Source of the DNA: an uncultured Flavobacteriaceae bacterium
GTDB lineage: Bacteria; Bacteroidota; Bacteroidia; Flavobacteriales; Flavobacteriaceae
Direction: 5' to 3'
Assembly: GCA_913045325.1 (NCBI GenBank)
Contig: CAJWPZ010000002.1
Coordinates: forward strand, 62,001 to 126,000
Length of the DNA: 64,000 bases
The notes under the pieces are model-generated. The model was not told the origin of the DNA. It did not search any database and saw nothing but the letters and a program-made list of their open reading frames with translations. A program made the translations under genes and the position numbers. Of this stretch, positions 1 through 64,000 are shown piece by piece; within the stretch, counting starts at the first letter, position 1; every line of letters begins with the position of its first letter.

Positions 1-518
1 ACAAACTGCTCAAGGTCCTTATTAACTCTTTCTAAATCCTCCTTTTTATTTTTAGCCTTGCGTTGTGCTTTTTTAATTTCTGAAATATCTACCAGAGTGA
101 ATATAGATTTTACAACAATACCAGCTTTATTATAAATTGCTCTTGAATTTAAAATTGCCTGAATCCTCTTCCCTTTTTTAGTTTTCAAGGTAACTTCTTC
201 GCTAGCGATTGCACCTTTACCCAAAAATGCATCTAAAAGTGCTACAATTTTGAGGCTCGATTTTTCTGTAAATATTTTTGACACATGGGTGCCAAGAATT
301 GCTTTTTTATTTTTGTGCCCAAGGTTAGCCACAAGCATACTATTACAATTAACAATATACCCTGTTAATGGATTTATTGTGGCATGCATAACAGGGTTGT
401 CATCGTACAGAAAACCAAAATTAGTTTCACTAATTCGTAGCTTTTCTTGCAAGCTAGCAACCTGTTGTTCTAGTTTGGTAATTTGAGATGACTCTTTGCT
501 TGATGATTCTTTACTCAA
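1..518 (-). CDS. PAS-domain sensor histidine kinase, N-terminal part (cut by window edge)
   Basis: An uninterrupted minus-strand reading frame runs from just after mpl to the left edge. It encodes a short coiled stretch (KLEQQVASLQEKL), a PAS fold (NPVMHATINPLTGYIVNCN onward, with a PAC-like part ending FTLVDISEIKKAQ) and a linker ending ERVNKDLEQF. That linker is the usual lead-in to a HisKA dimerisation helix, so the kinase core should lie beyond the edge. There is no ATG before the PAS domain. The TTG at 518-516 is my best start, and an AGGAG at 547-543 would instead fit a start near 536. It lies about 50 bases downstream of mpl on the same strand. No signal peptide or membrane segment is visible, so a cytoplasmic sensor is likely. 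Confidence 0.75.
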   Translation of the reverse strand, partial: MSKESSSKESSQITKLEQQVASLQEKLRISETNFGFLYDDNPVMHATINPLTGYIVNCNSMLVANLGHKNKKAILGTHVSKIFTEKSSLKIVALLDAFLGKGAIASEEVTLKTKKGKRIQAILNSRAIYNKAGIVVKSIFTLVDISEIKKAQRKAKNKKEDLERVNKDLEQF

Positions 519-568
519 TGTATCTTTTGTTAATATGATATACTCCTGTGTGGATACTACATCCGTAA

Positions 569-1924
569 TTATTTTAAAATTTCTTTGACTTTTTCAAAAT
601 CTAAACCACCATAATCACCACTACTCATAAGCAGCAAAGAGGTGTTGTTAAAATCTTGGGCAAACAAATAGTCTTGAAAGGCGGTTGGGTCTGTAAAGAC
701 CAATAAATCTTCTCTTTGAAAAGCGTTTAAAATTTGAGCGCTAGAAACAGCCTCCAACTTTTTTATTTTTACTGCCTTTGGAGAGTAAAACACGACCGCT
801 TTATCTGCACCATCTAGGGCGCCTTTATATTCAGAAAGAAATTCTGGATTTAAACTACTGTAAGTATGCAACTCTAAACATGCCAACAAACTACGCTCGG
901 GATACTGATTTTTAAGGGCCTGGGTGGTTGCCACCACTTTACTTGGCGAATGTGCAAAATCCTTATATGCAATGCTTGTAGGACCTTGTGCAATTTTCTC
1001 TAAGCGCTTGCTTGCTCCTTTAAATGTTGCAATTGCCTGATAAAAATCTTCTTGTTGTACTCCCATGAGTTGGCAAATCCAACGAGCACCCTCTAGGTTA
1101 TTTAAATTATGTTTTCCAAATACTTCGATAGGCATTGCTCCGTCCTGTGTATCTAGAAGTGTATCGCCATTGTCAACACTATACCTAGGAGTTTGGTAGG
1201 GATATTTTTTTATTTGGTTTTGGGTTGCCTCCACTACTTGTTTAACCTCTATATCTTCCTGATTGTATACTATGGCGCCACCATGAGTAATCTGGGAAAG
1301 AAAAATACGGAATTGCTCCACATAGTTGTCAAAGGTTGGAAATACGTTGATGTGATCCCAGGCAATACCACTCAACAAAGCAATATTGGGTTTGTATAAA
1401 TGAAATTTTGGACGTCTATCAATGGCAGAAGACAGATACTCATCTCCTTCTAGGACAATAAAATCATTTTCTTTTGTAAGGTGCACCATGGTATCAAAGC
1501 CCTCTAGTTGTGCTCCTACCATATAATCTACTTGTATATCATGGTAATGCATTACATGCAAAATCATAGAAGTAATGGTTGTTTTACCATGAGATCCTCC
1601 AATAACTACGCGGGTTTTGTTTTTGGATTGCTCATATAAAAACTCTGGATAACTATAAATGGTAAGCCCAAGTTCTTTAGCACGTAGTAATTCTATATTA
1701 TCTAATTTGGCATGCATCCCCAAAATAACAGCATCAATATCTGACGATATTTTATCTTCAAACCAACCGTAATGCTCAGGTAGTAAACCTTTGGCTGCCA
1801 ATCTTGACCTAGAAGGATCAAAAATCTCGTCATCGCTTCCCGTTACGTGTTCTCCTTTGTTATGTAATGCAATGGCTAAATTGTGCATGGCACTACCGCC
1901 AATGGCTATGAAATGGATTCTCAT
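569..1924 (-). CDS. mpl: UDP-N-acetylmuramate:L-Ala-gamma-D-Glu-meso-DAP ligase (murein peptide ligase Mpl)
   Basis: A 451-residue Mur-ligase family protein. It joins recycled murein tripeptide to UDP-MurNAc in the cytoplasm, bypassing MurC, MurD and MurE. Visible features are an N-terminal Rossmann segment (IAIGGSAMHNLA, about 7-17), the ATP-binding loop GGSHGKTT (109-116), the acidic EGDEY motif (159-163) and SGIAWDHINVFP typical of the Mpl branch. The length matches the family. It shares recycling logic with anmK at 44.4 kb. A consensus flavobacterial promoter lies 54 bases upstream of the start codon. The alternative MurC is less likely given the MHNLA and WDHINVF signatures. Confidence 0.9.
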   Translation of the reverse strand: MRIHFIAIGGSAMHNLAIALHNKGEHVTGSDDEIFDPSRSRLAAKGLLPEHYGWFEDKISSDIDAVILGMHAKLDNIELLRAKELGLTIYSYPEFLYEQSKNKTRVVIGGSHGKTTITSMILHVMHYHDIQVDYMVGAQLEGFDTMVHLTKENDFIVLEGDEYLSSAIDRRPKFHLYKPNIALLSGIAWDHINVFPTFDNYVEQFRIFLSQITHGGAIVYNQEDIEVKQVVEATQNQIKKYPYQTPRYSVDNGDTLLDTQDGAMPIEVFGKHNLNNLEGARWICQLMGVQQEDFYQAIATFKGASKRLEKIAQGPTSIAYKDFAHSPSKVVATTQALKNQYPERSLLACLELHTYSSLNPEFLSEYKGALDGADKAVVFYSPKAVKIKKLEAVSSAQILNAFQREDLLVFTDPTAFQDYLFAQDFNNTSLLLMSSGDYGGLDFEKVKEILK

Positions 1925-1977
1925 CTAAATTAAAAAATTTATATCGTTATCTGTACACAAATGTTACTCACTTACTT

Positions 1978-2007
1978 CAAAAATAGAAAGATAACCTTTA
2001 ACATCAA
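1978..2007 (-). promoter_or_regulatory. Consensus Bacteroidetes promoter for mpl
   Basis: On the minus strand, TTG (2007-2005), exactly 19 bases, then TATTTTTG (1985-1978) match the TTG-N19-TAnnTTTG pattern recognised by the Bacteroidetes primary sigma factor. It is followed by about 50 bases of leader and the mpl ATG. It shows that mpl, and perhaps the PAS kinase after it, can be transcribed independently of the upstream TPR gene. Confidence 0.75.
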
Positions 2008-2026
2008 TTCAGAAATTAAAATTATT

Positions 2027-2983
2027 TTAAAGCTGCTGTATTAATATCTTTTCTTTAGCTGCCTGCTTAAACCCTGGAGCTAGGGTAAGGGCTTTATCTA
2101 TCCAAAAAATCGCCTTGGTTTTATCTCCAGTATTTTTATACACTTGGGCTAACCTAAGATATGCCCATTGCTCAGATGTGTTATCATTTGTAGAGTAGTT
2201 CTCTAGATAGGTTTTTAAATATGTAATAGCCAATTGCGGTTCTAAATTATAGCTTGCAGCTAGCGCGCCAATTTGGTAATTCAATTCATTAGGCTGGTCA
2301 TCAAGGGCAAGATTTTGTTTTAACACTTCTAATGCGTTGTTTATTTGGTTGGTGTTTTTATAAAAACCAACGAGTTTGGAAACACTCATTAAAGATCTTT
2401 GCTGTGCAACAGCTTTTTTGTAAAACTGCTCTGCTGCTTCAACATCACCAGTATAACCAGCAATATACCCTTTGGCTAGATAGCCTTTTTCTGGGGATAG
2501 CTGGGCAAGCTCATTGGCATAAAAAAGCGCCGTGTCTTTACTACCTCCAATAATGGCTGGCAATTGCATGTACAACTCTACGAGGGCCTCTCTCACTTGT
2601 ATGTGAGTAGGGTCTAGTGTTGCCGCCTTTTTAAAATGCGTTTTGACATCACTAATGTAAAAGGCAGCACTAAATTTATTTACAGACAGCGCCTTCATAC
2701 CCAGTACACCGCCATATTTATAGTGGTAATTGGCATTGGAAATATCATTATCAACAAGGGCTTTATAATAAATCATTGCAGAGTCCCACTGTTGGGCTTC
2801 TCCTGCTATATCCCCTAAATACTCAAGGGTGGCAAGATCTTCAGGATACTGGTTAAGGTGCTTTTCAAAAAGAGGTGTGGCTTTGGTACTATTTCCTTGC
2901 AGATAATAGTTCTGTGCAAGCTCAAAGCTTGTTTGGCTTAGCAAAAAAAACGGAAACAATAGTGCAAAAAGTAGCCCTCTCAT
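2027..2983 (-). CDS. Secreted tetratricopeptide-repeat protein
   Basis: A 318-residue protein with an N-terminal signal peptide (hydrophobic residues 3-16, then SQTSFELAQ) followed by degenerate TPR units: FELAQNYYLQGNSTKATPLF, then ATLEYLGDIAGEAQQWDSAM, with another near the C-terminus (AYLRLAQVYKNTGDKTKAI). TPR solenoids mediate protein-protein contact, and with a signal peptide this one should act in the periplasm. Residues 95-150 form a longer helical insertion (ADP-rich segment ending MQLPAIIGG), which recurs in flavobacterial TPR proteins of unknown role. It is separated from obgE by 84 bases on the same strand. No specific function can be assigned. Confidence 0.8.
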   Translation of the reverse strand: MRGLLFALLFPFFLLSQTSFELAQNYYLQGNSTKATPLFEKHLNQYPEDLATLEYLGDIAGEAQQWDSAMIYYKALVDNDISNANYHYKYGGVLGMKALSVNKFSAAFYISDVKTHFKKAATLDPTHIQVREALVELYMQLPAIIGGSKDTALFYANELAQLSPEKGYLAKGYIAGYTGDVEAAEQFYKKAVAQQRSLMSVSKLVGFYKNTNQINNALEVLKQNLALDDQPNELNYQIGALAASYNLEPQLAITYLKTYLENYSTNDNTSEQWAYLRLAQVYKNTGDKTKAIFWIDKALTLAPGFKQAAKEKILIQQL

Positions 2984-3067
2984 GAGATGATATTATGGAG
3001 TGTTAAAATAAAGTATAGTTTATTTTAGTCTGCTTACCTTTCAAGGATAACAGATGTTTTTCTTTAA

Positions 3068-4081
3068 TTAGTGCACACTAGTTTGGTTGAGCATGGCCCA
3101 AAGTGTGTCCTTTAATTCCATTAAACCTTGTTGAGCCATTGAACTAAAAAACAAATAAGGGATGCCGTCAAAATCTTTGTCTAAGGCCTGCTTCATTTCT
3201 ACCTTTAACTCATCATCTAGCATGTCACTTTTTGAGATGGCCACCAACTTATCTTTATCTAATAATTCTGGGTTATACCGTTTTAATTCATCTAGAAGAA
3301 TATCGTATTGTTTTCTAATATCATCGGCATCTGCAGGTATTAGAAAAAGCAGAGTCGAGTTTCGTTCTATGTGACGTAAGAAATAATGTCCAAGTCCTTT
3401 TCCCTCGGCAGCTCCCTCTATAATTCCAGGAATATCTGCCATAACAAAAGTTCTATGATCGCGATATGCTACAATACCCAAGTTAGGCTTTAGGGTAGTA
3501 AACTCATAATTGGCAATTTTTGGTTTTGCTGCAGTAATTACAGAAAGCAGTGTAGATTTTCCTGCATTTGGAAATCCTACCAAGCCTACATCTGCAAGTA
3601 CCTTCATCTCTAGGGTGAAGGCTCCTTCCTCTCCATCCATTCCTGGTTGAGCGTACCGAGGGGTTTGATTGGTAGAAGACTTAAAATGGTTGTTCCCTAG
3701 TCCTCCCATACCTCCTTTTGCAAGGATAAGCTCATCATCGTGATGTAGAAGCTCCTTTAATCTTTCTCCAGTTTCTGTATTTATAACCACTGTACCTAAA
3801 GGCACCTCAACGTAGATATCCTCTCCGTCTGCGCCGGTACTTGTTTGCTTACTTCCAGCACCTCCGTACCCGGCTTTGTAGTGACGCTTAAATTTTAAAT
3901 GGTGTAATGTCCATAGGCTACTATTGGCCTTTAATATGATATGACCTCCACGTCCTCCATCTCCACCGTCTGGACCTCCTTTTGGGATAAATTTTTCACG
4001 TCGCAAATGCGCACTCCCTTGCCCTCCCTTACCAGAGGTTACATGAACTTTTACGTAGTCTACAAAATTTCCTTCAGTCAT
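3068..4081 (-). CDS. obgE: GTPase ObgE/CgtA
   Basis: A 337-residue Obg-family GTPase that acts on the large ribosomal subunit and in growth control. The glycine-rich Obg fold occupies about 1-160 ([13 protein letters not shown] and [12 protein letters not shown]). The G domain follows, with G1 GFPNAGKST (169-177), the threonine-rich switch ([11 protein letters not shown]), G3 DIPG (216-219), G4 SKSD and a G5-like FFSSMA. It lacks the extra C-terminal OCT domain of Gram-positive forms, as expected for its length. It follows adk by 44 bases and is probably cotranscribed with it. Confidence 0.95.
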
Positions 4082-4125
4082 ACCTTTTTCTTACTCGGGT
4101 AAGATTTTTTTTTAGCTTACGCTTG

Positions 4126-4698
4126 TTATAATCTATCAAATACTTCGCTCAAACGAGCTGTAATCTCTTGAATATTTCCGACGCCATTTACACCAAAATA
4201 TTTGTCCTGAGCTTTATAAAAGTCTTTTAAAATATCTGTTTTGCGGTAATACTCTGCAACGCGTTCTCTAATAATTGCCTCATCGGCATCATCGGCGCGG
4301 CCACTTGTTTTTCCTCTTTCCAGTAATCTGCCCACCAATACCTGATCATCTACTTCAAGAGCAACCATTGCATTGATTTGACTAGATTTTTCTTCCATTA
4401 ATAGGGCAAGAGCCTCTGCTTGAGCCGCTGTTCTTGGAAACCCATCAAAAACAAAACCATTGGCATCAGGATTTTTATCTACCTCTGCGTTAAGCATCTT
4501 AATGGTTACGCCATCTGGCACTAGATGACCTTTGTCCATGTAAGACTTGGCAAGTGCACCTAATTGTGTTTGATTTTTTATGTTGTATCTAAATACATCA
4601 CCTGTAGAGATGTGCACCAATTGATATTTTACTTTTAATACCTCTGCTTGCGTTCCTTTTCCGGCACCTGGAGGGCCAAATAGTACGATATTTGTCAT
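4126..4698 (-). CDS. adk: Adenylate kinase
   Basis: Reversible phosphoryl transfer between ATP and AMP in the cytoplasm. I choose the ATG at 4698, giving 190 residues that begin MTNIVLFGPPGAGKGTQ, the P-loop expected at the very N-terminus; the longer frame upstream adds seven atypical residues. Other marks are the AMP-binding DGFPRT and a short LID region (RGKTSGRADDADE) without zinc-binding cysteines, so this is a short-form enzyme. In some flavobacteria adk is fused to or preceded by hpt; here no hpt is present and the upstream neighbour is the divergent purK. Confidence 0.95.
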   Translation of the reverse strand: MTNIVLFGPPGAGKGTQAEVLKVKYQLVHISTGDVFRYNIKNQTQLGALAKSYMDKGHLVPDGVTIKMLNAEVDKNPDANGFVFDGFPRTAAQAEALALLMEEKSSQINAMVALEVDDQVLVGRLLERGKTSGRADDADEAIIRERVAEYYRKTDILKDFYKAQDKYFGVNGVGNIQEITARLSEVFDRL

Positions 4699-4773
4699 CT
4701 TTTTTGTTTTCTGGACCATAAGGTTTTATAAAACCCTATAATTTAATAAATGTTGTATAATAATTAATCGCGG

Positions 4774-4808
4774 CAAAGATAGCTATTTGAAAGAACAATG
4801 TATCTTTG
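4774..4808. promoter_or_regulatory. Back-to-back -7 boxes for adk and purK
   Basis: CAAAGATA at 4774-4781 (TATCTTTG on the minus strand, facing adk) and TATCTTTG at 4801-4808 (facing purK) are perfect TAnnTTTG boxes separated by 19 bases, forming an 8-bp inverted repeat. The plus-strand box ends only four bases before the purK ATG at 4813, implying a leaderless or nearly leaderless transcript if it is used. Neither has a TTG at the ideal -33 position, so strength is uncertain. Confidence 0.45.
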
Positions 4809-4812
4809 TGTT

Positions 4813-5970
4813 ATGGCAAATTATTTTTCTTCAAATTTCACACTCGGGATTTTAGGCGGCGGTCAATTAGGTAAAATGATGCTTTATGAAACGCGCAAAT
4901 TTGACATCACCACACATGTACTTGATCCTAGCCATGAAGCTCCATGCCGTATAGCCTGTGACCACTTTACCCAGGGAGACTTAATGGATTATGATACAGT
5001 GTATGGCTTCGGAAAAAAAGTAGACATACTTACCTTTGAGATAGAAGGTGTAAACATAGATGCCTTAGAAACTCTAGAGAAAGAAGGGAAAAAAGTATAT
5101 CCCAGTTCAAAAACACTGCGTAACATTCAAGACAAAGGGGTGCAAAAAAAGTTTTATGACACCCATAAAATACCCACCGCTGCGTTTTGTGTTTTTGAGA
5201 CTATTTCACTAGTTAAAAAAGCAGTAGCCTCTGGAGAATTAAAACTCCCCTTTGTATGGAAAAGCTGCACGGGCGGCTATGATGGTAAGGGGGTTCAAGT
5301 AATTAAAACCTCTCAAGCACTAGAATTGTTACCTAACTGCCCTTGTATAACAGAAGATTTGGTTGCTTTTAAAAATGAACTTGCTGTAATTGTGGTACGA
5401 AATCCAAGCGCAGAGGTAAAAACATATCCTGTTGTAGAAATGGAGTTTCATCCTCAGGCAAACCAAGTAGAGTACGTTATTTGTCCTGCTCGCATTGATG
5501 AGAAAGTTGCTGCAAAAGCGCGCAGTATTGCCATACAGGTTTCCAAAGCCTTCGAGCATGTAGGGCTTCTAGCGGTAGAAATGTTTCAAACCATTGATGA
5601 CCAAATTATAGTCAATGAAGTGGCTCCAAGACCTCACAACTCTGGGCATTACAGTATTGAGGCTAGTTATACAAATCAATTCGAACAGCACATTAGAGCA
5701 ATTCTAGACCTGCCTTTAGGTAATACAGCTAGTAAAGTTGGTGGTATTATGGTAAATTTGGTGGGGGAACAAAACCACACTGGAGATGTTGTGTATCAAA
5801 ACATTGAACAAATTATGGCCATGGACGGAGTAACACCTCACATCTACGGAAAAAAACAAACGCGCCCTTTCAGAAAAATGGGTCATGTTACCATAGTAAA
5901 TAAAAATATTGATACCGCAAGAGAGATTGCACAACAAGTAAAGCAACGTATTAAAGTAATAAGCAAATAA
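4813..5970 (+). CDS. purK: 5-(carboxyamino)imidazole ribonucleotide synthase PurK
   Basis: An ATP-grasp enzyme of de novo purine synthesis. It carboxylates AIR with ATP and bicarbonate to give N5-CAIR, the substrate of the next gene. From the ATG at 4813 it is 385 residues. The N-terminus has LGILGGGQLGKMM, and the ATP-grasp core includes PFVWKSCTGGYDGKGVQV and NEVAPRPHNSGHYSIEA. An in-frame upstream start at 4798 would add five residues, but it would overlap the -7 box, so I prefer the MANYF start. purE follows after two bases. Confidence 0.95.
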   Translation: MANYFSSNFTLGILGGGQLGKMMLYETRKFDITTHVLDPSHEAPCRIACDHFTQGDLMDYDTVYGFGKKVDILTFEIEGVNIDALETLEKEGKKVYPSSKTLRNIQDKGVQKKFYDTHKIPTAAFCVFETISLVKKAVASGELKLPFVWKSCTGGYDGKGVQVIKTSQALELLPNCPCITEDLVAFKNELAVIVVRNPSAEVKTYPVVEMEFHPQANQVEYVICPARIDEKVAAKARSIAIQVSKAFEHVGLLAVEMFQTIDDQIIVNEVAPRPHNSGHYSIEASYTNQFEQHIRAILDLPLGNTASKVGGIMVNLVGEQNHTGDVVYQNIEQIMAMDGVTPHIYGKKQTRPFRKMGHVTIVNKNIDTAREIAQQVKQRIKVISK

Positions 5971-5972
5971 TT

Positions 5973-6449
5973 ATGAAAGTAGCAATAGTAATGGGTTCCA
6001 CTAGTGATATGCCCGTAATGCAAGATGCCATAGATATCTTAAAAGGATTTGATATAGAAATTGAAGTAGATATTGTTTCTGCGCATCGCACACCAGAGAA
6101 ACTATTTGACTTTAGTAAAAACGCACACACTCGCGGTATTAAAGTAATTATTGCAGGAGCTGGTGGCGCAGCCCATCTCCCAGGTATGGTCGCTTCTTTA
6201 TCTCCACTACCTGTAATTGGAGTGCCTGTCAAGTCAAGCAACAGCATAGACGGTTGGGACTCTGTACTGTCTATCCTTCAGATGCCTGGCGGAGTACCCG
6301 TTGCAACTGTTGCCTTAAATGGAGCCAAAAATGCAGGTATCTTAGCCGCGCAAATTATTAGCACTGCAGACACTTGTGTGCTAGATAAAGTAATTGCCTA
6401 TAAAGAAGGATTAAAAATAAAAGTAGAACAAAGCGCTAAAAACCTTTAG
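5973..6449 (+). CDS. purE: N5-CAIR mutase PurE (class I)
   Basis: Converts N5-CAIR to CAIR in purine biosynthesis; active as an octamer in known class I enzymes. The 158-residue length matches. Seen motifs are the phosphate and substrate-binding MGSTSDMPVM (7-16), SAHRTPE (about 42-48) and AGAGGAAHLPGMVAS, which carry the conserved Ser, Asp and His of the class I active site. It starts two bases after purK and is translationally linked to it. purH, a later step of the same pathway, is at the other end of the window. Confidence 0.95.
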   Translation: MKVAIVMGSTSDMPVMQDAIDILKGFDIEIEVDIVSAHRTPEKLFDFSKNAHTRGIKVIIAGAGGAAHLPGMVASLSPLPVIGVPVKSSNSIDGWDSVLSILQMPGGVPVATVALNGAKNAGILAAQIISTADTCVLDKVIAYKEGLKIKVEQSAKNL

Positions 6450-6504
6450 TGTAAATTTAATTGCACCTTTTTTTTAAGCACCTACACCTAAATACGCCTA
6501 TTTT

Positions 6505-8541
6505 ATGGACAATCCATTATTACAACCCTTTGACTTAGCTCCTTTTTCTAAAATTAATAATGAGCATTATCTGCCTGCTATTAAAGCGCTTATTGATATC
6601 ACAAAACAAGAGGTCTCTCTTATTTCTAAAAACCCAGACACACCTACCTTTAAAAATACGGTAGAGGCATTAGAGAATACAGGAGGGGCACTAGATAGAG
6701 CCACAAGTATTTTTTTTAATTTAAACAGCGCAGAAACAAATGACCAAATCCAGCAAATAGCGCAAGAGGTTTCTCCACTGCTATCAAATTTTTCTAATGA
6801 CTTACTGCTCAACCAGGAGCTTTTTAAAAGGGTGAAAACCGTATATGATCATAAACAAACATATGCCTTAAGCGGTGAGCAGCAGATGTTGCTAGAAAAA
6901 CAATACAAAGGATTTGCTAGAAATGGAGCTAATCTCTCTGAGCAGAAAAAAGCGCAACTTCGTAGCATAGACACCCAGTTATCTAAACTAGGTTTAAGCT
7001 TTGGAGAAAATGTACTAGCCCAAACAAACGCCTTTGAATTATTGTTAGATAAAGAGCAGGACCTTGCAGGCTTGCCAGAGGGAGCAAAAGAAGCTGCCAA
7101 ACAAGTGGCTGCAGAGAAAGGCAAGAAAGGGTGGGTTATTACCCTAGACTATCCAAGTTATGTGCCGTTTATGAAATATGCTCAAAACAGAGCCTTACGC
7201 AAAAAACTTGCCCTGGCCTTTGGCGCCAGAGCCTTTCAAGACAAGGGGCAAAATAACCAGCAACATGTTTTAGATATTGTAAAACTAAGGCACCAAAGAG
7301 CCCAACTACTAGGCTACCAAAGTCATGCGCATTTCGTTTTAGAAGATCGCATGGCACAGTCACCACAAAAAGTGCACGCTTTTTTAAATGAATTATTAGT
7401 AAAAGCTAGACCGGCCGCTCAAAAAGAATTTGATGAGCTAGAAGCCTTTGCAAAAAAAATTGACTCGATAGATCAATTGCAAAAATGGGATAGCGCCTAT
7501 TATGCTGAAAAATTAAAGCAAGAAAAATTTAGTTTAGATGATGAGCAGCTAAAACCCTACTTTAAATTAGAGAACGTAATCAATGGCGTATTTACTGTGG
7601 CCAGCAAATTGTTTGATCTTGAGTTTAAAGAAGACCCTACCATAGACACCTATCACCCAGATGTAAAAACCTACCGCGTATTAGGTACAGAAGGTAAACT
7701 TATTGCCATTTTTTATGCAGATTTTCATCCTCGAGCTGGAAAACGTGGTGGCGCTTGGATGACAAGCTACAAACCACAACAAAAAATAGACACACCAAAT
7801 GGAAAAGGTGTTATAAATGACAGACCTCACATCTCTAACGTTTGTAATTTCACAAAACCTACTGCTACAAAACCCTCCTTATTAACTTTTAATGAGGTAA
7901 CTACTCTTTTTCATGAGTTTGGCCATGGCCTTCATGGAATGCTAGCAAACACAAAGTATAAGGGTTTAAGCGGCACCAATGTTTCTTGGGATTTTGTAGA
8001 GCTTCCAAGTCAAATATTAGAAAACTGGTGCTATGAAAAACAAACCTTAGAGTTATTTGCCACTCACTACAAAACTGGTGAGGTAATCCCCATGGAGCTC
8101 ATTGATAAAATTAAGGCCTCTGCCACTTTTCATCAAGGCATGCAAACATTGAGGCAATTGAGTTTTGGCCTATTAGACATGGCATGGCACGGCAGTGATC
8201 CATCAAAGATAACCTCTGTAAAAGACTTTGAGAATAATGCCTTTGGTGACACAGTGTTATATCCAGATACACCAAACACTTGTATGAGTACTGCATTTAG
8301 TCATATATTTCAAGGAGGATACAGCGCAGGTTATTATAGCTACAAATGGGCAGAAGTACTTGACGCAGATGCTTTTGCTTATTTTAAAAATGAAGGGATT
8401 TTCAATAAAAAAGTAGCCAGTAAATTTAAAGATTTTGTATTATCCAAGGGAGGTACCCAAGACCCTATGAAGCTGTATATTAAATTTAGAGGACAAAAAC
8501 CAAATCCAGATGCCTTGCTGGAAAGAGCAGGTCTGGTTTAA
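6505..8541 (+). CDS. M3 family metallopeptidase (Dcp / oligopeptidase A type)
   Basis: A 678-residue zinc peptidase. The active-site HEFGHGLHG begins at residue 470, with the distal glutamate in LPSQILENW. The length and the C-terminal PNPDALLERAGL tail fit peptidyl-dipeptidase Dcp or oligopeptidase A, which degrade short peptides. There is no signal peptide, so it is probably cytoplasmic. Sequence alone does not separate Dcp from OpdA specificity. It starts 55 bases after purE and is followed after 12 bases by a small lipoprotein gene. Confidence 0.9.
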   Translation: MDNPLLQPFDLAPFSKINNEHYLPAIKALIDITKQEVSLISKNPDTPTFKNTVEALENTGGALDRATSIFFNLNSAETNDQIQQIAQEVSPLLSNFSNDLLLNQELFKRVKTVYDHKQTYALSGEQQMLLEKQYKGFARNGANLSEQKKAQLRSIDTQLSKLGLSFGENVLAQTNAFELLLDKEQDLAGLPEGAKEAAKQVAAEKGKKGWVITLDYPSYVPFMKYAQNRALRKKLALAFGARAFQDKGQNNQQHVLDIVKLRHQRAQLLGYQSHAHFVLEDRMAQSPQKVHAFLNELLVKARPAAQKEFDELEAFAKKIDSIDQLQKWDSAYYAEKLKQEKFSLDDEQLKPYFKLENVINGVFTVASKLFDLEFKEDPTIDTYHPDVKTYRVLGTEGKLIAIFYADFHPRAGKRGGAWMTSYKPQQKIDTPNGKGVINDRPHISNVCNFTKPTATKPSLLTFNEVTTLFHEFGHGLHGMLANTKYKGLSGTNVSWDFVELPSQILENWCYEKQTLELFATHYKTGEVIPMELIDKIKASATFHQGMQTLRQLSFGLLDMAWHGSDPSKITSVKDFENNAFGDTVLYPDTPNTCMSTAFSHIFQGGYSAGYYSYKWAEVLDADAFAYFKNEGIFNKKVASKFKDFVLSKGGTQDPMKLYIKFRGQKPNPDALLERAGLV

Positions 8542-8553
8542 TAAATATTTAAT

Positions 8554-8991
8554 ATGAAACTCATTTACATTACCTTATTTACGGTCTTGCTTTTTTCTTG
8601 TAAACAAAACCCCTTGAAAGAAGTAATCACAGAACAGCAGGTAAAAACCACAGAGACAGATAACACATCTAGCGCGGCAATTTATAGCCAACTGCAAGGT
8701 ACTTGGGTTAATATACAAAGCCCTGCAAGTACCCTAACTTTTCAAGGCAAAGTAGTAGTCAATAGTTTTGATGGCATTGCCGTTAAAAAAAACCTAGGAT
8801 TTTCTTTACAAGATTCTTGCACAGGCACTAATTTTAAAAACACGCCAATAGAAAAAAATAAGTATATAGTAACTACCTCAGCTACCCCAGAGTGTTACTA
8901 CATTGTAAGGCTAGACAAAGAAAATCTAATCTTAGGATTTTGGGGGATAGAGGAGCCACTAAAATTTAAAAAAAAGACAGAAGACCTCTAA
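8554..8991 (+). CDS. Small lipoprotein of unknown function
   Basis: A 145-residue protein with a lipoprotein signal peptide (hydrophobic 3-14, lipobox LFSC with the lipidated Cys at 16). The mature part has a Ser/Thr-rich linker and then a beta-rich domain starting QLQGTWVNIQ and ending FWGIEEPLKF, reminiscent of small lipocalin-like sheets. Two cysteines in the domain (in DSCTG and PECYY) could form a disulfide. It starts 12 bases after the M3 peptidase and ends five bases before the convergent membrane-protein gene. The function is not recognised. Confidence 0.75.
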   Translation: MKLIYITLFTVLLFSCKQNPLKEVITEQQVKTTETDNTSSAAIYSQLQGTWVNIQSPASTLTFQGKVVVNSFDGIAVKKNLGFSLQDSCTGTNFKNTPIEKNKYIVTTSATPECYYIVRLDKENLILGFWGIEEPLKFKKKTEDL

Positions 8992-8996
8992 AGCTC

Positions 8997-9818
8997 TTAG
9001 GCCAATACAAAATAAGTCACCCACAGCATCACAGCCCAAAAAGAGGCAATACCTTCTACCCAAAAAGAGGCAAAATATTTTGATTGCTCTACCCTTGAGA
9101 GGTACAAACAAAAAGCTATAAGCGCGCAAACTATAATCAAAGGCGCTGTTTTACTTAACACAAATGGCTGTTTTAACCCCTCCAGTAATAAGATCAAAAT
9201 AAGTAGCAGACCACCAAGAAGTTTTGTTTTTTGAATGCCTAGTAATTGAGGAAAGGTTACCAAAACGCTTTTATCTTGTGGCAGATCTCTAATTTCAAAA
9301 GGGATAATTAAAGCCAGTACAATAAAAAATCGTTGTGCAAAACAAAACCATAAATCTGGGGGAACACTATTGGCATAATACACGGGCACTAAAACTGTAA
9401 GGCCAGACCAAACTAAGGCTACTATAAACACTTTAACCCCCGCTATAGAGCGAAAATTTTTATGGTTTACAGCAGGTATCACATACAATAAGGTAAAAAA
9501 ACAAAGCACGCCAAGGAGTGTTAAAACTATAAAGTCTAATTGGGTTAAAAAAAACACCAGCAAACAAAATACTACCAAGGAGAATACCTGCAAATTTTGC
9601 AAACTCCTGATAAGGCTTTTATGTTGCAACCCTGCTAACTCTGCATATTTAATAAAATTATAACCCGTTACTGTTCCTAAAAAAGTAACCCAATACAAAG
9701 CAATAGGGAGTGTTATATTATATTCAGTACCAGTAACAAAAACAAGCCCCGTAACCCCTAAAGCAACATGGATACTGCTTTTTATGTAAAAAGAAAAAAA
9801 AGAGAGTAGCGGTTTCAT
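8997..9818 (-). CDS. Degenerate UbiA-like polytopic membrane protein
   Basis: A 273-residue hydrophobic protein with about eight membrane segments. The segment FEIRDLPQDK followed by FPQLLGIQKTKLLG resembles the second Asp-rich motif and following loop of UbiA prenyltransferases. The place of the first Asp-rich motif (normally ND..D) is TGYNFIKYAEL, which lacks the aspartates. I infer a UbiA-superfamily relative that has lost or changed prenyl diphosphate binding. It is convergent with the lipoprotein gene and divergent from gcvP. No substrate can be assigned. Confidence 0.55.
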   Translation of the reverse strand: MKPLLSFFSFYIKSSIHVALGVTGLVFVTGTEYNITLPIALYWVTFLGTVTGYNFIKYAELAGLQHKSLIRSLQNLQVFSLVVFCLLVFFLTQLDFIVLTLLGVLCFFTLLYVIPAVNHKNFRSIAGVKVFIVALVWSGLTVLVPVYYANSVPPDLWFCFAQRFFIVLALIIPFEIRDLPQDKSVLVTFPQLLGIQKTKLLGGLLLILILLLEGLKQPFVLSKTAPLIIVCALIAFCLYLSRVEQSKYFASFWVEGIASFWAVMLWVTYFVLA

Positions 9819-9877
9819 ACTATAAAATTACATATTCCCTGTCTTGAAACCCCCTAACAACCTCACTTTTTAAAAAG

Positions 9878-9936
9878 AATGTTAGTAACATTGGTTTTTG
9901 GTTGAAAAATAAACGTTTGTAAAATGTTAAACATTT
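9878..9936. promoter_or_regulatory. Two palindromes in the gcvP / UbiA-like divergent region
   Basis: AATGTTAGTAACATT (9878-9892) and AAATGTTAAACATTT (9922-9936) are near-perfect inverted repeats that share the half-sites AATGTT/AACATT but have spacers of 3 and 1 bases. They lie between two divergent genes and just upstream of the gcvP -7 box. They look like regulator binding sites; the regulator is unknown. Confidence 0.5.
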
Positions 9937-9958
9937 CATTTTTATTTTTTTTATGTTG

Positions 9959-9966
9959 TATTTTTG
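9959..9966 (+). promoter_or_regulatory. -7 box of gcvP
   Basis: TATTTTTG matches TAnnTTTG exactly. No TTG sits 19 bases upstream; that position is immediately next to the palindrome ending at 9936, so an activator may compensate. The leader to the gcvP ATG is about 90 bases. Confidence 0.5.
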
Positions 9967-10062
9967 CGTCATAATTTTAAGGGAGTTTTTTTATTATAAT
10001 TGTCTTAAAATCATACCACATAATTGTTCAATTAATACTATTTCCTGACAAAGGAAAATGCT

Positions 10063-12912
10063 ATGAATACAGACTCTTTTGCCCTTAGACATATTGGCCC
10101 TCGTAAAGAAGACCTTCAAAAAATGCTTGACACTGTTGGCGCACAATCAATGGAGGAGCTTATCAATCAAACCATCCCTAATGACATTAGGTTGGAAAAA
10201 GATTTAACGCTAGATATAGCGATGAGTGAGCAGCAATATCTTGAACATATTGGAGAACTTGCTACAAAAAATCAAGTTTTTAAAACCTATATGGGCCTTG
10301 GCTATCACCAAGCCATTACCCCTCCTGTAATACAAAGAAATATTCTTGAAAACCCAGGTTGGTATACCGCATATACTCCTTATCAAGCAGAGATTGCACA
10401 AGGACGTCTTGAAGCCTTGCTTAATTACCAAACCATGATTACAGACCTCACTGGTATGGAACTTGCTAATGCCTCACTACTAGATGAATCTACCGCTGCT
10501 GCAGAGGCAATGGCCTTACTTTTTGCAGTAAGAGAGAGACAACAAAAGAAAGACGCAGTAAATAAATTTTTTGTGTCAGAGGATATTCTACCTCAAACAC
10601 TTTCTTTACTTCAAACCAGAGCTACACCAATTGGAATAGAACTTGTTATTGGAGATCATAAAACATTTGACTTCAGCTCAGGGTTTTTTGCTGCCATATT
10701 GCAATACCCCGGAAAAAGTGGAAAAGTGTATGACTTTAGATCTTTTGTGGCTGATGCCAATAAAAATCAAATCAAAGTAGCTGTTGCTGCAGATATACTA
10801 AGTCTCGTAAAACTAGAAGCGCCAGGATCCTTTGGAGTAGACGTTGTGGTAGGTACCACACAAAGATTTGGTATCCCACTTGGTTATGGTGGGCCCCATG
10901 CAGCTTATTTTGCGACAAAAGAAGCCTACAAGCGTAATATTCCTGGACGTATTATTGGTGTTACCAGAGATACAAAAGGAAACCGTGCCCTTCGTATGGC
11001 ACTTCAAACAAGAGAACAACATATTAAAAGAGATAAAGCCACTAGTAATATTTGTACCGCTCAAGTACTACTTGCCGTTATGGCTGGTATGTATGGAGTA
11101 TATCATGGACCAAAAGGACTTACATATATTGCAAATAAAGTGCACAATCATGCTGCCACACTTGCCAATGCGCTGGAGCGTTTAGGATTAACTCAGGCAA
11201 ACGAAACTTATTTTGATACCATCGCTGTAAAAACAGATGCCAGCAAAATAAAATTCTTGAGTGAAGCAAAGCAAATGAATTTCCATTACCCAGATCTAGA
11301 AACTGTTTCAATCTCGGTAAACGAAACCACTACTTTAAAAGACCTCAACAAAATTATTGCACTCTTCGCAGAGGCAAACCATAAACAAACGTTTAAAATT
11401 TCAGAAATTAGTACTGGAAACGCAATTCCAAAAAGTATTGCTAGACAAACACCATTTCTAGAAAATAGCGTATTTAACTCCTACCACAGCGAGACAGAAC
11501 TCATGCGTTATATCAAGAAACTTGAACGCAAAGATTTGGCCTTAAATCATTCTATGATTGCTCTTGGAAGTTGCACCATGAAATTAAATGCTGCCGCTCA
11601 AATGCTTCCTCTAAGTAACCCTATGTGGGGCAACATGCACCCATTTGTTCCAGTAGAGCAAGCAGGAGGCTATCAAGTAATGCTTAAAAAACTAGAAGAT
11701 CAACTTACAGAAATTACAGGCTTTGCAGCTACATCTCTACAACCAAACAGTGGAGCTCAGGGAGAGTATGCAGGGCTTATGGTCATAAGAGCATACCATG
11801 AATCTAGAGATGATCACCACAGAAACATATGCCTTATCCCATCCTCTGCTCATGGTACAAACCCTGCAAGTGCAGTAATGGCAGGAATGAAAGTAGTAGT
11901 TACAAAGGCAAACGAAGAAGGAAATATTGATGTGGAAGACCTGCGAGCAAAAGCAGAAGAGCATAAAGACAATCTTGCTGCACTAATGATCACTTACCCA
12001 TCAACTCATGGTGTGTATGAAAGTGCTATTAAAGAAATCACAGGATTAATACATGACAATGGTGGCCAAGTATACATGGATGGTGCAAATATGAATGCTC
12101 AAGTAGCGCTCACAAACCCAGGAGCAATTGGAGCAGATGTATGTCATCTAAACTTGCATAAAACATTTGCCATACCTCACGGTGGTGGTGGCCCTGGTGT
12201 TGGCCCAATATGTGTTGCAACACAATTGGCAGAGTTTCTACCAAGCAATCCATTAATTGAAACTGGCGGTGAGCAAGCCATCACAGCCATCTCTGGCGCT
12301 CCTTGGGGAAGTGCATTGGCCTGTTTGATTAGCTACGCATATATTTGCATGCTAGGAGAAAACGGACTCAAAAAATCTACTCAATATGCTATTTTAAATG
12401 CAAACTATATCAAAGAGAGACTAGATGGGCATTTTGATGTGTTGTATGCGGGAGAAAAAGGGCGTGCAGCGCATGAAATGATTATTGATTGCCGTCCATT
12501 TAAAGACCACGGTATAGAGGTTGTAGATATTGCAAAAAGACTTATGGATTACGGTTTTCATGCTCCAACAGTATCCTTCCCAGTGGCAGGAACCATGATG
12601 ATTGAACCTACAGAAAGTGAAAGCCTTCAAGAGTTAGATCGTTTTTGTGACGCAATGATATCTATTGGTCAAGAAATAAAAGCCACAAGTAAACAAGAGC
12701 CTAATAATATGCTTAAAAATGCACCTCACACACAGGCGCTACTTACTGCAGATTCTTGGGATTTACCATACACAAGACAACAAGCCGCATTTCCATTAGC
12801 ATTTGTTAGCGACAACAAATTCTGGCCAAGTGTTGCCAGAGTAGATGACGCATATGGAGATAGAAATCTAGTTTGTACCTGCGCACCAATAGAGCAATAC
12901 ATGGAAGATTAA
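10063..12912 (+). CDS. gcvP: Glycine dehydrogenase (decarboxylating), P protein
   Basis: The PLP-dependent P protein of the glycine cleavage system. It decarboxylates glycine and passes the aminomethyl group to lipoylated H protein. At 949 residues it is the fused alpha-beta (homodimeric) form. The N-terminal half begins with FALRHIGP. The C-terminal half carries ALGSCTMKLNAA, HGTNPASAVMAGM and the PLP lysine K700 in LNLHKTFAIPHGGGGPG. A strong AAAGGAAA ribosome site precedes the ATG. The other system genes (gcvH, gcvT) are not in the window. A hairpin terminator follows. Confidence 0.97.
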   Translation: MNTDSFALRHIGPRKEDLQKMLDTVGAQSMEELINQTIPNDIRLEKDLTLDIAMSEQQYLEHIGELATKNQVFKTYMGLGYHQAITPPVIQRNILENPGWYTAYTPYQAEIAQGRLEALLNYQTMITDLTGMELANASLLDESTAAAEAMALLFAVRERQQKKDAVNKFFVSEDILPQTLSLLQTRATPIGIELVIGDHKTFDFSSGFFAAILQYPGKSGKVYDFRSFVADANKNQIKVAVAADILSLVKLEAPGSFGVDVVVGTTQRFGIPLGYGGPHAAYFATKEAYKRNIPGRIIGVTRDTKGNRALRMALQTREQHIKRDKATSNICTAQVLLAVMAGMYGVYHGPKGLTYIANKVHNHAATLANALERLGLTQANETYFDTIAVKTDASKIKFLSEAKQMNFHYPDLETVSISVNETTTLKDLNKIIALFAEANHKQTFKISEISTGNAIPKSIARQTPFLENSVFNSYHSETELMRYIKKLERKDLALNHSMIALGSCTMKLNAAAQMLPLSNPMWGNMHPFVPVEQAGGYQVMLKKLEDQLTEITGFAATSLQPNSGAQGEYAGLMVIRAYHESRDDHHRNICLIPSSAHGTNPASAVMAGMKVVVTKANEEGNIDVEDLRAKAEEHKDNLAALMITYPSTHGVYESAIKEITGLIHDNGGQVYMDGANMNAQVALTNPGAIGADVCHLNLHKTFAIPHGGGGPGVGPICVATQLAEFLPSNPLIETGGEQAITAISGAPWGSALACLISYAYICMLGENGLKKSTQYAILNANYIKERLDGHFDVLYAGEKGRAAHEMIIDCRPFKDHGIEVVDIAKRLMDYGFHAPTVSFPVAGTMMIEPTESESLQELDRFCDAMISIGQEIKATSKQEPNNMLKNAPHTQALLTADSWDLPYTRQQAAFPLAFVSDNKFWPSVARVDDAYGDRNLVCTCAPIEQYMED

Positions 12913-12929
12913 ATTATATGGTTTAAATT

Positions 12930-12972
12930 AAAAAATCCTCATTTTATTGAATTAAAATTGGGGATTTTTTTT
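12930..12972 (+). terminator. Rho-independent terminator of gcvP
   Basis: An A-rich left arm ending AATCCTCATTTTA pairs with TAAAATTGGGGATT, with one bulge and a G-T pair, and is followed by a run of T. It begins 18 bases after the gcvP stop codon. Confidence 0.75.
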
Positions 12973-13075
12973 TACTACGCAACATTAAATATTGACACAT
13001 TAAACAAGATACATTTGGAGAGAAATTAGCATCTATAGTGCATTCTTTTTCCTACATTAGCTAAAAATTTACACC

Positions 13076-14134
13076 ATGGGTATTACCATTACCGGGACAG
13101 GAAGCTATATCCCAAAAGAAATTACTACTAACAAAGATTTTGAAAATCACGATTTTTACAATGAAGACGGAACTAGTTTTTCTCATCAAAACGACGTCAT
13201 TATTGAAAAATTTAAGGCCATCACTGGAATCAGTGAAAGAAGGTATGCTCAAAAACAATATAGCACCTCAGATATTGCTTCTTTTGCCGCACAAAAAGCA
13301 ATAGAGTATGCAAAAATTGATCAAGAAACTCTAGATTATATAATTGTAGCTCATAACTACGGAGATGTCAAACATGGCAGTAACCAAAGCGATACTGTAC
13401 CCAGTCTTGCCTCTCGTGTAAAAAGTAATTTGCAGATAAAAAACCCTTCTTGTGTTGCTTATGATTTAATTTTTGGTTGTCCTGGCTGGCTAGAGGCAAT
13501 GATACAAGCCAATGCGTTTATAAAAGCGGGGATTGCTAAAAGATGTTTGGTAATTGGTGCAGAGACATTATCTAGAGTTACAGACCCTCATGATAGAGAT
13601 TCTATGATATATAGTGACGGGGCTGGAGCAACAATAATAGAGCACACAGAGGGTACAGAAGGTATTATTTCGCATGCTACCGCTACACACGCTATTGAGG
13701 AGGCCAATTATATCTACTTTGGTAACAGCAATAATTTAGAAGACCAAGATCCTAGGAAGTATATAAAAATGAATGGTAGAAAAATCTACAATTTTGCCTT
13801 AACAAATGTTCCAAAAGCCATGAAAAATTGTCTTGAGGATAGTGGATATGATATTAAAGATGTAAAGAAAATATTGATTCATCAAGCCAATGAAAAGATG
13901 GATGAAGCTATTGTAAAAAGATTCTATGGCCTTTATGACATGCAAGCGCCACAAGATATTATGCCAATGACAATAAACACTCTTGGAAACTCAAGTGTGG
14001 CAACGGTTCCTACACTGTATGATCTAATTGTAAACAACAACATGGAAGGGCACAGGATTAATAAAGGAGATCTTATTATGTTTGCCAGTGTTGGTGCAGG
14101 AATGAATATTAATGCAATGGTCTACAAAGCATAA
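13076..14134 (+). CDS. 3-oxoacyl-ACP synthase III-like (FabH-family) condensing enzyme
   Basis: A 352-residue thiolase-fold ketosynthase with the complete FabH triad: Cys135 in FGCPGWL, His269 in IHQAN and Asn305 in TLGNSSVATVP. It differs from housekeeping FabH by an extension near residues 20-45 (around FENHDFYNEDGTSF) and by being next to a methyltransferase and a glycosyltransferase rather than fatty-acid genes. Such paralogues condense a starter acyl thioester with an extender in lipid or secondary metabolite pathways. The substrate is unknown. The next gene starts two bases downstream. Confidence 0.85.
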   Translation: MGITITGTGSYIPKEITTNKDFENHDFYNEDGTSFSHQNDVIIEKFKAITGISERRYAQKQYSTSDIASFAAQKAIEYAKIDQETLDYIIVAHNYGDVKHGSNQSDTVPSLASRVKSNLQIKNPSCVAYDLIFGCPGWLEAMIQANAFIKAGIAKRCLVIGAETLSRVTDPHDRDSMIYSDGAGATIIEHTEGTEGIISHATATHAIEEANYIYFGNSNNLEDQDPRKYIKMNGRKIYNFALTNVPKAMKNCLEDSGYDIKDVKKILIHQANEKMDEAIVKRFYGLYDMQAPQDIMPMTINTLGNSSVATVPTLYDLIVNNNMEGHRINKGDLIMFASVGAGMNINAMVYKA

Positions 14135-14136
14135 TC

Positions 14137-14658
14137 ATGTACCCAGGAAACTATCCCAAAAAAAGATACAGAATCACCAAAGCTTTTTTAGAGCAAACCA
14201 TATCAAAACAAGAAAAAATTATTGATCTGGGCGTGGTTAATCCATTTTCTGAAATTTTAAAAAAAGAAGGATATAGCATCACAAATACAAACGGAGAAGA
14301 TTTAGACATAGACACAAAAGCAGTGCAAGTAGACGGCTATGATGTTGCTACCGCATTTGAAATATTCGAACACCTTGTCTCACCCTACAATGTATTAAAA
14401 GACATAAAAGCAAAAAAATTAATTGCCTCTGTGCCTCTTAAATTGTGGTTTGCATCTGCATATAGAAGTAAGACAGACTCCTGGGATAGGCATTACCATG
14501 AATTTGAAGATTGGCAGTTTGACTGGTTACTAGAAAAAGCTGGCTGGAGGATTAAAAAAAGTGAAAAATTCACAAACCCTGTTAAAAAATTTGGGTTTAG
14601 ACCTATCATGAGATACTTCACACCAAGATACTATCTTATCTATGCAGAACGTGTTTGA
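14137..14658 (+). CDS. Class I SAM-dependent methyltransferase-like protein
   Basis: A 173-residue protein with a compact Rossmann-like core: KIIDLGVVNPFSEILKK at about 27-43 is the position of the SAM-binding strand and loop, and FEIFEHLVSPYNVL resembles the motif found in type 11/12 methyltransferases. Near the C-terminus are WDRHYHEF and the cluster PVKKFGFRPIMRYF. The glycine-rich SAM loop is weak (DLGVVNP), so activity is not certain. It sits two bases after the FabH-like gene and overlaps the glycosyltransferase start, so the three are one translational unit. Confidence 0.7.
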   Translation: MYPGNYPKKRYRITKAFLEQTISKQEKIIDLGVVNPFSEILKKEGYSITNTNGEDLDIDTKAVQVDGYDVATAFEIFEHLVSPYNVLKDIKAKKLIASVPLKLWFASAYRSKTDSWDRHYHEFEDWQFDWLLEKAGWRIKKSEKFTNPVKKFGFRPIMRYFTPRYYLIYAERV

Positions 14659-15503
14659 AAATAACAATCATCATACCTGTATATAATGAACAAGCACATC
14701 TAGAATTAATGCTTGACTCTTTGAGGGGGCAAACCACCAAACCCTCTCAGGTTATTATTGTTGATGACAACTCCACAGACAACACCCCTAGTATCGTTAA
14801 AAAGTATGTTGACTCCTACCCTTGGATCACAGCTGTAAAGACACAAAAAACTTCAAAGCACAGCCCAGGAGCCAAGGTGGTAGAGGCTTTCTACGAGGGT
14901 TACCAAAAATGCAATCAAGACAGCCAACTTATAGGCAAGTTTGATGCAGACATCATACTCCCACCAAATTATTTAGAAAAAATGGTGGCCATCTTTGCCT
15001 CAGACAAACTAGTAGGCATGGCAGCAGGCAACCTGTATATTAAAAAAAGAGAGCGGTGGGTCTTTGAAAATATTTCAGAAAAAACCAAGGTGCGAGGGCC
15101 TATAAAGCTTTACAAAAAAGAGTGTTTTAAAGCCATTGGCGGTCTTAAAAAATCTATTGGTTGGGACTCTGTAGATGTACTATTGGCTGTGTTTCATGGA
15201 TGGAAAACTAGAACAGATACAAATTTACATGTGAAACACCTTAAGCCTACTGGGAGCGCCTATACCTCTGGAGCTAAAAACAAGCAAGGAGAAGCCTTTT
15301 ACAAAATGCGTTACTCAAAAACTCTTGCAAGAATTGCAGCTTTAAAACTTGCCATATCAAAAAAAGACCCACTTTTTTATTTGCACTGTATGCGAGGCTA
15401 TTCTATTTCAAAAAAACAGAAGCAGCCCTTTATGGTCTCTCAACAAGAAGGTGAATTTATCAGAAATCTACGCTGGGGAGCAATAAAAAAAAAGATACTA
15501 TAA
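14655..15503 (+). CDS. Family 2 glycosyltransferase
   Basis: A 282-residue GT-A fold enzyme. The nucleotide-binding strand ITIIIPVYNEQAHLELML opens the protein, followed by VIIVDDNSTDNT and the DxD-type metal site GKFDADIILP. It has no transmembrane tail. The start is a TTG at 14655 that overlaps the methyltransferase stop codon (GTTTGA); the next ATG would delete the essential first strand, so TTG is required. The product may glycosylate the lipid made or modified by the two upstream enzymes. Acceptor and donor are unknown. Confidence 0.85.
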   Translation: MKITIIIPVYNEQAHLELMLDSLRGQTTKPSQVIIVDDNSTDNTPSIVKKYVDSYPWITAVKTQKTSKHSPGAKVVEAFYEGYQKCNQDSQLIGKFDADIILPPNYLEKMVAIFASDKLVGMAAGNLYIKKRERWVFENISEKTKVRGPIKLYKKECFKAIGGLKKSIGWDSVDVLLAVFHGWKTRTDTNLHVKHLKPTGSAYTSGAKNKQGEAFYKMRYSKTLARIAALKLAISKKDPLFYLHCMRGYSISKKQKQPFMVSQQEGEFIRNLRWGAIKKKIL

Positions 15504-15561
15504 CATCTTATTATTACTTGGGGGTTAGATTATGATTACTTTTGAAAATAAAAAATTTAGA

Positions 15562-16647
15562 ATGAAAAATATAGGGAAAATAATACTTAGCATACTTATA
15601 ATTTCGGCTGTCGGGTATCGTTTATCGTCGCCTAATAAGAAACAAGAAATCAAAAAACCAAAAAACATCATTCTACTCATTGGAGATGGCATGGGTTTAA
15701 GTGAGGTTTCTGCAAGTTATTTTTTCAAAGACAGCACACCAAATTTTGACCGCTTTACCACCATTGGGCTTATTAAAACATCTGCTGCAGATGCCCTAGT
15801 GTGTGACTCTGCCGCAAGCGCAACTGCATTTGCCACAGGGGTGGCAACCTATAATGGAGCTATTGCTGTAGATATGCAAAAAAAACCAGTACCTACCATT
15901 ATTGAAAAAATAATACCCATGAATATTAGCACTGGAATTATTTCCACCTCTTCTATCATGCACGCTACTCCCGCTAGCTTTTATGCACATGCAGACTCTA
16001 GAAAATCCTACCAAGATATTGCTACTTTTTTACCAACCTCAAAAATTGATTTTATTGCAGGTGGAGGCACTAAATTTCTAGACAAAGACAATCGTGAAGA
16101 TGCCCGAGATCTTTATAAAGAATTTGAGGATAATGGGTATGAGGTACAAACCAATAGCCTACCCAATACAACAACAGATAAAAAACAAGCCATCTTTTTG
16201 GCAGAAGACGGGATGGGAAAAATGCTGGAAGGAAGAGGTGACTTCTTGCCCAATGCCACTAAAATAGCACTAGATAAATTATCAAAAAACGAAAATGGCT
16301 TTTTTTTAATGGTGGAAGGGTCTCAAATAGATTGGGGAGGCCACGATAATGATGCAGATTATTTAATAACAGAGTTGTTAGACTTTGACAAAACTATTGG
16401 CGTTGCTCTAGACTTTGCTGCAAAAAATGCAGAAACCCTAGTTATTGTTACTGCAGATCATGAAACTGGCGGCTTTACTCTAGCTGCAGATGATGGAGAT
16501 TATAACAAAATAAAACCCACCTTCTCTACCACTGGACACTCTGCAACTATGGTACCTATATTTACCACAGGACCTGGAGAAAACAATTTTGGTGGTATTT
16601 TTAAAAACACGGCATTATTTCAAAAAATGATGGATCTTTTTAATTAA
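15562..16647 (+). CDS. Alkaline phosphatase (PhoA family), membrane-anchored or secreted
   Basis: Hydrolyses phosphomonoesters outside the cytoplasm. From the ATG at 15562 it is 361 residues, with a hydrophobic signal segment at 7-18, the metal-binding IGDGMG (40-45), the nucleophile Ser83 in CDSAASATA and TADHETGG near the C-terminus. A perfect -7 box, TACTTTTG (15537-15544), lies inside the longer upstream reading frame, which supports the later start. It is smaller than E. coli PhoA. Its place after the FabH/methyltransferase/GT2 genes may reflect processing of a phosphorylated product or simply phosphate supply. Confidence 0.9.
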   Translation: MKNIGKIILSILIISAVGYRLSSPNKKQEIKKPKNIILLIGDGMGLSEVSASYFFKDSTPNFDRFTTIGLIKTSAADALVCDSAASATAFATGVATYNGAIAVDMQKKPVPTIIEKIIPMNISTGIISTSSIMHATPASFYAHADSRKSYQDIATFLPTSKIDFIAGGGTKFLDKDNREDARDLYKEFEDNGYEVQTNSLPNTTTDKKQAIFLAEDGMGKMLEGRGDFLPNATKIALDKLSKNENGFFLMVEGSQIDWGGHDNDADYLITELLDFDKTIGVALDFAAKNAETLVIVTADHETGGFTLAADDGDYNKIKPTFSTTGHSATMVPIFTTGPGENNFGGIFKNTALFQKMMDLFN

Positions 16648-16717
16648 AAAAAAGCTTTCTAGCCATACGTTAAATTCTCTTATCATAAATTTAGTACCTT
16701 AGCAATAGCTATATATT

Positions 16718-17455
16718 ATGAAATACCTTGAAGATATTGGATCTTACTTTTTAATGCTTAGACGCACCTTTAGTGGTTTTACAAAAGGAGATGTTTTAAG
16801 AGAATTAATATTTAAAGAAATTGATGATTTAGTCATGAGTTCTCTGGGTATTGTAAGTTTTATTGGTTTTTTTGTGGGCGGGGTTATCACCCTACAAACT
16901 GCCTTAAATTTAACAGACCCAATTATACCAAAAGAATTAGTAGCCTTTGCTACTAGACAATCTATCATCTTAGAATTTGCACCAACGTTCATCTCCATAA
17001 TTATGGCAGGTAAGGTAGGATCTTTTATCACCTCTAGCATTGGTTCTATGCGTGTTACAGAACAAATAGACGCCCTGGAGGTCATGGGTATTAATTCATT
17101 AAACTATCTTGTTTTTCCAAAAGTAATAGCGCTTCTCACCTATCCGTTTTTAATAGCAATTGCTATGTTCTTAGGTATTTTTGGAGGGCTTATAGCTGGA
17201 GTATATGGAGGGTTTGTTTCCCTCGATGAGTTTATAAGAGGCCTGCAAGAAGATTTCATACCATTTCATTTGGTATATGCTTTTGTTAAAACATACGTCT
17301 TTGCTTTTATACTAGCTACAGTGCCTGCTTGGCATGGCTATTATATGAAAGGTGGAGCCCTGGAAGTAGGTAAAGCAAGTACCAAGAGTTTTGTTTGGAC
17401 GAGTGTACTTATTATTTTTGCGAATTACATCATCACCCAATTACTTTTAAGCTAA
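16718..17455 (+). CDS. MlaE-family ABC transporter permease
   Basis: A 245-residue inner-membrane permease of the MlaE/YrbE class that moves phospholipids or related lipids between the membranes. It has five or so hydrophobic segments and the family signature around ALEVMGINSLNYLVFPKV. TACCTTAG at 16695-16702 is a one-mismatch -7 box. The stop codon overlaps the ATG of the ATPase gene by one base (TAATG). No MlaD-type MCE gene is present in this window. By position it could export a lipid from the preceding cluster, which is inference. Confidence 0.9.
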   Translation: MKYLEDIGSYFLMLRRTFSGFTKGDVLRELIFKEIDDLVMSSLGIVSFIGFFVGGVITLQTALNLTDPIIPKELVAFATRQSIILEFAPTFISIIMAGKVGSFITSSIGSMRVTEQIDALEVMGINSLNYLVFPKVIALLTYPFLIAIAMFLGIFGGLIAGVYGGFVSLDEFIRGLQEDFIPFHLVYAFVKTYVFAFILATVPAWHGYYMKGGALEVGKASTKSFVWTSVLIIFANYIITQLLLS

Positions 17456-18219
17456 TGATAGCAATAGATAATTTAAAAATGCAATTTGGTTCTGAAGAAA
17501 TTTTGAAAGGGATTTCTACGGTTTTCGAACAAGGAAAAACCAACCTAATTATAGGGCAAAGTGGTAGCGGAAAATCTGTGATGTTAAAATGTCTTATTGG
17601 TTTACTAAAACCTGTTGCAGGTAGTATATCATACCACAACAAGCCTACTAATGAAATGAATCTTGTGCAGCAACGCATTCTTAGAGAAGAAATTGGCATG
17701 CTGTTTCAAGGAGGTGCCCTTTTTGATTCTATGACTATAGAAGAAAACATTATGTTTCCCTTGAGAATGTTTTCTGAGCAGAGTAGACCAAAAATGATCT
17801 CTCGAGTAAATGAGGTGTTAAACAGGGTAAATCTAGACGGAGTTAACAATAAATTTCCTGGAGAAATTTCTGGAGGAATGCAAAAACGGGTCTCTATTGC
17901 CAGGGCTATTGTAAATAACCCTAAATATCTATTTTGTGATGAACCAAACTCTGGACTGGATCCAAAAACAGCTACTGTTATTGATAATCTTATTCAAAAA
18001 ATTACCCATGAGAATGACATTACTACCATTGTAGTTACCCATGACATGAATTCTGTTATGGAAATTGGAGAACGAATTAACTTTCTTAAAAACGGCATAT
18101 TAGTCTGGAAAGGGACCCAAGAAGAGATCTTTAAAACTAACAACCAAGACGTAACAGATTTTGTATACTCTAGCAACTTGTTTAAAAAAATACGAGACGT
18201 GCAAAACAAAAATATATAG
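17455..18219 (+). CDS. MlaF-type ABC transporter ATP-binding protein
   Basis: A 254-residue ATPase that pairs with the MlaE-like permease. Walker A is GQSGSGKS, the signature is SGGMQKR, and Walker B is LFCDEPNSGLDP with the downstream switch histidine in VVTHDMNSV. I start it at the ATG overlapping the permease stop codon, since the frame upstream of it is the permease coding region. It ends 27 bases from the convergent SprT-like gene, leaving little room for a terminator. Confidence 0.92.
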   Translation: MIAIDNLKMQFGSEEILKGISTVFEQGKTNLIIGQSGSGKSVMLKCLIGLLKPVAGSISYHNKPTNEMNLVQQRILREEIGMLFQGGALFDSMTIEENIMFPLRMFSEQSRPKMISRVNEVLNRVNLDGVNNKFPGEISGGMQKRVSIARAIVNNPKYLFCDEPNSGLDPKTATVIDNLIQKITHENDITTIVVTHDMNSVMEIGERINFLKNGILVWKGTQEEIFKTNNQDVTDFVYSSNLFKKIRDVQNKNI

Positions 18220-18246
18220 CAAATAAACAAGAAGGCTCTTCGTGCT

Positions 18247-18843
18247 TTATTTCAAAAACTCAACCTCTGCATTGGGTTGAAACAAGTAGATTTTTCCAGT
18301 AGCAATTTCTAAACATTCGTAGCGCTTCACTCGCTTATTACCGCGCTTAAAAATCTTACCATTGTACAATCTAAAAACCCCTCCATCAGGGATTTCAAAA
18401 ACATAACTTTTATCATTTATAGGGTCAAACTGCTTTAATGCCAAAGATAACCTGGCATCTGTATCACTGCTTGCTTTTGGGTTTTTAAAATGTAGGGCCA
18501 GTAAGGGCAAAAGTTGAGATGGAAAAACTTGAGGGTTTATAAAAGGTAACATGAGTTGCTGAAATGTAAATTTCCAATGTGTACCGTGGGGTTTAATATT
18601 TCTACCAAACTTTTTGAAAGCAACTAAATGTGCTATTTCATGAATTAACGTAACAAAAAAACGGTACTTATTTAAGCTTGCATTCACCGTTATTTGATGT
18701 TGCCCCTCTTTTGTTTTTCTATAATCTCCATGACGTGTAACCCGCTCATTAACAATTTTAAGATATACATCATTTTGTTTAATAAGTTCAAAGGCGGGTT
18801 CTACCGCAGCCTCTGGAATATATTTTGACAGCGCTTCTATCAT
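18247..18843 (-). CDS. SprT-like zinc metallopeptidase-domain protein
   Basis: A 198-residue protein with the zincin motif HEIAH (68-72) and a third likely ligand, His86 in KPHGTHWK, as in SprT and the SPRTN/Wss1 DNA-protein crosslink proteases. The C-terminal part is rich in basic residues (FKRGNKRVKRYEC), which could bind nucleic acid; the paired cysteines of a zinc ribbon are not evident. It is the last gene of the block pdhA-pdhC-SDR-sprT, four bases after the SDR gene. The cellular substrate is unknown. Confidence 0.85.
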   Translation of the reverse strand: MIEALSKYIPEAAVEPAFELIKQNDVYLKIVNERVTRHGDYRKTKEGQHQITVNASLNKYRFFVTLIHEIAHLVAFKKFGRNIKPHGTHWKFTFQQLMLPFINPQVFPSQLLPLLALHFKNPKASSDTDARLSLALKQFDPINDKSYVFEIPDGGVFRLYNGKIFKRGNKRVKRYECLEIATGKIYLFQPNAEVEFLK

Positions 18844-18847
18844 AAAG

Positions 18848-19531
18848 CTATGGTGTTGAACTAGAAACCTCTAATACTTTACCATTATAAAATGTGTGTC
18901 CTGTTAAAGAAAAATCAATAATGTATGCTGCCATTTGGGTGGCTGTTAAAGGAGCCTCATATCCAGGAAATGCCTCTTCTAACATCTCTGTTTGCACGGC
19001 GCCCAAAGCTAACACATTAAAGGAAGGCCCGGTTTGCTTAAACTCTTCTGCTAGTAGCTCTGTAAGGGTAATAAGCGCGCCTTTACTGCTGCTGTAAGCT
19101 GCTAGCCCAGGAAACTTAGCGCTTCCTTGCACCCCTCCCATACTACTTATATTAACCACATGACCTGATTTTTTAAAAAAAGGCAACACGGCTTGGGTGA
19201 GAGAGAAAACACCAAATACATTTACATCATAGCTTTGTTTGAAGTCTTCTAAGGAAAGTTCTGAAAAAGGTTTATTGACCAAGTATCCAGAATTATTTAT
19301 AAGCACATCAACATGCTTCCAGCCTTTCTCTTTTAGAAAAAGCGGCACTTTTTTAATATCATCAGGATCTGTAATATCACAAGAAAAGCAATGACAGTTG
19401 GTAATCTCTAACCCAGAGACTGGCACTGCATTTCTTGAGAGCGCCAACACATTATGTCCAGCTTGAGCAAGTAAAGCTACCATTTCATAACCAATGCCAC
19501 GAGAAGTACCTGTGATAATAATATTTTTCAT
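18848..19531 (-). CDS. Short-chain dehydrogenase/reductase
   Basis: A 227-residue classical SDR. It has the NAD(P)-binding TGTSRGIG (7-14), LINNSG at about 78-83, and the catalytic Ser (NISS, 127-130), Tyr146 and Lys150 (YSSSK). The substrate cannot be told from sequence. It is 124 bases downstream of pdhC and immediately followed by the SprT-like gene, so the two are cotranscribed. Confidence 0.88.
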   Translation of the reverse strand: MKNIIITGTSRGIGYEMVALLAQAGHNVLALSRNAVPVSGLEITNCHCFSCDITDPDDIKKVPLFLKEKGWKHVDVLINNSGYLVNKPFSELSLEDFKQSYDVNVFGVFSLTQAVLPFFKKSGHVVNISSMGGVQGSAKFPGLAAYSSSKGALITLTELLAEEFKQTGPSFNVLALGAVQTEMLEEAFPGYEAPLTATQMAAYIIDFSLTGHTFYNGKVLEVSSSTP

Positions 19532-19655
19532 AGTTATTTTTTAAAAGTCATGACAAACATATCTGTTGTCAAAATAATACCTAAATATACAAAATCCCTA
19601 AGCTACCTATTTAAGATTTCTAAGGGATTTTAAGGTTTTGAAAATTTCAGAAAAA

Positions 19656-21248
19656 CTATACAAACATAGTTACTGGATTTTCTATGTAATTACGCAATGT
19701 TTGTAAGAATTTGGCTCCAGTAGCACCATCAACCGTTCTGTGGTCACAGGCTAGAGTTACTGTCATGGTATTACCCACAGCAAGTGCTCCATTTTTAACA
19801 ACTGGCTTTTGTATAATTGCCCCCACAGATAAAATAGCCGAGTTTGGCGCATTTATAATAGAGGTAAATTCTTTGATGCCAAACATACCTAGGTTACTTA
19901 CTGTAAAGGTACTTCCATCCATTTCTTGTGGTGTGATTTTTTTAGTTCTTGCTTTACCTGCCAGCTCTTTTACATGCACTCCAATTTGAGAAAAGCTCAT
20001 TTGATCAGCAAATTTTAAAACAGGTACAAGCAGGCCATCATCTACAGCAACCGCTACACCAACATGAATATGCTTTGCAATACGCATCATACCATCTGTC
20101 CATTGGCTATTTACTTGTGGATGTTTTCTAAGAGCCATTGCACATGCTTTTACAATCATGTCATTATAACTAATTTTAACGTCAGGAGCACTGTTTATAG
20201 CAGCTCTTGATGCCATGGCATTATCCATGTCTAGCTCAATGGTTAAATAATAGTGTGGCGCAGAGAATTTTGATTCACCCAAACGCTTTGCAATTGTTTT
20301 GCGCATTTGGCTGTTTTTTATTTCTTCAAAACTTTCAACTCCAACTGGAGTATATTGCGCAACACCTAAAGTAGATGGCTGGTAATTTTCTATATCACTT
20401 TTAACGATACGACCATTTTCTCCAGACCCTTTTACAAGCTGCAGTGAAATACCCTTATCAGTTGCCATTTTTTTGGCAAGTGGTGAAGCAAATATTCTTT
20501 GTGACGGGTTACTTGTAGGGGCAGCCTCTGCTATAACACGGGCAGCAGGCGTAGCTACTGGCGTTTCTTTTACTGGTGCTGGTTCTGGGGCTGGTGTTGC
20601 AACTGGCGCAGCTTTTGTGGTTAGAGAGATACCAGAAACATCAGTTCCTTTGGGTCCAACAATTGCCAAAAGGGCATCAACCAGAGCCGTTTCACCTTCT
20701 TGAATACCTATTTTTAAGAGTGTTCCTGTGTAGAAAGACTCAAATTCCATGGTTGCTTTATCTGTCTCAATTTCTGCAAGAATATCACCTTCCTGAATAC
20801 TGTCTCCTTCTTTTTTAAGCCATGTGGCAACAGTTCCTTCTTCCATCGTATCACTTAGCCTTGGCATCGTAATAACCTCAACACCCTCTGGAATTGCAGC
20901 TGCCTGTGAGCTAGGTTCAACTTCTTGGGTTTGTTGGGTATTTTCTTCGGTGGTTGTATCTGAGCTTGCTTGCGGCGAGCTAGGGTTAAGGTGCATAGAA
21001 ATATCTTCTCCTTTTTCACCAATGATTGCCAAAAGGGCATCCACATTGGCAGTTTCTCCTTCTGCTATACCTATGTGTAAGAGTGTCCCTTCATGAAAAG
21101 ATTCAAACTCCATGGTTGCCTTGTCTGTTTCAATTTCAGCAAGAATATCACCCTCACCAACGGTATCTCCTACACTTTTTAGCCATGAGGCCACCGTTCC
21201 TTCTTCCATGGTGTCGCTGAGTCGCGGCATTGTAATTAGTGTTGCCAT
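19656..21248 (-). CDS. pdhC: Pyruvate dehydrogenase E2, dihydrolipoamide acetyltransferase
   Basis: The E2 core of the pyruvate dehydrogenase complex, transferring acetyl groups from E1 to CoA. The 530 residues contain two tandem, nearly identical lipoyl domains with lipoylated lysines at K43 and K164 (both in ETDKATMEFE). A Ser/Gln-rich linker separates the lipoyl domains. An Ala/Pro-rich linker precedes a peripheral subunit-binding domain (FASPLAKKMATDKG). The catalytic domain has His503 and Asp507 in DHRTVDG. It starts three bases after pdhA. The E1 beta and E3 genes are not in this window. Confidence 0.95.
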   Translation of the reverse strand: MATLITMPRLSDTMEEGTVASWLKSVGDTVGEGDILAEIETDKATMEFESFHEGTLLHIGIAEGETANVDALLAIIGEKGEDISMHLNPSSPQASSDTTTEENTQQTQEVEPSSQAAAIPEGVEVITMPRLSDTMEEGTVATWLKKEGDSIQEGDILAEIETDKATMEFESFYTGTLLKIGIQEGETALVDALLAIVGPKGTDVSGISLTTKAAPVATPAPEPAPVKETPVATPAARVIAEAAPTSNPSQRIFASPLAKKMATDKGISLQLVKGSGENGRIVKSDIENYQPSTLGVAQYTPVGVESFEEIKNSQMRKTIAKRLGESKFSAPHYYLTIELDMDNAMASRAAINSAPDVKISYNDMIVKACAMALRKHPQVNSQWTDGMMRIAKHIHVGVAVAVDDGLLVPVLKFADQMSFSQIGVHVKELAGKARTKKITPQEMDGSTFTVSNLGMFGIKEFTSIINAPNSAILSVGAIIQKPVVKNGALAVGNTMTVTLACDHRTVDGATGAKFLQTLRNYIENPVTMFV

Positions 21249-21251
21249 AGC

Positions 21252-22250
21252 TTATAATTTATGAGGTATAAATGGATAATTTTCTTGATCATATACAACA
21301 TCATACATGACATCTTTTTCTGGATATGGAGAATCTTCAGCGAATTTTTCACACTCACCAACCATTTCTTTTACTTTTTTATTAACCTTTTCGATTTCCT
21401 TCTCTGTTGCCCATTTATTTTCATAAATGTTATGAAGCACATAATCTATAGGATCTTCTTCTTGTTTTTTTGCAACTTCTGCCTTTGTACGGTAGTGTTG
21501 TGCATCACTCATAGAGTGGCCTCTGTAGCGGTAGGTTCTAATCTCTAAAAAAGTTGGTCCTTCTCCTCTTCTTGCACGCTCCATTGCTTCATCCATTTCT
21601 TTGGCAACAACATCTGGCTTCATACCATCTACTGGCTTACAAGGCATTTCATACCCTAAACCAAGTTTCCAAATATCTGTATGATTGGCAGCTCTCTCAA
21701 CAGAGGTACCCATGGCGTATCCATTATTTTCACAACAAAAAACCACTGGTAACTTCCAGAGCATTGCCATATTGAAAGTTTCATGCAAAGAACCTTGACG
21801 TACTGCACCATCACCCATGTAACACAAAGTTACAGCATTATCACCTTTGTATTTATCTGCAAAAGCAAGACCAGCACCAAGAGGTATTTGTCCTCCAACA
21901 ATACCATGACCTCCATAAAAACGATGTTCTTTAGAGAAAATGTGCATAGAACCTCCCAAACCCTGAGATGTTCCTGTTGCTTTACCGTATAACTCTGCCA
22001 TTACTCTTTTAGGATCAACACCCATACCAATAGGCTGTACATGATTACGGTATGCCGTAATCATTTTATCTTTGGTTAAATCCATAGCGTGGAGTGCTCC
22101 TGCCAAAACAGCTTCTTGGCCATTATATAAATGAAGAAACCCTCGTACTTTTTGATTGATATATACTTGCGCTAATTTATCTTCAAACTTGCGCCAAAAA
22201 AGCATGTTTTCATACCAATCTAGGTAGGTTTTTTTGGTGATTTTTTTCAT
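21252..22250 (-). CDS. pdhA: Pyruvate dehydrogenase E1 component, alpha subunit
   Basis: The thiamine diphosphate-dependent E1 alpha subunit. The 332 residues include the substrate and TPP contacts MITAYRNHVQP and GGSMHIF, the TPP-Mg motif GDGAVRQG..HETFNMA..ENN, and the phosphorylation-loop-like YRYRGHSMSD typical of the family. It must pair with a beta subunit encoded elsewhere. It has its own promoter (22299-22327) and is cotranscribed with pdhC. Confidence 0.95.
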   Translation of the reverse strand: MKKITKKTYLDWYENMLFWRKFEDKLAQVYINQKVRGFLHLYNGQEAVLAGALHAMDLTKDKMITAYRNHVQPIGMGVDPKRVMAELYGKATGTSQGLGGSMHIFSKEHRFYGGHGIVGGQIPLGAGLAFADKYKGDNAVTLCYMGDGAVRQGSLHETFNMAMLWKLPVVFCCENNGYAMGTSVERAANHTDIWKLGLGYEMPCKPVDGMKPDVVAKEMDEAMERARRGEGPTFLEIRTYRYRGHSMSDAQHYRTKAEVAKKQEEDPIDYVLHNIYENKWATEKEIEKVNKKVKEMVGECEKFAEDSPYPEKDVMYDVVYDQENYPFIPHKL

Positions 22251-22298
22251 ACGTATTTTGTATTATTTCCTTTGCTAACTATAACAGTAAAGCAACGT

Positions 22299-22327
22299 CA
22301 AAAATAACACATTAAATACTTATACAA
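22299..22327 (-). promoter_or_regulatory. Promoter of pdhA-pdhC
   Basis: On the minus strand, TTG (22327-22325), 18 bases, then TATTTTTG (22306-22299). This is one base short of the ideal spacing. The leader to the pdhA ATG is about 45 bases. Confidence 0.6.
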
Positions 22328-22377
22328 AAGCAGTAAAAGTCTTAAAAAACGTTTGAGGAATTAAAATTTAAAAAAAG

Positions 22378-22863
22378 CTACTTCAAAAACGAGCTATCAA
22401 AAATTAAAGGCAATAAATCTTTTACAGAATTAGACCTTACTACCTGCCCTGTTTCGCCCATAAAATAAACGTTTATTGGCTGGTCTTGGTTGACCTCATA
22501 CTCTGCCAATGCCTGTCTACAAGACCCGCAAGGTGGTGTTGGAATAAGCACCTTATGGTGAAGGGACCGAACCGTAATGGCAATATTTTTAATAGCAACA
22601 CCAGGATACGTAGCACCAGCATAAAAAACAGCCACACGCTCTGCACAAAGTCCAGAAGGATAGGCAGCGTTTTCTTGGTTGTTTCCTTGTACAATAACAC
22701 CATTGGCCAGTTCTATAGAAGATCCAACCATAAAAGAGGAGTACGGAGCATAAGCGCGATCTCTAGCCTGCTTGGCTGATTGCATTAATTCTTGTATGGT
22801 ATCGGGTAGCGTCTGAACACTATCAAATACATCTAAAGTAATAGAAATATCAAGTTTTTTCAA
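22378..22863 (-). CDS. cdd: Cytidine deaminase
   Basis: Deaminates cytidine and deoxycytidine to uridine in pyrimidine salvage. No ATG precedes the conserved region, so I place the start at TTG 22863 (KKLDISITLDVF), which gives 161 residues, close to flavobacterial relatives. A longer TTG start at 22923 would sit inside a perfect hairpin. The zinc site is Cys73 with catalytic Glu75 (CAERVA) and Cys112/Cys115 (PPCGSCRQ). It follows porV on the same strand. Confidence 0.9.
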   Translation of the reverse strand: MKKLDISITLDVFDSVQTLPDTIQELMQSAKQARDRAYAPYSSFMVGSSIELANGVIVQGNNQENAAYPSGLCAERVAVFYAGATYPGVAIKNIAITVRSLHHKVLIPTPPCGSCRQALAEYEVNQDQPINVYFMGETGQVVRSNSVKDLLPLIFDSSFLK

Positions 22864-22917
22864 AAGTACATGTTCTTTTAGGTTGTTCGAAGATACATTA
22901 ATTGAATCTTGTTTAAA

Positions 22918-22957
22918 ATACAAATTCCAAATTCATGATTGAATTTGGAATTTGTAT
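22918..22957. terminator. 18-bp perfect hairpin between porV and cdd
   Basis: ATACAAATTCCAAATTCA (22918-22935) and its exact complement (22940-22957) flank a 4-base loop TGAT. Reading from porV, it is 24 bases after the stop codon and is followed by only a short T run (TTTT). It may terminate or attenuate porV transcription before cdd, or stabilise the 3' end of the porV message. Confidence 0.6.
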
Positions 22958-22981
22958 GGTAATTTTTATGCGGTACAAGTA

Positions 22982-24139
22982 TTAGTACTCATCATACTGC
23001 TCTCCAAAATTAAAGGTAAGTCCAAAGCGAAGGGTTCCCTCTAGTGGGCTTATCACTTGTGATGTAGAAAACAAGTAAGACAAATCAATATTTATTGATG
23101 TATATTTAAATCCAGCTCCAAAAGTTGCAAATTTCCGCGAACCTTTCTCGTCACTTTCATTAAAATAACCAAGTCTAAATGCAAATGAGTCTTGATAGGT
23201 ATACTCGGCACCAAGAGCCCAAGTAAATTCTTTTAATTCTTCGCCAAAGCCATCAGGGGCATCTCCAAAAGAAGAAAACACACCACTTACAAAAGTTTCG
23301 TTGTAGTAATCATCTTGGCTATTAATGGTGCCATCTTCATTTGAGTCACTAGGTGTTGGAACTAATAATTTATTTACCTCTACAAGGGCAGATACTTTAT
23401 TGTATGGATCTAAAATAAAATCAAAACCACCACCCAAAGCCATATTGGTTGGAAGGTTGTTTTCTTGACCTGTTTCATCATACTTTAACTTAGGACCAAT
23501 GTTTGAAAAATTAAAACCAGCTCTCCAACGTCCATCAAAGTTATCATAAGGAATCTCTTCACTTTGGTAATATCCAGCAATATCTACTGCAAAAGTATTG
23601 GCTGCATTCGCATCTTCTATTGCAGTTTGAAGTTTTAAATCACTTCTTATATACCTACCTGCAACCGCCATAGAGAAACGCTCACTAAGTTTTAAGGAGT
23701 ATGATAAATCAAACATAAGCTCATTAGGCTTTACAACAAGGGGTATTTGGTCTGCAGTTTCCCTAAGCTCTATCTCTCCGTTAGAAAAATATCTAAACGA
23801 TGCACCAACTGCACTTCTCTCGTTTATTCTGTTATAATAGGTAATGTTACCCAAGAAAATATCATTTACAAGCTTACTCAAATATGGCGTGTAGGTTACC
23901 CCTATACCTTGCTTGTCTTTAGTAAAAGCAAATTTTGCTGGATTCCATTGTTGAGAAAAAGCATCTGGTGCACTTGCAACACCAATATCTCCCATACCTG
24001 CAGATCTTGCATCTCCTGCAATTAACATAAATGGAACTCCTGTGGTAATAACACGTTGGTCAATATTTGATGTGTCTTCCTGAGCGAAACCCTTAAAGGT
24101 TACTAGGGTTATTAATAGTACTACTAATACGTTCTTCAT
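22982..24139 (-). CDS. porV: Type IX secretion system outer membrane protein PorV
   Basis: An outer-membrane beta-barrel of the FadL class that shuttles T9SS cargo from the translocon to the sortase PorU. From the ATG at 24139 (MKNVLVVLL) it is 385 residues with a signal peptide ending GFAQ. It shows the conserved PorV opening GVPFMLIAGDARSAGMGDIG and alternating amphipathic strands ending LRFGLTFNFGEQ. It lies directly after porU, as in Flavobacterium johnsoniae. Confidence 0.93.
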   Translation of the reverse strand: MKNVLVVLLITLVTFKGFAQEDTSNIDQRVITTGVPFMLIAGDARSAGMGDIGVASAPDAFSQQWNPAKFAFTKDKQGIGVTYTPYLSKLVNDIFLGNITYYNRINERSAVGASFRYFSNGEIELRETADQIPLVVKPNELMFDLSYSLKLSERFSMAVAGRYIRSDLKLQTAIEDANAANTFAVDIAGYYQSEEIPYDNFDGRWRAGFNFSNIGPKLKYDETGQENNLPTNMALGGGFDFILDPYNKVSALVEVNKLLVPTPSDSNEDGTINSQDDYYNETFVSGVFSSFGDAPDGFGEELKEFTWALGAEYTYQDSFAFRLGYFNESDEKGSRKFATFGAGFKYTSINIDLSYLFSTSQVISPLEGTLRFGLTFNFGEQYDEY

Positions 24140-24175
24140 GAGGTGAAAAAATTTTAACAAATATAATTTTAATTT

Positions 24176-27100
24176 TTAAAGGATGACCAATTTTTCAAAT
24201 TTTTCGGTCTGCTGGTTAGTTAACGTAGATTTTACAGTTATCTTATATACGTAGACACCTTTTGCTATTTTTTGCCCGAAATTATCAAGTCCATCCCAGG
24301 TAATACTCCTTGATAAAAACCCATCTGTGTTCACCAATTGGTTTTGTGTCCAAACCACTTTACCTGTTACTGTAAAAACTTGCACCTGAACCTGTAGGGG
24401 TTCAAAAGGTCTGTTGTGATTAAACCAAAACTCTGTGTAATTAACAAAAGGGTTTGGATAATTAAGCACCCGAGTAATCTCTAATACATCATTGCCTGCA
24501 ACTCTAAAATCAATATCTTGAGTTGAGGAGTTATTATAGGTATCCCAAGCTTTTACAGTTATAGTGTGCAGCCCGTCTTCAAGATCTCTTAGCTTAAAAC
24601 TTGCCGTTCCTTTAGTGTAATTATCTACATCTGCCTGGTAGTAATCATTTAGTTTAAAAGGGTTTGCCTGGTCCCCATCCAAAATAGCAATTAAATCATG
24701 TCCAATACCACTGGCAGTATTAATACCATTGGCATCTTCAAGTTTCACTATTAAATTAGGAGAATCGTTGGTCACGCCCCCTGAGATAAAATTATCATCA
24801 TTCATAAACAGCTCAATGGCAGGGCCTGTAGTGTCTGTGCCAGCATTTGGATTAAGACCCCCTACTTGTATATCTAGATTATAGCCATTGTTATCTCTCA
24901 GCAGGCCGTTCTGTTTGGAATAGAAACTAACCTTACCGTTACCCACAGGTATTTGCACATCACGAGGTACAATAAAATCAAACTCGAATTGGCCGTTACT
25001 TACACTGGCCTGCCCGCTAAATATAGTTTCTCCAAGGGTAGAGAAATTAAGTATCCCTAACTCACCACCTACTTGTGTGCCATCATTACCAAGGGTTTGA
25101 CGCGCGATGCGTTTATCAAATACCTTAGCCTCTAAAATCCCGTTATAATTTGTAGCCACAGATCCATCTGCGTTTAAAACTTGACCCCCAAGAGTTACAT
25201 AACCTAGTCCTTGCAAGACATCAGATGTGCTTGATATAGCAGCACCGTTAATGGTGGTTAACCGAATATCCTTCTTAGGAAATGCTAAGGGTAATGCTGG
25301 GTCTCCGATATAGAAAACTACACGTCTGTTTTCATTACTGCCAGGAAGGGCGTTTTTTGCTTTTCTTAAACCAATTGCAGGCAAGTCAGGAACTTCTTCT
25401 CCGATACCAAAAATTTCGTCTGCCAAGAGATCATTAAGATCTGAACCTACCTGAACACCAATAGAACGTGTGGTAGTTATCAGTGATATAGCACCGCCTT
25501 CTTTGTTCCAGAAAGTGAGTTCTCCTGCGGTAATTCTAGAGGGCAGATCAAATTTTGTAAACTCGCAAGTTACCGTGACCACCATAGGTAAGGTATTTGG
25601 ATTTCTTAAAGAAGTAGCCGTCTCTTTGGTGTAAATAAACTCCTTAGCAAGTCCATCTTCTCCTCCATGGCCAAAATAATTTACAATAAGTGCACCTACT
25701 TCAATATCGTTTTTTAAAGCAGCATTTACATCTGGATATCTATTTCCACCAGCAGAGGTTTGCTGCTCATAGGCGTCCATATAAATTTTCTTGACATTTA
25801 CAAAAGGCTTCTCAAGTGTTATCCTGTCAGACAATTCGTTTAATGTTACTTGTAGTTTATTAAACTCCCAATCTATATCAACATCATCAGAAACCATAAC
25901 AATAGTATTTCTCCAATTTCCATAAGATGCTTGTTTCTCATAATTTACAATCTTATCTATCATGGCATTGGCAAGGGGTGCATCGTCTGCTAGAATTCTG
26001 CCAAAAGCAACATCCACCTTCTCATTAGAACCCATAAGGCCTTCATCATTACCAGTGGAAGGATCTGCATCCATCATACCGAAAAAATCGTCAGACATGT
26101 AACTTGTCCAGGTGCTTGAGCTAAACAAGGTGTTAAAAGTAGGGACTACCATATTATTTCCAGGTAATCTGTTTTTATAATCAATAGAGGTATCACCCAA
26201 AATACCTACGTACTTAATTCTGTTTTCTGGGGCAGAAGCATTTTCATAGATATAACGCACTAAGTTTCTGATTGCACCAATATCTTGCATACCACTGCTA
26301 AACTCTTGGTAAATTTTATCTAGCGTTACCACCTTAACATTAAGACCTCTTTGATCTCTATGATATTGAGCAAGCCTTTGAGCTGGCTGAAGCAAAAAGG
26401 GGGCTGTAATAATCAAATAATCTATATCCTGGAAATTTCCGTCTTCGCCTTGAAAAATAGTCCCTTTAATATTTTGATTTGATACAACAGGGTCTGAAAC
26501 CGAGACGGGCAGGTAATAATCTAGGGCAGTTACTGCAACATATTCTCTTACCTCTCCTAGTGCTGCTTTAAAAGAAAAAGAACTAGAGCCTTCATTATTT
26601 GCTTTTGCAGCAATGGCAGTTGTATTTGTTACATCCCATACTTGTGCTATTTGTGATGCGTTAGCAATGCTATAGACGCCAACCCCAAAATTTGTTGCAG
26701 CTAGATTATACCTAAAAGAAAACTGCTCACTCCCTCCTATTAATTGACGCTCTGCACCAACACGTATATAATCTAAATACCCTATACTAGAGGGGTTACC
26801 CCCATTATTGTAAAGCAAATTAACTGTAACAGTCTCCCCGCTAGCAGGCACAATATAAGGTGCGGAGTTTTGGCTTGATGGCCTATAAGATAGCAACGTT
26901 GAACCAGAGATGGTTCCAAAATTAATGGGGTCTATGGCTGTACCATTTAAAGAAACTGCCATTGATGTTGGGCTCTCGGAGGCAGAGGCTACATTTACGT
27001 TAACCGATACCTCAGAGCCTTGAACAATATTAGGAAACTCGAAGGCATAGCTCTGGTCATCCTGGATATCAAACCTATTTCCAAACCATCTACGACCCAC

Positions 27101-28078
27101 CTTTGCAGGACTAAAATCATCCACTTCATGGAATTGATAATCGTTAAAAGTTGTAATTGCATCACCTTGTGCTGTAGGCTCATCTAAAGGTGAAATCCTT
27201 AGGCCTGTAGCTCCTCCATGAGTAATGTAATAATAAGCCTGATCACTGTAAGGGTTAATATGGGTATCATTCTCTTTATCATACCCGAGGGTACTTATGC
27301 CATAAAATAAAATATGGTCTGGCCCATCAAAGGAGCCATCATCTTCTCCAATAACCTGTATGGAGTTTTGGGGTAAATCAAAAAGGGTGTTGTTTTTGGA
27401 GTTAAGTAGTGGAAGCGGCTTACCTCCATGACCGTAAATTTTGATACTTCGAGGATCTAGAGTTGCTGTATTGATTCCTAAATTATCTAAAAACCCTTTT
27501 GTGATGCGATGTACTCCGGTTTTTTCTACTTTGAATTTATACCAATCTCCTGTGGCCAGCACAGAATTAGAAACAGCAATCTTCAAACCCTTGGAAGTTG
27601 TATTTGGGAAGTATTTGTAGGAGATAGAAAAAGAAGCCACTTTTTTTATTTGCCCATTTAAATTCACCAAAGGTGATATAGAGAAAATAGTGTAGATTTC
27701 ATCTCTTGCTTTTTTACTGCTTATGTTTGTTTGTAGGGTTGTTGGTATATCTGAAACACTAACCTGTGCAAGCTCTTTTGAGGATATATCACCATACTTT
27801 ATATTGGACACCTTTAAAGTGGCTGGATTTGCAAAACCAGTATCCTTCCACTGCTCAGAAAAATCTATAGCTTTTTTTGTAAGGGTAAGTTTTAATCTTT
27901 CAGAGGCCATTTGCTTTGAAGATTTTTTTACAGTTTTACTTTTTACAAAAGTAGAAGTAGGTGCAACAAAAGAAGGCTTGGAAATATCATTTTCCCAGGA
28001 AATACTAATGTTTTTTGTTTGTGCGTATCCAGAGATACTACACATCAATAAACCTAAAAATAAAAATATGTGTTTCAT
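24176..28078 (-). CDS. porU: Type IX secretion system sortase PorU
   Basis: A surface gingipain-like cysteine protease that removes C-terminal sorting domains from T9SS cargo. From the ATG at 28078 it has 1300 residues and a signal peptide ending SGYAQ; a perfect -7 box upstream of this ATG rules against the longer frame. The catalytic pair is His804 (YFGHGGEDG) and Cys838 (TVTCEFTKF). It ends with a T9SS-type C-terminal domain (NYPNPF through KGVYVYKI), as PorU normally does. It is divergent from gldJ and followed by porV. Confidence 0.95.
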   Translation of the reverse strand: MKHIFLFLGLLMCSISGYAQTKNISISWENDISKPSFVAPTSTFVKSKTVKKSSKQMASERLKLTLTKKAIDFSEQWKDTGFANPATLKVSNIKYGDISSKELAQVSVSDIPTTLQTNISSKKARDEIYTIFSISPLVNLNGQIKKVASFSISYKYFPNTTSKGLKIAVSNSVLATGDWYKFKVEKTGVHRITKGFLDNLGINTATLDPRSIKIYGHGGKPLPLLNSKNNTLFDLPQNSIQVIGEDDGSFDGPDHILFYGISTLGYDKENDTHINPYSDQAYYYITHGGATGLRISPLDEPTAQGDAITTFNDYQFHEVDDFSPAKVGRRWFGNRFDIQDDQSYAFEFPNIVQGSEVSVNVNVASASESPTSMAVSLNGTAIDPINFGTISGSTLLSYRPSSQNSAPYIVPASGETVTVNLLYNNGGNPSSIGYLDYIRVGAERQLIGGSEQFSFRYNLAATNFGVGVYSIANASQIAQVWDVTNTTAIAAKANNEGSSSFSFKAALGEVREYVAVTALDYYLPVSVSDPVVSNQNIKGTIFQGEDGNFQDIDYLIITAPFLLQPAQRLAQYHRDQRGLNVKVVTLDKIYQEFSSGMQDIGAIRNLVRYIYENASAPENRIKYVGILGDTSIDYKNRLPGNNMVVPTFNTLFSSSTWTSYMSDDFFGMMDADPSTGNDEGLMGSNEKVDVAFGRILADDAPLANAMIDKIVNYEKQASYGNWRNTIVMVSDDVDIDWEFNKLQVTLNELSDRITLEKPFVNVKKIYMDAYEQQTSAGGNRYPDVNAALKNDIEVGALIVNYFGHGGEDGLAKEFIYTKETATSLRNPNTLPMVVTVTCEFTKFDLPSRITAGELTFWNKEGGAISLITTTRSIGVQVGSDLNDLLADEIFGIGEEVPDLPAIGLRKAKNALPGSNENRRVVFYIGDPALPLAFPKKDIRLTTINGAAISSTSDVLQGLGYVTLGGQVLNADGSVATNYNGILEAKVFDKRIARQTLGNDGTQVGGELGILNFSTLGETIFSGQASVSNGQFEFDFIVPRDVQIPVGNGKVSFYSKQNGLLRDNNGYNLDIQVGGLNPNAGTDTTGPAIELFMNDDNFISGGVTNDSPNLIVKLEDANGINTASGIGHDLIAILDGDQANPFKLNDYYQADVDNYTKGTASFKLRDLEDGLHTITVKAWDTYNNSSTQDIDFRVAGNDVLEITRVLNYPNPFVNYTEFWFNHNRPFEPLQVQVQVFTVTGKVVWTQNQLVNTDGFLSRSITWDGLDNFGQKIAKGVYVYKITVKSTLTNQQTEKFEKLVIL

Positions 28079-28095
28079 GAGTAATTCTAACGCAT

Positions 28096-28103
28096 CAAAT
28101 ATA
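28096..28103 (-). promoter_or_regulatory. -7 box of porU-porV
   Basis: TATATTTG on the minus strand matches TAnnTTTG and lies 18 bases before the porU ATG. A -33 TTG at the ideal spacing is absent. Confidence 0.5.
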
Positions 28104-28297
28104 CAGTTAGTATGAGGTTTGGCTAAAGTTTTTTTTGCCAAATTTAAAACCATACATACTAAAATAGCAACAAAATCGTTTTCAAAAGGTTGGTAGCATA
28201 AAAAAGTGAAAACTAACTACTAATTAAATATAAAATAATATTGGAACTTTGCCGTTAATCATTATATTGCAAACCCATACTATTCATAATTTAAACT

Positions 28298-29986
28298 ATG
28301 AACTTGACAAAAAAATTAGCCTTTAGGCTGCTTATACTTTCACTTACAACAACATTGTTTGTAGGTTGTAACAAAACAAGAGACTACAAAGATAGTTCTC
28401 GTGCTACCGGTTGGTCACTAAACTCTAGAGAGGGAGGACCACAAAAAAACAGCAAATACCAAGAGCAAGAAACAGGTCCTGGACTTGTTTTTGTGGAAGG
28501 TGGTACTTTTACCATGGGTAGAGTTCAGGATGATCCGATGCATGATTGGAACAACACACCTAACCAGCAGCATGTTCAATCTTTTTACATGGATGAGACG
28601 GAGGTAACAAATTACATGTACCTTCAATACCTACAGTGGATTAAGGAAGTGTTCCCTCCAGAGAATGAAAATTACCGTAAAATATATGAAGGTGCTCTAC
28701 CAGATACATTGGTGTGGAGAAATCGTTTAGGGTACAACGAAGTAATGACAAACAACTATCTTAGACATCCTGCGTATGCAGAATATCCTGTAGTAGGAGT
28801 AAGTTGGATACAAGCAGTAGAGTTTAGTAACTGGAGAACAGATCGTGTAAACGAACTTATTTTAGAAAAAGAGGGTATCACTGCAAGAAATGCACGTTAT
28901 GGCCTAGAGGATGGTCAAACATTCAGCACCTCTACCTACCTTAATGCACCAACACAAACATATGGTGGTAATGACTCTTTAACCAGAGGTGGTAATAGAT
29001 CTAAATCTATTGCAAAAAGAAGCAAAGACAGTACCAATTTATATATCCAAAGAAAAGACGGCCTTTTAATGCCTGCATACAGACTCCCTACAGAGGCAGA
29101 ATGGGAATATGCTGCTACTGGCTTGGTAAGTGTTCGTTCTTTTAATAACTACAGAGGTAGAAAAAAATACCCTTGGGATGGACAATACACCCGTTCAGGA
29201 AAAAGAAAAACACAAGGAGATCAATTAGCAAACTTCAAACAAGGTGACGGAGATTACGGAGGAATTGCTGGATGGAGTGATGATGGTGCAGATATTACCG
29301 CAGAAATCAAATCATACCAACCAAATGATTTTGGTTTATATGACATGTCTGGTAATGTTGCAGAATGGGTTGCAGATGTTTACAGACCAATTGTAGATGA
29401 CGGCTTTAATGACTTTAACTACTATAGAGGTAACGTGTATACTAAAAATGCCATAGACGAAAACGGTAAAGTAAAAATTGTTACTGCAGACTCTATCGTG
29501 TATGACACTTTAAGCACTGGTAAAGTAATTGCAAGAAACTTACCTGGAGAAATCCTCCAAGTACCTGTAGACGAAAATGAAACCTACCTAAGAACACAGT
29601 TCTCTACTAGTGACAACCGTGACTATAGAGATGGAGACAAAGCATCTACTCGTTTCTATCAATCTTTTGGAGAGCAAGAAGACGAAGTAGTTATAGATCC
29701 AAACAAGAGAATGTATAATTCTCCAAACCATAGAGTAGGAACCCTCGATGAGAGTGAAGGTGGTGGAGTAGATCGTGAATTTGATAAATCTTCTAGTAGA
29801 ACCTCTATGATAAACAATGAGGTGCGTGTTTACAAGGGTGGTTCTTGGAAAGATAGAGATTACTGGTTAGACCCAGCACAAAGACGTTATTTCCCTCAAG
29901 ATATGGCTACAGACTACATTGGATTTAGATGTGCTATGTCACGCGTAGGGTCAAAAAGCATAAAACCAAAAAGAGCTAGACACTAA
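28298..29986 (+). CDS. gldJ: Gliding motility lipoprotein GldJ
   Basis: A lipoprotein needed for gliding and for T9SS function; it stabilises other Gld proteins. The 562 residues start with a signal peptide and lipobox LFVGC. The body is a formylglycine-generating-enzyme-like fold (FVEGGTFTMGR, DETEVTNYMYLQYL, YRLPTEAEWEYAA, FGLYDMSGNVAEWV, VYKGGSWKDRDYW) adapted to a structural role. The genes gldJ and porU/porV are divergent neighbours in F. johnsoniae too. A hairpin terminator follows. Confidence 0.95.
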   Translation: MNLTKKLAFRLLILSLTTTLFVGCNKTRDYKDSSRATGWSLNSREGGPQKNSKYQEQETGPGLVFVEGGTFTMGRVQDDPMHDWNNTPNQQHVQSFYMDETEVTNYMYLQYLQWIKEVFPPENENYRKIYEGALPDTLVWRNRLGYNEVMTNNYLRHPAYAEYPVVGVSWIQAVEFSNWRTDRVNELILEKEGITARNARYGLEDGQTFSTSTYLNAPTQTYGGNDSLTRGGNRSKSIAKRSKDSTNLYIQRKDGLLMPAYRLPTEAEWEYAATGLVSVRSFNNYRGRKKYPWDGQYTRSGKRKTQGDQLANFKQGDGDYGGIAGWSDDGADITAEIKSYQPNDFGLYDMSGNVAEWVADVYRPIVDDGFNDFNYYRGNVYTKNAIDENGKVKIVTADSIVYDTLSTGKVIARNLPGEILQVPVDENETYLRTQFSTSDNRDYRDGDKASTRFYQSFGEQEDEVVIDPNKRMYNSPNHRVGTLDESEGGGVDREFDKSSSRTSMINNEVRVYKGGSWKDRDYWLDPAQRRYFPQDMATDYIGFRCAMSRVGSKSIKPKRARH

Positions 29987-30004
29987 CAGCTTTAAACAAC
30001 GCAC

Positions 30005-30042
30005 AAAACCCTCTTTGGTTCTATACTTAAGAGGGTTTTTTT
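30005..30042 (+). terminator. Terminator of gldJ
   Basis: AAAACCCTCTT pairs with AAGAGGGTTTT across a 13-base loop, followed by a T run, 18 bases after the gldJ stop codon. Confidence 0.8.
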
Positions 30043-30057
30043 ATATATTTACTTTTC

Positions 30058-31344
30058 ATGAAACTAGAAACACTCTATTCTTATTTTTTAAAAAGCACTG
30101 GTATTTCTACAGATACCAGAAAAATAGAAAAAGGCTGCTTATTTGTGGCATTAAGAGGTGATAATTTTAACGGCAACACCTTCACCCAACAAGCATTAGA
30201 CAAAGGAGCCTTTAAAGTTATTATAGATGATATCTCACAACATAAAAACACCGGTGAAACCATTATTTGCAAAAACACGCTAGTGCTGCTTCAAAAACTA
30301 GCAACCTATCATAGACAGCAGTTAAATATTCCAATCATAGCCCTAACAGGAAGTAATGGAAAAACCACTACTAAAGAAATCATCAACACAGTTCTATCTA
30401 AGAAATTTAGAACCACCGCGACCCTAGGGAATCTTAACAATCATATTGGTGTGCCCCTAACCCTGCTATCAATGACCAAAGACACTGAAATTGGTATTGT
30501 AGAAATGGGAGCAAATCATACAAAAGAAATTGAGGCCCTATGTGAAATAGCAGAGCCTAATTTTGGGTATATCACCAATTTTGGTAAAGCACATATTGAA
30601 GGTTTTGGTAGCATACAAGGGGTAATTCAAGGAAAGAGTGAATTATACAAATACATTACCAAAGAAAAGGGAACGCTGTTTTTTAATGCCGATGACCCCA
30701 TACAAAACAAATTACTAGGTAACTATCCAGCAAAGGTTGGGTTTAGTCAAACCAAAGCAAACTTTTATACCCTAAAAAAAATTGATGCAAACCCCTATGT
30801 GGCGCTGCAAATAGCACAAACAAATATCACCTCTAAGCTTATAGGGGCCTATAATTTCACAAATATTTGCGCAGGAGCCCTTATTGGTAATTTCTTTGAT
30901 ATCCCTTTAAAAGACATCAAACAGGCAATAGAGCAGTACTTGCCCACCAACAATAGATCTCAATTAATTACCAAAGGAAGCACACAAATTATATTAGATG
31001 CCTACAATGCTAATCCTACAAGTATGTTGGCTGCCTTGCAACATTTTAATACAATAAAGGCGCCCTCAAAAATGGTGTTTTTAGGAGACATGTTTGAGCT
31101 AGGAGAAACCGCTCAACAAGAACACCAAGATATTGTTGACTACCTATCTAATACCAATATTGATGAAGTTTATCTTATTGGCTCCTATTTTAGCAACACA
31201 ATACCACAAGCAAAAAACTGCCACAAATACAAGACTTTTGAAGCCTTTAAAAGTGATTTTAAAAACACCACACCCAAAGCCAGCACAATTCTTATTAAAG
31301 CCTCAAGAGCAATGGCCCTAGAACGTATCGTTTCTCTTTTATAA
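30058..31344 (+). CDS. murF: UDP-N-acetylmuramoyl-tripeptide--D-alanyl-D-alanine ligase MurF
   Basis: Adds D-Ala-D-Ala to UDP-MurNAc-tripeptide, the last cytoplasmic step of the peptidoglycan precursor. The 428 residues show STDTRKIEKGCLFVALRG at the N-terminus, the ATP loop GSNGKTT (98-104), GNLNNHIGVPLT, EMGANHTKEI and LDAYNANPTSM in the C-terminal domain. The N-terminal UDP-binding domain is short, as usual in flavobacteria. It sits immediately after the gldJ terminator. Confidence 0.95.
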   Translation: MKLETLYSYFLKSTGISTDTRKIEKGCLFVALRGDNFNGNTFTQQALDKGAFKVIIDDISQHKNTGETIICKNTLVLLQKLATYHRQQLNIPIIALTGSNGKTTTKEIINTVLSKKFRTTATLGNLNNHIGVPLTLLSMTKDTEIGIVEMGANHTKEIEALCEIAEPNFGYITNFGKAHIEGFGSIQGVIQGKSELYKYITKEKGTLFFNADDPIQNKLLGNYPAKVGFSQTKANFYTLKKIDANPYVALQIAQTNITSKLIGAYNFTNICAGALIGNFFDIPLKDIKQAIEQYLPTNNRSQLITKGSTQIILDAYNANPTSMLAALQHFNTIKAPSKMVFLGDMFELGETAQQEHQDIVDYLSNTNIDEVYLIGSYFSNTIPQAKNCHKYKTFEAFKSDFKNTTPKASTILIKASRAMALERIVSLL

Positions 31345-31493
31345 AATCTAAAAAAACAGGTGCAACGATTGGTTTTAAAAACAGTAGCATAAACCTAATA
31401 AATTGAGCGATATTTTAATAAAACTCAAACTCCTTTTATACAGTCAATTAGCTATTTTCACTGAATAATTTTAACTTATTTTAAGCTATTTGT

Positions 31494-31523
31494 TTGTGGG
31501 TTTTAAAATCTAACTTATATTTG
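31494..31523 (+). promoter_or_regulatory. Consensus promoter of tRNA-Val
   Basis: TTG (31494-31496), exactly 19 bases, then TATATTTG (31516-31523): a full match to TTG-N19-TAnnTTTG, ending 18 bases before the mature tRNA 5' end. The 197-base gap after murF otherwise shows nothing recognisable. Confidence 0.85.
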
Positions 31524-31541
31524 CACTCGCTAACAGTGTTA

Positions 31542-31619
31542 GGGCGCATAGCTCAGTTGGTTCAGAGCACTTGGTTTACACCCAAGGGGTCGGGGGTTCG
31601 AATCCCTCTGCGCCCACCA
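31542..31619 (+). tRNA. tRNA-Val (anticodon TAC), CCA encoded
   Basis: A full cloverleaf. The acceptor stem GGGCGCA pairs with TGCGCCC (31609-31615), with discriminator A616 and an encoded CCA. The D arm contains AGCTCAGTTGGTTCAGAGC, the anticodon stem is CTTGG/CCAAG with loop TTTACAC (anticodon TAC), and the T arm has GGTTCGAATCC. A perfect promoter precedes it and a strong hairpin terminator follows, so it is a single-gene transcription unit. Confidence 0.97.
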
Positions 31620-31623
31620 ATAC

Positions 31624-31655
31624 AAAGTCTACTCTCCAGAGTAGACTTTTTTTTT
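31624..31655 (+). terminator. Terminator of tRNA-Val
   Basis: AAAGTCTACTCT and AGAGTAGACTTT are perfect complements around a CC, followed by eight or more T. It begins five bases after the CCA. Confidence 0.9.
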
Positions 31656-31703
31656 GTTTTAAAATAAGTATATATTTACATCAAATAAACACTATATAAC
31701 GTT

Positions 31704-32258
31704 ATGAAAATTACATTATCAATACTGCTATTTGTGCTAACACTAAGTATCTCTGCACAAACAATAATGACCCAAACAACCACTACTAATACCCCAGCCA
31801 ATAATGGTGTGAATATTAACATGAATATGGGTGAGGGCACAAGCATAAAGATGAATATGGGAAACACCCAACAACAAACTACAACACAAACTACTATTAT
31901 CACAAATAGGGCTCCACAAACGGCAGTTGTTTATGTGACGGGCTATAGCGGAAAAGTTGGTTGCACACCACCAGTGAGTGAGCAAAGATTTAATCAAATG
32001 ATTAATTCTGTAAAAAACCAATCTTTTAGCGATGACAAACAAAGAGTAACTAAACAAATTGTAAAGAGCAATTGTATGACTGTGGACCAGCTCGTAGATT
32101 TGTTAAACGAATTTAGTTTTGACGATGGAAAATTGGATACTGCAAAATTTGCTTACAATTACATCTATGATGTAGAAAATTATTTTAAGGTATTTGACGT
32201 TTTTTCTTTTAGCAGTAGCGGAGAAGAACTTGAGCAATACATAAACGATAGAAATTAA
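31704..32258 (+). CDS. Secreted DUF4476-domain protein
   Basis: A 184-residue protein with a signal peptide ending SISAQ. It then has a low-complexity Thr/Gln/Asn/Met stretch (about 20-70, with INMNMGEG and IKMNMGNT as an imperfect repeat) and a helical C-terminal domain (VSEQRFNQMINSVKNQSF, then CMTVDQLVDLLNEFSFDDG, then FNYIYD-like) characteristic of DUF4476. Its role is unknown; these domains are common in Bacteroidetes envelopes. It is a single-gene unit with a terminator shared with the convergent folC. Confidence 0.85.
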   Translation: MKITLSILLFVLTLSISAQTIMTQTTTTNTPANNGVNINMNMGEGTSIKMNMGNTQQQTTTQTTIITNRAPQTAVVYVTGYSGKVGCTPPVSEQRFNQMINSVKNQSFSDDKQRVTKQIVKSNCMTVDQLVDLLNEFSFDDGKLDTAKFAYNYIYDVENYFKVFDVFSFSSSGEELEQYINDRN

Positions 32259-32276
32259 ATAATAGGTATTACAAAC

Positions 32277-32319
32277 AAATCTCCCAACAGATACTAATGC
32301 TGTTGGGAGATTTTTTTAT
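32277..32319. terminator. Bidirectional terminator, DUF4476 gene / folC
   Basis: AAATCTCCCAACAG and CTGTTGGGAGATTT form a 14-bp perfect stem with a 9-base loop and T-rich flanks on both strands. It lies between convergent genes. Confidence 0.9.
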
Positions 32320-32337
32320 TGGATAAGATTTAAAAAA

Positions 32338-33546
32338 CTACAAAACCTCAGCCACTACAAAGGTACTCCCGCCAACATAGATTGAATCATTGGTTTTAGC
32401 CGCTTTTAAAGCAGCTTTTACAGCAGCCTTTACAGACTTATATGATGTACTCACAAGGCTATAGTCTTCGGCTTTTTGTTTTAAGACAGTAACATCTAGC
32501 GCCCTTGTAATATTTGGAGCACAAAAATAATACTTTGCACTAGGGGGCAACAAAGGCAATATAACCTCCAGGTCTTTATCTAAAACAAGACCAAAAACAA
32601 TATGCAATACTCCTTGAGTTGTTTGTTGCAGTTGCTGCATGGTAAAAAGCAAACCCTCTTTGTTATGAGCTGTATCACATACCAAAGTAGGCAAGGTTTG
32701 TAATACTTGCCACCTACCTAGTAATCCTGTGTTAGAAACTACAGCTCCAATACCTGTTTTGATATGAGTTTGAGATATCTTGAAACCCTTTGTTATTAAT
32801 ACCTCTAGCGCTGTTAGTGCAGTGCGCTGATTTTTTAATTGATAATTTCCTTTTAAATCACAATCAAAAAATGATACTTCTTGCTTTTCTGCAAAAGTGA
32901 TAGGTGCACTTTTTTGTTTTGCTACTTGCCGAAATATTTTACTTGTATCTGGATGTAACTCCCCAATTACAACAGGAGTGTTAGATTTAATAATCCCTGC
33001 TTTTTCTTTTGCAATAGCTGGCAGAGTTGTTCCTAAAAACTGGGTGTGATCTAGCCCTATGTTGGTAATAACACTTAGTTCTGGCCTTATTATATTAGTA
33101 CTGTCTAGCCTACCTCCCAAACCAACTTCAATAATTGCTATATCCACCTTACTTTGAGCAAAGTAATCAAAGGCCAACCCAACTGTCATTTCAAAAAAAG
33201 ACAGGTCATTATTTTTAAAAAAATCTTGATGTTTCTCAACAAAAGAAGACACTTTTCTCTTTGGGATCATTGTCCCATTAATTTTTATACGTTCTCTAAA
33301 ATCTTTTAAATGTGGAGAGGTATATAGCCCTACTTTGTATCCTGCTTCTTGCAATACAGAAGCCATCATGTGGCTAGTAGATCCCTTTCCATTTGTTCCT
33401 GCAACATGAATAGATTTAAATCCATGGTGTGGATTTTTAAGATGGTTTGCTAACAGTAGGGTTTTACTTAAATCTATTTTATAACCGTCCATGCCCACAT
33501 TTTGATACATGGGAAGCTGTTTAAAAAGCCAATGTGTTGCTTGCAA
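32338..33546 (-). CDS. folC: Bifunctional folylpolyglutamate synthase / dihydrofolate synthase
   Basis: A Mur-ligase-related enzyme that adds glutamate to dihydropteroate and folates. The 402 residues include WLFKQLPMYQ at the N-terminus, the ATP loop GTNGKGST (50-57), YTSPHLKDFRERI and GLGGRLDSTNI. There is no ATG ahead of the conserved WLFKQLP, so I use the TTG at 33546, 12 bases after the upstream gene's stop codon; an ATT at 33555 would give a slightly longer N-terminus closer to relatives. Substrate links it to folA at 50.5 kb. Confidence 0.92.
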   Translation of the reverse strand: MQATHWLFKQLPMYQNVGMDGYKIDLSKTLLLANHLKNPHHGFKSIHVAGTNGKGSTSHMMASVLQEAGYKVGLYTSPHLKDFRERIKINGTMIPKRKVSSFVEKHQDFFKNNDLSFFEMTVGLAFDYFAQSKVDIAIIEVGLGGRLDSTNIIRPELSVITNIGLDHTQFLGTTLPAIAKEKAGIIKSNTPVVIGELHPDTSKIFRQVAKQKSAPITFAEKQEVSFFDCDLKGNYQLKNQRTALTALEVLITKGFKISQTHIKTGIGAVVSNTGLLGRWQVLQTLPTLVCDTAHNKEGLLFTMQQLQQTTQGVLHIVFGLVLDKDLEVILPLLPPSAKYYFCAPNITRALDVTVLKQKAEDYSLVSTSYKSVKAAVKAALKAAKTNDSIYVGGSTFVVAEVL

Positions 33547-33558
33547 GTAGGTAATAAC

Positions 33559-36048
33559 TTATTTTTTTATGAGTTTTTTTGTTGTGCTAGCACCTGCTAT
33601 ATCAAGCCCCACATAATAAAGCCCTTTAGGGAGTACAGATATATCTAAGGAAGCTTTATTTAATACCGCTGGAATGGTTTTGTGCATCATTTTTCTGCCC
33701 AGTGCATCATATATAGTGACCGCAATATTTTCTGCTTGATGTTGAAAAGAAATCACAACAGTATCCTGGGCCGGATTAGGAAATAATGCAATTGTAGTTT
33801 GTAGGTCTTGATTGGTAGGGCCTAAAATATTTTCTGCAATATTTATTTTATAGCTTGATCTGCCGTATGTTGCAGCATAAAGATATTCACTCCCTTGATG
33901 AATATGCAAATCTGTAACAGGCACAGAAGGTAAATTTGCGGCCAACACATTCCAAGAGTTACCTTGATCTAAAGAGGCAACTACACCCACATCTGTAGCA
34001 ACAAATAAATTGCCATAACTATCTTTTACAATATCGTTGATAGGAATATCAGGAATATTTCCTGTAATATCATCCCAGGTAGCGCCGCTATTTTCACTTT
34101 TAAAAACGTGTCCTAGATTTTCTCCAAAACGATACCCAGAGTAGGTAGCATATACGGTGTTTACATCATTGGGATCTGCAAGGACACTTGTAACCCATCT
34201 ATTTGGCAAGCTGGCCGAAACATTAGACCAAAAAGCGCCTCCATTTTCGGTGGTCCAGAGATTACCATCATCTGTACCTACGAAAATAACATCACTATTT
34301 AAAGGGGAAACACTAATACTGATAATGGTACCAAATGTCAAGTTACCCTCATAGGGGCCATCTGTTAGGTCTGGACTTATTACAGACCAATTTCCAGCTG
34401 CGTTGGTTGTTTTATACAAGCGGTTTGCTCCATAATAGAGCGTTTGAGAATCTGCAGGGTCAAAGGCTATGGGAGTATCCCAATTTTTTCTATCACTACT
34501 AGAAATACCACTCATGGCACTAAAAAAAGAAGCGCCATCATTTACAGATTTACCCAAATTACCACGTTGAGATAAGGCATATATAACATTGGTATTATCT
34601 GGATCTACAAGTGGCTGGAAACCATCACCACCAAAAATAGCATTCCAATTATCTGTCTCTCCAGTGGTGGTACGTATGGTATTATTGTCTTGGGCTCCAG
34701 CATATATTTTAGTGTCGTCTTGGGCATCAACATGAAACCTATAGAGCTGTGTAATGGGGAGTGTCGTGTATTTTAAAGAGGTGTTTCCACCATTTTGACT
34801 TTCATATAAACCTCCATCGTTACCCAATAATATGTTTTGTGGATTATTTGGAGAGAATGCCATAGCGTGTTGATCTACATGTGCATTAGAAAATGAGCTA
34901 CTCCAACTCTGGCCTCCATCTGTAGATTTTTGTACTCTAAAATCTACGTTATAAATAATATCTTCATTGGTTGGATCTATATAAATACCTCTAAACCACC
35001 AATGAAATCCAACATCTGTAAGTTGGCTTGAATTACGGGTTACCCAGGAATCTCCGCCATCTGCAGAGCGGTACACGCCCTGTATATTACCTGTTGCATC
35101 TGCATACCTGGCGTATAAAACAGCTGGGTTAGACTCAGAAATAGAAATAGAAATACGCCCCTTTTGAGCACCTTGTGAAGGCAGCCCACTTGTCATCTGT
35201 GACCAAGTCAAGCCACCATCTATGGATTTGTAAAGACCAGACTCCTCTCCTCCATAAATCCTGTTATTTGGGGTTCGTTCTCGCTGCCAAGCTGCCGCAT
35301 AGACAATATTTGCATTGGTAGGATGTATGGCCATGTCTATAATACCTGTTTTATCACTTATAAATAAAACTTGCTCCCAAGACTCCCCGCCGTTTGTTGT
35401 TTTATAAACACCTCTGTTTGGATCGTTTTTGAATAAAGGCCCCATTGCTCCAACAAATATAGTATTGTCATCAGTAGGGTCTATAAGTACCTTTCCTATA
35501 CTGCCCACACTGGGTAATCCTCGAGACTCCCAAGACATACCACCATCTGTTGAGCGGTATACACCATCTCCATCATAGGCCAAAGAGCCCCCTCCGGCAT
35601 TTACCTCTCCTGTACCCACCCAAATTGTGTTTGGATTGTTTTTTGAAAGCTGCATGTCTCCAATAGAAAGTATTTCTTGATCATCAAATATTGGGTTGAA
35701 GGTAGCACCGCCATCTATGGATTTGAAAATACCGCCCGAGGCAGTACCTACATAATAAGTATTGGCATCATCTATAGGAATCTCTACATCTGTAATTCTA
35801 CCACCAGTGTTTAATGGACCTACAAATTCCCAGAGTTCTGTAGCTGCTTTGTTTTGAGAACTGTTTTTCTTTTTCCATTGTACTGCCTGAGCAAAAGCGC
35901 TTGTGTTTATTTCTCCACTTGGGTAGGCGCGCTGCATGAACATAAAATCATGTGGAGAGGTTTTATCAGATTCAACAACACGAGTGTTGGACTGGTTTGT
36001 GCAAGCAAAAAACGATAGTGCAATAGCACCTAAAAGTAACTTTTCCAA
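33559..36048 (-). CDS. VPS10/sortilin-like Asp-box repeat protein with T9SS sorting domain
   Basis: An 829-residue exported protein. It is built of many beta-propeller blades with Asp-box/BNR motifs (repeated S-x-DGG-x-W, for example SIDGGATF, STDGGMSW, TTNGGESW, SADGGDSW, STDGGQSW), as in sortilin-type or xyloglucanase-like propellers. The end is a type A T9SS sorting domain (LFPNPAQDTVVISF through GLYYVGLDIAG..KKLIKK). The N-terminus has hydrophobic residues and a lipobox-like FFAC at 13-16, an unusual combination with a T9SS tail. No catalytic acid can be assigned, so the function is unknown. Confidence 0.85.
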   Translation of the reverse strand: MEKLLLGAIALSFFACTNQSNTRVVESDKTSPHDFMFMQRAYPSGEINTSAFAQAVQWKKKNSSQNKAATELWEFVGPLNTGGRITDVEIPIDDANTYYVGTASGGIFKSIDGGATFNPIFDDQEILSIGDMQLSKNNPNTIWVGTGEVNAGGGSLAYDGDGVYRSTDGGMSWESRGLPSVGSIGKVLIDPTDDNTIFVGAMGPLFKNDPNRGVYKTTNGGESWEQVLFISDKTGIIDMAIHPTNANIVYAAAWQRERTPNNRIYGGEESGLYKSIDGGLTWSQMTSGLPSQGAQKGRISISISESNPAVLYARYADATGNIQGVYRSADGGDSWVTRNSSQLTDVGFHWWFRGIYIDPTNEDIIYNVDFRVQKSTDGGQSWSSSFSNAHVDQHAMAFSPNNPQNILLGNDGGLYESQNGGNTSLKYTTLPITQLYRFHVDAQDDTKIYAGAQDNNTIRTTTGETDNWNAIFGGDGFQPLVDPDNTNVIYALSQRGNLGKSVNDGASFFSAMSGISSSDRKNWDTPIAFDPADSQTLYYGANRLYKTTNAAGNWSVISPDLTDGPYEGNLTFGTIISISVSPLNSDVIFVGTDDGNLWTTENGGAFWSNVSASLPNRWVTSVLADPNDVNTVYATYSGYRFGENLGHVFKSENSGATWDDITGNIPDIPINDIVKDSYGNLFVATDVGVVASLDQGNSWNVLAANLPSVPVTDLHIHQGSEYLYAATYGRSSYKINIAENILGPTNQDLQTTIALFPNPAQDTVVISFQHQAENIAVTIYDALGRKMMHKTIPAVLNKASLDISVLPKGLYYVGLDIAGASTTKKLIKK

Positions 36049-36252
36049 TTGATTCTATTTTAAGGTTAAAGATACCTAAAAGTCTCTACTTTTTTAAAAG
36101 AAACCAACTAAAGTAGTTAGTTGTATAAATCTTAAAAATAAGGGTAGATGTTAAAATTTAGTGTATTTCATCGAATATTTGTGCTTTATATCGATTTTAT
36201 ATATTGTTTTTATATATATTTAAGTCCCAAAGACAAGCAAATGATAATATAC

Positions 36253-36267
36253 ACTGCCCAGGGCAGT
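36253..36267. promoter_or_regulatory. GC-rich 15-base palindrome
   Basis: ACTGCCCAGGGCAGT has 7-bp arms around a single central base. It stands out in AT-rich surroundings, about 205 bases upstream of the start codon of the Asp-box protein. It is a candidate operator, with no known regulator. Confidence 0.4.
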
Positions 36268-36285
36268 TGCGAAAATCTTTACATA

Positions 36286-36316
36286 AGAGTGAAACATAAA
36301 GTAAGAGAGTGAAACA
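36286..36316. repeat. Direct repeat AGAGTGAAACA, 20-base period
   Basis: AGAGTGAAACA occurs at 36286-36296 and exactly again at 36306-36316. A 20-base period (two helical turns) is typical of tandem sites for a dimeric regulator such as a response regulator. It is 19 bases from the palindrome at 36253-36267. Confidence 0.45.
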
Positions 36317-36388
36317 ACATCTCCGCTAAAAAGAAACACTAACTAAAAAAGAATATGATCTATTAGAGTTTTTTGTTTTCAAAAAATG

Positions 36389-36419
36389 AAAAAAAGCATT
36401 TGAGAAAATGCTTTTTTTT
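36389..36419 (-). terminator. Terminator of nhaD
   Basis: A 13-bp stem (AAAAAAAGCATTT with AAATGCTTTTTTT, loop GAGA) lies 32 bases after the nhaD stop codon. Flanking runs would allow termination in either direction. Confidence 0.85.
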
Positions 36420-36449
36420 ATATCCTAATTTTAAAAAAAAAATCAATTC

Positions 36450-37829
36450 TTATATCGACGAAACACCTCCAGTGATAAGGATAAAAGCAATAGAACCTGC
36501 CGCAAAACCAATAAAGGCCAACCAAGATATTTTTTTCAGGTACCAAATAAAATCGATGCGCTCCATACCCATAGCAGCTACACCTGCTGCAGAACCAATG
36601 ATAAGCATACTCCCACCTGTACCAGCTGAAAAGGCTATAAAATGCCAAAGCAAACTATCTGTCTCTGCGGTATACATACCCATAGAAGCAGCTACAAGTG
36701 GAACATTATCTATAATGGCAGACAATACCCCTAATAACATAACTACAATATCTTGAGAAGGTATTGCACTATTTAAAATTTCGGCTAAATAACGAAGGGT
36801 TCCTACTGGATCGCCATTTTCTGCAACACCATACACCAAACTCTCCAGACCTGCTACAGCCATTAAAATTCCTAAGAAAAATAAAATACTTGAAATTTCA
36901 ATACGAGATAAAGCCTTGTGGGCAGAGTACAGATGACGTCTTTCTTTACTAAAATCTTCTTCTGGATGAATGTATTCTGAAACTAGCCAAACAACACCCA
37001 AGGCCAGCATCATACCAATATAAGGAGGCAAATGGGTTAGGGTTTTAAAAATAGGCACTGATACAATCATACCAAGCCCAAGAAAGAGCATCTTCTTACT
37101 ACTTAGAAGCCTTTCATTAGGCACCCCTTGATCTGGGGCAACTTGGATTTCACCCCTAAAGGCGGGCAGAAAAGAGGCAATGAAAAAGGGAACTATAAAA
37201 CAAATTATAGAGGGTATCACTACATATTCTATAAGGCCCAGAGCAGTTACATTTTTCGCAATCCATAACATGGTTGTAGTTACATCTCCAATGGGAGACC
37301 AAGCACCACCAGCATTAGCTGCTATAACAACCATAGCAGCAAACCACAAACGCTCCTCACGTTGTATAATTAATTTACGCAGTAAGGTAACTAGTACAAT
37401 TGTAGCAGTTAGGTTGTCTATTATGGCAGATAGAATAAAAGCTAAAATCCCGATAATCCATAACAACCGTTTTTTACTTTTAGTTTGTACGGCCTTTTTT
37501 AAAATTTCAAATCCACGATGAAGATCTATAATCTCTACAATAGTCATAGCGCCTATTAAGAAAATCAAAATCTCTGCAGTTTTCCCAAGATGGTGTAACA
37601 GGGTGTTTTCAAAACCATGTTCGGCTTGTTCACCACCAGAGGCAAAACTAAAGGTATTTTCATAGGTGTCTATCACATCAAACCAACCCGCATGAAAACC
37701 TACAGCCAAAACACCCCAAATAAGTGCAGCCATTAAAAGAGCCGGGACTGTTTTATCTAATCTTAGAGGATGCTCTAAGGTAATTGACAAATAACCAATT
37801 ACAAATATTAATATGATGATTGATTCCAT
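36450..37829 (-). CDS. nhaD: Sodium/proton antiporter NhaD
   Basis: A 459-residue member of the ion transporter (NhaD/ArsB-like) superfamily with about 12 hydrophobic segments. It exchanges Na+ or Li+ for H+ across the inner membrane. Internal pseudo-symmetry is visible as paired discontinuous-helix motifs, AIIDNLTATIVLV and SAIIDNVPLVAASMGM, each preceding a glycine-rich loop (GGAWSPIGDVTTTM and GTGGSMLIIGSAAG). It starts 21 bases after the glutamate-type dehydrogenase gene on the same strand, implying cotranscription. A sodium-dependent marine lifestyle would fit. Confidence 0.9.
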   Translation of the reverse strand: MESIIILIFVIGYLSITLEHPLRLDKTVPALLMAALIWGVLAVGFHAGWFDVIDTYENTFSFASGGEQAEHGFENTLLHHLGKTAEILIFLIGAMTIVEIIDLHRGFEILKKAVQTKSKKRLLWIIGILAFILSAIIDNLTATIVLVTLLRKLIIQREERLWFAAMVVIAANAGGAWSPIGDVTTTMLWIAKNVTALGLIEYVVIPSIICFIVPFFIASFLPAFRGEIQVAPDQGVPNERLLSSKKMLFLGLGMIVSVPIFKTLTHLPPYIGMMLALGVVWLVSEYIHPEEDFSKERRHLYSAHKALSRIEISSILFFLGILMAVAGLESLVYGVAENGDPVGTLRYLAEILNSAIPSQDIVVMLLGVLSAIIDNVPLVAASMGMYTAETDSLLWHFIAFSAGTGGSMLIIGSAAGVAAMGMERIDFIWYLKKISWLAFIGFAAGSIAFILITGGVSSI

Positions 37830-37850
37830 AAATAGAGTACGGTATGAGTT

Positions 37851-39077
37851 TTAAACTAATTGTTTTAATGCAATTTCAAAAGCGGTGGAGCTGATATTGG
37901 TTTTACTATTGTTAACCTTATAAGCAGCTTCCATTGCTTTTTTAATGGTGTTTGAAGTATCATTAAAAATTGCCTGGTCGGTCATCAGCACTTTGCCTTC
38001 CATAAAATAAGCAAATACCCTGGCCATTCCGCAATTACTAATAAAATCTGGAATTAGAGAAACACGATTGTCTGTATACTCCATAATGCTTCCAAAGAAA
38101 ATCTCTTTATCTGCAAAAGGTACGTTTGCACCACAAGATATTACCTGAAGACCACTGTCAATCATACTTGAAATCTGGTCTTTAGTTATTAATCTAGAAG
38201 CGGCACAAGGAGCAAATATATCACACTCTAAAGACCATATTTGTTGATTAATTTGGTCAAAAGAGAGCATATTATCTGCCACTAAAGTATTTCCATCTTT
38301 TTGATGGTAAAGGGTAGTAATTTGCTCGAAAGAGAACCCATCTGGATTAATAACACCACCATCGCGATCTATAATACCAACAATTTTCGCGCCCATTTGA
38401 GCTAAGTAAAAGGCGGCCGCGGCACCTACATTACCGAATCCTTGAACGATTGCTTTTTTACCCTTAACATCTCCCCCATATATATCATAGTAATGGCCTA
38501 CTGCTTGTGCAACACCAAAACCTGTAATCATGTCTGCAATTGTATATTTTTTTGAAACATCTGGTGAGTAGTCCGTGTTTTCAATAACCTTTATAACGCC
38601 TTTACGCAACTGCCCAATTCTATTTATTTTATCTGCTTGTGTGGGGTTAAAATGGCCGTTAAAGACTCCTTCTTGAGGATGCCAAACGCCACTTTGCTCT
38701 GTAATTGGAATTACTTCATGAATCTCATCTACGTTTAAATCTCCACCAGTACCGTAGTATGATTTTAATAGTGGTGAGACCGCCTTATACCAACGCTCTA
38801 ACACCCCTCTTTTACGAGGATCTTGTGGGTCAAAATTAATTCCAGATTTGGCACCTCCAATAGCAGGGCCACTCACTGTAAACTTCACCTCCATGGTTTT
38901 GGCCAATGACAATACTTCATTTTCATTTAAACCAACACGCATTCTTGTACCTCCACCGGCTGCTCCGCCACGAAGCGAATTAATAACAGTCCAGCCTTCT
39001 GCCTGTGTTTGTGAATCTCTCCAGTGAAAAACTATTTCTGGATCTTTCTCTTCGTATATTTTAAGTAATTCTTTCAT
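37851..39077 (-). CDS. Glu/Leu/Phe/Val dehydrogenase family enzyme
   Basis: A 408-residue NAD(P)-dependent oxidative deaminase. The N-terminal substrate domain has GGAAGGGTRMR and the catalytic-lysine region GPAIGGAKSGI. The Rossmann domain has VQGFGNVGAAAAFYLAQMGAKIVGIIDRDG. Length and sequence fit the glutamate/leucine dehydrogenase superfamily, but exact amino-acid specificity cannot be told. It is the first gene of a unit with nhaD. A perfect -7 box is at 39143-39150 on the minus strand, giving a leader of about 60 bases. Confidence 0.88.
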   Translation of the reverse strand: MKELLKIYEEKDPEIVFHWRDSQTQAEGWTVINSLRGGAAGGGTRMRVGLNENEVLSLAKTMEVKFTVSGPAIGGAKSGINFDPQDPRKRGVLERWYKAVSPLLKSYYGTGGDLNVDEIHEVIPITEQSGVWHPQEGVFNGHFNPTQADKINRIGQLRKGVIKVIENTDYSPDVSKKYTIADMITGFGVAQAVGHYYDIYGGDVKGKKAIVQGFGNVGAAAAFYLAQMGAKIVGIIDRDGGVINPDGFSFEQITTLYHQKDGNTLVADNMLSFDQINQQIWSLECDIFAPCAASRLITKDQISSMIDSGLQVISCGANVPFADKEIFFGSIMEYTDNRVSLIPDFISNCGMARVFAYFMEGKVLMTDQAIFNDTSNTIKKAMEAAYKVNNSKTNISSTAFEIALKQLV

Positions 39078-39453
39078 CGTGGTACATGCGTTTAACTTGA
39101 GTATTGGTTTTTTAGTCTTAATTTAATAGTATCCCCTTTTGTCAAAAATATTTTTTGATAGAAAATTAAAGAAAATACAAAAGAAATAAAGCATAGCTAG
39201 AGCTGTGTCATGAAAAAAGATTTATAGATTAAACAATGTATGTGCTTATTAAAAATTGATTGCCTTTATAATTAGATCCGTAAATATTTACGCTTAAGGC
39301 ATACTCTTTTTGATATTTAGACAAAGATAAAAAAATGAGCAGTGCTACATGTTTGTTTTCTGTAAAATTTATAGTGAGTTGTAAACCAAACATAAAATTA
39401 ATTTTTAATTCCAAAACAAATCATAACCTTGTAGCAAAACACATGTCTTTTTG
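39078..39453. other. 376-base divergent intergenic region, dehydrogenase / ECF sigma operon
   Basis: No supported gene. On the minus strand TATTTTTG at 39150-39143 is the likely -7 box of the dehydrogenase-nhaD unit, without a -33 TTG at ideal distance. On the side of the sigma gene there is a small inverted repeat AATTAA-TTT-TTAATT (39396-39410), 43 bases before its ATG. I cannot recognise an ECF-type promoter by eye. Confidence 0.6.
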
Positions 39454-39963
39454 ATGGACTTTGATGCCTTCTACACAAAAAATAAGAATCTTGTTTACAA
39501 TCTAGCACTCCAATATGTTCAAAACATAGAGCAGGCGCAAGAAATCACGCAAGATGTTTTTTTAAAGGCACACCAAAAAATACATACTTTTAAAGGTCAG
39601 GCAAAAATAGAAACGTGGCTATACAGAATTACTATCAACACGAGTTTAGATGCCATTAAAGCAAAAAAAAGGAAGAAACGCTTTGCTATATTTAGCTATA
39701 ATCAAGACGAGCTTACCAATAGCACAGATTTTAATCATCCAGGAATTACTCTAGAAAATAAAGAGGCATTACAAGCGCTCTTTAGTTTAATTAACAAGCT
39801 TCCACAAACACAAAAAACAGCATTGATACTTGTAAAAATAGAAGGCAAAAGCATCAAAGAAGTTGCCCACATTCTAGAAAAAACACCAAAAGCTGTGGAG
39901 TCTTTATTGCAGCGAGCAAAAACACAACTCAAAATATATAGAACCCAAACCGAAGGATTATGA
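39454..39963 (+). CDS. ECF-type RNA polymerase sigma factor (first gene of metal-sensing operon)
   Basis: A 169-residue extracytoplasmic-function sigma factor. Region 2 covers about 3-75 (FDAFYTKNKNLVYNLALQYV, then EITQDVFLKAHQKIHTF and TWLYRITINTSLDAIKAKK). Region 4 is the helix-turn-helix LPQTQKTALILVKIEGKSIKEVAHIL..VESLLQRAKTQLK. I use the ATG at 39454; the frame opens one codon earlier with TTG. Its stop codon overlaps the next ATG (ATGA). By position it should be held by the 92-residue membrane protein and released on a periplasmic metal signal, as CnrH is by CnrY/CnrX. Confidence 0.9.
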   Translation: MDFDAFYTKNKNLVYNLALQYVQNIEQAQEITQDVFLKAHQKIHTFKGQAKIETWLYRITINTSLDAIKAKKRKKRFAIFSYNQDELTNSTDFNHPGITLENKEALQALFSLINKLPQTQKTALILVKIEGKSIKEVAHILEKTPKAVESLLQRAKTQLKIYRTQTEGL

Positions 39964-40238
39964 CAAAACCATCGTCAAAAAAACATATGACAGACCCTTT
40001 AGATCTTTTACAAACCATTAAACCAGTTGCTATAGATCACAAAGTATATCAAACTATTGTTGAGAAAATTGCAATCTCAAAACCAATAGTGCCTTTGCAG
40101 TGGCTTCATACTGCTGCTGCTATTTTAATTTGTTTTATTAGCATAGAAGGATATCTATTAGCTAGTGAGTCCAGCCAAAGAACTAATGATTTTTCTGAAC
40201 TAATTACCCAAACAGACAACACCCTTTATTATGAGTAA
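39960..40238 (+). CDS. Single-TM anti-sigma factor candidate (CnrY-like layout)
   Basis: A 92-residue protein with a cytoplasmic N-terminal half of about 45 residues (DPLDLLQTIKPVAIDHKVYQ), one membrane helix (WLHTAAAILICFISIEGYLLA, about 48-68) and a short periplasmic tail. It has no zinc-binding HxxxCxxC motif. Size and topology match CnrY-type anti-sigma factors (about 95 residues), but I do not claim sequence homology. ATG overlaps the sigma stop codon, and its own end overlaps the next gene by 8 bases, so the three are translationally coupled. Confidence 0.7.
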   Translation: MTKPSSKKHMTDPLDLLQTIKPVAIDHKVYQTIVEKIAISKPIVPLQWLHTAAAILICFISIEGYLLASESSQRTNDFSELITQTDNTLYYE

Positions 40239-40695
40239 AAACAAAAAATATAGCATATTGATTATTTCCTTATTGGTGATAAATACTATTCTTGTGGGCT
40301 TTGTAATTATAAAACCTAAAAGACCCTTAGGGAAGGAAAACAAAAATCCAAAAGAGGTTATTATAAAAAAACTACAATTTAATGAAGCGCAAATTACTCT
40401 GTACACTTCTTTAGTGAAGCAGCATCGTAAAGCCATCAAAGAAAAAGACACCCAAATTCGTAGCAGTAAAAAAAATCTTTATACGTTGTTATCTAACCAC
40501 ACTATAGTTACAACTCAAAAAGATTCTATTTTCACTAGTTTAGGAGTATTACAAAAAGACATTGAAATGTTACATTTTAAACATTTTCAGGACATCAAAA
40601 AAATATGTAATCCATCACAAGAAGAATCTTTTAACGCATTAGCAAAAAACTTAGCCAGTCTTTTTAAAGGGCAAAAAAAGCGACAAAAAAAATAA
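40231..40695 (+). CDS. Membrane-anchored CpxP/Spy/CnrX-like periplasmic metal sensor candidate
   Basis: A 154-residue protein with an N-terminal membrane anchor (about 7-27) and an all-helical periplasmic domain starting LQFNEAQITLYTSLVKQHRKAI. This LxFxEAQ..Y..L...H pattern and the closing C-N-P-S-Q..SF helix resemble the Spy/CpxP/CnrX hairpin family. Possible metal ligands are His65, His90, Met113, His115, His118 and Cys126. CnrX has the same size and anchors a metal-sensing CpxP fold to control CnrY. It overlaps the anti-sigma gene by 8 bases. The metal is unproven; copper is suggested by the downstream genes. Confidence 0.75.
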   Translation: MSKNKKYSILIISLLVINTILVGFVIIKPKRPLGKENKNPKEVIIKKLQFNEAQITLYTSLVKQHRKAIKEKDTQIRSSKKNLYTLLSNHTIVTTQKDSIFTSLGVLQKDIEMLHFKHFQDIKKICNPSQEESFNALAKNLASLFKGQKKRQKK

Positions 40696-40698
40696 TCT

Positions 40699-41391
40699 AT
40701 GCGTGTAAAGTCAACCTATATATGTTTGTTTTTATTGTTGTTTAGTTTTCTAGTTAAGGCACAAAAAAGTACAGATACAATATCATTTCAGCTTCTTTTT
40801 AACAAAGCACCATTAGCGTTAGGAAAACAATATTCTATTTCAGATAAAGATAGTCTTACCATAGATTTTTTAAAGTTTTACATTTCAGATATTACTTTTT
40901 ATAACAAGGGTAAATACGCAGGAAAATCTATAGAAAAATACCATTTAATAGATGCTCAAATTAGCAATAGCTACACAACGCATTGCACCCTAAAAAACAA
41001 AGAGTTTGATAGCATAACATTTAGTATTGGCCTTGATTCAAAAACACAAGAAAAAGGAATTCAAGGCGGTGTATTAGATCCAACAAGCCAAATGTATTGG
41101 ACATGGCAAAATGGATTTATTAATTTTAAATTAGAAGGAAAATCCAGCTTGTGTAGTACTAGAAAAAATAGATTTCAATTTCATATTGGAGGGTTCCAAA
41201 AACCCTATCAAACAAGGCAAGAAGTGACCCTAAGTCATTCAGGGTCATCATCTTTAATGATTGGTGTTGATCTAGCAACTTTTTTTAATGCAATAGATAT
41301 TTCACAAACCAATACGGTGAGCAGTCCAAATAAAAATGCTGTGATGGTTTCTAAGGTATTGCCAAGATTGTTTTCTAGCCATGAAAATTAA
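40699..41391 (+). CDS. MbnP-family copper-binding protein
   Basis: A 230-residue periplasmic protein with a signal peptide (cleavage near VKAQK, 19-23). Family marks are SISDKDSLTIDFLKFYISDITF at the start of the beta domain, DPTSQMYWTWQNGFINFKLEG (about 127-147) and RFQFHIGG (158-165). The only two tryptophans are W134 and W136 in MYWTWQ. MbnP proteins bind copper after their partner di-heme enzyme MbnH converts a conserved Trp to kynurenine (established for methanotroph MbnP). Here the next gene encodes that type of enzyme, with 11 bases of overlap. Confidence 0.85.
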   Translation: MRVKSTYICLFLLLFSFLVKAQKSTDTISFQLLFNKAPLALGKQYSISDKDSLTIDFLKFYISDITFYNKGKYAGKSIEKYHLIDAQISNSYTTHCTLKNKEFDSITFSIGLDSKTQEKGIQGGVLDPTSQMYWTWQNGFINFKLEGKSSLCSTRKNRFQFHIGGFQKPYQTRQEVTLSHSGSSSLMIGVDLATFFNAIDISQTNTVSSPNKNAVMVSKVLPRLFSSHEN

Positions 41392-42415
41392 AACAATACT
41401 AGTAGGATTGGGTATTTTATGCACCGCTGTCTATTGCGGGGTAAAAAAGAATGTTTTGCAAACTCCCGAATATTTTCCTGTACCACATTACAATTTTAAT
41501 AACAACCCAACATCTGAGGCTAAAATAAAGCTTGGAAATAATTTATTTTATGACCCGTTACTTTCTGCTAACAATACGATTTCTTGCGCCTCGTGTCATT
41601 CTCCATATGCAAGTTTTGCACATACAGACCATGATTTAAGTCACGGTATTTATGACAGCATAGGAACAAGAAATGCGCCCCCACTATTTAATCTAGCTTG
41701 GCAAGATCGCTTTATGTGGGATGGGGCAATAGATAATCTTGACGCGCAGGCCCTTGCACCTATTAGCCATGCAACAGAGATGGGAAGCTCTATAAATGAG
41801 GTAGTAGCCAAGTTAAAAGCACATCCAAAATATCCGGGGTTATTTAAAGGTATTTACAAAGACACCCTTATAACTGGAGAACGAGTATTAAAGGTCTTGG
41901 CACAATTTCAGCTCTCGCTACTCTCTAGCGATTCTAAATACGACCGAGTACAAAAGGGTACTGCTAGCTTTACTACAAAAGAAATTAGTGGCTATAACAT
42001 CTTCACATCTAATTGTGCAAGCTGTCATGCAGAACCTCTTTTTTCTACCTTCCGTTTTGCCAACAATGGTCTTGAAGTAGACCCTATACTAAACGACATT
42101 GGAAGACAGAAAATTACTTTAAATTCTAGAGATAGCCTGCATTTCAAAATACCAAGCCTTAGAAACTTAAAATACACATTTCCATACATGCATGATGGAC
42201 GCTTTAATACCCTAAGAGAAGTCTTGAAACACTACACACAAAAAATTAAAAATAGTCCTACCCTATCTCCAGAATTAAAAAACGGCATCTCACTTACAAA
42301 AAACCAACAAACAGATTTGATTGCCTTTTTAGCCACTCTAAACGACCGAGACTTTATTATTTCACAAAAACACCAAATAAATAAATCCTTTTTCACAAAT
42401 ACCGAAGGAAATTAA
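41381..42415 (+). CDS. Di-heme cytochrome c peroxidase family protein, MbnH/MauG-like
   Basis: A 344-residue exported enzyme. It has an N-terminal hydrophobic segment (5-18) and two c-type heme sites, CASCH at 69-73 and CASCH at 212-216. Other family motifs are GTRNAPPLFNLAWQDRFMWDG (95-115), with Trp107 where MauG-type enzymes have an inter-heme tryptophan, and FPYMHDGRF with a candidate axial Met. Being paired and overlapped with an MbnP gene, it is more probably the MbnP-modifying oxidase MbnH than a bulk peroxide scavenger. A general CcpA role remains possible. Confidence 0.88.
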   Translation: MKIKTILVGLGILCTAVYCGVKKNVLQTPEYFPVPHYNFNNNPTSEAKIKLGNNLFYDPLLSANNTISCASCHSPYASFAHTDHDLSHGIYDSIGTRNAPPLFNLAWQDRFMWDGAIDNLDAQALAPISHATEMGSSINEVVAKLKAHPKYPGLFKGIYKDTLITGERVLKVLAQFQLSLLSSDSKYDRVQKGTASFTTKEISGYNIFTSNCASCHAEPLFSTFRFANNGLEVDPILNDIGRQKITLNSRDSLHFKIPSLRNLKYTFPYMHDGRFNTLREVLKHYTQKIKNSPTLSPELKNGISLTKNQQTDLIAFLATLNDRDFIISQKHQINKSFFTNTEGN

Positions 42416-42446
42416 AAAAGCCATCGTCTAATAAAAAAACACGTAC

Positions 42447-43814
42447 ATGAAAAATCTATTATTACTTGCAGTGGTCTTTGCATCATTTAGCTCAAATGCA
42501 CAAGGACCCAACATTATCAATTGGCTTCAAAACACAACAGAAACAGGAAGCTATTACACACAAGGGAACAACACTGCAATTCCAAATAATATTTTGGTGA
42601 ATTGTCAAGTAGTTCAATACAATAACAACTGGGTATATGTATCTACAAATGGGGTTCCATCATACCCAACTGGACCTTTTTTAGGCGGTAATCCATCTAA
42701 TGCCGAGAGCCAAGATGCTATTTATAGATTTAATCTAAATCCTCAAGAAAACACTGGCACTAAAACACAAACCAGTCTAGGAAATATTGGAAATTTCATT
42801 AATGGGGTTTCTTTATTTGACTTCAGAGATGGCGTAGCCTGGAATCCAAATACAAATTCTTTTTGCGGAGGCCCAGGAAACCCACCTTGTCCTGGAGGCC
42901 CTATGGCAATTCAAGACTGGAATAGAGATGCCGTTGTGTATGAATTAGGGGGGTTTGACTGTTCAAAAGGACATCCTGCAATGGGAAACTATCACCACCA
43001 TCAAAACCCATCTGCCTTTAAATTAGACTTAGAAGTAATTTCTACCATATGTAATCTATATGATGCAGATGGCCTATACGTCATAGACACAAATGAGCAT
43101 TCTCCCCTTATTGGATACACAAATGATGGGTTTCCTATTTATGGAGCCTACGGGTTTACTAATGCAGATGGCTCTGGAGGTATTACCAGAATACGCTCTG
43201 GCTATGAGTTAAGAGATATAACCATACGTAACACACATGCAGATGGAAGCCCTGTTAGTATGGGAGCTCCTATAAACAACACTTACCCATTGGGTTCCTT
43301 CAGAGAAGATTATCAGTGGGTAGCGCAAGAGGGACAACAAAACTATCTTGACCAACATAATGGTCGTTTTGCTGTAACACCAGAATATCCTAATGGTACA
43401 TATGCCTATTATGCGACTGTAAATGAAACCCACAACTCTGAATATCCTTATGTTGTAGGGCCTAGCTTTTACGGAGAAGTAACTGGCGGAAGAGTTAATA
43501 ACATTCCAGGAAATACAACTGTTTATGAAAACCCACTACAAATTAACAGCAATGTAATATCTAGTGAAATTGTATCTATCTACCCAAACCCAAGCACAGA
43601 TTTGGTAGCCATACAATTAAATACCTTAGTCACAAAAAAAGTGACCATAACATTAAAAGATATCACTGGAAAACTAATTCAAACAACCCATATTAACCCG
43701 GGTGGTACTATCGCATTTTTTGACATCCAATCTCTATATGAGGGGGTTTATTTAGTCAAAATAAATAATGGACAAAGTAGTATTACAAAACAAATAATAG
43801 TTAAAAGAGACTAA
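42447..43814 (+). CDS. Secreted YHYH-domain protein with T9SS sorting domain
   Basis: A 455-residue protein with a signal peptide ending SSNAQ. It carries a large domain with the YHYH-family signature as GNYHHHQNPSAF (about 180-191), a Gly/Pro/Cys-rich loop (FCGGPGNPPCPGG), TNDGFPIYGAYGF, and a type A T9SS C-terminal domain (SIYPNPSTDLVAI through GVYLVKINNG..KQIIVKR). The histidine cluster suggests metal binding. It starts 31 bases after the di-heme enzyme and ends the operon at a strong terminator. The T9SS tail predicts surface display or release, extending the pathway outside the outer membrane. Confidence 0.85.
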   Translation: MKNLLLLAVVFASFSSNAQGPNIINWLQNTTETGSYYTQGNNTAIPNNILVNCQVVQYNNNWVYVSTNGVPSYPTGPFLGGNPSNAESQDAIYRFNLNPQENTGTKTQTSLGNIGNFINGVSLFDFRDGVAWNPNTNSFCGGPGNPPCPGGPMAIQDWNRDAVVYELGGFDCSKGHPAMGNYHHHQNPSAFKLDLEVISTICNLYDADGLYVIDTNEHSPLIGYTNDGFPIYGAYGFTNADGSGGITRIRSGYELRDITIRNTHADGSPVSMGAPINNTYPLGSFREDYQWVAQEGQQNYLDQHNGRFAVTPEYPNGTYAYYATVNETHNSEYPYVVGPSFYGEVTGGRVNNIPGNTTVYENPLQINSNVISSEIVSIYPNPSTDLVAIQLNTLVTKKVTITLKDITGKLIQTTHINPGGTIAFFDIQSLYEGVYLVKINNGQSSITKQIIVKRD

Positions 43815-43837
43815 GTTTTTATTGTAATAAATCTTAT

Positions 43838-43872
43838 AAAAACAGCCCTAGTGATTTACTAGGGCTGTTTTT
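43838..43872. terminator. Bidirectional terminator at the end of the sigma/MbnP operon
   Basis: A 15-bp perfect stem (AAAAACAGCCCTAGT with ACTAGGGCTGTTTTT) and a 5-base loop, with T runs on both strands, lies between the YHYH gene and the convergent DUF2452 gene. Confidence 0.92.
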
Positions 43873-43874
43873 AT

Positions 43875-44303
43875 TTAAGAATTTTTATTTTCTTGCTCAA
43901 TTTGCTCCCACATCTTATCGCTATTGAGCCTAAAGGTGCCTACATAATCCCAGCTGCATTCATGGGGTGCAATTAAAGACAGCCAAACATCACCGCTTTT
44001 TTTACGGTATAAAAAATAGGTTTCTCCCAGTACAGGCTCAAAGCTAAATTTGGCATTGTAGATTAAATTGTTGTACTCAAATTGCTTCATCATCAAATCA
44101 TATTCTGCTTTGAGATCATCAAATTGAGATTTAAACTGATGGTTTACTTTATGAATATTAGTGTTTTTCCAAGAAGTGATATCTTCTGGAATAATAGCAG
44201 GAGCACCCAAGTTTGTTGCATAGGGCGTTAAAGAAGCACTATACTTTTGTGTTTTTTGATCAAAGACCACTTGGTCTGGCTTTTTTTCTTTGGATGCGGG
44301 CAT
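43875..44303 (-). CDS. DUF2452-domain protein
   Basis: A 142-residue cytoplasmic protein, rich in aromatic residues. It starts with a disordered MPASKEKKPDQVVFD, then LTPYATNLGAPAI, a helical stretch (NHQFKSQFDDLKAEYDLMMKQF) and a beta part (FEPVLGETYFLYRK, then SLIAPHECSWDYVGTFRLNSD). This pattern is the DUF2452 family, of unknown role and sometimes found near nucleic-acid genes. It is separated from the upstream anmK by 104 bases on the same strand. Confidence 0.85.
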   Translation of the reverse strand: MPASKEKKPDQVVFDQKTQKYSASLTPYATNLGAPAIIPEDITSWKNTNIHKVNHQFKSQFDDLKAEYDLMMKQFEYNNLIYNAKFSFEPVLGETYFLYRKKSGDVWLSLIAPHECSWDYVGTFRLNSDKMWEQIEQENKNS

Positions 44304-44407
44304 GCGCTATATATAGATTTTTGTCAAAGATACTTTGAAGAGAGAGAACTGAATTAAGATTTTGAAAACTTTAAGATATAGCCACTCCAATAAAAGTGGA
44401 TTATCAT

Positions 44408-45466
44408 TTAATTTAAAAAAACAACACCACTGCTATGATCTTTACTTGCCCCAGTTACACTAGACAAACAATTTACTTCATCTCTTAATTTTAAAACCCC
44501 TAAAAGGCCAAAAATCAAAGCTTCTTTAAATTCTATGAGTGTTTTGTTGGGTAGCACAAGTGTAACATCAATAGAGGCTTGTATTTGCTCCAATAAAAAA
44601 CGATTGTACCCGCCACCACCTGTTACCAAGACGCTACTGCCAGGATTTAATTGTTGAACTATTTGGCTTGCAAAATGAGCAACACAGGTTCTTAACACGT
44701 CTTCTTCTTTTGCTTTTGAAGCTTTTAATATGGGCATTAACTCTTTATACACCCATTCTACACCTAAGGATTTTGGAGGATGTTGTCTATAATAAGACAA
44801 GGCATCTAATTGCTTAAGTATGGTAGGTAAAATTTCACCAGATTTTGCTAGTTCACCACCAGAGTCATAGGGCATTGCTAATTTTTGAGCGTAGTGATTC
44901 ATGACCACATTTACTGGACAAATATCATAGGCAACAGACACCCCACTACTTACTTTAGAGATATTAGCAAACCCTCCCAGGTTTAGACAATAATCATACT
45001 GCGAAAAAAGCAATCGATCACCCAAAGGCACTAAAGGTGCTCCTTGACCTCCAAAAAGTAGATCCTGAACCCTAAAGTCACAAACAACTGTTTGTTGTAT
45101 GTTTTTTGAAATCTGTTCTAAATTACCAATTTGCAATGTAACTCCTTGATCGGGGCGGTGCAAAACAGTATGACCATGACTGCATACAGCGTCCAAATCT
45201 TTGATGTTATTATCTGCTATAAATGTTTTAATAATATCGCCCAAATATTTGGTGTACTCCAAATCAAGCAAAACTAACTCTTTCGAAGAAAAATCAACCG
45301 CTCTGAGTAGCCTACTTCTCCAATAAGTAGAGTATGCAATGGTTTTTGCCAGCGGCATTTTATAGGTTATATTTTTTTGGATATCAAAATAACAAAGCGC
45401 CAAATCTACACCATCAAGTGAGGTACCACTCATTACACCCAACACTTTATAGCTTTGTTTTTTCAT
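44408..45466 (-). CDS. anmK: Anhydro-N-acetylmuramic acid kinase
   Basis: Phosphorylates and opens anhydro-MurNAc from murein turnover to give MurNAc-6-phosphate. The 352-residue ASKHA-fold protein shows VMSGTSLDGVDLAL near the N-terminus, CSHGHTVLHRP, NLGGFANIS, YDICPVNVVMNHYA, and the nucleotide loop LVTGGGGYNRFLL. The N-terminal GTSLDG and internal GGFANIS are diagnostic. Together with mpl (0.6 kb) it shows a peptidoglycan recycling route. Confidence 0.95.
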   Translation of the reverse strand: MKKQSYKVLGVMSGTSLDGVDLALCYFDIQKNITYKMPLAKTIAYSTYWRSRLLRAVDFSSKELVLLDLEYTKYLGDIIKTFIADNNIKDLDAVCSHGHTVLHRPDQGVTLQIGNLEQISKNIQQTVVCDFRVQDLLFGGQGAPLVPLGDRLLFSQYDYCLNLGGFANISKVSSGVSVAYDICPVNVVMNHYAQKLAMPYDSGGELAKSGEILPTILKQLDALSYYRQHPPKSLGVEWVYKELMPILKASKAKEEDVLRTCVAHFASQIVQQLNPGSSVLVTGGGGYNRFLLEQIQASIDVTLVLPNKTLIEFKEALIFGLLGVLKLRDEVNCLSSVTGASKDHSSGVVFLN

Positions 45467-45626
45467 ACCCTAAATATCATAAAAAAAAGGCAATATAACC
45501 AAGGAGATAAAAGTTTATTTAAGGCTTTCAAGGCGTTTATAATTGCAACAATAAAACACAACTAACACAATTTTATAGCATTAAGACAAAAACACAATAA
45601 TTACACATTTAGCAACAATTGTACTT

Positions 45627-45656
45627 TTGAAAATTATGTTTTTAGCACTATCTTTA
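45627..45656 (+). promoter_or_regulatory. Promoter candidate of acyl-CoA dehydrogenase
   Basis: TTG (45627-45629), 19 bases, then TATCTTTA (45649-45656), one mismatch from consensus, 36 bases before the ATG. An alternative perfect -7 box, TACTTTTG, is at 45622-45629 but lacks a -33 element. Confidence 0.5.
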
Positions 45657-45692
45657 CAAACACATAGTTTTATTGAATTTTAAACAAAATAT

Positions 45693-46835
45693 ATGGATTT
45701 TAATCTGTCTGAAGAACACTTAATGATACGCGAGGCAGCTCGTGATTTTGCAAAACAAGAATTACTCCCAGGTGTTGTAGAACGTGACAACAAACAAGAG
45801 TTTCCAAAAGAGCAAGTAAGAAAAATGGGCGAGCTTGGCTTTATGGGCATGATGGTAGATCCAAAATACGGCGGTGGCGGTATGGACACCCTAAGTTATG
45901 CAATTGTTGTAGAGGAATTAAGTAAGGTAGATGCATCATCTTCTGTAATTGTTTCTGTAAATAACTCATTGGTGTGCTACGGTATCGAACAGTACGGAAC
46001 CGAACAGCAAAAACAAAAATATTTAACAAAACTAGCCACTGGAGAAGCTTTAGGAGCGTTTTGTTTAAGTGAACCAGAGGCAGGAAGTGATGCAACATCA
46101 CAAAAAACTACAGCCATAGACAAAGGAGATCATTATGTTTTAAACGGTACAAAAAACTGGATTACAAATGGTGGCAGTGCAGATTATTATTTAGTAATTG
46201 CACAGACAGACAAAGATAAAGGACACCGTGGTATCAATGCATTTATTGTTGAGAAGACCTGGGATGGTTTTGAAATAGGCCCTAAAGAAGATAAATTAGG
46301 TATTAGAGGTAGTGACACCCACACATTAAACTTTAATGATGTAAAGGTGCCTAAAGAAAATAGAATTGGTGAAGACGGATTTGGCTTTAAATTTGCCATG
46401 AAAACCCTTTCTGGTGGCCGTATTGGTATTGCCGCACAAGCACTTGGTATTGCTGCAGGCGCATTTGAATTGGCTCGTGATTACTCTAAAATAAGAAAAT
46501 CATTTGGGACAGAAATTTGTAACCATCAAGCCATTGCATTTAAACTAGCAGATATGCACCTTGAGATTGAAGCAGCTCGCTATTTGGTGTACAAATCTGC
46601 CTGGGACAAAGACAACTCAAATAACTATGACATGTCAAGTGCCATGGCAAAATTAAAGGCAAGTAAGGTTGCAATGGAGGTCTCTGTAGAGGCTGTACAA
46701 ATTCATGGCGGTAATGGTTTTGTTAAAGAATACCATGTAGAACGTATGATGCGTGATGCTAAAATCACTCAGATATATGAAGGTACTAGTGAGATTCAAA
46801 AAATTGTTATTTCAAGAAGCTTACTGAAAGACTAA
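45693..46835 (+). CDS. Acyl-CoA dehydrogenase
   Basis: An FAD-dependent enzyme of 380 residues that introduces the 2,3 double bond into acyl-CoA, passing electrons to ETF. Motifs are FCLSEPEAGSDATS and KNWITNGGSADYYLV in the FAD and substrate region, and the catalytic Glu363 in QIYEGTSEIQ. This position of the base is that of short-chain, medium-chain and butyryl-CoA type enzymes; chain length cannot be told. It is a single-gene unit ended by a strong terminator. Confidence 0.93.
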   Translation: MDFNLSEEHLMIREAARDFAKQELLPGVVERDNKQEFPKEQVRKMGELGFMGMMVDPKYGGGGMDTLSYAIVVEELSKVDASSSVIVSVNNSLVCYGIEQYGTEQQKQKYLTKLATGEALGAFCLSEPEAGSDATSQKTTAIDKGDHYVLNGTKNWITNGGSADYYLVIAQTDKDKGHRGINAFIVEKTWDGFEIGPKEDKLGIRGSDTHTLNFNDVKVPKENRIGEDGFGFKFAMKTLSGGRIGIAAQALGIAAGAFELARDYSKIRKSFGTEICNHQAIAFKLADMHLEIEAARYLVYKSAWDKDNSNNYDMSSAMAKLKASKVAMEVSVEAVQIHGGNGFVKEYHVERMMRDAKITQIYEGTSEIQKIVISRSLLKD

Positions 46836-46852
46836 AAGGTTTCTGCCTTGTA

Positions 46853-46889
46853 AAAAAAATCCCCAACTAAATAGTTGGGGATTTTTTTT
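46853..46889. terminator. Bidirectional terminator, acyl-CoA dehydrogenase / der
   Basis: AAAAAATCCCCAACT and AGTTGGGGATTTTTT form a 15-bp perfect stem with a 4-base loop, between convergent genes. Confidence 0.92.
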
Positions 46890-46915
46890 ATTTAAAACTC
46901 TTTTGCAAAAAGAAA

Positions 46916-48217
46916 TTATTTCTTTCTTATAAAAACAGTAACCGGCACTCCATGAAAATCAAACTCTTTACGTAATTGATTTTCTAAAAAGCGTTTGTAT
47001 GGCTCCTTTACGTATTGTGGCAAGTTGGCAAAAAAGGCAAAACTTGGCCAAGGTGTTGGTAATTGAGTTATGTATTTTATCTTGATATACTTCCCTTTGT
47101 ATTGGGGAGGTGATGTATGTTGTATAATAGGTAACATCGTATCATTTAAGGTACTTGTTTTAATTTTCTTGGTACGGTTTTGATACACCTCAACGGCTGT
47201 TTCTATGGCCTTATAAATACGCTGCTTATTGAGTACAGACATAAAGACAATGGGCACATCTGTATAAGGCTCACATTGTTTTTTTATGTACTTCTCAAAA
47301 TCATTAGCGCTTTGATTGTCTTTTTCTATTAAATCCCACTTGTTTGCCAAAATAACAACCCCTTTATTGTTTCTATGGGCAAGCCAAAAGATGTTTTGCA
47401 CCTGTCCATCAAAACCACGAGAGGCGTCAAACACTAGTATAATAACATCACAATGCTCAATGGCTCTCACACTTCGCATTACAGAATAAAACTCTAAATC
47501 TTCTTTTACTTTACTCTTTTTACGGATACCTGCGGTATCAACCAAATTAAACTCAAAACCAAAGCGTTTGTATCTTGTATCGATACTATCTCTAGTTGTT
47601 CCAGCAATATCAGTAACAATATATCTGTCTTCACCAATTAAGGAATTGATAAAAGAAGACTTTCCTGCATTTGGACGTCCCACTACAGCAAATCTTGGCA
47701 AAGTTTCCTCATCAGCTTCAACAGCCTCTGGAAGCGCCTTTACTAAATCATCGAGTAAATCTCCAGTTCCACTTCCATTAATACTTGAAATAGTATAAAA
47801 ACGCTCAAAACCTAGAGAATAAAACTCTACAGCATCTTGAGCTCTTTTTGAGTTGTCTACTTTATTTATGGCTAGAAAAACAGGCTTTCTACTTTTTCTC
47901 AGAAGTTGCGCTACATCTTCATCCATCCCCGTAACACCACTCTCTACCTCCACCATAAATATGATGGCATCTGCCTCATCAATGGCAAGTTCTACTTGCT
48001 TATCAATCTCGGCTTCAAAGATATCATCACTACCAACAACGTATCCTCCTGTGTCGATGAGTGAAAACTCTTTACCGTTCCAGTCACTCTTCCCGTAATG
48101 GCGATCTCTAGTAACACCACTTACGGCATCTACAATAGCCTCCCGGCGTTGTATTAATCTATTAAAAAATGTAGACTTCCCTACGTTTGGACGTCCTACA
48201 ATAGCAACAATACTCAT
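46916..48217 (-). CDS. der: Ribosome biogenesis GTPase Der (EngA)
   Basis: A 433-residue protein with two tandem GTPase domains that assists 50S subunit maturation. The first has GRPNVGKST (8-16) and DTGG; the second has GRPNAGKSS at about 182-190 and [14 protein letters not shown]-like C-terminal domain follows, ending [18 protein letters not shown]. The spacing and length are standard. It is downstream of era, 103 bases away on the same strand. Confidence 0.96.
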
Positions 48218-48320
48218 AGTTTCTGAAATTTTTTGGTCTGCAAAAATACTCTTTTAGATTTGATATTAGGCAGGAAGCATAGAGTCTTTATTTCCTTGGT
48301 ATTTTGTAGTTTAAAAATTA

Positions 48321-49211
48321 CTAGCCGTTATAGCCGAACCTGCGTAATTGCCTGTCATTATTACGCCAGTTTTTATTGACTTTTACATAGGTTTCTAGAT
48401 GTATTTGCTTTCCAAAGAACTTCTCTAAATCTTTTCTAGACTCAATTCCTATCCGCTTTATAGCTTCACCCTTATGGCCAATAATGATTCCTTTTTGAGA
48501 ATCACGCTCTACCATAATTACGGCCCGTATTCTTATAATATCTTCGTCTTCAAAAAACTCCTCTGTTTCTATCTCTACGCTATAAGGGATTTCTTTTTTA
48601 TAGTGCATCAGGATTTTCTCTCTGATAGTCTCGTTTACAAAAAAACGTTCAGGCTTATCTGTTAGTTGGTCTTTAGGATAAAATGCTGGAGATTGTGGCA
48701 ATAAATCAATAATGCGTTTAAAAACCTCTGTAACTCCAAAGTTTTCTAGGGCAGAGATTGCAAAAATCTCTGCATTTGGCACTTTTTCTTGCCACAGGGT
48801 CATGGCCTCTTTTAGCAAGGTCTCGTCTCCTTTATCTATCTTATTTATAAGCAGTAAAACAGGGATTTTACTATTTGTTATTTTACTGAAAAAAGCCGCG
48901 TCTTTTAACTCTTTCTCGCCAAGTTCTACGATATACAATAAGACATCTGCATCATCAAAAGCAGATTTCACAAAACCCATCATACTTTCCTGGAGTTGGT
49001 ATGCAGGCTTTATGATACCAGGGGTATCACTTAGCAGCATCTGGAAATCATCTCCATTTACAATTCCTAAAATTCTGTGGCGTGTGGTTTGTGCCTTAGA
49101 GGTAATAATAGAGAGGCGTTCTCCTACAAAAGCGTTCATAAGGGTGCTTTTACCCACATTGGGATTACCAATGATATTTACAAAACCTGCTTTGTGTGGT
49201 GTATTTTCCAT
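48321..49211 (-). CDS. era: GTPase Era
   Basis: A 296-residue GTPase needed for 16S rRNA maturation and 30S assembly. It has G1 GNPNVGKST (16-24), the switch TTRHRILGI, G3 DTPG, G4 NKID, and a C-terminal KH domain with IIIGHKGEAIKRIGIESRKDLEKF. It begins 37 bases after galE on the same strand and is followed by der, so two ribosome-assembly GTPases are clustered. Confidence 0.96.
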   Translation of the reverse strand: MENTPHKAGFVNIIGNPNVGKSTLMNAFVGERLSIITSKAQTTRHRILGIVNGDDFQMLLSDTPGIIKPAYQLQESMMGFVKSAFDDADVLLYIVELGEKELKDAAFFSKITNSKIPVLLLINKIDKGDETLLKEAMTLWQEKVPNAEIFAISALENFGVTEVFKRIIDLLPQSPAFYPKDQLTDKPERFFVNETIREKILMHYKKEIPYSVEIETEEFFEDEDIIRIRAVIMVERDSQKGIIIGHKGEAIKRIGIESRKDLEKFFGKQIHLETYVKVNKNWRNNDRQLRRFGYNG

Positions 49212-49248
49212 GGGGCAAAGATAGCTACAAAAAAGGAAGCGTGTTGAT

Positions 49249-50262
49249 TTACAATTGTTTTTGTTCCCAGTTCCAGGCAGACAATAAGGCCTGCTCTAAA
49301 GTACGCTCAGCCTTCCAACCCAGTACATTATTTGCCTTGGTGGTATCTGCAAAAGCCTGTACAACATCACCCTCTCGCTTATCTACAATTTTATAGTTTA
49401 ATTTTTTTCCTGTAACAGTTTCAAAGGCAGTAATTACCTCCAAGACAGAAGATCCCTTTCCTGTACCAACATTGTAAAAATCAAAGTTAGTTGCTTGGCC
49501 ATTTTCAAGTAATTTTTTTAGGGCTGTAACATGAGCCTGTGCCAAATCTACCACATGAATATAATCTCTAATTGCAGTTCCATCTGGGGTTGGGTAATCA
49601 TCACCAAAAACAGATAACTGTGCTCGTTGGCCTGTTGCTGTTTGTGTTATATAAGGCACCAGATTTTGAGGAACTCCAATAGGCAGCTCTCCAATTAGTG
49701 CACTTTGGTGAGCTCCAATTGGATTAAAGTAACGCAAGGCTGTAGCTTTAATATTTGGGCACACTTTGCAGGTGTCCTGTATAATCTCTTCTCCAATTTG
49801 TTTGGTATTTCCGTAAGGAGATTCTGCTTTTTTGATAGCTGCAGTCTCTGTAATTGGCATCTGGTCTGCTTGTCCATAAACCGTACAAGAGGAACTGAAA
49901 ATAAAAGAAGCCTGCTCTTTTTTTTGTAATTCTTGTAATAGATATACTAAAGTACCAATGTTGTTTTCATAATATAATAAAGGATTCTCTACACTCTCCC
50001 CAACTGCCTTAGATGCGGCAAAATGGATTACTCCCTGTATATCATCATACTTTTTGAAAAAACCAGTTACTGCAGATTTCTCTCTTAAATCTAACTGCTC
50101 AAAGGCTGGGGTAATACCTGTGATGGAAACTATACCATCCAACACTTTAATGTCTGAATTTGATAAATTGTCTATAATAACAACATCAAAACCCTCTTCC
50201 TGCAATCTAACCACAACATGAGAACCAATAAAACCTAAACCACCTGTAACAAGTATCTTCAT
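49249..50262 (-). CDS. galE: UDP-glucose 4-epimerase
   Basis: Interconverts UDP-glucose and UDP-galactose for surface polysaccharides. The 337-residue extended-SDR enzyme has the NAD-binding TGGLGFIGSH (6-15), SSSCTVYGQ (catalytic Ser), YGNTK (Tyr and Lys) and ALRYFNPIGAH. A perfect -7 box, TATATTTG, lies at 50292-50285 on the minus strand, about 23 bases before the start codon. The 234-base gap to folA holds no gene I can support. Confidence 0.94.
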   Translation of the reverse strand: MKILVTGGLGFIGSHVVVRLQEEGFDVVIIDNLSNSDIKVLDGIVSITGITPAFEQLDLREKSAVTGFFKKYDDIQGVIHFAASKAVGESVENPLLYYENNIGTLVYLLQELQKKEQASFIFSSSCTVYGQADQMPITETAAIKKAESPYGNTKQIGEEIIQDTCKVCPNIKATALRYFNPIGAHQSALIGELPIGVPQNLVPYITQTATGQRAQLSVFGDDYPTPDGTAIRDYIHVVDLAQAHVTALKKLLENGQATNFDFYNVGTGKGSSVLEVITAFETVTGKKLNYKIVDKREGDVVQAFADTTKANNVLGWKAERTLEQALLSAWNWEQKQL

Positions 50263-50496
50263 TTGTATAACATTTAATTTTATACAAATATATTGATATT
50301 TCTATTTCAAAAGTCTAATAAAGGCCTATGAAGTTGAAATAAAATTAGGCTGTAAGAAAGATTAAATCTTGTAAAAAAGAGATAGGATAGGTATTTAAAA
50401 TTAGGTATTTTTACCCTTAGATACCACATTAGTAATGCTTTGTTTTTGGTATAAACTAAAAAGAATATAAGCACCATCATTACCTGAACAAAAGAT

Positions 50497-51000
50497 ATGA
50501 TCACAATAATAGCAGCCGCTGGCCAAAATAATGAACTTGGTAAAGACAATGATTTAATTTGGCACTTGCCAGATGACTTTAAACGCTTTAAAGCCCTAAC
50601 TACGGGGCACTATATTATTATGGGACGCAAAACTTTTGAGTCTTTTCCAAAGCCCTTGCCCAACAGAACACATATAATTATCACAAGGGATAAAACCTAC
50701 CTTCCAAAAGTTGGGCCAGATCAAGAACAAAATATCATTGTAGTGCATTCTTTAGACCAGGCTTTAGTAAAAGCTGCTTCACAACAAAAAATATTTATTA
50801 TTGGCGGAGGAGAGATTTATAATATATCTATGCAGGTGGCAGATAGCATAGAGCTCACCAGGGTACACGGCAAGTTTGAAGCAGATACTTTTTTTCCAGA
50901 AATTGACACAAGCCGATGGCAAAAAACCTCAGATATACACCATGATATAGATGAGAAACATCTACATGCTTTTTCCTATGAAACATGGGAACGCTTGTAA
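50497..51000 (+). CDS. folA: Dihydrofolate reductase
   Basis: Reduces dihydrofolate to tetrahydrofolate with NADPH. The 167 residues include IAAAGQNNELGKDNDLIWHLPDDFKRFK at the N-terminus, with the active-site acidic residue in PDDFKRFK, and IIMGRKTFESFPKPLPNR and FIIGGGEIYN (NADPH site). It is next to fabD and functionally linked to folC at 32 kb. Confidence 0.95.
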   Translation: MITIIAAAGQNNELGKDNDLIWHLPDDFKRFKALTTGHYIIMGRKTFESFPKPLPNRTHIIITRDKTYLPKVGPDQEQNIIVVHSLDQALVKAASQQKIFIIGGGEIYNISMQVADSIELTRVHGKFEADTFFPEIDTSRWQKTSDIHHDIDEKHLHAFSYETWERL

Positions 51001-51064
51001 ATACAGATGTAGAAAAACTAAATAATAATATTACTTTTACAACATATACTATACAAACTCAATT

Positions 51065-51946
51065 ATGAAAGCATATATATTTCCAGGACAAGGTGCTCAG
51101 TTTACAGGAATGGGCCTTGAGCTATACCAAAACTCTGCACGTGCTAAAGCGCTTTTTGAAAAGGCAAATCAAACCCTTGGTTTTGAAATTACTAAAATCA
51201 TGTTTGAGGGCACCCCAGAGCAGCTCAAACAAACAAAAGTAACCCAACCAGCAATTTTCTTGCACTCTACTATTACTGCAGAAGTTATGGGAGCTAGTTT
51301 TGCCCCAGATATGGTAGCTGGTCACTCTTTAGGTGAAATATCTGCACTTGTTGCCAATAAGACACTTGCCTTTACAGACGCCCTGCAATTGGTGTATAAA
51401 AGAGCACTTGCCATGCAAAAAGCATGTGAGGCAGCACCCTCAACTATGGCGGCTGTTCTAGGTCTTGAAAATACAGTTGTAGAAGATATTTGCGCCTTGC
51501 AATCTGGAATTGTTGTTGCTGCAAATTACAACTGCCCAGGACAATTGGTTATTAGTGGCGAGATAGAGGCCGTTAATAATGCTTGTGAAGCTCTAAAAGA
51601 AGCAGGTGCAAGACGTGCTTTGTTACTGCCTGTTGGCGGAGCCTTTCATAGCCCACTTATGGAGCCTGCTAGAGAAGAATTAGCCGCTGCTATAAAGGCT
51701 ACCCATTTTGCAAGCCCAAGCTGCCCTATTTATCAAAACGTGTGTGCAACAGGGGTTACAGATGCAGCAGAAATTCAAAAAAACTTAATTGCACAACTTA
51801 CAGCTCCTGTTAAATGGTCCCAAAGCATGCAAAACATGATTGCTGATGGAGCATCTCATTTTACCGAAATAGGCCCGGGTAATGTCTTACAAGGATTGAT
51901 GCGCAAAATAGATAGAAGCGTAGCGGCATCAAAGGGAGAAATTTAA
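51065..51946 (+). CDS. fabD: Malonyl-CoA:ACP transacylase
   Basis: Loads malonate onto acyl carrier protein for fatty-acid synthesis. The 293 residues have FPGQGAQFTGMG (6-17), the nucleophile Ser88 in GHSLGE, and His195 in GGAFHSPLM. It starts 64 bases after folA. It could also supply malonyl-ACP to the FabH-like enzyme at 13 kb. A shared bidirectional terminator separates it from the convergent aminotransferase gene. Confidence 0.96.
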   Translation: MKAYIFPGQGAQFTGMGLELYQNSARAKALFEKANQTLGFEITKIMFEGTPEQLKQTKVTQPAIFLHSTITAEVMGASFAPDMVAGHSLGEISALVANKTLAFTDALQLVYKRALAMQKACEAAPSTMAAVLGLENTVVEDICALQSGIVVAANYNCPGQLVISGEIEAVNNACEALKEAGARRALLLPVGGAFHSPLMEPAREELAAAIKATHFASPSCPIYQNVCATGVTDAAEIQKNLIAQLTAPVKWSQSMQNMIADGASHFTEIGPGNVLQGLMRKIDRSVAASKGEI

Positions 51947-51964
51947 TTTTAAAAACAACTACAT

Positions 51965-51999
51965 AAAAAAAGAGACTGCTTGAAAGCAGTCTCTTTTTT
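51965..51999. terminator. Bidirectional terminator, fabD / DegT-type gene
   Basis: AAAAAAGAGACTGCT pairs with AGCAGTCTCTTTTTT, loop TGAA, with T runs on both strands, between convergent genes. Confidence 0.92.
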
Positions 52000-52017
52000 A
52001 GTTTGATAATAGTAAAT

Positions 52018-53148
52018 CTAATCTGTAATAAAATCAATCACGGTTTTAGTAATAAAGGCAATTTGCTCATCATCAAGCTCTGTATGCATGGGAAGCGAAA
52101 TAACAGAGCTACACAAATCTTCCGTTACAGGAAAATCGCCTTTCTTATATCTAGCGTCCAAATATGCTTTTTGGAGGTGTAAAGGAATTGGATAATAAAT
52201 ACCACTTGGAATATTGTTTTGAGTCAAATGTTCTCGGAGCGCATCCCTATCTACACCATTCAATTTGAGTGTATATTGATGAAAAACATGATTTGAATAT
52301 TCTGATCTTACAGGAATAGTTAATTTTGGATGTTCCTTAAATTTGGTGTCGTATTTTTGGGCAGCTAAAATTCTTGCCTTATTATAGGTGTCCAACTTTC
52401 TTAATTTTATTCTCAAAATTGCAGCTTGAATACTATCTAATCTTGAATTCACTCCAACTTCATCATGGATATACTGTACCGATTGTCCATGGTTTGCAAC
52501 TTTTCTAATTTTGGAAGCCAGGTCATCATCGTTGGTGAAAATTGCACCACCGTCTCCATAACATCCTAAGTTTTTGGAAGGAAAAAAAGAGGTGCATCCA
52601 ACAGTGCCAATGGTTCCAGCTTTTTTTGTAGAACCATCATTGCACTTATAATGTGCGCCAATAGCTTGAGCGGTATCCTCAATTACAAACAAATTATGCT
52701 TTTTTGCTAATTTTAATATCGCATCCATATTAGCACATTGACCAAATAAATGAACTGGAACTATAGCTCTAGTCTTTGGGGTAATTGCCTTCTCTATAGC
52801 ATTAATATCAATGTCAAAGGTATCTGGCAACACATCTACCAGTACTGGAGTTAAGTTTAATAAGGCAATAACCTCTGCAGTTGCCACATATGTAAAGTCT
52901 GCAGTAATAACCTCATCTCCAGGCTTAAGACCCAACCCCATCATAGCGATTTGCAAGGCATCTGTACCGTTAGCACAAGGAATAACATGTTTAACCCCTA
53001 GGTATGTTTCTAATTCTTTTTGAAATTCTTTTACCTGTGGTCCATTTATAAATGCGGTATTATCAATAACATCTTGGATAGAGGTATTTACACTATCTTT
53101 TATTGCTGCGTGTTGATTTTTAAGGTCAACCATTTGTATTTTTCTCAT
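52018..53148 (-). CDS. DegT/DnrJ/EryC1/StrS-family sugar aminotransferase
   Basis: A PLP-dependent enzyme that aminates nucleotide-linked keto-sugars for LPS or glycan synthesis. From the ATG at 53148 it is 376 residues. Features are NGTDALQIAMMGLGL (60-74), the acidic PLP contact VIEDTAQAIGAHY (155-167) and the Schiff-base lysine K192 in SFFPSKNLGCYGDGG. The substrate is unknown. It is divergent from waaA, an LPS gene, which supports a role in surface sugar synthesis. Confidence 0.92.
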   Translation of the reverse strand: MRKIQMVDLKNQHAAIKDSVNTSIQDVIDNTAFINGPQVKEFQKELETYLGVKHVIPCANGTDALQIAMMGLGLKPGDEVITADFTYVATAEVIALLNLTPVLVDVLPDTFDIDINAIEKAITPKTRAIVPVHLFGQCANMDAILKLAKKHNLFVIEDTAQAIGAHYKCNDGSTKKAGTIGTVGCTSFFPSKNLGCYGDGGAIFTNDDDLASKIRKVANHGQSVQYIHDEVGVNSRLDSIQAAILRIKLRKLDTYNKARILAAQKYDTKFKEHPKLTIPVRSEYSNHVFHQYTLKLNGVDRDALREHLTQNNIPSGIYYPIPLHLQKAYLDARYKKGDFPVTEDLCSSVISLPMHTELDDEQIAFITKTVIDFITD

Positions 53149-53361
53149 ACACAAAGCTTCTTATTATAGAATTAATTAAAATATTGTCTAAAACTGCGAA
53201 ACAAATAGCCTTGACAGACTAGACATTTTTATAATGTAAAAATACAAAATTGCATGATATTAAAACCACTACAACACTCCTAGTTGAGTAATTGAGTTTA
53301 AGATATTTAATATCTACAGCACAGGTATATTGTAAAACTTCAATTTTGTATTTTTACACAC

Positions 53362-54621
53362 ATGAGTATACTTTACAACATACTGCTTTATATCACAATA
53401 GGTGTTTTATCTATAGCGCAGCATTTGAGTAAAAAACTGAAACTATTTATGGCGGGTAGAAAACAAACCTTCCAGATAATAGCACATGGTATTTCTCCAG
53501 AAGATAAAACGATTTGGTTTCACTGCGCTTCCTTAGGTGAGTATGAGCAAGGAGTTCCTGTAATACAATCACTAAGAACATCGCACCCCAATCACAAAAT
53601 TGTTGTAAGCTTTTTCTCCCCTTCTGGCTATGAGAATAAAAAAAACACACCTCTTGCAGATGTTGTTGTTTACTTGCCTATGGATACCAAAAGCAACGCA
53701 AAAAAGTTTATAGACAAGGTACATCCTTCTCTTGTGTTTTTTGTGAAATATGAATTTTGGCCCAACTACTTAGTAGAACTAAAGCGCCAAGAAATAAAGA
53801 CTCTTTTAATTTCAGGAGTTTTCAAAAAAGAGCAAATATTCTTTAAACCCTACGCAGGTTTTATGCGCAAGGCACTAGACAGCTTTGATCACTTTTTCTT
53901 GCAAGACAAGCTTTCAAAAGAGTTATTAAAGACCATTGGCATCACAAACACAAGTGTTAGCGGAGACACTAGATTTGATAGAGTATCTCGTCAAATTGAG
54001 ATGGACAACACCTTAGATTTTATAGCCCATTTTAAAAAAGACCATGTATGTATTGTTTGCGGAAGTACTTGGGAGGAAGATCAAGACTTGCTGCTTGAGT
54101 ATATAAACCAAGCACCAAAGCAGATCAAATTTATCATTGCACCTCATGCCATAGATGCAGCTAAAATTTCAGCATTAAGGAAAAAGATGAATAAGCAAAG
54201 CGTTTTATACTCTCAAAGCATCGCTAAAGGAAATACAGACAACATTGAAACGGCACACGTTTTTATTATTGACACTATAGGTTTACTAGCCAAAATATAC
54301 AGTTATGCAGATATTGTATACGTTGGAGGAGGCGCAGGAAATAAAGGCTTGCACAACATATTAGAGCCTGCAACTTTTGGGGTACCTATTGTAATTGGTA
54401 AAAATTATAACAATTTCCCTGAAGCAGTGAAATTAAGATCATTGGCTGGGCTATTCTCTGCAGAAAATAGCACTGAGTGCAAAACCATACTCACTAAATT
54501 GGTAGAAGATTCAAATTTTAGAAATAAAACAGGAATGATATGCGGGCATTTTGTGGATAGTAATACTGGGGCAACAAAAACAATAACAGCGTATCTTAAA
54601 AGTAAAAACCTACCCTTATAG
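53362..54621 (+). CDS. waaA: 3-deoxy-D-manno-octulosonic acid (Kdo) transferase
   Basis: Transfers Kdo to lipid A precursor at the inner membrane. The 419 residues begin with a membrane helix (4-18). The GT-B core has HCASLGEYEQG, SFFSPSGYENKK, FFVKYEFWPNYL, SGDTRFDRV and VGGGAGNKGLHNILEPATFGVP. A one-mismatch -7 box TATTTTTA ends six bases before the ATG. Its stop codon directly abuts the stop codon of the convergent DUF2461 gene. Confidence 0.94.
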   Translation: MSILYNILLYITIGVLSIAQHLSKKLKLFMAGRKQTFQIIAHGISPEDKTIWFHCASLGEYEQGVPVIQSLRTSHPNHKIVVSFFSPSGYENKKNTPLADVVVYLPMDTKSNAKKFIDKVHPSLVFFVKYEFWPNYLVELKRQEIKTLLISGVFKKEQIFFKPYAGFMRKALDSFDHFFLQDKLSKELLKTIGITNTSVSGDTRFDRVSRQIEMDNTLDFIAHFKKDHVCIVCGSTWEEDQDLLLEYINQAPKQIKFIIAPHAIDAAKISALRKKMNKQSVLYSQSIAKGNTDNIETAHVFIIDTIGLLAKIYSYADIVYVGGGAGNKGLHNILEPATFGVPIVIGKNYNNFPEAVKLRSLAGLFSAENSTECKTILTKLVEDSNFRNKTGMICGHFVDSNTGATKTITAYLKSKNLPL

Positions 54622-55275
54622 CTATACCGTTACAGCATTATTTAAATACCTTCTAAAAGGCAGTAACTCCAAATAAAGCGCAACTACTCTTTGGTTAAAA
54701 TCTGGCGCTAAGACCTCTTGTTTTGTAAAGGTCTTTCCTGCCGCAAATGACTTTCTTCTTAAGAGCTTGATGTATTGATGATCTCTCGGGTATCCCTTTG
54801 GAGCATTCTTTAAGGACTCCCCTGGCAATAAATCTCCAAAGGTTGCTTTAAAAGACTTCTTGTTTAAAATTTGTGTTAGCTCCTGGCCGTTATAATCAAT
54901 GGCTTCCCTAATACTTTTTAACACCTTTGAAGAAGGATGCCAGTACCCTGCGCCAATAAAGTTCTCTTTCTCGCCAATGTGTATGTAAAAATCTCCTTGT
55001 TTAGTGATTTGATCTAAACCAGCACCAAAATGATTTTTATACACCGGCTTTAAGGGCTGAAACATCAAATTGTTGTTAATACGGTTAATGGCTTTTTTAC
55101 CGGGTGTATCAAAATAGTCTGGATCAATGCCTGCCAATTCTTGATTCATAGCTTCTAGCCAAGCAATATAAAAATCTCGAACCCTATGGTATTGTTTTCG
55201 GTTGGAGTCCATCCATTCTTTGGAGTTATTTTGCCCAAGGGCAGCAAGAAACTCATAAAGGTTCTCAAAACTCAT
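54622..55275 (-). CDS. DUF2461-domain protein
   Basis: From the ATG at 55275 it is 217 residues of a soluble alpha/beta protein of the DUF2461 family. Features are YEFLAALGQNNSKEWMDSNRKQYHRVRDF, AINRINNNLMFQPLKPVYKNHFGAGL, and GDFYIHIGEKENFIGAGYWHP. The biochemical function is unknown. It begins 11 bases after the XRE/S24 repressor gene and is probably cotranscribed with it, so it may be part of the stress response that repressor controls. Confidence 0.88.
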   Translation of the reverse strand: MSFENLYEFLAALGQNNSKEWMDSNRKQYHRVRDFYIAWLEAMNQELAGIDPDYFDTPGKKAINRINNNLMFQPLKPVYKNHFGAGLDQITKQGDFYIHIGEKENFIGAGYWHPSSKVLKSIREAIDYNGQELTQILNKKSFKATFGDLLPGESLKNAPKGYPRDHQYIKLLRRKSFAAGKTFTKQEVLAPDFNQRVVALYLELLPFRRYLNNAVTV

Positions 55276-55286
55276 GGTCAAAAAAA

Positions 55287-56057
55287 TTAAGCGTTTAAAC
55301 TATTAATTTGCCCCTTCAATTCTTCCATAGATTGTTGTAACTCCCTGAGTAAAGAACTCTCACTTGGCTCATCAATACCAAAGGTAAGTTTGCTGTTAAC
55401 AAGCCAAAGCTCTTGAATATTTTTAACAGCAACTTCTATTGGAATGTATTCTGGGTTTAACGAAATTAACCGAACCCGATCTGGAGCACTTGGTACTTTT
55501 TGTAATTTTTTCACCAAGACAGAGTCATGCAGCACTACAATATAAATTTTGCTATCACTGGCCTCTGTTATACTTGGTACCGCTTTACCAAGAACCCACT
55601 CATTGGGTCTTATACTTGGCAACATACTATCTCCCTCTACTTGAAAACCTCTGTAAGTTGCATTTCTGTATTGGGGAAGAGGTATATTAAATGCAGGTAA
55701 GGTTTCATACCATTCTACATCTTGAACATTATGAGGATATCCTGCAGCTGCTTTTTGATTCACCAAAGCGATGGTATCATTTTGATCTACATCAAGGGTG
55801 ATTACCTTTGGGCTTACATCACCTCCATTGATATTGACAATCTTATTGTAACTTTCTCCAAACAACCACAAAGGGTTTATATTAAATTGACGTAAAAGCT
55901 CCATAACCACCTTCCCAGATAATTTTGTTTTACCTCTTTCTATATCTGCTGTAGTAGCACCAATACCTAGAATTTCAGCAAAGTATTGCTGGGTATGATT
56001 GAGTTCTTCACGTACTTTTTTAAACCGTCTGGCTTCTATAGATAATTTTGTGTCCAT
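55287..56057 (-). CDS. XRE-family repressor with S24/LexA-like autocleavage domain
   Basis: From the ATG at 56057 it is 256 residues; a longer upstream frame would read through the operators. The N-terminal helix-turn-helix (about 7-62) contains FKKVREELNHTQQYFAEIL. The C-terminal S24 domain has Ser144 in GDSM and Lys183 in VLVKKL, 39 apart (37 in LexA). An Ala105-Gly106 bond in KAAAGYP lies 39 residues before the serine, the position of the LexA/CI cleavage site. This predicts a self-cleaving repressor induced by RecA filament or a similar signal. Three operator-like sites precede it. Confidence 0.88.
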   Translation of the reverse strand: MDTKLSIEARRFKKVREELNHTQQYFAEILGIGATTADIERGKTKLSGKVVMELLRQFNINPLWLFGESYNKIVNINGGDVSPKVITLDVDQNDTIALVNQKAAAGYPHNVQDVEWYETLPAFNIPLPQYRNATYRGFQVEGDSMLPSIRPNEWVLGKAVPSITEASDSKIYIVVLHDSVLVKKLQKVPSAPDRVRLISLNPEYIPIEVAVKNIQELWLVNSKLTFGIDEPSESSLLRELQQSMEELKGQINSLNA

Positions 56058-56077
56058 ATTCAAATATACATTTTTTT

Positions 56078-56129
56078 GGAATATATCCAATATTTTATTC
56101 GGAAATCTTCCAAAAAAAGGAATATTTCC
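56078..56129. promoter_or_regulatory. Triple operator GGA-N5-TCC
   Basis: Three inverted repeats, GGAATATATCC (56078-56088), GGAAATCTTCC (56101-56111) and GGAATATTTCC (56119-56129), share GGA-N5-TCC and start 23 and 18 bases apart. They lie 21-72 bases upstream of the repressor ATG and 116 bases or more upstream of the divergent lipoprotein ATG. They are likely autoregulatory sites for the XRE/S24 protein. Confidence 0.7.
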
Positions 56130-56244
56130 ATAATAGGTGTCCCTCACATCATTAATCTCATATAACACATTGAAAATAAAGCTACTAATAACTTATATTG
56201 TTAATTATTAAAGTATATTTATGGCTAAACTAAAAAAAAACATC

Positions 56245-56481
56245 ATGAAAAAAGTAATCACAACATTTGCTGCACTAGCGTTAATAGTTTCTGTAACATC
56301 TTGTAGAGAAACCACAGACAAAACTAAAGAAGCAGTTGAAGTAGTAGAAGAAAAAGCAGTTGAAGCTACAGAGGCAGTTGAAGTCGTTACAGACTCAGTT
56401 GTAGAAGCAGTAGAAACAACTGGTGAAGCAGCTGTAGAGGCTGTAGAAAGTATTAAAGAAGAAGTGCTAGAAGAAAATTAA
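56245..56481 (+). CDS. Small acidic repeat lipoprotein
   Basis: From the ATG at 56245 it is 78 residues, with a lipoprotein signal peptide (hydrophobic 4-16) and lipobox VTSC. The mature part is an acidic, Ala/Val/Glu/Thr-rich helix with imperfect repeats (KEAVEVVEEKAVEATEAVEVV, then VVEAVETTGEAAVEAVESI). Such apolipoprotein-like amphipathic helices could lie on the inner face of the outer membrane. It has its own strong terminator. It is divergent from the repressor gene and may share its operators. Function unknown. Confidence 0.75.
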   Translation: MKKVITTFAALALIVSVTSCRETTDKTKEAVEVVEEKAVEATEAVEVVTDSVVEAVETTGEAAVEAVESIKEEVLEEN

Positions 56482-56501
56482 TTTTTTAGTTTTTTTGCAT
56501 T

Positions 56502-56538
56502 AAAAAACAGGCTACACTGAAGTGTAGCCTGTTTTTTT
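56502..56538. terminator. Bidirectional terminator, repeat lipoprotein / metal operon
   Basis: A 17-bp perfect stem (AAAAAACAGGCTACACT with AGTGTAGCCTGTTTTTT) around GA, with T runs on both strands. It serves the lipoprotein on the plus strand and the last gene of the metal operon on the minus strand. Confidence 0.92.
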
Positions 56539-56746
56539 ATTTTCTATTTTCAAGTATCCTAAATAAAGATACGCCAACCAAAGTAAGTACTAGTGGCCAA
56601 ATCACAAAAAGATCAACCCTTAAAACATTGGCTCCGTCATCGGGCTGGTATGACAGCCACTGCTGCATGTAATACTCCCAAACAATGGCCGCGACAACAA
56701 CAACCACCGTTATAATGTACAATAAGATTTTTGGTGTTAATTTCAT
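56537..56746 (-). CDS. Small two-TM membrane protein, last gene of metal operon
   Basis: From the ATG at 56746 it is 69 residues with two hydrophobic segments (about 7-25 and 42-60) separated by WEYYMQQWLSYQPDDGANVLRV, and a basic end (FRILENRK). No family is recognised. It is 64 bases after the secreted HMA gene and ends at the shared terminator, so it probably belongs to the operon. Confidence 0.6.
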   Translation of the reverse strand: MKLTPKILLYIITVVVVVAAIVWEYYMQQWLSYQPDDGANVLRVDLFVIWPLVLTLVGVSLFRILENRK

Positions 56747-56810
56747 GGTATAAAAATACAAAAACCACTCTCAAGGAAAGTGGTTTTAAGGTATTTTATC
56801 AACAGGCTCC

Positions 56811-57170
56811 TTAATTGTCTTTATTATGATCTTTTTGTACGCTATCATCTCTGTATTTACAACAAGGGTGCACACTTGCATAGGCCTTCTGTGTAGCTTT
56901 TATTTGCTCTGTGTCATGACCAACGGCGGCAACTGAGGTATTTATAGAAGCCAAAGTGGCCTTCTGATCATTATAAATTACACGCAATTCTTTTGTGTCT
57001 AAATTCCAAACTGCAGACTTTACGCCCTTGGTCTTGATAGCGGCTTTCTCTATACGCACTTTACACATCATACACACTCCGTCTACAGCAATAACTGCTT
57101 TTGCATTTTTATTTTGCCCAAATGAAGTGGCTCCCATAAGAAGCACTAATACTACTACTACTTTTTTCAT
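56811..57170 (-). CDS. Secreted heavy-metal-associated (HMA) domain protein
   Basis: A 119-residue protein with a signal peptide ending TSFGQ and a ferredoxin-like HMA domain with the metal loop GVCMMCKVRIEKAA (Cys33, Cys36), as in periplasmic copper or mercury carriers. The C-terminus carries a further HPCCKYRDDS cysteine pair and a His-containing tail (KDHNKDN). It starts 12 bases after the TonB receptor gene. It is likely to hold Cu(I) in the periplasm; other soft metals are possible. Confidence 0.88.
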   Translation of the reverse strand: MKKVVVVLVLLMGATSFGQNKNAKAVIAVDGVCMMCKVRIEKAAIKTKGVKSAVWNLDTKELRVIYNDQKATLASINTSVAAVGHDTEQIKATQKAYASVHPCCKYRDDSVQKDHNKDN

Positions 57171-57182
57171 ACTGTTTGAATT

Positions 57183-59417
57183 TTAGTTAATGTTATATCT
57201 TAATCCTGCGTAATAATTACTCCCAAAAATTGGACCATATACAAATGTAGTGTCAAAATTTGAACCAAAAGGGTTTTGTGCGTCCAAAATTGGGTTGTCT
57301 TGTCTTTGGTCTGTAATATTTTCTGCTCCTAGGTATATTTCAAACTTGGAGCTAAACACTTTAGTAATTTGCGCATTTAAAGTACCTAAAGAAGGACTAT
57401 TTTCTGGAAGTCTAAAAGAAGCATCATTGTTTTGAGTGCTAGGAAAGCGTTGAGAACTCAACCAATTATACGTTGCGTCAAATTTCCATTGCGCCTCTTT
57501 ATGCCGGTGTGTTTCATAAGACAGGTTTGCAAAAAAACGATGCTCTGGAGTAAGAGGCCTTGTTAATCTTCCAGAGGCATAGTCTGTTTTTACATCATAG
57601 TACTTGTAGGTTGTTCTGAAATCTAAACGCTCTAAAATAGCATAGCTCAAGTCTATTTGAAGACTATTGGCAGTAGTGGCATTTTGTGCATTGTAAAAAC
57701 GAATCTGGTTAGGATCTTCCCAGTCTACAACCACTTGGTTTTGAAAATCTGTTCTGAAAAAATCTATACTCACCTCAGCCTTGCGATCAAACACAGTAAA
57801 TCCTTGTAAAAAAGACACACCGTAATTCCAAGCAATTTCTGGATCCAGTCCATAAATTGGGCCCCCGTTATCTGTAATAGAAATAGCTCTAGAGGTGGCA
57901 AAAAGTGATTGATTTTCTGTAAAAATAGTAGCACTTCTTTTTCCTCTACCAAAAGAAGCTCTTAACGCTGCTTTATCCCAGGGGGTATACCGCGCGTGAA
58001 ATCTTGGGGTAACAAAGGTGCCTAATAAATTATGGGTATCTACCCGCAGGCCAGCTGTTGTGGTAAAATTCTCTAAATCATCAAATGAGTATTCAAAAAA
58101 AGCTCCTATGCTCTGCTCTGTCCTGTTATAGGTTGTGGTCTCTACCAGTTCCTTATAATCATCATAGGTTGCCGTAATACCTGTTTTAAAAGTATGTCTA
58201 GAATCACCAATGATGGAATTAAAAATACCACTTACATACCCACTATCATGCTGTATGTTGTACTCACGTAATCCAAAATAAGAATTTTGCTCATGCCTAT
58301 TTCCAGCTACTTGTAAACCAATAGATTGATAAGGCGCACTTGGAGTTACATAACCAACCTTGGCAGTAAAACCTGCACGCTGGGTTTCTATCTCACCTCC
58401 CCAAAAATTGGTAGTACCACGATCTAGATTTGGCACAAAACCTGTTTGCCCAACTTGCTTATCGTCTTTTAAATAATTAAGAGAGATAAAACTTACAACA
58501 CCTGTTTTAGGATTTGCATATTGCCACCGGTTCATGAAATTCATTTGTTTGGCCAGCGGGTTGTCAAGAAATCCATCTTTATTTCGGTCATTTTTTTTAT
58601 CTCTGGCATTTCCGTGAAGGTACACCCCAGTGCTCCAAGTATCTGTTAGTTTTGTGTTTAGATGCAGATTTAATTCTTGCCTACCTCCCAATGCACCAAA
58701 GGCATTTACAAATAATTTATCATCTGTACTTGGCTTTACAAGCTCTGCATTAATCTGTCCTGCAATACTTTCAAAACTGTTTACCACACTCCCTGCCCCT
58801 TTGGTGATTTGTATACTCTCTACCCAGGTTCCGGGTATAAAACTAAGCCCATAGGCTTGGGAGGCGCCCCTTACAGATGGTATGTTCTCAGTGGTAATTA
58901 CAGTATAGGGTGTGGTTAATCCTAACATCCGTATTTGGCGAACACCAGTTATAGCGTCTGCAAAGTTTACATCTATAGATGGATTGGTTTCAAAACTTTC
59001 TGAAAGATTACAACATGCCGCTTTTAAAAGCTCTGCACTAGAAATGTTAATCACGTTTTCAGCCCCAAGATAAGACCTAGAGGTTGCTTTAATTCTTGAA
59101 GTTATAATCACTTCATCTAAAGTTCCTTTAGACCTTAATACGTGTTTTACAAACGTATTGGGGTTGGTAATAGAAATAGTATCTGTGGTATAGCCCACGT
59201 AGCTTATCACTAATTTTGAGTACTCAGACGAAAACTCAATATTAAAATTTCCGTCGATATCAGTGACAGATCCAACTTGAGAGTTAAGCCAAAAAACATT
59301 GGCAAAAGGCAAGGGTACTTCTTTATTGTTTTGTAGTTCTAAAATGCTACCAGATACTTTTTGTTGTGAAAAAAGTAGTGCCGGAGCAACCAGTAACAGG
59401 AATAAAATATGTTTCAT
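57183..59417 (-). CDS. TonB-dependent receptor, metal-operon type
   Basis: A 744-residue outer-membrane receptor. The signal peptide ends LLFSQ. A carboxypeptidase-regulatory-like domain follows (about 20-95, with VPLPFANVFWLNSQVG and DGNFNIEF). The plug begins near LDEVIITSRIKATS and contains CCNLSESFETNPSIDVNFADA, and the barrel ends NYYAGLRYNIN. Its ATG overlaps the stop codon of the HMA-MauE gene by one base (TAATG). In this operon, uptake or export-related recognition of a copper chelate is plausible. The ligand is unknown. Confidence 0.9.
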   Translation of the reverse strand: MKHILFLLLVAPALLFSQQKVSGSILELQNNKEVPLPFANVFWLNSQVGSVTDIDGNFNIEFSSEYSKLVISYVGYTTDTISITNPNTFVKHVLRSKGTLDEVIITSRIKATSRSYLGAENVINISSAELLKAACCNLSESFETNPSIDVNFADAITGVRQIRMLGLTTPYTVITTENIPSVRGASQAYGLSFIPGTWVESIQITKGAGSVVNSFESIAGQINAELVKPSTDDKLFVNAFGALGGRQELNLHLNTKLTDTWSTGVYLHGNARDKKNDRNKDGFLDNPLAKQMNFMNRWQYANPKTGVVSFISLNYLKDDKQVGQTGFVPNLDRGTTNFWGGEIETQRAGFTAKVGYVTPSAPYQSIGLQVAGNRHEQNSYFGLREYNIQHDSGYVSGIFNSIIGDSRHTFKTGITATYDDYKELVETTTYNRTEQSIGAFFEYSFDDLENFTTTAGLRVDTHNLLGTFVTPRFHARYTPWDKAALRASFGRGKRSATIFTENQSLFATSRAISITDNGGPIYGLDPEIAWNYGVSFLQGFTVFDRKAEVSIDFFRTDFQNQVVVDWEDPNQIRFYNAQNATTANSLQIDLSYAILERLDFRTTYKYYDVKTDYASGRLTRPLTPEHRFFANLSYETHRHKEAQWKFDATYNWLSSQRFPSTQNNDASFRLPENSPSLGTLNAQITKVFSSKFEIYLGAENITDQRQDNPILDAQNPFGSNFDTTFVYGPIFGSNYYAGLRYNIN

Positions 59418-60160
59418 TATATATAATGTTTCAATAAGGTGAATGTGGCCATAAAAATCATGACGCTGTTTTCAATAAATGTGGCTTGGGTCATGGGGAG
59501 TTTTAAAACAGTTCCAAGACAGGCACATGTTATTTGTTTTTTTTGTAGTAAGGCAATAGAAACTCCAATAGTGGTTATACCTAGAACAATAATGGTTACA
59601 AGCAAGGCTATTGGGACTTGAGTTTGAGACAGCAACATAAAACCAAGAATCAATTCTAAAAAAGGGTATACCATCCCGTATACAGGAACCCGTTTTGCTA
59701 CAGGATCATACATAGCAAATGACAAGGCAAATCCAGAAAGATCAAAAAACTTAAAAAGACTAAAGACAAAGAAAAACAAGCCCATAAAATCAAGCATGGC
59801 TTCTTTAAAACTAAAATCATTAAAATTTAAAGCAAGTGAGGCTAAAAAAAGGCTTATAAAAATTAAGAACAACGGTTTTAATTGCTCCAGTTTTGACACC
59901 TCGGGCTCACTCTCTTTGGTATTTAAAGTAGTTTTTTCTTTTATTTCTGGAACAGCAACCCTACCAACTAATTTGAACTTTGATGGAAGTGCTTGTTTAA
60001 AAATACTGGTTTCTATAACAGTATCCATAGTTACTGTGGCTGTTTCTTTTTCAAGAACCACAACAACATCTTGAACGCCTGCTATAGAAAGAAAGGCTCT
60101 TGTAACAGAATCCTTACAACCATTGCAAGTCATTGCTTGAATGTGATATGTTTGTGTCAT
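59417..60160 (-). CDS. HMA domain fused to MauE/DoxX-like membrane domain
   Basis: A 247-residue fusion. An N-terminal HMA domain (about 1-70, metal loop MTCNGCKDSV with Cys12 and Cys15) is followed by a charged linker (EIKEKTTLNTKESEPEVSKLEQ) and about five membrane helices of MauE/DoxX type. A C-x-C pair (QITCACLGTVLKL) is typical of the redox-associated MauE group. MauE helps make methylamine dehydrogenase, where MauG also acts, so a redox or metal delivery role is plausible. It follows the HYC_CC_PP-like gene and overlaps the receptor gene. Confidence 0.85.
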   Translation of the reverse strand: MTQTYHIQAMTCNGCKDSVTRAFLSIAGVQDVVVVLEKETATVTMDTVIETSIFKQALPSKFKLVGRVAVPEIKEKTTLNTKESEPEVSKLEQLKPLFLIFISLFLASLALNFNDFSFKEAMLDFMGLFFFVFSLFKFFDLSGFALSFAMYDPVAKRVPVYGMVYPFLELILGFMLLSQTQVPIALLVTIIVLGITTIGVSIALLQKKQITCACLGTVLKLPMTQATFIENSVMIFMATFTLLKHYI

Positions 60161-60213
60161 TATTTTTAATTTAATAGTAATACATGTGCCAAACTAAAAC
60201 ATAGAGCCGCACA

Positions 60214-60227
60214 GAGATAGTGCTATC
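60214..60227. promoter_or_regulatory. Short palindrome upstream of HMA-MauE gene
   Basis: AGATAGTGCTATCT has 6-bp arms around TG and lies in the 91-base gap before the HMA-MauE gene, the widest gap inside the operon apart from its end. It may be an operator or internal processing hairpin. Confidence 0.35.
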
Positions 60228-60251
60228 TACAAAATAGGAGTTTATAGTATC

Positions 60252-60662
60252 TTAAATTAAAAAGGTTTCTAAAAGAACAGGGATGTCTTTTATAAGGGGT
60301 GGAGGATTGTAGGGGTTATTTACGACCTCTTTTTGAAGTTTTAAAACTCGAGAAACACTAGCACTAATAGCCGTGTTAATGACATCAAAAATAGGTGTTA
60401 TTTGAAACTCAAAGACACTTTGGATAAAGGTGTCATCAAAGTCTACCTGCGTGTATTGGTTATTACAACAAGAGTGAGTATCGCTTTGGTGAGACTCATC
60501 ACAAAGATCTTTTACCGCCGCCATACCACAAGACAATCGCTCTTGACCTATTGTTACTTTTGCCATCATTTCATACTCACCACAAAAATGTTGGGCGTAC
60601 GATATGCCGGTGTTACTAACAAGCAACAAAAGTATTAACAGTATAGATGTAAATTGTTTCAC
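60252..60662 (-). CDS. HYC_CC_PP-type small secreted protein
   Basis: A 136-residue exported protein with a signal peptide (residues 5-21, ending GISYAQ). It has cysteine positions in QHFCGEYE, LSCGMAAV, DLCDESH and HSCCNNQY, with histidines between, and ends with a Pro-rich segment (NPYNPPPLIKDIP). This HFC...CC...PP pattern is a small Bacteroidetes family found beside metal genes. Probably metal-binding. It is 42 bases after the DUF3347 gene. A -7 box TAATTTTG precedes it at 60675-60668, close to the start. Confidence 0.75.
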   Translation of the reverse strand: MKQFTSILLILLLLVSNTGISYAQHFCGEYEMMAKVTIGQERLSCGMAAVKDLCDESHQSDTHSCCNNQYTQVDFDDTFIQSVFEFQITPIFDVINTAISASVSRVLKLQKEVVNNPYNPPPLIKDIPVLLETFLI

Positions 60663-60704
60663 GATTACAAAATTACATTAATATTGAAACAGTTGTACTA
60701 AAAT

Positions 60705-61247
60705 CTAGTTAATTTCTTTATCGATTCTACCACACTTGAGCATTTTACTGCCAAAATATGGGTTTCTAATTTCTTTAGAATTACTTAGCCAGTAGCCTCC
60801 TGTATTGTTAAAAGCCATTGGGCAATACTGCTTAAAAAAAGAACCTGTAGCTACATTATCTTCTAAAAGTTTCTCTACACCTGCAGTAACTAAAACAAAT
60901 TTTTCACGCTGAAGCTGTATATCACTTGAAATTGACATCTGCTCTAAAGCAGTAATTGTAGTCTGTAGGCTATCTGCTGAAATAATTACATCTTTCAGCA
61001 TTGAAGCGGCTTTTGAGCTAAGAGCAGCATCTGTATTTACTAATGAATTTTTTAATTCTGTATAATAATGAAAAACTTTAGAGGCTTCTTTTGTTTTAAA
61101 AGTTACTTCTTCAATCTCCCCTAAATCTATTTGTTGAGTTACCACTGGAGCAACTTTTATTGTTGGCTGCTCAGTTTTTGTTTCATTTTTACATGAAAAA
61201 AGAATAATTGACATCCCTAAAAGTAAAGAATATGGTACGTGTTTCAT
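60705..61247 (-). CDS. DUF3347 lipoprotein, first gene of metal operon
   Basis: From the ATG at 61247 it is 180 residues with lipobox LFSC and a helical DUF3347 domain. The domain ends with the typical metal-like motif YCPMAFNNTGGYWLS and PYFGSKMLKCG, where Cys and Met residues are conserved. DUF3347 is common as an add-on to CusB-type copper efflux proteins. A perfect -7 box TACCTTTG is at 61273-61266, leaving a 19-base leader. It heads the six-gene operon to 56537. Confidence 0.85.
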   Translation of the reverse strand: MKHVPYSLLLGMSIILFSCKNETKTEQPTIKVAPVVTQQIDLGEIEEVTFKTKEASKVFHYYTELKNSLVNTDAALSSKAASMLKDVIISADSLQTTITALEQMSISSDIQLQREKFVLVTAGVEKLLEDNVATGSFFKQYCPMAFNNTGGYWLSNSKEIRNPYFGSKMLKCGRIDKEIN

Positions 61248-61366
61248 GTGTGTTAAATTAGAATACAAAGGTACATAAAAACAAAAAAACCCACGCTAAG
61301 AAAAAACAAGAAAAGAAGTTTGAGGGTATACCTACTTTAAAATACTTTTACAAAAAAATTACTGCG

Positions 61367-61822
61367 ATGATTTTTGATGCCTTAAAACCTCAACTTACCA
61401 CCATTATAGAAGATCAAACCGCTAGCCCAAAACAGCGATTACAAAATATTTGTAATTTTCTTAGGCAAAATATTTCTTACTATCATTGGGTGGGGTTTTA
61501 TTTTGCCAATCACCAAGAGCAAACATTACATCTACAGGCATACTCTGGTGAAGCCACCCAGCACACGGTTATTCCCTTTGGAAAAGGCATCTGTGGCCAG
61601 GTAGCGCTGAGCAACCAAAACTTTGTGGTTCCAGATGTAAAGGCGCAAGACAATTATATTGCATGTAGCATTTCGGTAAAAGCAGAAATTGTAATACCAC
61701 TGTTTAAAAACGGTGTAAATATTGGTCAAATAGATATTGACTCAAATACTCCAGACCCCTTCACAAAGGCAGATGAAGATTTTCTAGGCTGGCTTAATGA
61801 AAAGGTAGCTACGATTTTGTAA
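61367..61822 (+). CDS. GAF-domain protein, fRMsr-like
   Basis: A 151-residue single GAF domain resembling free methionine-(R)-sulfoxide reductase. It has GKGICGQVA (Cys76), VVPDVKAQDNYIACSISVKAEIVIPLF (Cys100, the catalytic-type position) and IGQIDIDSNTPDPF. The E. coli enzyme uses three cysteines (numbered 84, 94 and 118); here the equivalent of the first is missing (QHTVIPFG). It may use one resolving cysteine or serve as a ligand sensor. It ends two bases from the convergent MacB-like permease gene. Confidence 0.82.
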   Translation: MIFDALKPQLTTIIEDQTASPKQRLQNICNFLRQNISYYHWVGFYFANHQEQTLHLQAYSGEATQHTVIPFGKGICGQVALSNQNFVVPDVKAQDNYIACSISVKAEIVIPLFKNGVNIGQIDIDSNTPDPFTKADEDFLGWLNEKVATIL

Positions 61823-61824
61823 AA

Positions 61825-63081
61825 CTACATGCCGGTTCTTATGGCCTCCACAGGATCTAATCTAGAGGCAGAAACTGCAGGTAGTATTCCAGAAATTAAT
61901 CCAATAGCTGCAGAAACACCCGTTCCAATAACCATGTTTTTTACAGAGAGTATAAACTCAAAATCTCCTGCAATTGAAGAAGCTATAAGAGAAACAAAAA
62001 ACACCAAAACAAGCCCTATAACTCCACCAATAAGGGCAAGAATTACAGCTTCAAATAAAAATTGAAATAAAATAAATTTATTTTTTGCGCCAAGAGATTT
62101 TTGAATTCCAATCAAATTGGTACGCTCCTTTACACTCACAAACATAATGTTGGCAATCCCGAAGCCCCCAACAAGTAGAGAGAAGAAACTAATAAAAAGT
62201 CCAACCAAGTTTAAAGTACCTATAATATCATCAATGAGATCTGCAAAACCTTGTAATTGATTCACGAAAAAATTGTCTACTTCATCGGCCCTTATACCTC
62301 TTTTAATTCTTAGACGCTGTTTTAATAAAGCAATAAACTCATCATTATCAATCCCTTTTTCTGGTTTGATTACAATAAAGGGTAATACCCCTCTATTATT
62401 GTCTCCATAAATTCTTCTTACCACGTTGGAGGGTATAAATATAGAGGTGTCTTTAGAGTTTCCAAAGAGAGGGCTCCCTTGTTTTTCTAGTACACCAATA
62501 ACGATAAATTTCATACCGTATAGGCGTATTTTTTTTCCTAGGGCATAGGAAACGTCATCAAAAAGAGATACGGCAATCTCATCCCCTAGAACAATTACAG
62601 GAGTACCACTGTTAGACTCTGCCTCATTAAAAAACCTTCCCTGGGCCAATTGCAGAGATTCAATATCATAATAACCCTCTGTAACTGCAGCAACGTCAAC
62701 GTTGCTAACTGTTTTATCTTCATGCTTAATTGTAGCTGGGGCAACATTTAGGGTAAAAGAAGCGGCCTTTAAATTTGGAACGGCATCTTTTAAAAGTTTG
62801 TATTCATCAAAAGTCACATCTGGAAATTGCTCTCGTTTCCAACGGGGAACATCTGAGGGCGCGAAAGAAAATCTCGCCAAGAAAATAGTAGAGTTATCTA
62901 AAGAACTAATACTACCCTCAATCTCATTTTTTAAAGAATCTACAGCAGCCAGTACGGCTATAATTGAGAAAATCCCAATGGTAACCCCTAGCAAAGATAA
63001 AAAGGTTCTCAATTTATTGTTCACTAGGGCACTTATAGCAAAAAATAAACTTTCTTTAAGGACCCTAAGATAAATTAACAT
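61825..63081 (-). CDS. MacB/FtsX-type ABC transporter permease
   Basis: A 418-residue permease with the MacB topology: one N-terminal membrane helix (LSLLGVTIGIFSIIAVLAAVD), a large periplasmic MacB-PCD domain (about 45-275), and three C-terminal helices with the FtsX signature GGFGIANIMFVSVKERT and SASRLDPVEAIRTGM at the end. No ATPase gene is adjacent in the window. The role could be lipoprotein, peptide or small-molecule export. The gene is upstream of, and convergent with, the GAF gene. Confidence 0.9.
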   Translation of the reverse strand: MLIYLRVLKESLFFAISALVNNKLRTFLSLLGVTIGIFSIIAVLAAVDSLKNEIEGSISSLDNSTIFLARFSFAPSDVPRWKREQFPDVTFDEYKLLKDAVPNLKAASFTLNVAPATIKHEDKTVSNVDVAAVTEGYYDIESLQLAQGRFFNEAESNSGTPVIVLGDEIAVSLFDDVSYALGKKIRLYGMKFIVIGVLEKQGSPLFGNSKDTSIFIPSNVVRRIYGDNNRGVLPFIVIKPEKGIDNDEFIALLKQRLRIKRGIRADEVDNFFVNQLQGFADLIDDIIGTLNLVGLFISFFSLLVGGFGIANIMFVSVKERTNLIGIQKSLGAKNKFILFQFLFEAVILALIGGVIGLVLVFFVSLIASSIAGDFEFILSVKNMVIGTGVSAAIGLISGILPAVSASRLDPVEAIRTGM

Positions 63082-63390
63082 AGTAGCTTTTTTAATTTGG
63101 TATAAACCAGGAAAAGGAGTTGTAAATCTTTGATGTTTTTGTGAAAAAATATCTCGTTAAAACCTATAAATATTTAATTTTATAAAGTTATGAAATGCCT
63201 ATTAACAAATCAAAAATACCCCGAACTTACTAAACAAAGGCGTAACAGGTTCTTTTATATCTAAAATAGTTAAACACAAACAAAAAGTAAGTCGCAAAGT
63301 GATTAATTTTGTTACAAACAATAGGTCTTATTATGTATTTTTACCTCTGTAAAACACGCTTAATTACACTTCAAAAAAACCATCAAAATA
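63082..63390. other. 309-base divergent intergenic region, permease / purH
   Basis: AT-rich with no supported gene. TACCTCTG at 63342-63349 is a one-mismatch -7 box facing purH, 41 bases before its ATG. I see no riboswitch fold or palindrome, and no consensus promoter facing the permease gene. Confidence 0.6.
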
Positions 63391-64000
63391 ATGAGTGATC
63401 TCAAAAAAATATCTTCGGCTTTAATATCTGTATTCCATAAAGACGGATTAGCCCCTATTGTACAAAAACTAAATGATCTTGGGGTTACCATATACTCTAC
63501 TGGAGGTACTCAAAAATTCATAAATGATTTAGGCATTGATGTGGTTGCCGTTGAAAGCGTTACAGACTACCCATCTATTTTGGGCGGTCGTGTTAAAACA
63601 TTACACCCCAAAGTATTTGGAGGTATTCTAAACAGGCAAGACAACCCCTCAGATATAGAGCAAATGCAGCAATATAACATCCCGCAGTTAGATGTTGTTA
63701 TTGTAGATTTATATCCTTTTGAAAAAACAGTTTCTAGTGGGGCTTCACAAGAAGATATTATAGAAAAAATTGACATTGGCGGTATCTCACTAATTCGAGC
63801 AGCGGCAAAAAATTTCAAAGACACCATTTGCGTATCTTCCATGGAAGATTACACTGAGTTTTTAGATCTTATTTCTCAAAACGACGGGACTATTGCCTTG
63901 GCTGCTAGAAAACATTTTGCTGCAAAGGCTTTTAATGTTTCTTCTAACTATGACACGGCAATTTTCAATTATTTTAATGAAGATCAAGAAATTTCGGCCC
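63391..64000 (+). CDS. purH: Bifunctional AICAR transformylase / IMP cyclohydrolase (start of gene, cut by window edge)
   Basis: The first 203 codons of PurH, which makes IMP in the last two steps of purine synthesis. The IMP cyclohydrolase domain begins MSDLKKISSALISVFHKDGL, followed by STGGTQKFINDLG, VTDYPSILGGRVKTLHPKVFGGIL and VDLYPFEKT. The gene runs off the window, and the transformylase domain is outside. It is the same pathway as purK and purE at 5 kb but is not linked to them. Confidence 0.95.
   Translation, partial: MSDLKKISSALISVFHKDGLAPIVQKLNDLGVTIYSTGGTQKFINDLGIDVVAVESVTDYPSILGGRVKTLHPKVFGGILNRQDNPSDIEQMQQYNIPQLDVVIVDLYPFEKTVSSGASQEDIIEKIDIGGISLIRAAAKNFKDTICVSSMEDYTEFLDLISQNDGTIALAARKHFAAKAFNVSSNYDTAIFNYFNEDQEISA

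Follow-up and report, generated by a model that had tools for sequence, protein, structure and literature searches.

We identified a six-gene operon in a 64,000-nucleotide stretch of DNA (the window) from an uncultured marine Flavobacteriaceae bacterium. On balance, it appears to be a self-contained signalling and effector unit, in which a CnrX-like envelope switch controls an exported protein and its periplasmic copper partner. The first three genes encode an ECF sigma factor, a putative anti-sigma factor and a sensor, referred to below as the trio, and are followed by genes for MbnP, MbnH and a YHYH protein. The set may represent an undescribed way of handling copper. No earlier description of the combined elements was found in the open literature, a search whose reach stopped short of the key MbnP paper.

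Organization of the operon

The six co-directional genes span positions 39454-43814, and all six open reading frames were found with the boundaries given in Table 1. The junctions between them measure, in order, -4, -8, +3, -11 and +31 bases. Junctions of at most 31 bases and a single terminator agree with the initial annotation, which had described overlaps or short gaps and one terminator. The terminator is listed on the minus strand, and a T run also follows the stem on the plus strand. An assembly artefact was ruled out, as the same gene order is present in many genomes.

Table 1. Features of the operon, in window coordinates.
Feature	Coordinates	Strand	Evidence or remarks
Weak candidate ECF-type promoter, ATAACCTT-N14-GTCTTT, directly before sigma gene	39423..39450	+	low confidence
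ECF sigma factor, 169 aa, regions 2 and 4	39454..39963	+	PF04542 8e-17, PF08281 1e-13
Putative small anti-sigma factor, 92 aa	39960..40238	+	position and size suggest the role
Membrane-anchored sensor, predicted CnrX/CpxP fold, 154 aa	40231..40695	+	AF2 model, fold matches, conserved H65/H118/C126
MbnP-family protein, M132, W134-T-W136, H162	40699..41391	+	PF20243 2e-39
MbnH/MauG-type di-heme enzyme, C69-C72-H73, C212-C215-H216, Y285	41381..42415	+	CCP_MauG PF03150 5e-52
YHYH protein, T9SS type A sorting tail, 455 aa	42447..43814	+	PF14240 2e-50, PF18962 3e-14
Palindromic terminator, 17-pair stem, closing the operon	43836..43874	.	palindrome listing

The first gene encodes a short sigma-70 protein with regions 2 and 4, as expected of an ECF sigma factor. 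It also scores above the cut-off of TIGR02937 (NCBIfam), which together with the two Pfam matches bears out the proposed ECF identity. The best match in a PDB search is of the sigma-H type (6e-16), and CnrH (4cxf_A) matches at 1.9e-7.

The second protein had been described as a 92-residue protein with one transmembrane segment. Judged by eye, it has a single hydrophobic stretch at about residues 50-70, followed by a short tail ending in NTLYYE. A tail of the NxLY type is found in 52 of its 104 relatives, and the zinc anti-sigma motif HxxxCxxC in none of them. Short, with one membrane helix and without the zinc motif, the protein fits the class II form of anti-sigma factors. It has no Pfam match near the curated cut-off and no NCBIfam match, and the anti-sigma profile matched no solved PDB chain at E 10, CnrY included. 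Its position and size suggest that it is a putative anti-sigma factor. Only 6% of ECF sigma factors in this phylum have a nearby class I anti-sigma domain, and other control modes are therefore expected (PMC7406223).

Two-box patterns upstream of the sigma genes were compared with shuffled sequences. AACC-GTCT was enriched in a small subset (7/106 versus 1.0 in shuffles), as was AACCTT-GTCT (5 versus 0.2, 106 upstream regions). Sigma-A-like boxes (10/102 versus 4.9) and SM5-like boxes (11 versus 5.9, 102 regions) were mildly enriched, and CGTC-type boxes showed no enrichment (1/106 versus 1.1). The candidate promoter in the window loses its second box in the two closest relatives (L015 and L016). 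These two-box searches of 102-106 regions found no conserved autoregulatory promoter, and we therefore do not claim autoregulation from the DNA.

MbnP, MbnH and the YHYH protein

Residues Met132, Trp134, Trp136 and His162 of MbnP are invariant in 57/57 sequences. The Met, WxW and His residues of MbnP reportedly form a copper site, a finding ascribed to Manesis et al. 2021. MbnP may accordingly be predicted from its residues to bind Cu(I) after kynurenine formation. The window protein falls below the cut-off of the TIGR04052 MbnP_like_WxW equivalog (37.2 bits versus 140), and a search of solved structures with the MbnP profile gave no meaningful match.

Replacement of the Met heme ligand by Tyr, here Tyr285, marks MauG/MbnH-type enzymes and not classical peroxidases. 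MbnH combines the di-heme fold, two CxxCH motifs and this Tyr. C72, H73, C212, C215, H216 and Y285 are present in 62/62 sequences and C69 in 61/62. The best PDB match of the MbnH profile is 6e1c (‘Di-heme enzyme’, 1e-55), which we take to be MbnH, and the aligned residue there is also Tyr. The TIGR04039 MbnH equivalog is the best match yet below its cut-off (196.8 bits versus 362.85). The MbnP and MbnH identities proposed in the initial annotation are supported by the family matches and by the conserved Met, WxW, His, heme His and Tyr285. The same genome contains a second MbnP/MbnH pair, which is not accompanied by the trio.

The YHYH protein contains both the PF14240 domain and the C-terminal T9SS type A sorting domain, the tail that had been noted earlier. 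H176, Y182, H183 and H185 are invariant in 14 aligned proteins. Its structure model (pLDDT 46.7) was too poor for a fold search. The YHYH domain is predicted to be a metal-dependent hydrolase, whose Zn site in phage proteins would consist of three conserved His plus one Asp (PMC7824862). In the open literature searched, this prediction was the only printed work on YHYH function found. The YHYH protein may have a role in copper handling.

Conservation and modular outputs

We mapped 92 sensor-bearing loci in 90 genomes from 33 GTDB families, counting sigma genes up to 1.2 kb upstream of the sensor and same-strand outputs up to 8 kb downstream of it. The sigma gene is just upstream of the sensor in 88/92 loci. 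MbnP is found downstream in 43, MbnH in 46 and YHYH in 54. In 29/92 loci, from 21 genera and 18 families, sigma, sensor, MbnP, MbnH and YHYH follow one another in this order, and the arrangement is therefore far above chance. Conservation of the gene order, which the initial annotation had proposed to check first, is thus borne out. Named Flavobacterium and Chryseobacterium strains carry the operon, among them Flavobacterium swingsii DSM 21789 (L065), Flavobacterium luteum NBRC 112527 (L066) and Chryseobacterium cheonjiense RJ-7-14 (L062). Co-occurrence of sensor and MbnP at the genome level is only modest (86/95 versus 212/300, Fisher 6e-5, the 86 being read from tables by eye), because MbnP is common anyway (298/395 genomes).

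The commonest partner of the sensor is YHYH, which is joined by MbnP in 38 loci and by SCO1 in 11. The two never coincide (0 of 54 YHYH loci; hypergeometric 5e-8, kinship ignored), MbnP being absent from all 11 SCO1 loci. MbnP and SCO1 thus replace each other beside YHYH. The SCO1 proteins (n=12) have CxxxC in 12/12 and the distal His in 11/12. Multicopper oxidase genes are found in 9/111 loci, and redoxin-type genes also in 9/111. None of MbnP, MbnH, YHYH, SCO1, CotH and ASST is present within 8 kb in 28/92 loci, some of them ended by contig ends, and one scanned trio (L069) precedes ATP-grasp, decarboxylase and urea-transporter genes. The trio is therefore not copper-linked everywhere. It also occupies the same chromosomal place in sister species with no MbnP, MbnH or YHYH genes behind it, and elsewhere it is followed by SCO1 or by different outputs, which indicates that trio and copper module are separable. 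The modular output of the trio is a new finding of this work.

The prevalence of YHYH and the alternation of MbnP with SCO1 also fit a somewhat unlikely alternative, in which MbnP-MbnH and SCO1 serve to mature YHYH and the switch controls a secreted metal enzyme, not copper homeostasis. The invariant H176, H183 and H185 and the published prediction of a metal site and hydrolase activity (PMC7824862) are consistent with it, as are mtoX-SCO1-mauG operons, in which the SCO1 and MauG-like gene products are considered to help methanethiol oxidase mature (PMC5739008). However, the YHYH prediction concerns Zn in phage proteins and not copper (PMC7824862). In addition, YHYH is missing from 5/43 MbnP loci, and an MbnP/MbnH pair need not be accompanied by the trio, the second pair of this genome being an example.

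Predicted structure of the sensor

The AF2 model of the sensor (pLDDT 86.9) has helices at residues 3-27, 40-48, 52-87, 94-125 and 128-144, with an N-terminal membrane anchor and a periplasmic four-helix hairpin fold. Its best solved folds are those of CnrX (VIA Z 11.8, rmsd 2.3, 107 residues aligned), a score to be read against unrelated helical chains reaching Z 10.0 and the fold-comparison tool's caution on Z under ~13 for helical bundles. NccX, ZraP, CpxP and Spy rank below CnrX. Foldseek also returned CnrX as the best match, at E 0.035, with none under E 0.001. Searching solved chains by sequence with a 22-sensor profile retrieved none of the CpxP fold; a smaller, 12-sensor profile had given a weak match to Spy (0.0097), which the larger one lost. 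PF13801 (Metal_resist) matches 5/12 family members, at best 3e-5. The window protein does not match it at E 1, and has no Pfam match near the curated cut-off and no NCBIfam match. The third protein had been called membrane-anchored and CpxP-like, and its predicted fold, best matched in the PDB by CnrX, upholds this description.

The metal ligands of CnrX include His42, His46, Glu63 and His119. Met123 is a further one (PMC7689651). Most of this Co/Ni set is missing from the sensor. With model residues 40-147 aligned to CnrX 42-148, only H118 is near a CnrX ligand (His119), the positions being mapped from the range ends to within ~1 residue. By the same mapping, Met123, His42 and His46 have no counterpart in the sensor, no conserved His or Met being found there. 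His65 (101/112 sensors), His118 (105/112) and Cys126 (94/112) are conserved instead. The suggested likeness to CnrH-CnrY-CnrX stands for the sensor fold, but not for most CnrX ligands, which are absent, nor for the anti-sigma profile, which has no PDB match.

The fold is shared by CpxP and Spy, and the trio could be a general envelope- or secretion-stress switch of their kind, with MbnP, MbnH and YHYH as one of several envelope outputs. The T9SS tails on many outputs and the trios found alone or before unrelated genes point in this direction, as does an ECF-type promoter motif governing T9SS parts in F. psychrophilum (PMC9723704). A chaperone-like sensor, however, would have no need for conserved His65, His118 and Cys126, and copper proteins, namely MbnP, SCO1 and multicopper oxidase, are frequent among the periplasmic partners that can be recognised. 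We regard a stress switch as unlikely. Sensing of redox or peroxide, in which Cys126 or heme-related oxidants would give the signal and the di-heme enzyme would take part in the oxidant response, is very improbable: Cys126 is frequent, MbnH is a member of the di-heme peroxidase superfamily and some loci have redoxin-type genes, but the sensors have no second invariant Cys, position 126 is Leu in 16/112, and Tyr285 is understood to be a mark of the MauG/MbnH type.

Proposed mechanism

In the resting state of the CnrX-like switch that we favor, the 92-residue membrane protein would tether the ECF sigma factor to the inner membrane. The sensor, anchored alongside, would hold the sigma/anti-sigma complex closed from the periplasmic side; interaction of the three is presumed. 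A periplasmic metal change, most likely of copper, would be bound by the His65-His118 pair with Cys126 nearby. The altered sensor would then free the sigma factor, and the operon would be transcribed. We likewise presume that this sigma factor controls the genes behind it, that the signal is copper and that the response runs in the direction described. MbnH would be expected to oxidise the WxW tryptophan of MbnP to kynurenine, leading to Cu(I) binding, and the YHYH protein would leave the cell through the type IX system. A broader version is rather doubtful: a Bacteroidia-wide copper switch, whose CnrX-fold sensor would read periplasmic copper with a new His/His/Cys site and whose output, YHYH, would be an exported copper protein not recognised before, served by an interchangeable loader, either MbnP finished by MbnH or SCO1.

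Comparison with known systems

Methanotrophs are the best-known bearers of MbnP/MbnH pairs. In the MbnI-MbnR-MbnT system of Methylosinus, an ECF sigma system also lies beside an MbnP-MbnH pair, and the sigma factor there is controlled by way of a FecR-like protein together with a TonB receptor (PMC3621798). Our operon instead has a CnrX-fold sensor and no TonB receptor. MopE/SACCP and CorA/CorB of methanotrophs similarly pair a kynurenine copper(I) protein with a di-heme enzyme and place the copper protein at the surface or outside the cell, but belong to another protein family and host group and are copper-repressed (PMC3621798, PMC3912023). The mtoX-SCO1-mauG operons resemble ours in placing a copper chaperone and a MauG-like gene beside a copper-enzyme gene; their output is methanethiol oxidase and not YHYH, and the regulator in Ruegeria is of the IclR type (PMC5739008).

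Because the recurring operon ties YHYH and MbnP/MbnH to one switch, it can be tested directly what the signal is, which genes are targets and what YHYH does. Unlike in CnrYXH, the sigma gene comes first. The operon also has no efflux pump, its outputs being MbnP, MbnH and a secreted protein, and the sensor has another conserved His/His/Cys set in place of most CnrX ligands. CnrYXH, the Co/Ni sensing trio of Cupriavidus metallidurans, is nevertheless the precedent for the switch, with an ECF sigma factor, a small membrane anti-sigma factor and an anchored periplasmic sensor of the same predicted fold (PMC7689651). Our reading would extend CnrX-type sigma regulation to this phylum.

Organization of the operon

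The initial annotation described a six-gene operon with a single closing terminator; both are present, the genes at the positions given. Neighboring genes overlap or are separated by gaps of at most 31 bases, and a strong palindromic terminator lies at the operon end. On the opposite strand, the operon is flanked to the left by genes for a glutamate/leucine-type dehydrogenase and a multi-spanning membrane protein, and to the right by a DUF2452 gene. In family scans, the ECF sigma factor and MbnP were borne out as proposed, as were the di-heme enzyme of the MauG/MbnH type and the YHYH protein, which carries a T9SS sorting tail. Proteins 2 and 3 alone reached no family in the Pfam or NCBIfam scans. 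Against the narrower NCBIfam equivalogs, MbnP and MbnH score 37.2 and 196.8 bits, below the curated cut-offs of 140 and 362.85, respectively. The window proteins are therefore family relatives and not equivalog members.

The region upstream of the sigma gene yielded no reliable promoter for autoregulation. A block in this region, TAAAATTTA followed by GAGTTGTAAAC, is common to the three genomes of the genus that have all six genes, and may be part of either divergent promoter.

Coordinates of the features discussed (L, mapped loci; G, genomes compared)
Feature	Position	Strand
Six-gene operon	window 39454-43814	+
TAAAATTTA/GAGTTGTAAAC block	window ~39363-39386	
NxLY-type tail of protein 2	window 40209-40238	
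Split mbnH in G010	L015:4300-5333	
Anti-sigma and sensor genes in G008	L017:7168-7757	
Second MbnP-MbnH pair, own genome	L026:7041-8902 (G000:C1 about 161000-163000)	
Extended trio operon with sulfatase	L060:3425-9232	
Extended trio operon	L066:10140-12491	
Trio with ATP-grasp output	L069:3768-8406	

Conservation of the gene order

Relatives of protein 3 are found in 12 of 59 near genomes, its own included, and, class-wide, a 12-row profile located them in 95 of 395 genomes (65 of 197 genera). We mapped 92 loci: the window, 11 near-genome loci and 80 of 104 class-wide places, mostly the best-scoring. Two of the 104 (own genome and G039) were already within the first twelve loci and 22 were not included; the sampling is biased toward sensors resembling that in the window. 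A wider set of 111 loci includes 19 named ones (L060-L078). Since some of these 19 are the same contigs, the gene-order counts use the 92.

The gene order that the initial annotation proposed to look for is conserved. Sigma factor, sensor, MbnP, MbnH and YHYH occur in this order in 29 of the 92 loci, which represent 21 genera and 18 of the 33 families. This count is by distance; counting by unbroken gene runs gave slightly lower numbers throughout (27 for this order), because it missed loci where mbnH is split (L015), where a second trio is present (L083), where a gene overlaps (L112) and where the gap is longer (L089). In 88 loci, a sigma gene precedes the sensor gene on the same strand by no more than 1.2 kb. 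Output genes were counted on the sensor's strand up to 8 kb downstream of it. The partner most often seen with the trio is YHYH (54 loci, 35 genera, 25 families), followed by MbnH (46 loci) and MbnP (43 loci, 26 genera, 21 families). SCO1, CotH and ASST are found in 11, 6 and 3 loci, respectively. In 34 loci the MbnP gene begins no more than 1 kb from the sensor, and a rough estimate, assuming at most 6 MbnP copies per genome of ~3.5 million bases, predicts about one MbnP within 8 kb of the 92 loci by chance. A contig labeled Rhizobium sp. Q54 MAG (L072) carries the trio with MbnP and a piece of MbnH at the contig end, probably a binning error.

The trio is separable from its output

In the window's genus, three genomes (the own genome, G010 and G003) have the complete six-gene set, placed between the dehydrogenase and DUF2452 genes. 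In G010, mbnH is broken into two overlapping pieces, by a frameshift or a sequencing error. G006 carries the trio alone at this site. In G004, G005 and G009, the trio adjoins the dehydrogenase gene, and MbnP, MbnH and YHYH are not attached to it. G008 keeps the anti-sigma and sensor genes between the same two flanking genes, with no recognizable sigma ORF or remnant between them and the dehydrogenase gene. No sensor match was found in G001, G002 and G007 of the same genus (completeness 77, 83 and 82). The sister genomes with the trio and without the output genes indicate that the two are separable.

A quick tree was calculated from the joined sigma and sensor proteins of 80 loci, branch support values not being used. 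Along this tree, in which L083 and L089 are mislabeled and L112 is absent, the presence of MbnP switches 14 times, and a four-state output label changes 21 times, compared to 34 in shuffles. The trio seems to have persisted, and the output modules seem to have been repeatedly lost or exchanged.

Sensor, anti-sigma and sigma factor

The AlphaFold2 model of protein 3 (mean pLDDT 86.9) shows a membrane helix at the N terminus and a domain folded as a helical hairpin. The proposed likeness to CnrX held in that CnrX structures are the best solved matches, with NccX, ZraP, CpxP and Spy ranked below among other helical chains; the E-values are weak (best Foldseek E 0.035, none below 0.001). A second aligner superimposed 107 residues on CnrX at 2.3 Å with Z 11.8, and an unrelated helical chain reached up to Z 10.0. 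Pfam Metal_resist is matched by 5 of 12 family members, at best with 3e-5. Together, the fold and Metal_resist matches give good support for placing protein 3 in the CpxP/CnrX superfamily, and a CnrX-like role is likely.

Among 112 aligned sensors, some of them duplicates, His65 is kept in 101, His118 in 105 and Cys126 in 94, with Leu replacing the latter in 16. Residue counting along both helices suggests that His65 and His118 should lie opposite one another in the predicted hairpin. In CnrX, the site that detects Co and Ni requires Met123 (PMC7689651). No equivalent of this Met is conserved in the 112 sensors, which places protein 3 outside the Co/Ni sensor group. By analogy, it may still work in the manner of CnrX.

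Protein 2 is short, with a single hydrophobic stretch, and we infer that it is an anti-sigma of the CnrY kind. The profile of protein 2 found no relative among solved structures, CnrY included. The zinc anti-sigma motif is found in 0 of 104 relatives. An NxLY-type C-terminal tail occurs in 52 of the 104; it should project from the outer face of the inner membrane, where the sensor or a protease might make contact with it. The sigma factor is closer to sigma-H/RpoE types than to CnrH (6e-16 versus 1.9e-7).

MbnP, MbnH and the direction of the response

Met132, Trp134, Trp136 and His162 of MbnP are invariant in 57 sequences, some of them duplicates. In 62 MbnH sequences, Tyr285 and both heme histidines are invariant; a single sequence lacks one of its four heme cysteines. 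The best match of the MbnH profile is 6e1c (1e-55), which we take to be the solved MbnH structure, and its residue aligned to Tyr285 is also Tyr. Manesis et al. reportedly found in 2021 that MbnH turns the first Trp of WxW into kynurenine, and that MbnP then binds Cu(I) by His and Met.

The direction of the response can be argued both ways. Copper represses the kynurenine copper proteins of the MopE and CorA systems, which have di-heme partners (PMC3621798, PMC3912023), and this argues for induction of the operon by copper shortage. The analogy with CnrX argues for induction by metal.

The own genome contains a second MbnP-MbnH pair without a trio, a short distance upstream of genes that, judged by eye, resemble SUF iron-sulfur genes. 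A T9SS tail is also scored on an MbnH-like protein in L157; this would place a MauG-type enzyme outside the cell.

Output modules and copper

Among the new hints of a link to copper, the modularity of the output is the strongest. Among the 54 YHYH loci, MbnP is found in 38 and SCO1 in 11, never together (hypergeometric 5e-8, or 5e-4 over all 92 loci, relatedness ignored). SCO1 has CxxxC in 12 of 12 sequences and the distal His in 11, the twelfth being at a contig end. In the methanethiol oxidase system, SCO1 and MauG-like genes adjoin the copper-enzyme gene (PMC5739008). A comparative study (PMC7824862) predicts that YHYH is a hydrolase dependent on metal, with a Zn site made up of an Asp and three conserved His; our alignment contains three His that never vary. 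Based on the MbnP/SCO1 alternation, this precedent, the predicted metal site and the invariant His, the exported YHYH protein may be given its metal by MbnP/MbnH or SCO1. That metal could be copper, but the published prediction of Zn speaks against this.

Genes for multicopper oxidase, redoxin and sulfatase occur in 9, 9 and 8 of the 111 loci, largely the same ones. Both multicopper oxidases scanned carry T9SS tails. In L060 and L066, the trio operon also takes in a multicopper oxidase with a T9SS tail and genes for redoxin or thioredoxin; that of L060 further includes a T9SS-tailed sulfatase.

A view of the trio as dedicated to copper only is countered by two observations. MbnP, MbnH, YHYH, SCO1, CotH and ASST are all missing within 8 kb in 28 of the 92 loci, in part due to contig ends. 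The output clearly differs in L069, where the trio is followed by an ATP-grasp enzyme, a PLP decarboxylase and a urea transporter that bears an M23 peptidase domain. L122 and L133 are similar, judged by gene placement and size and, in L133, also by protein starts.

Comparison with known systems

Among the titles and abstract openings listed, no description of this operon was found in the open literature; a neighborhood analysis reportedly made by Manesis et al. in 2021 could mention it. The MopE and CorA systems are distinct from MbnP/MbnH. The known parallels are CnrYXH for the regulatory trio and, in Methylosinus, MbnP/MbnH beside MbnI/MbnR (PMC3621798).
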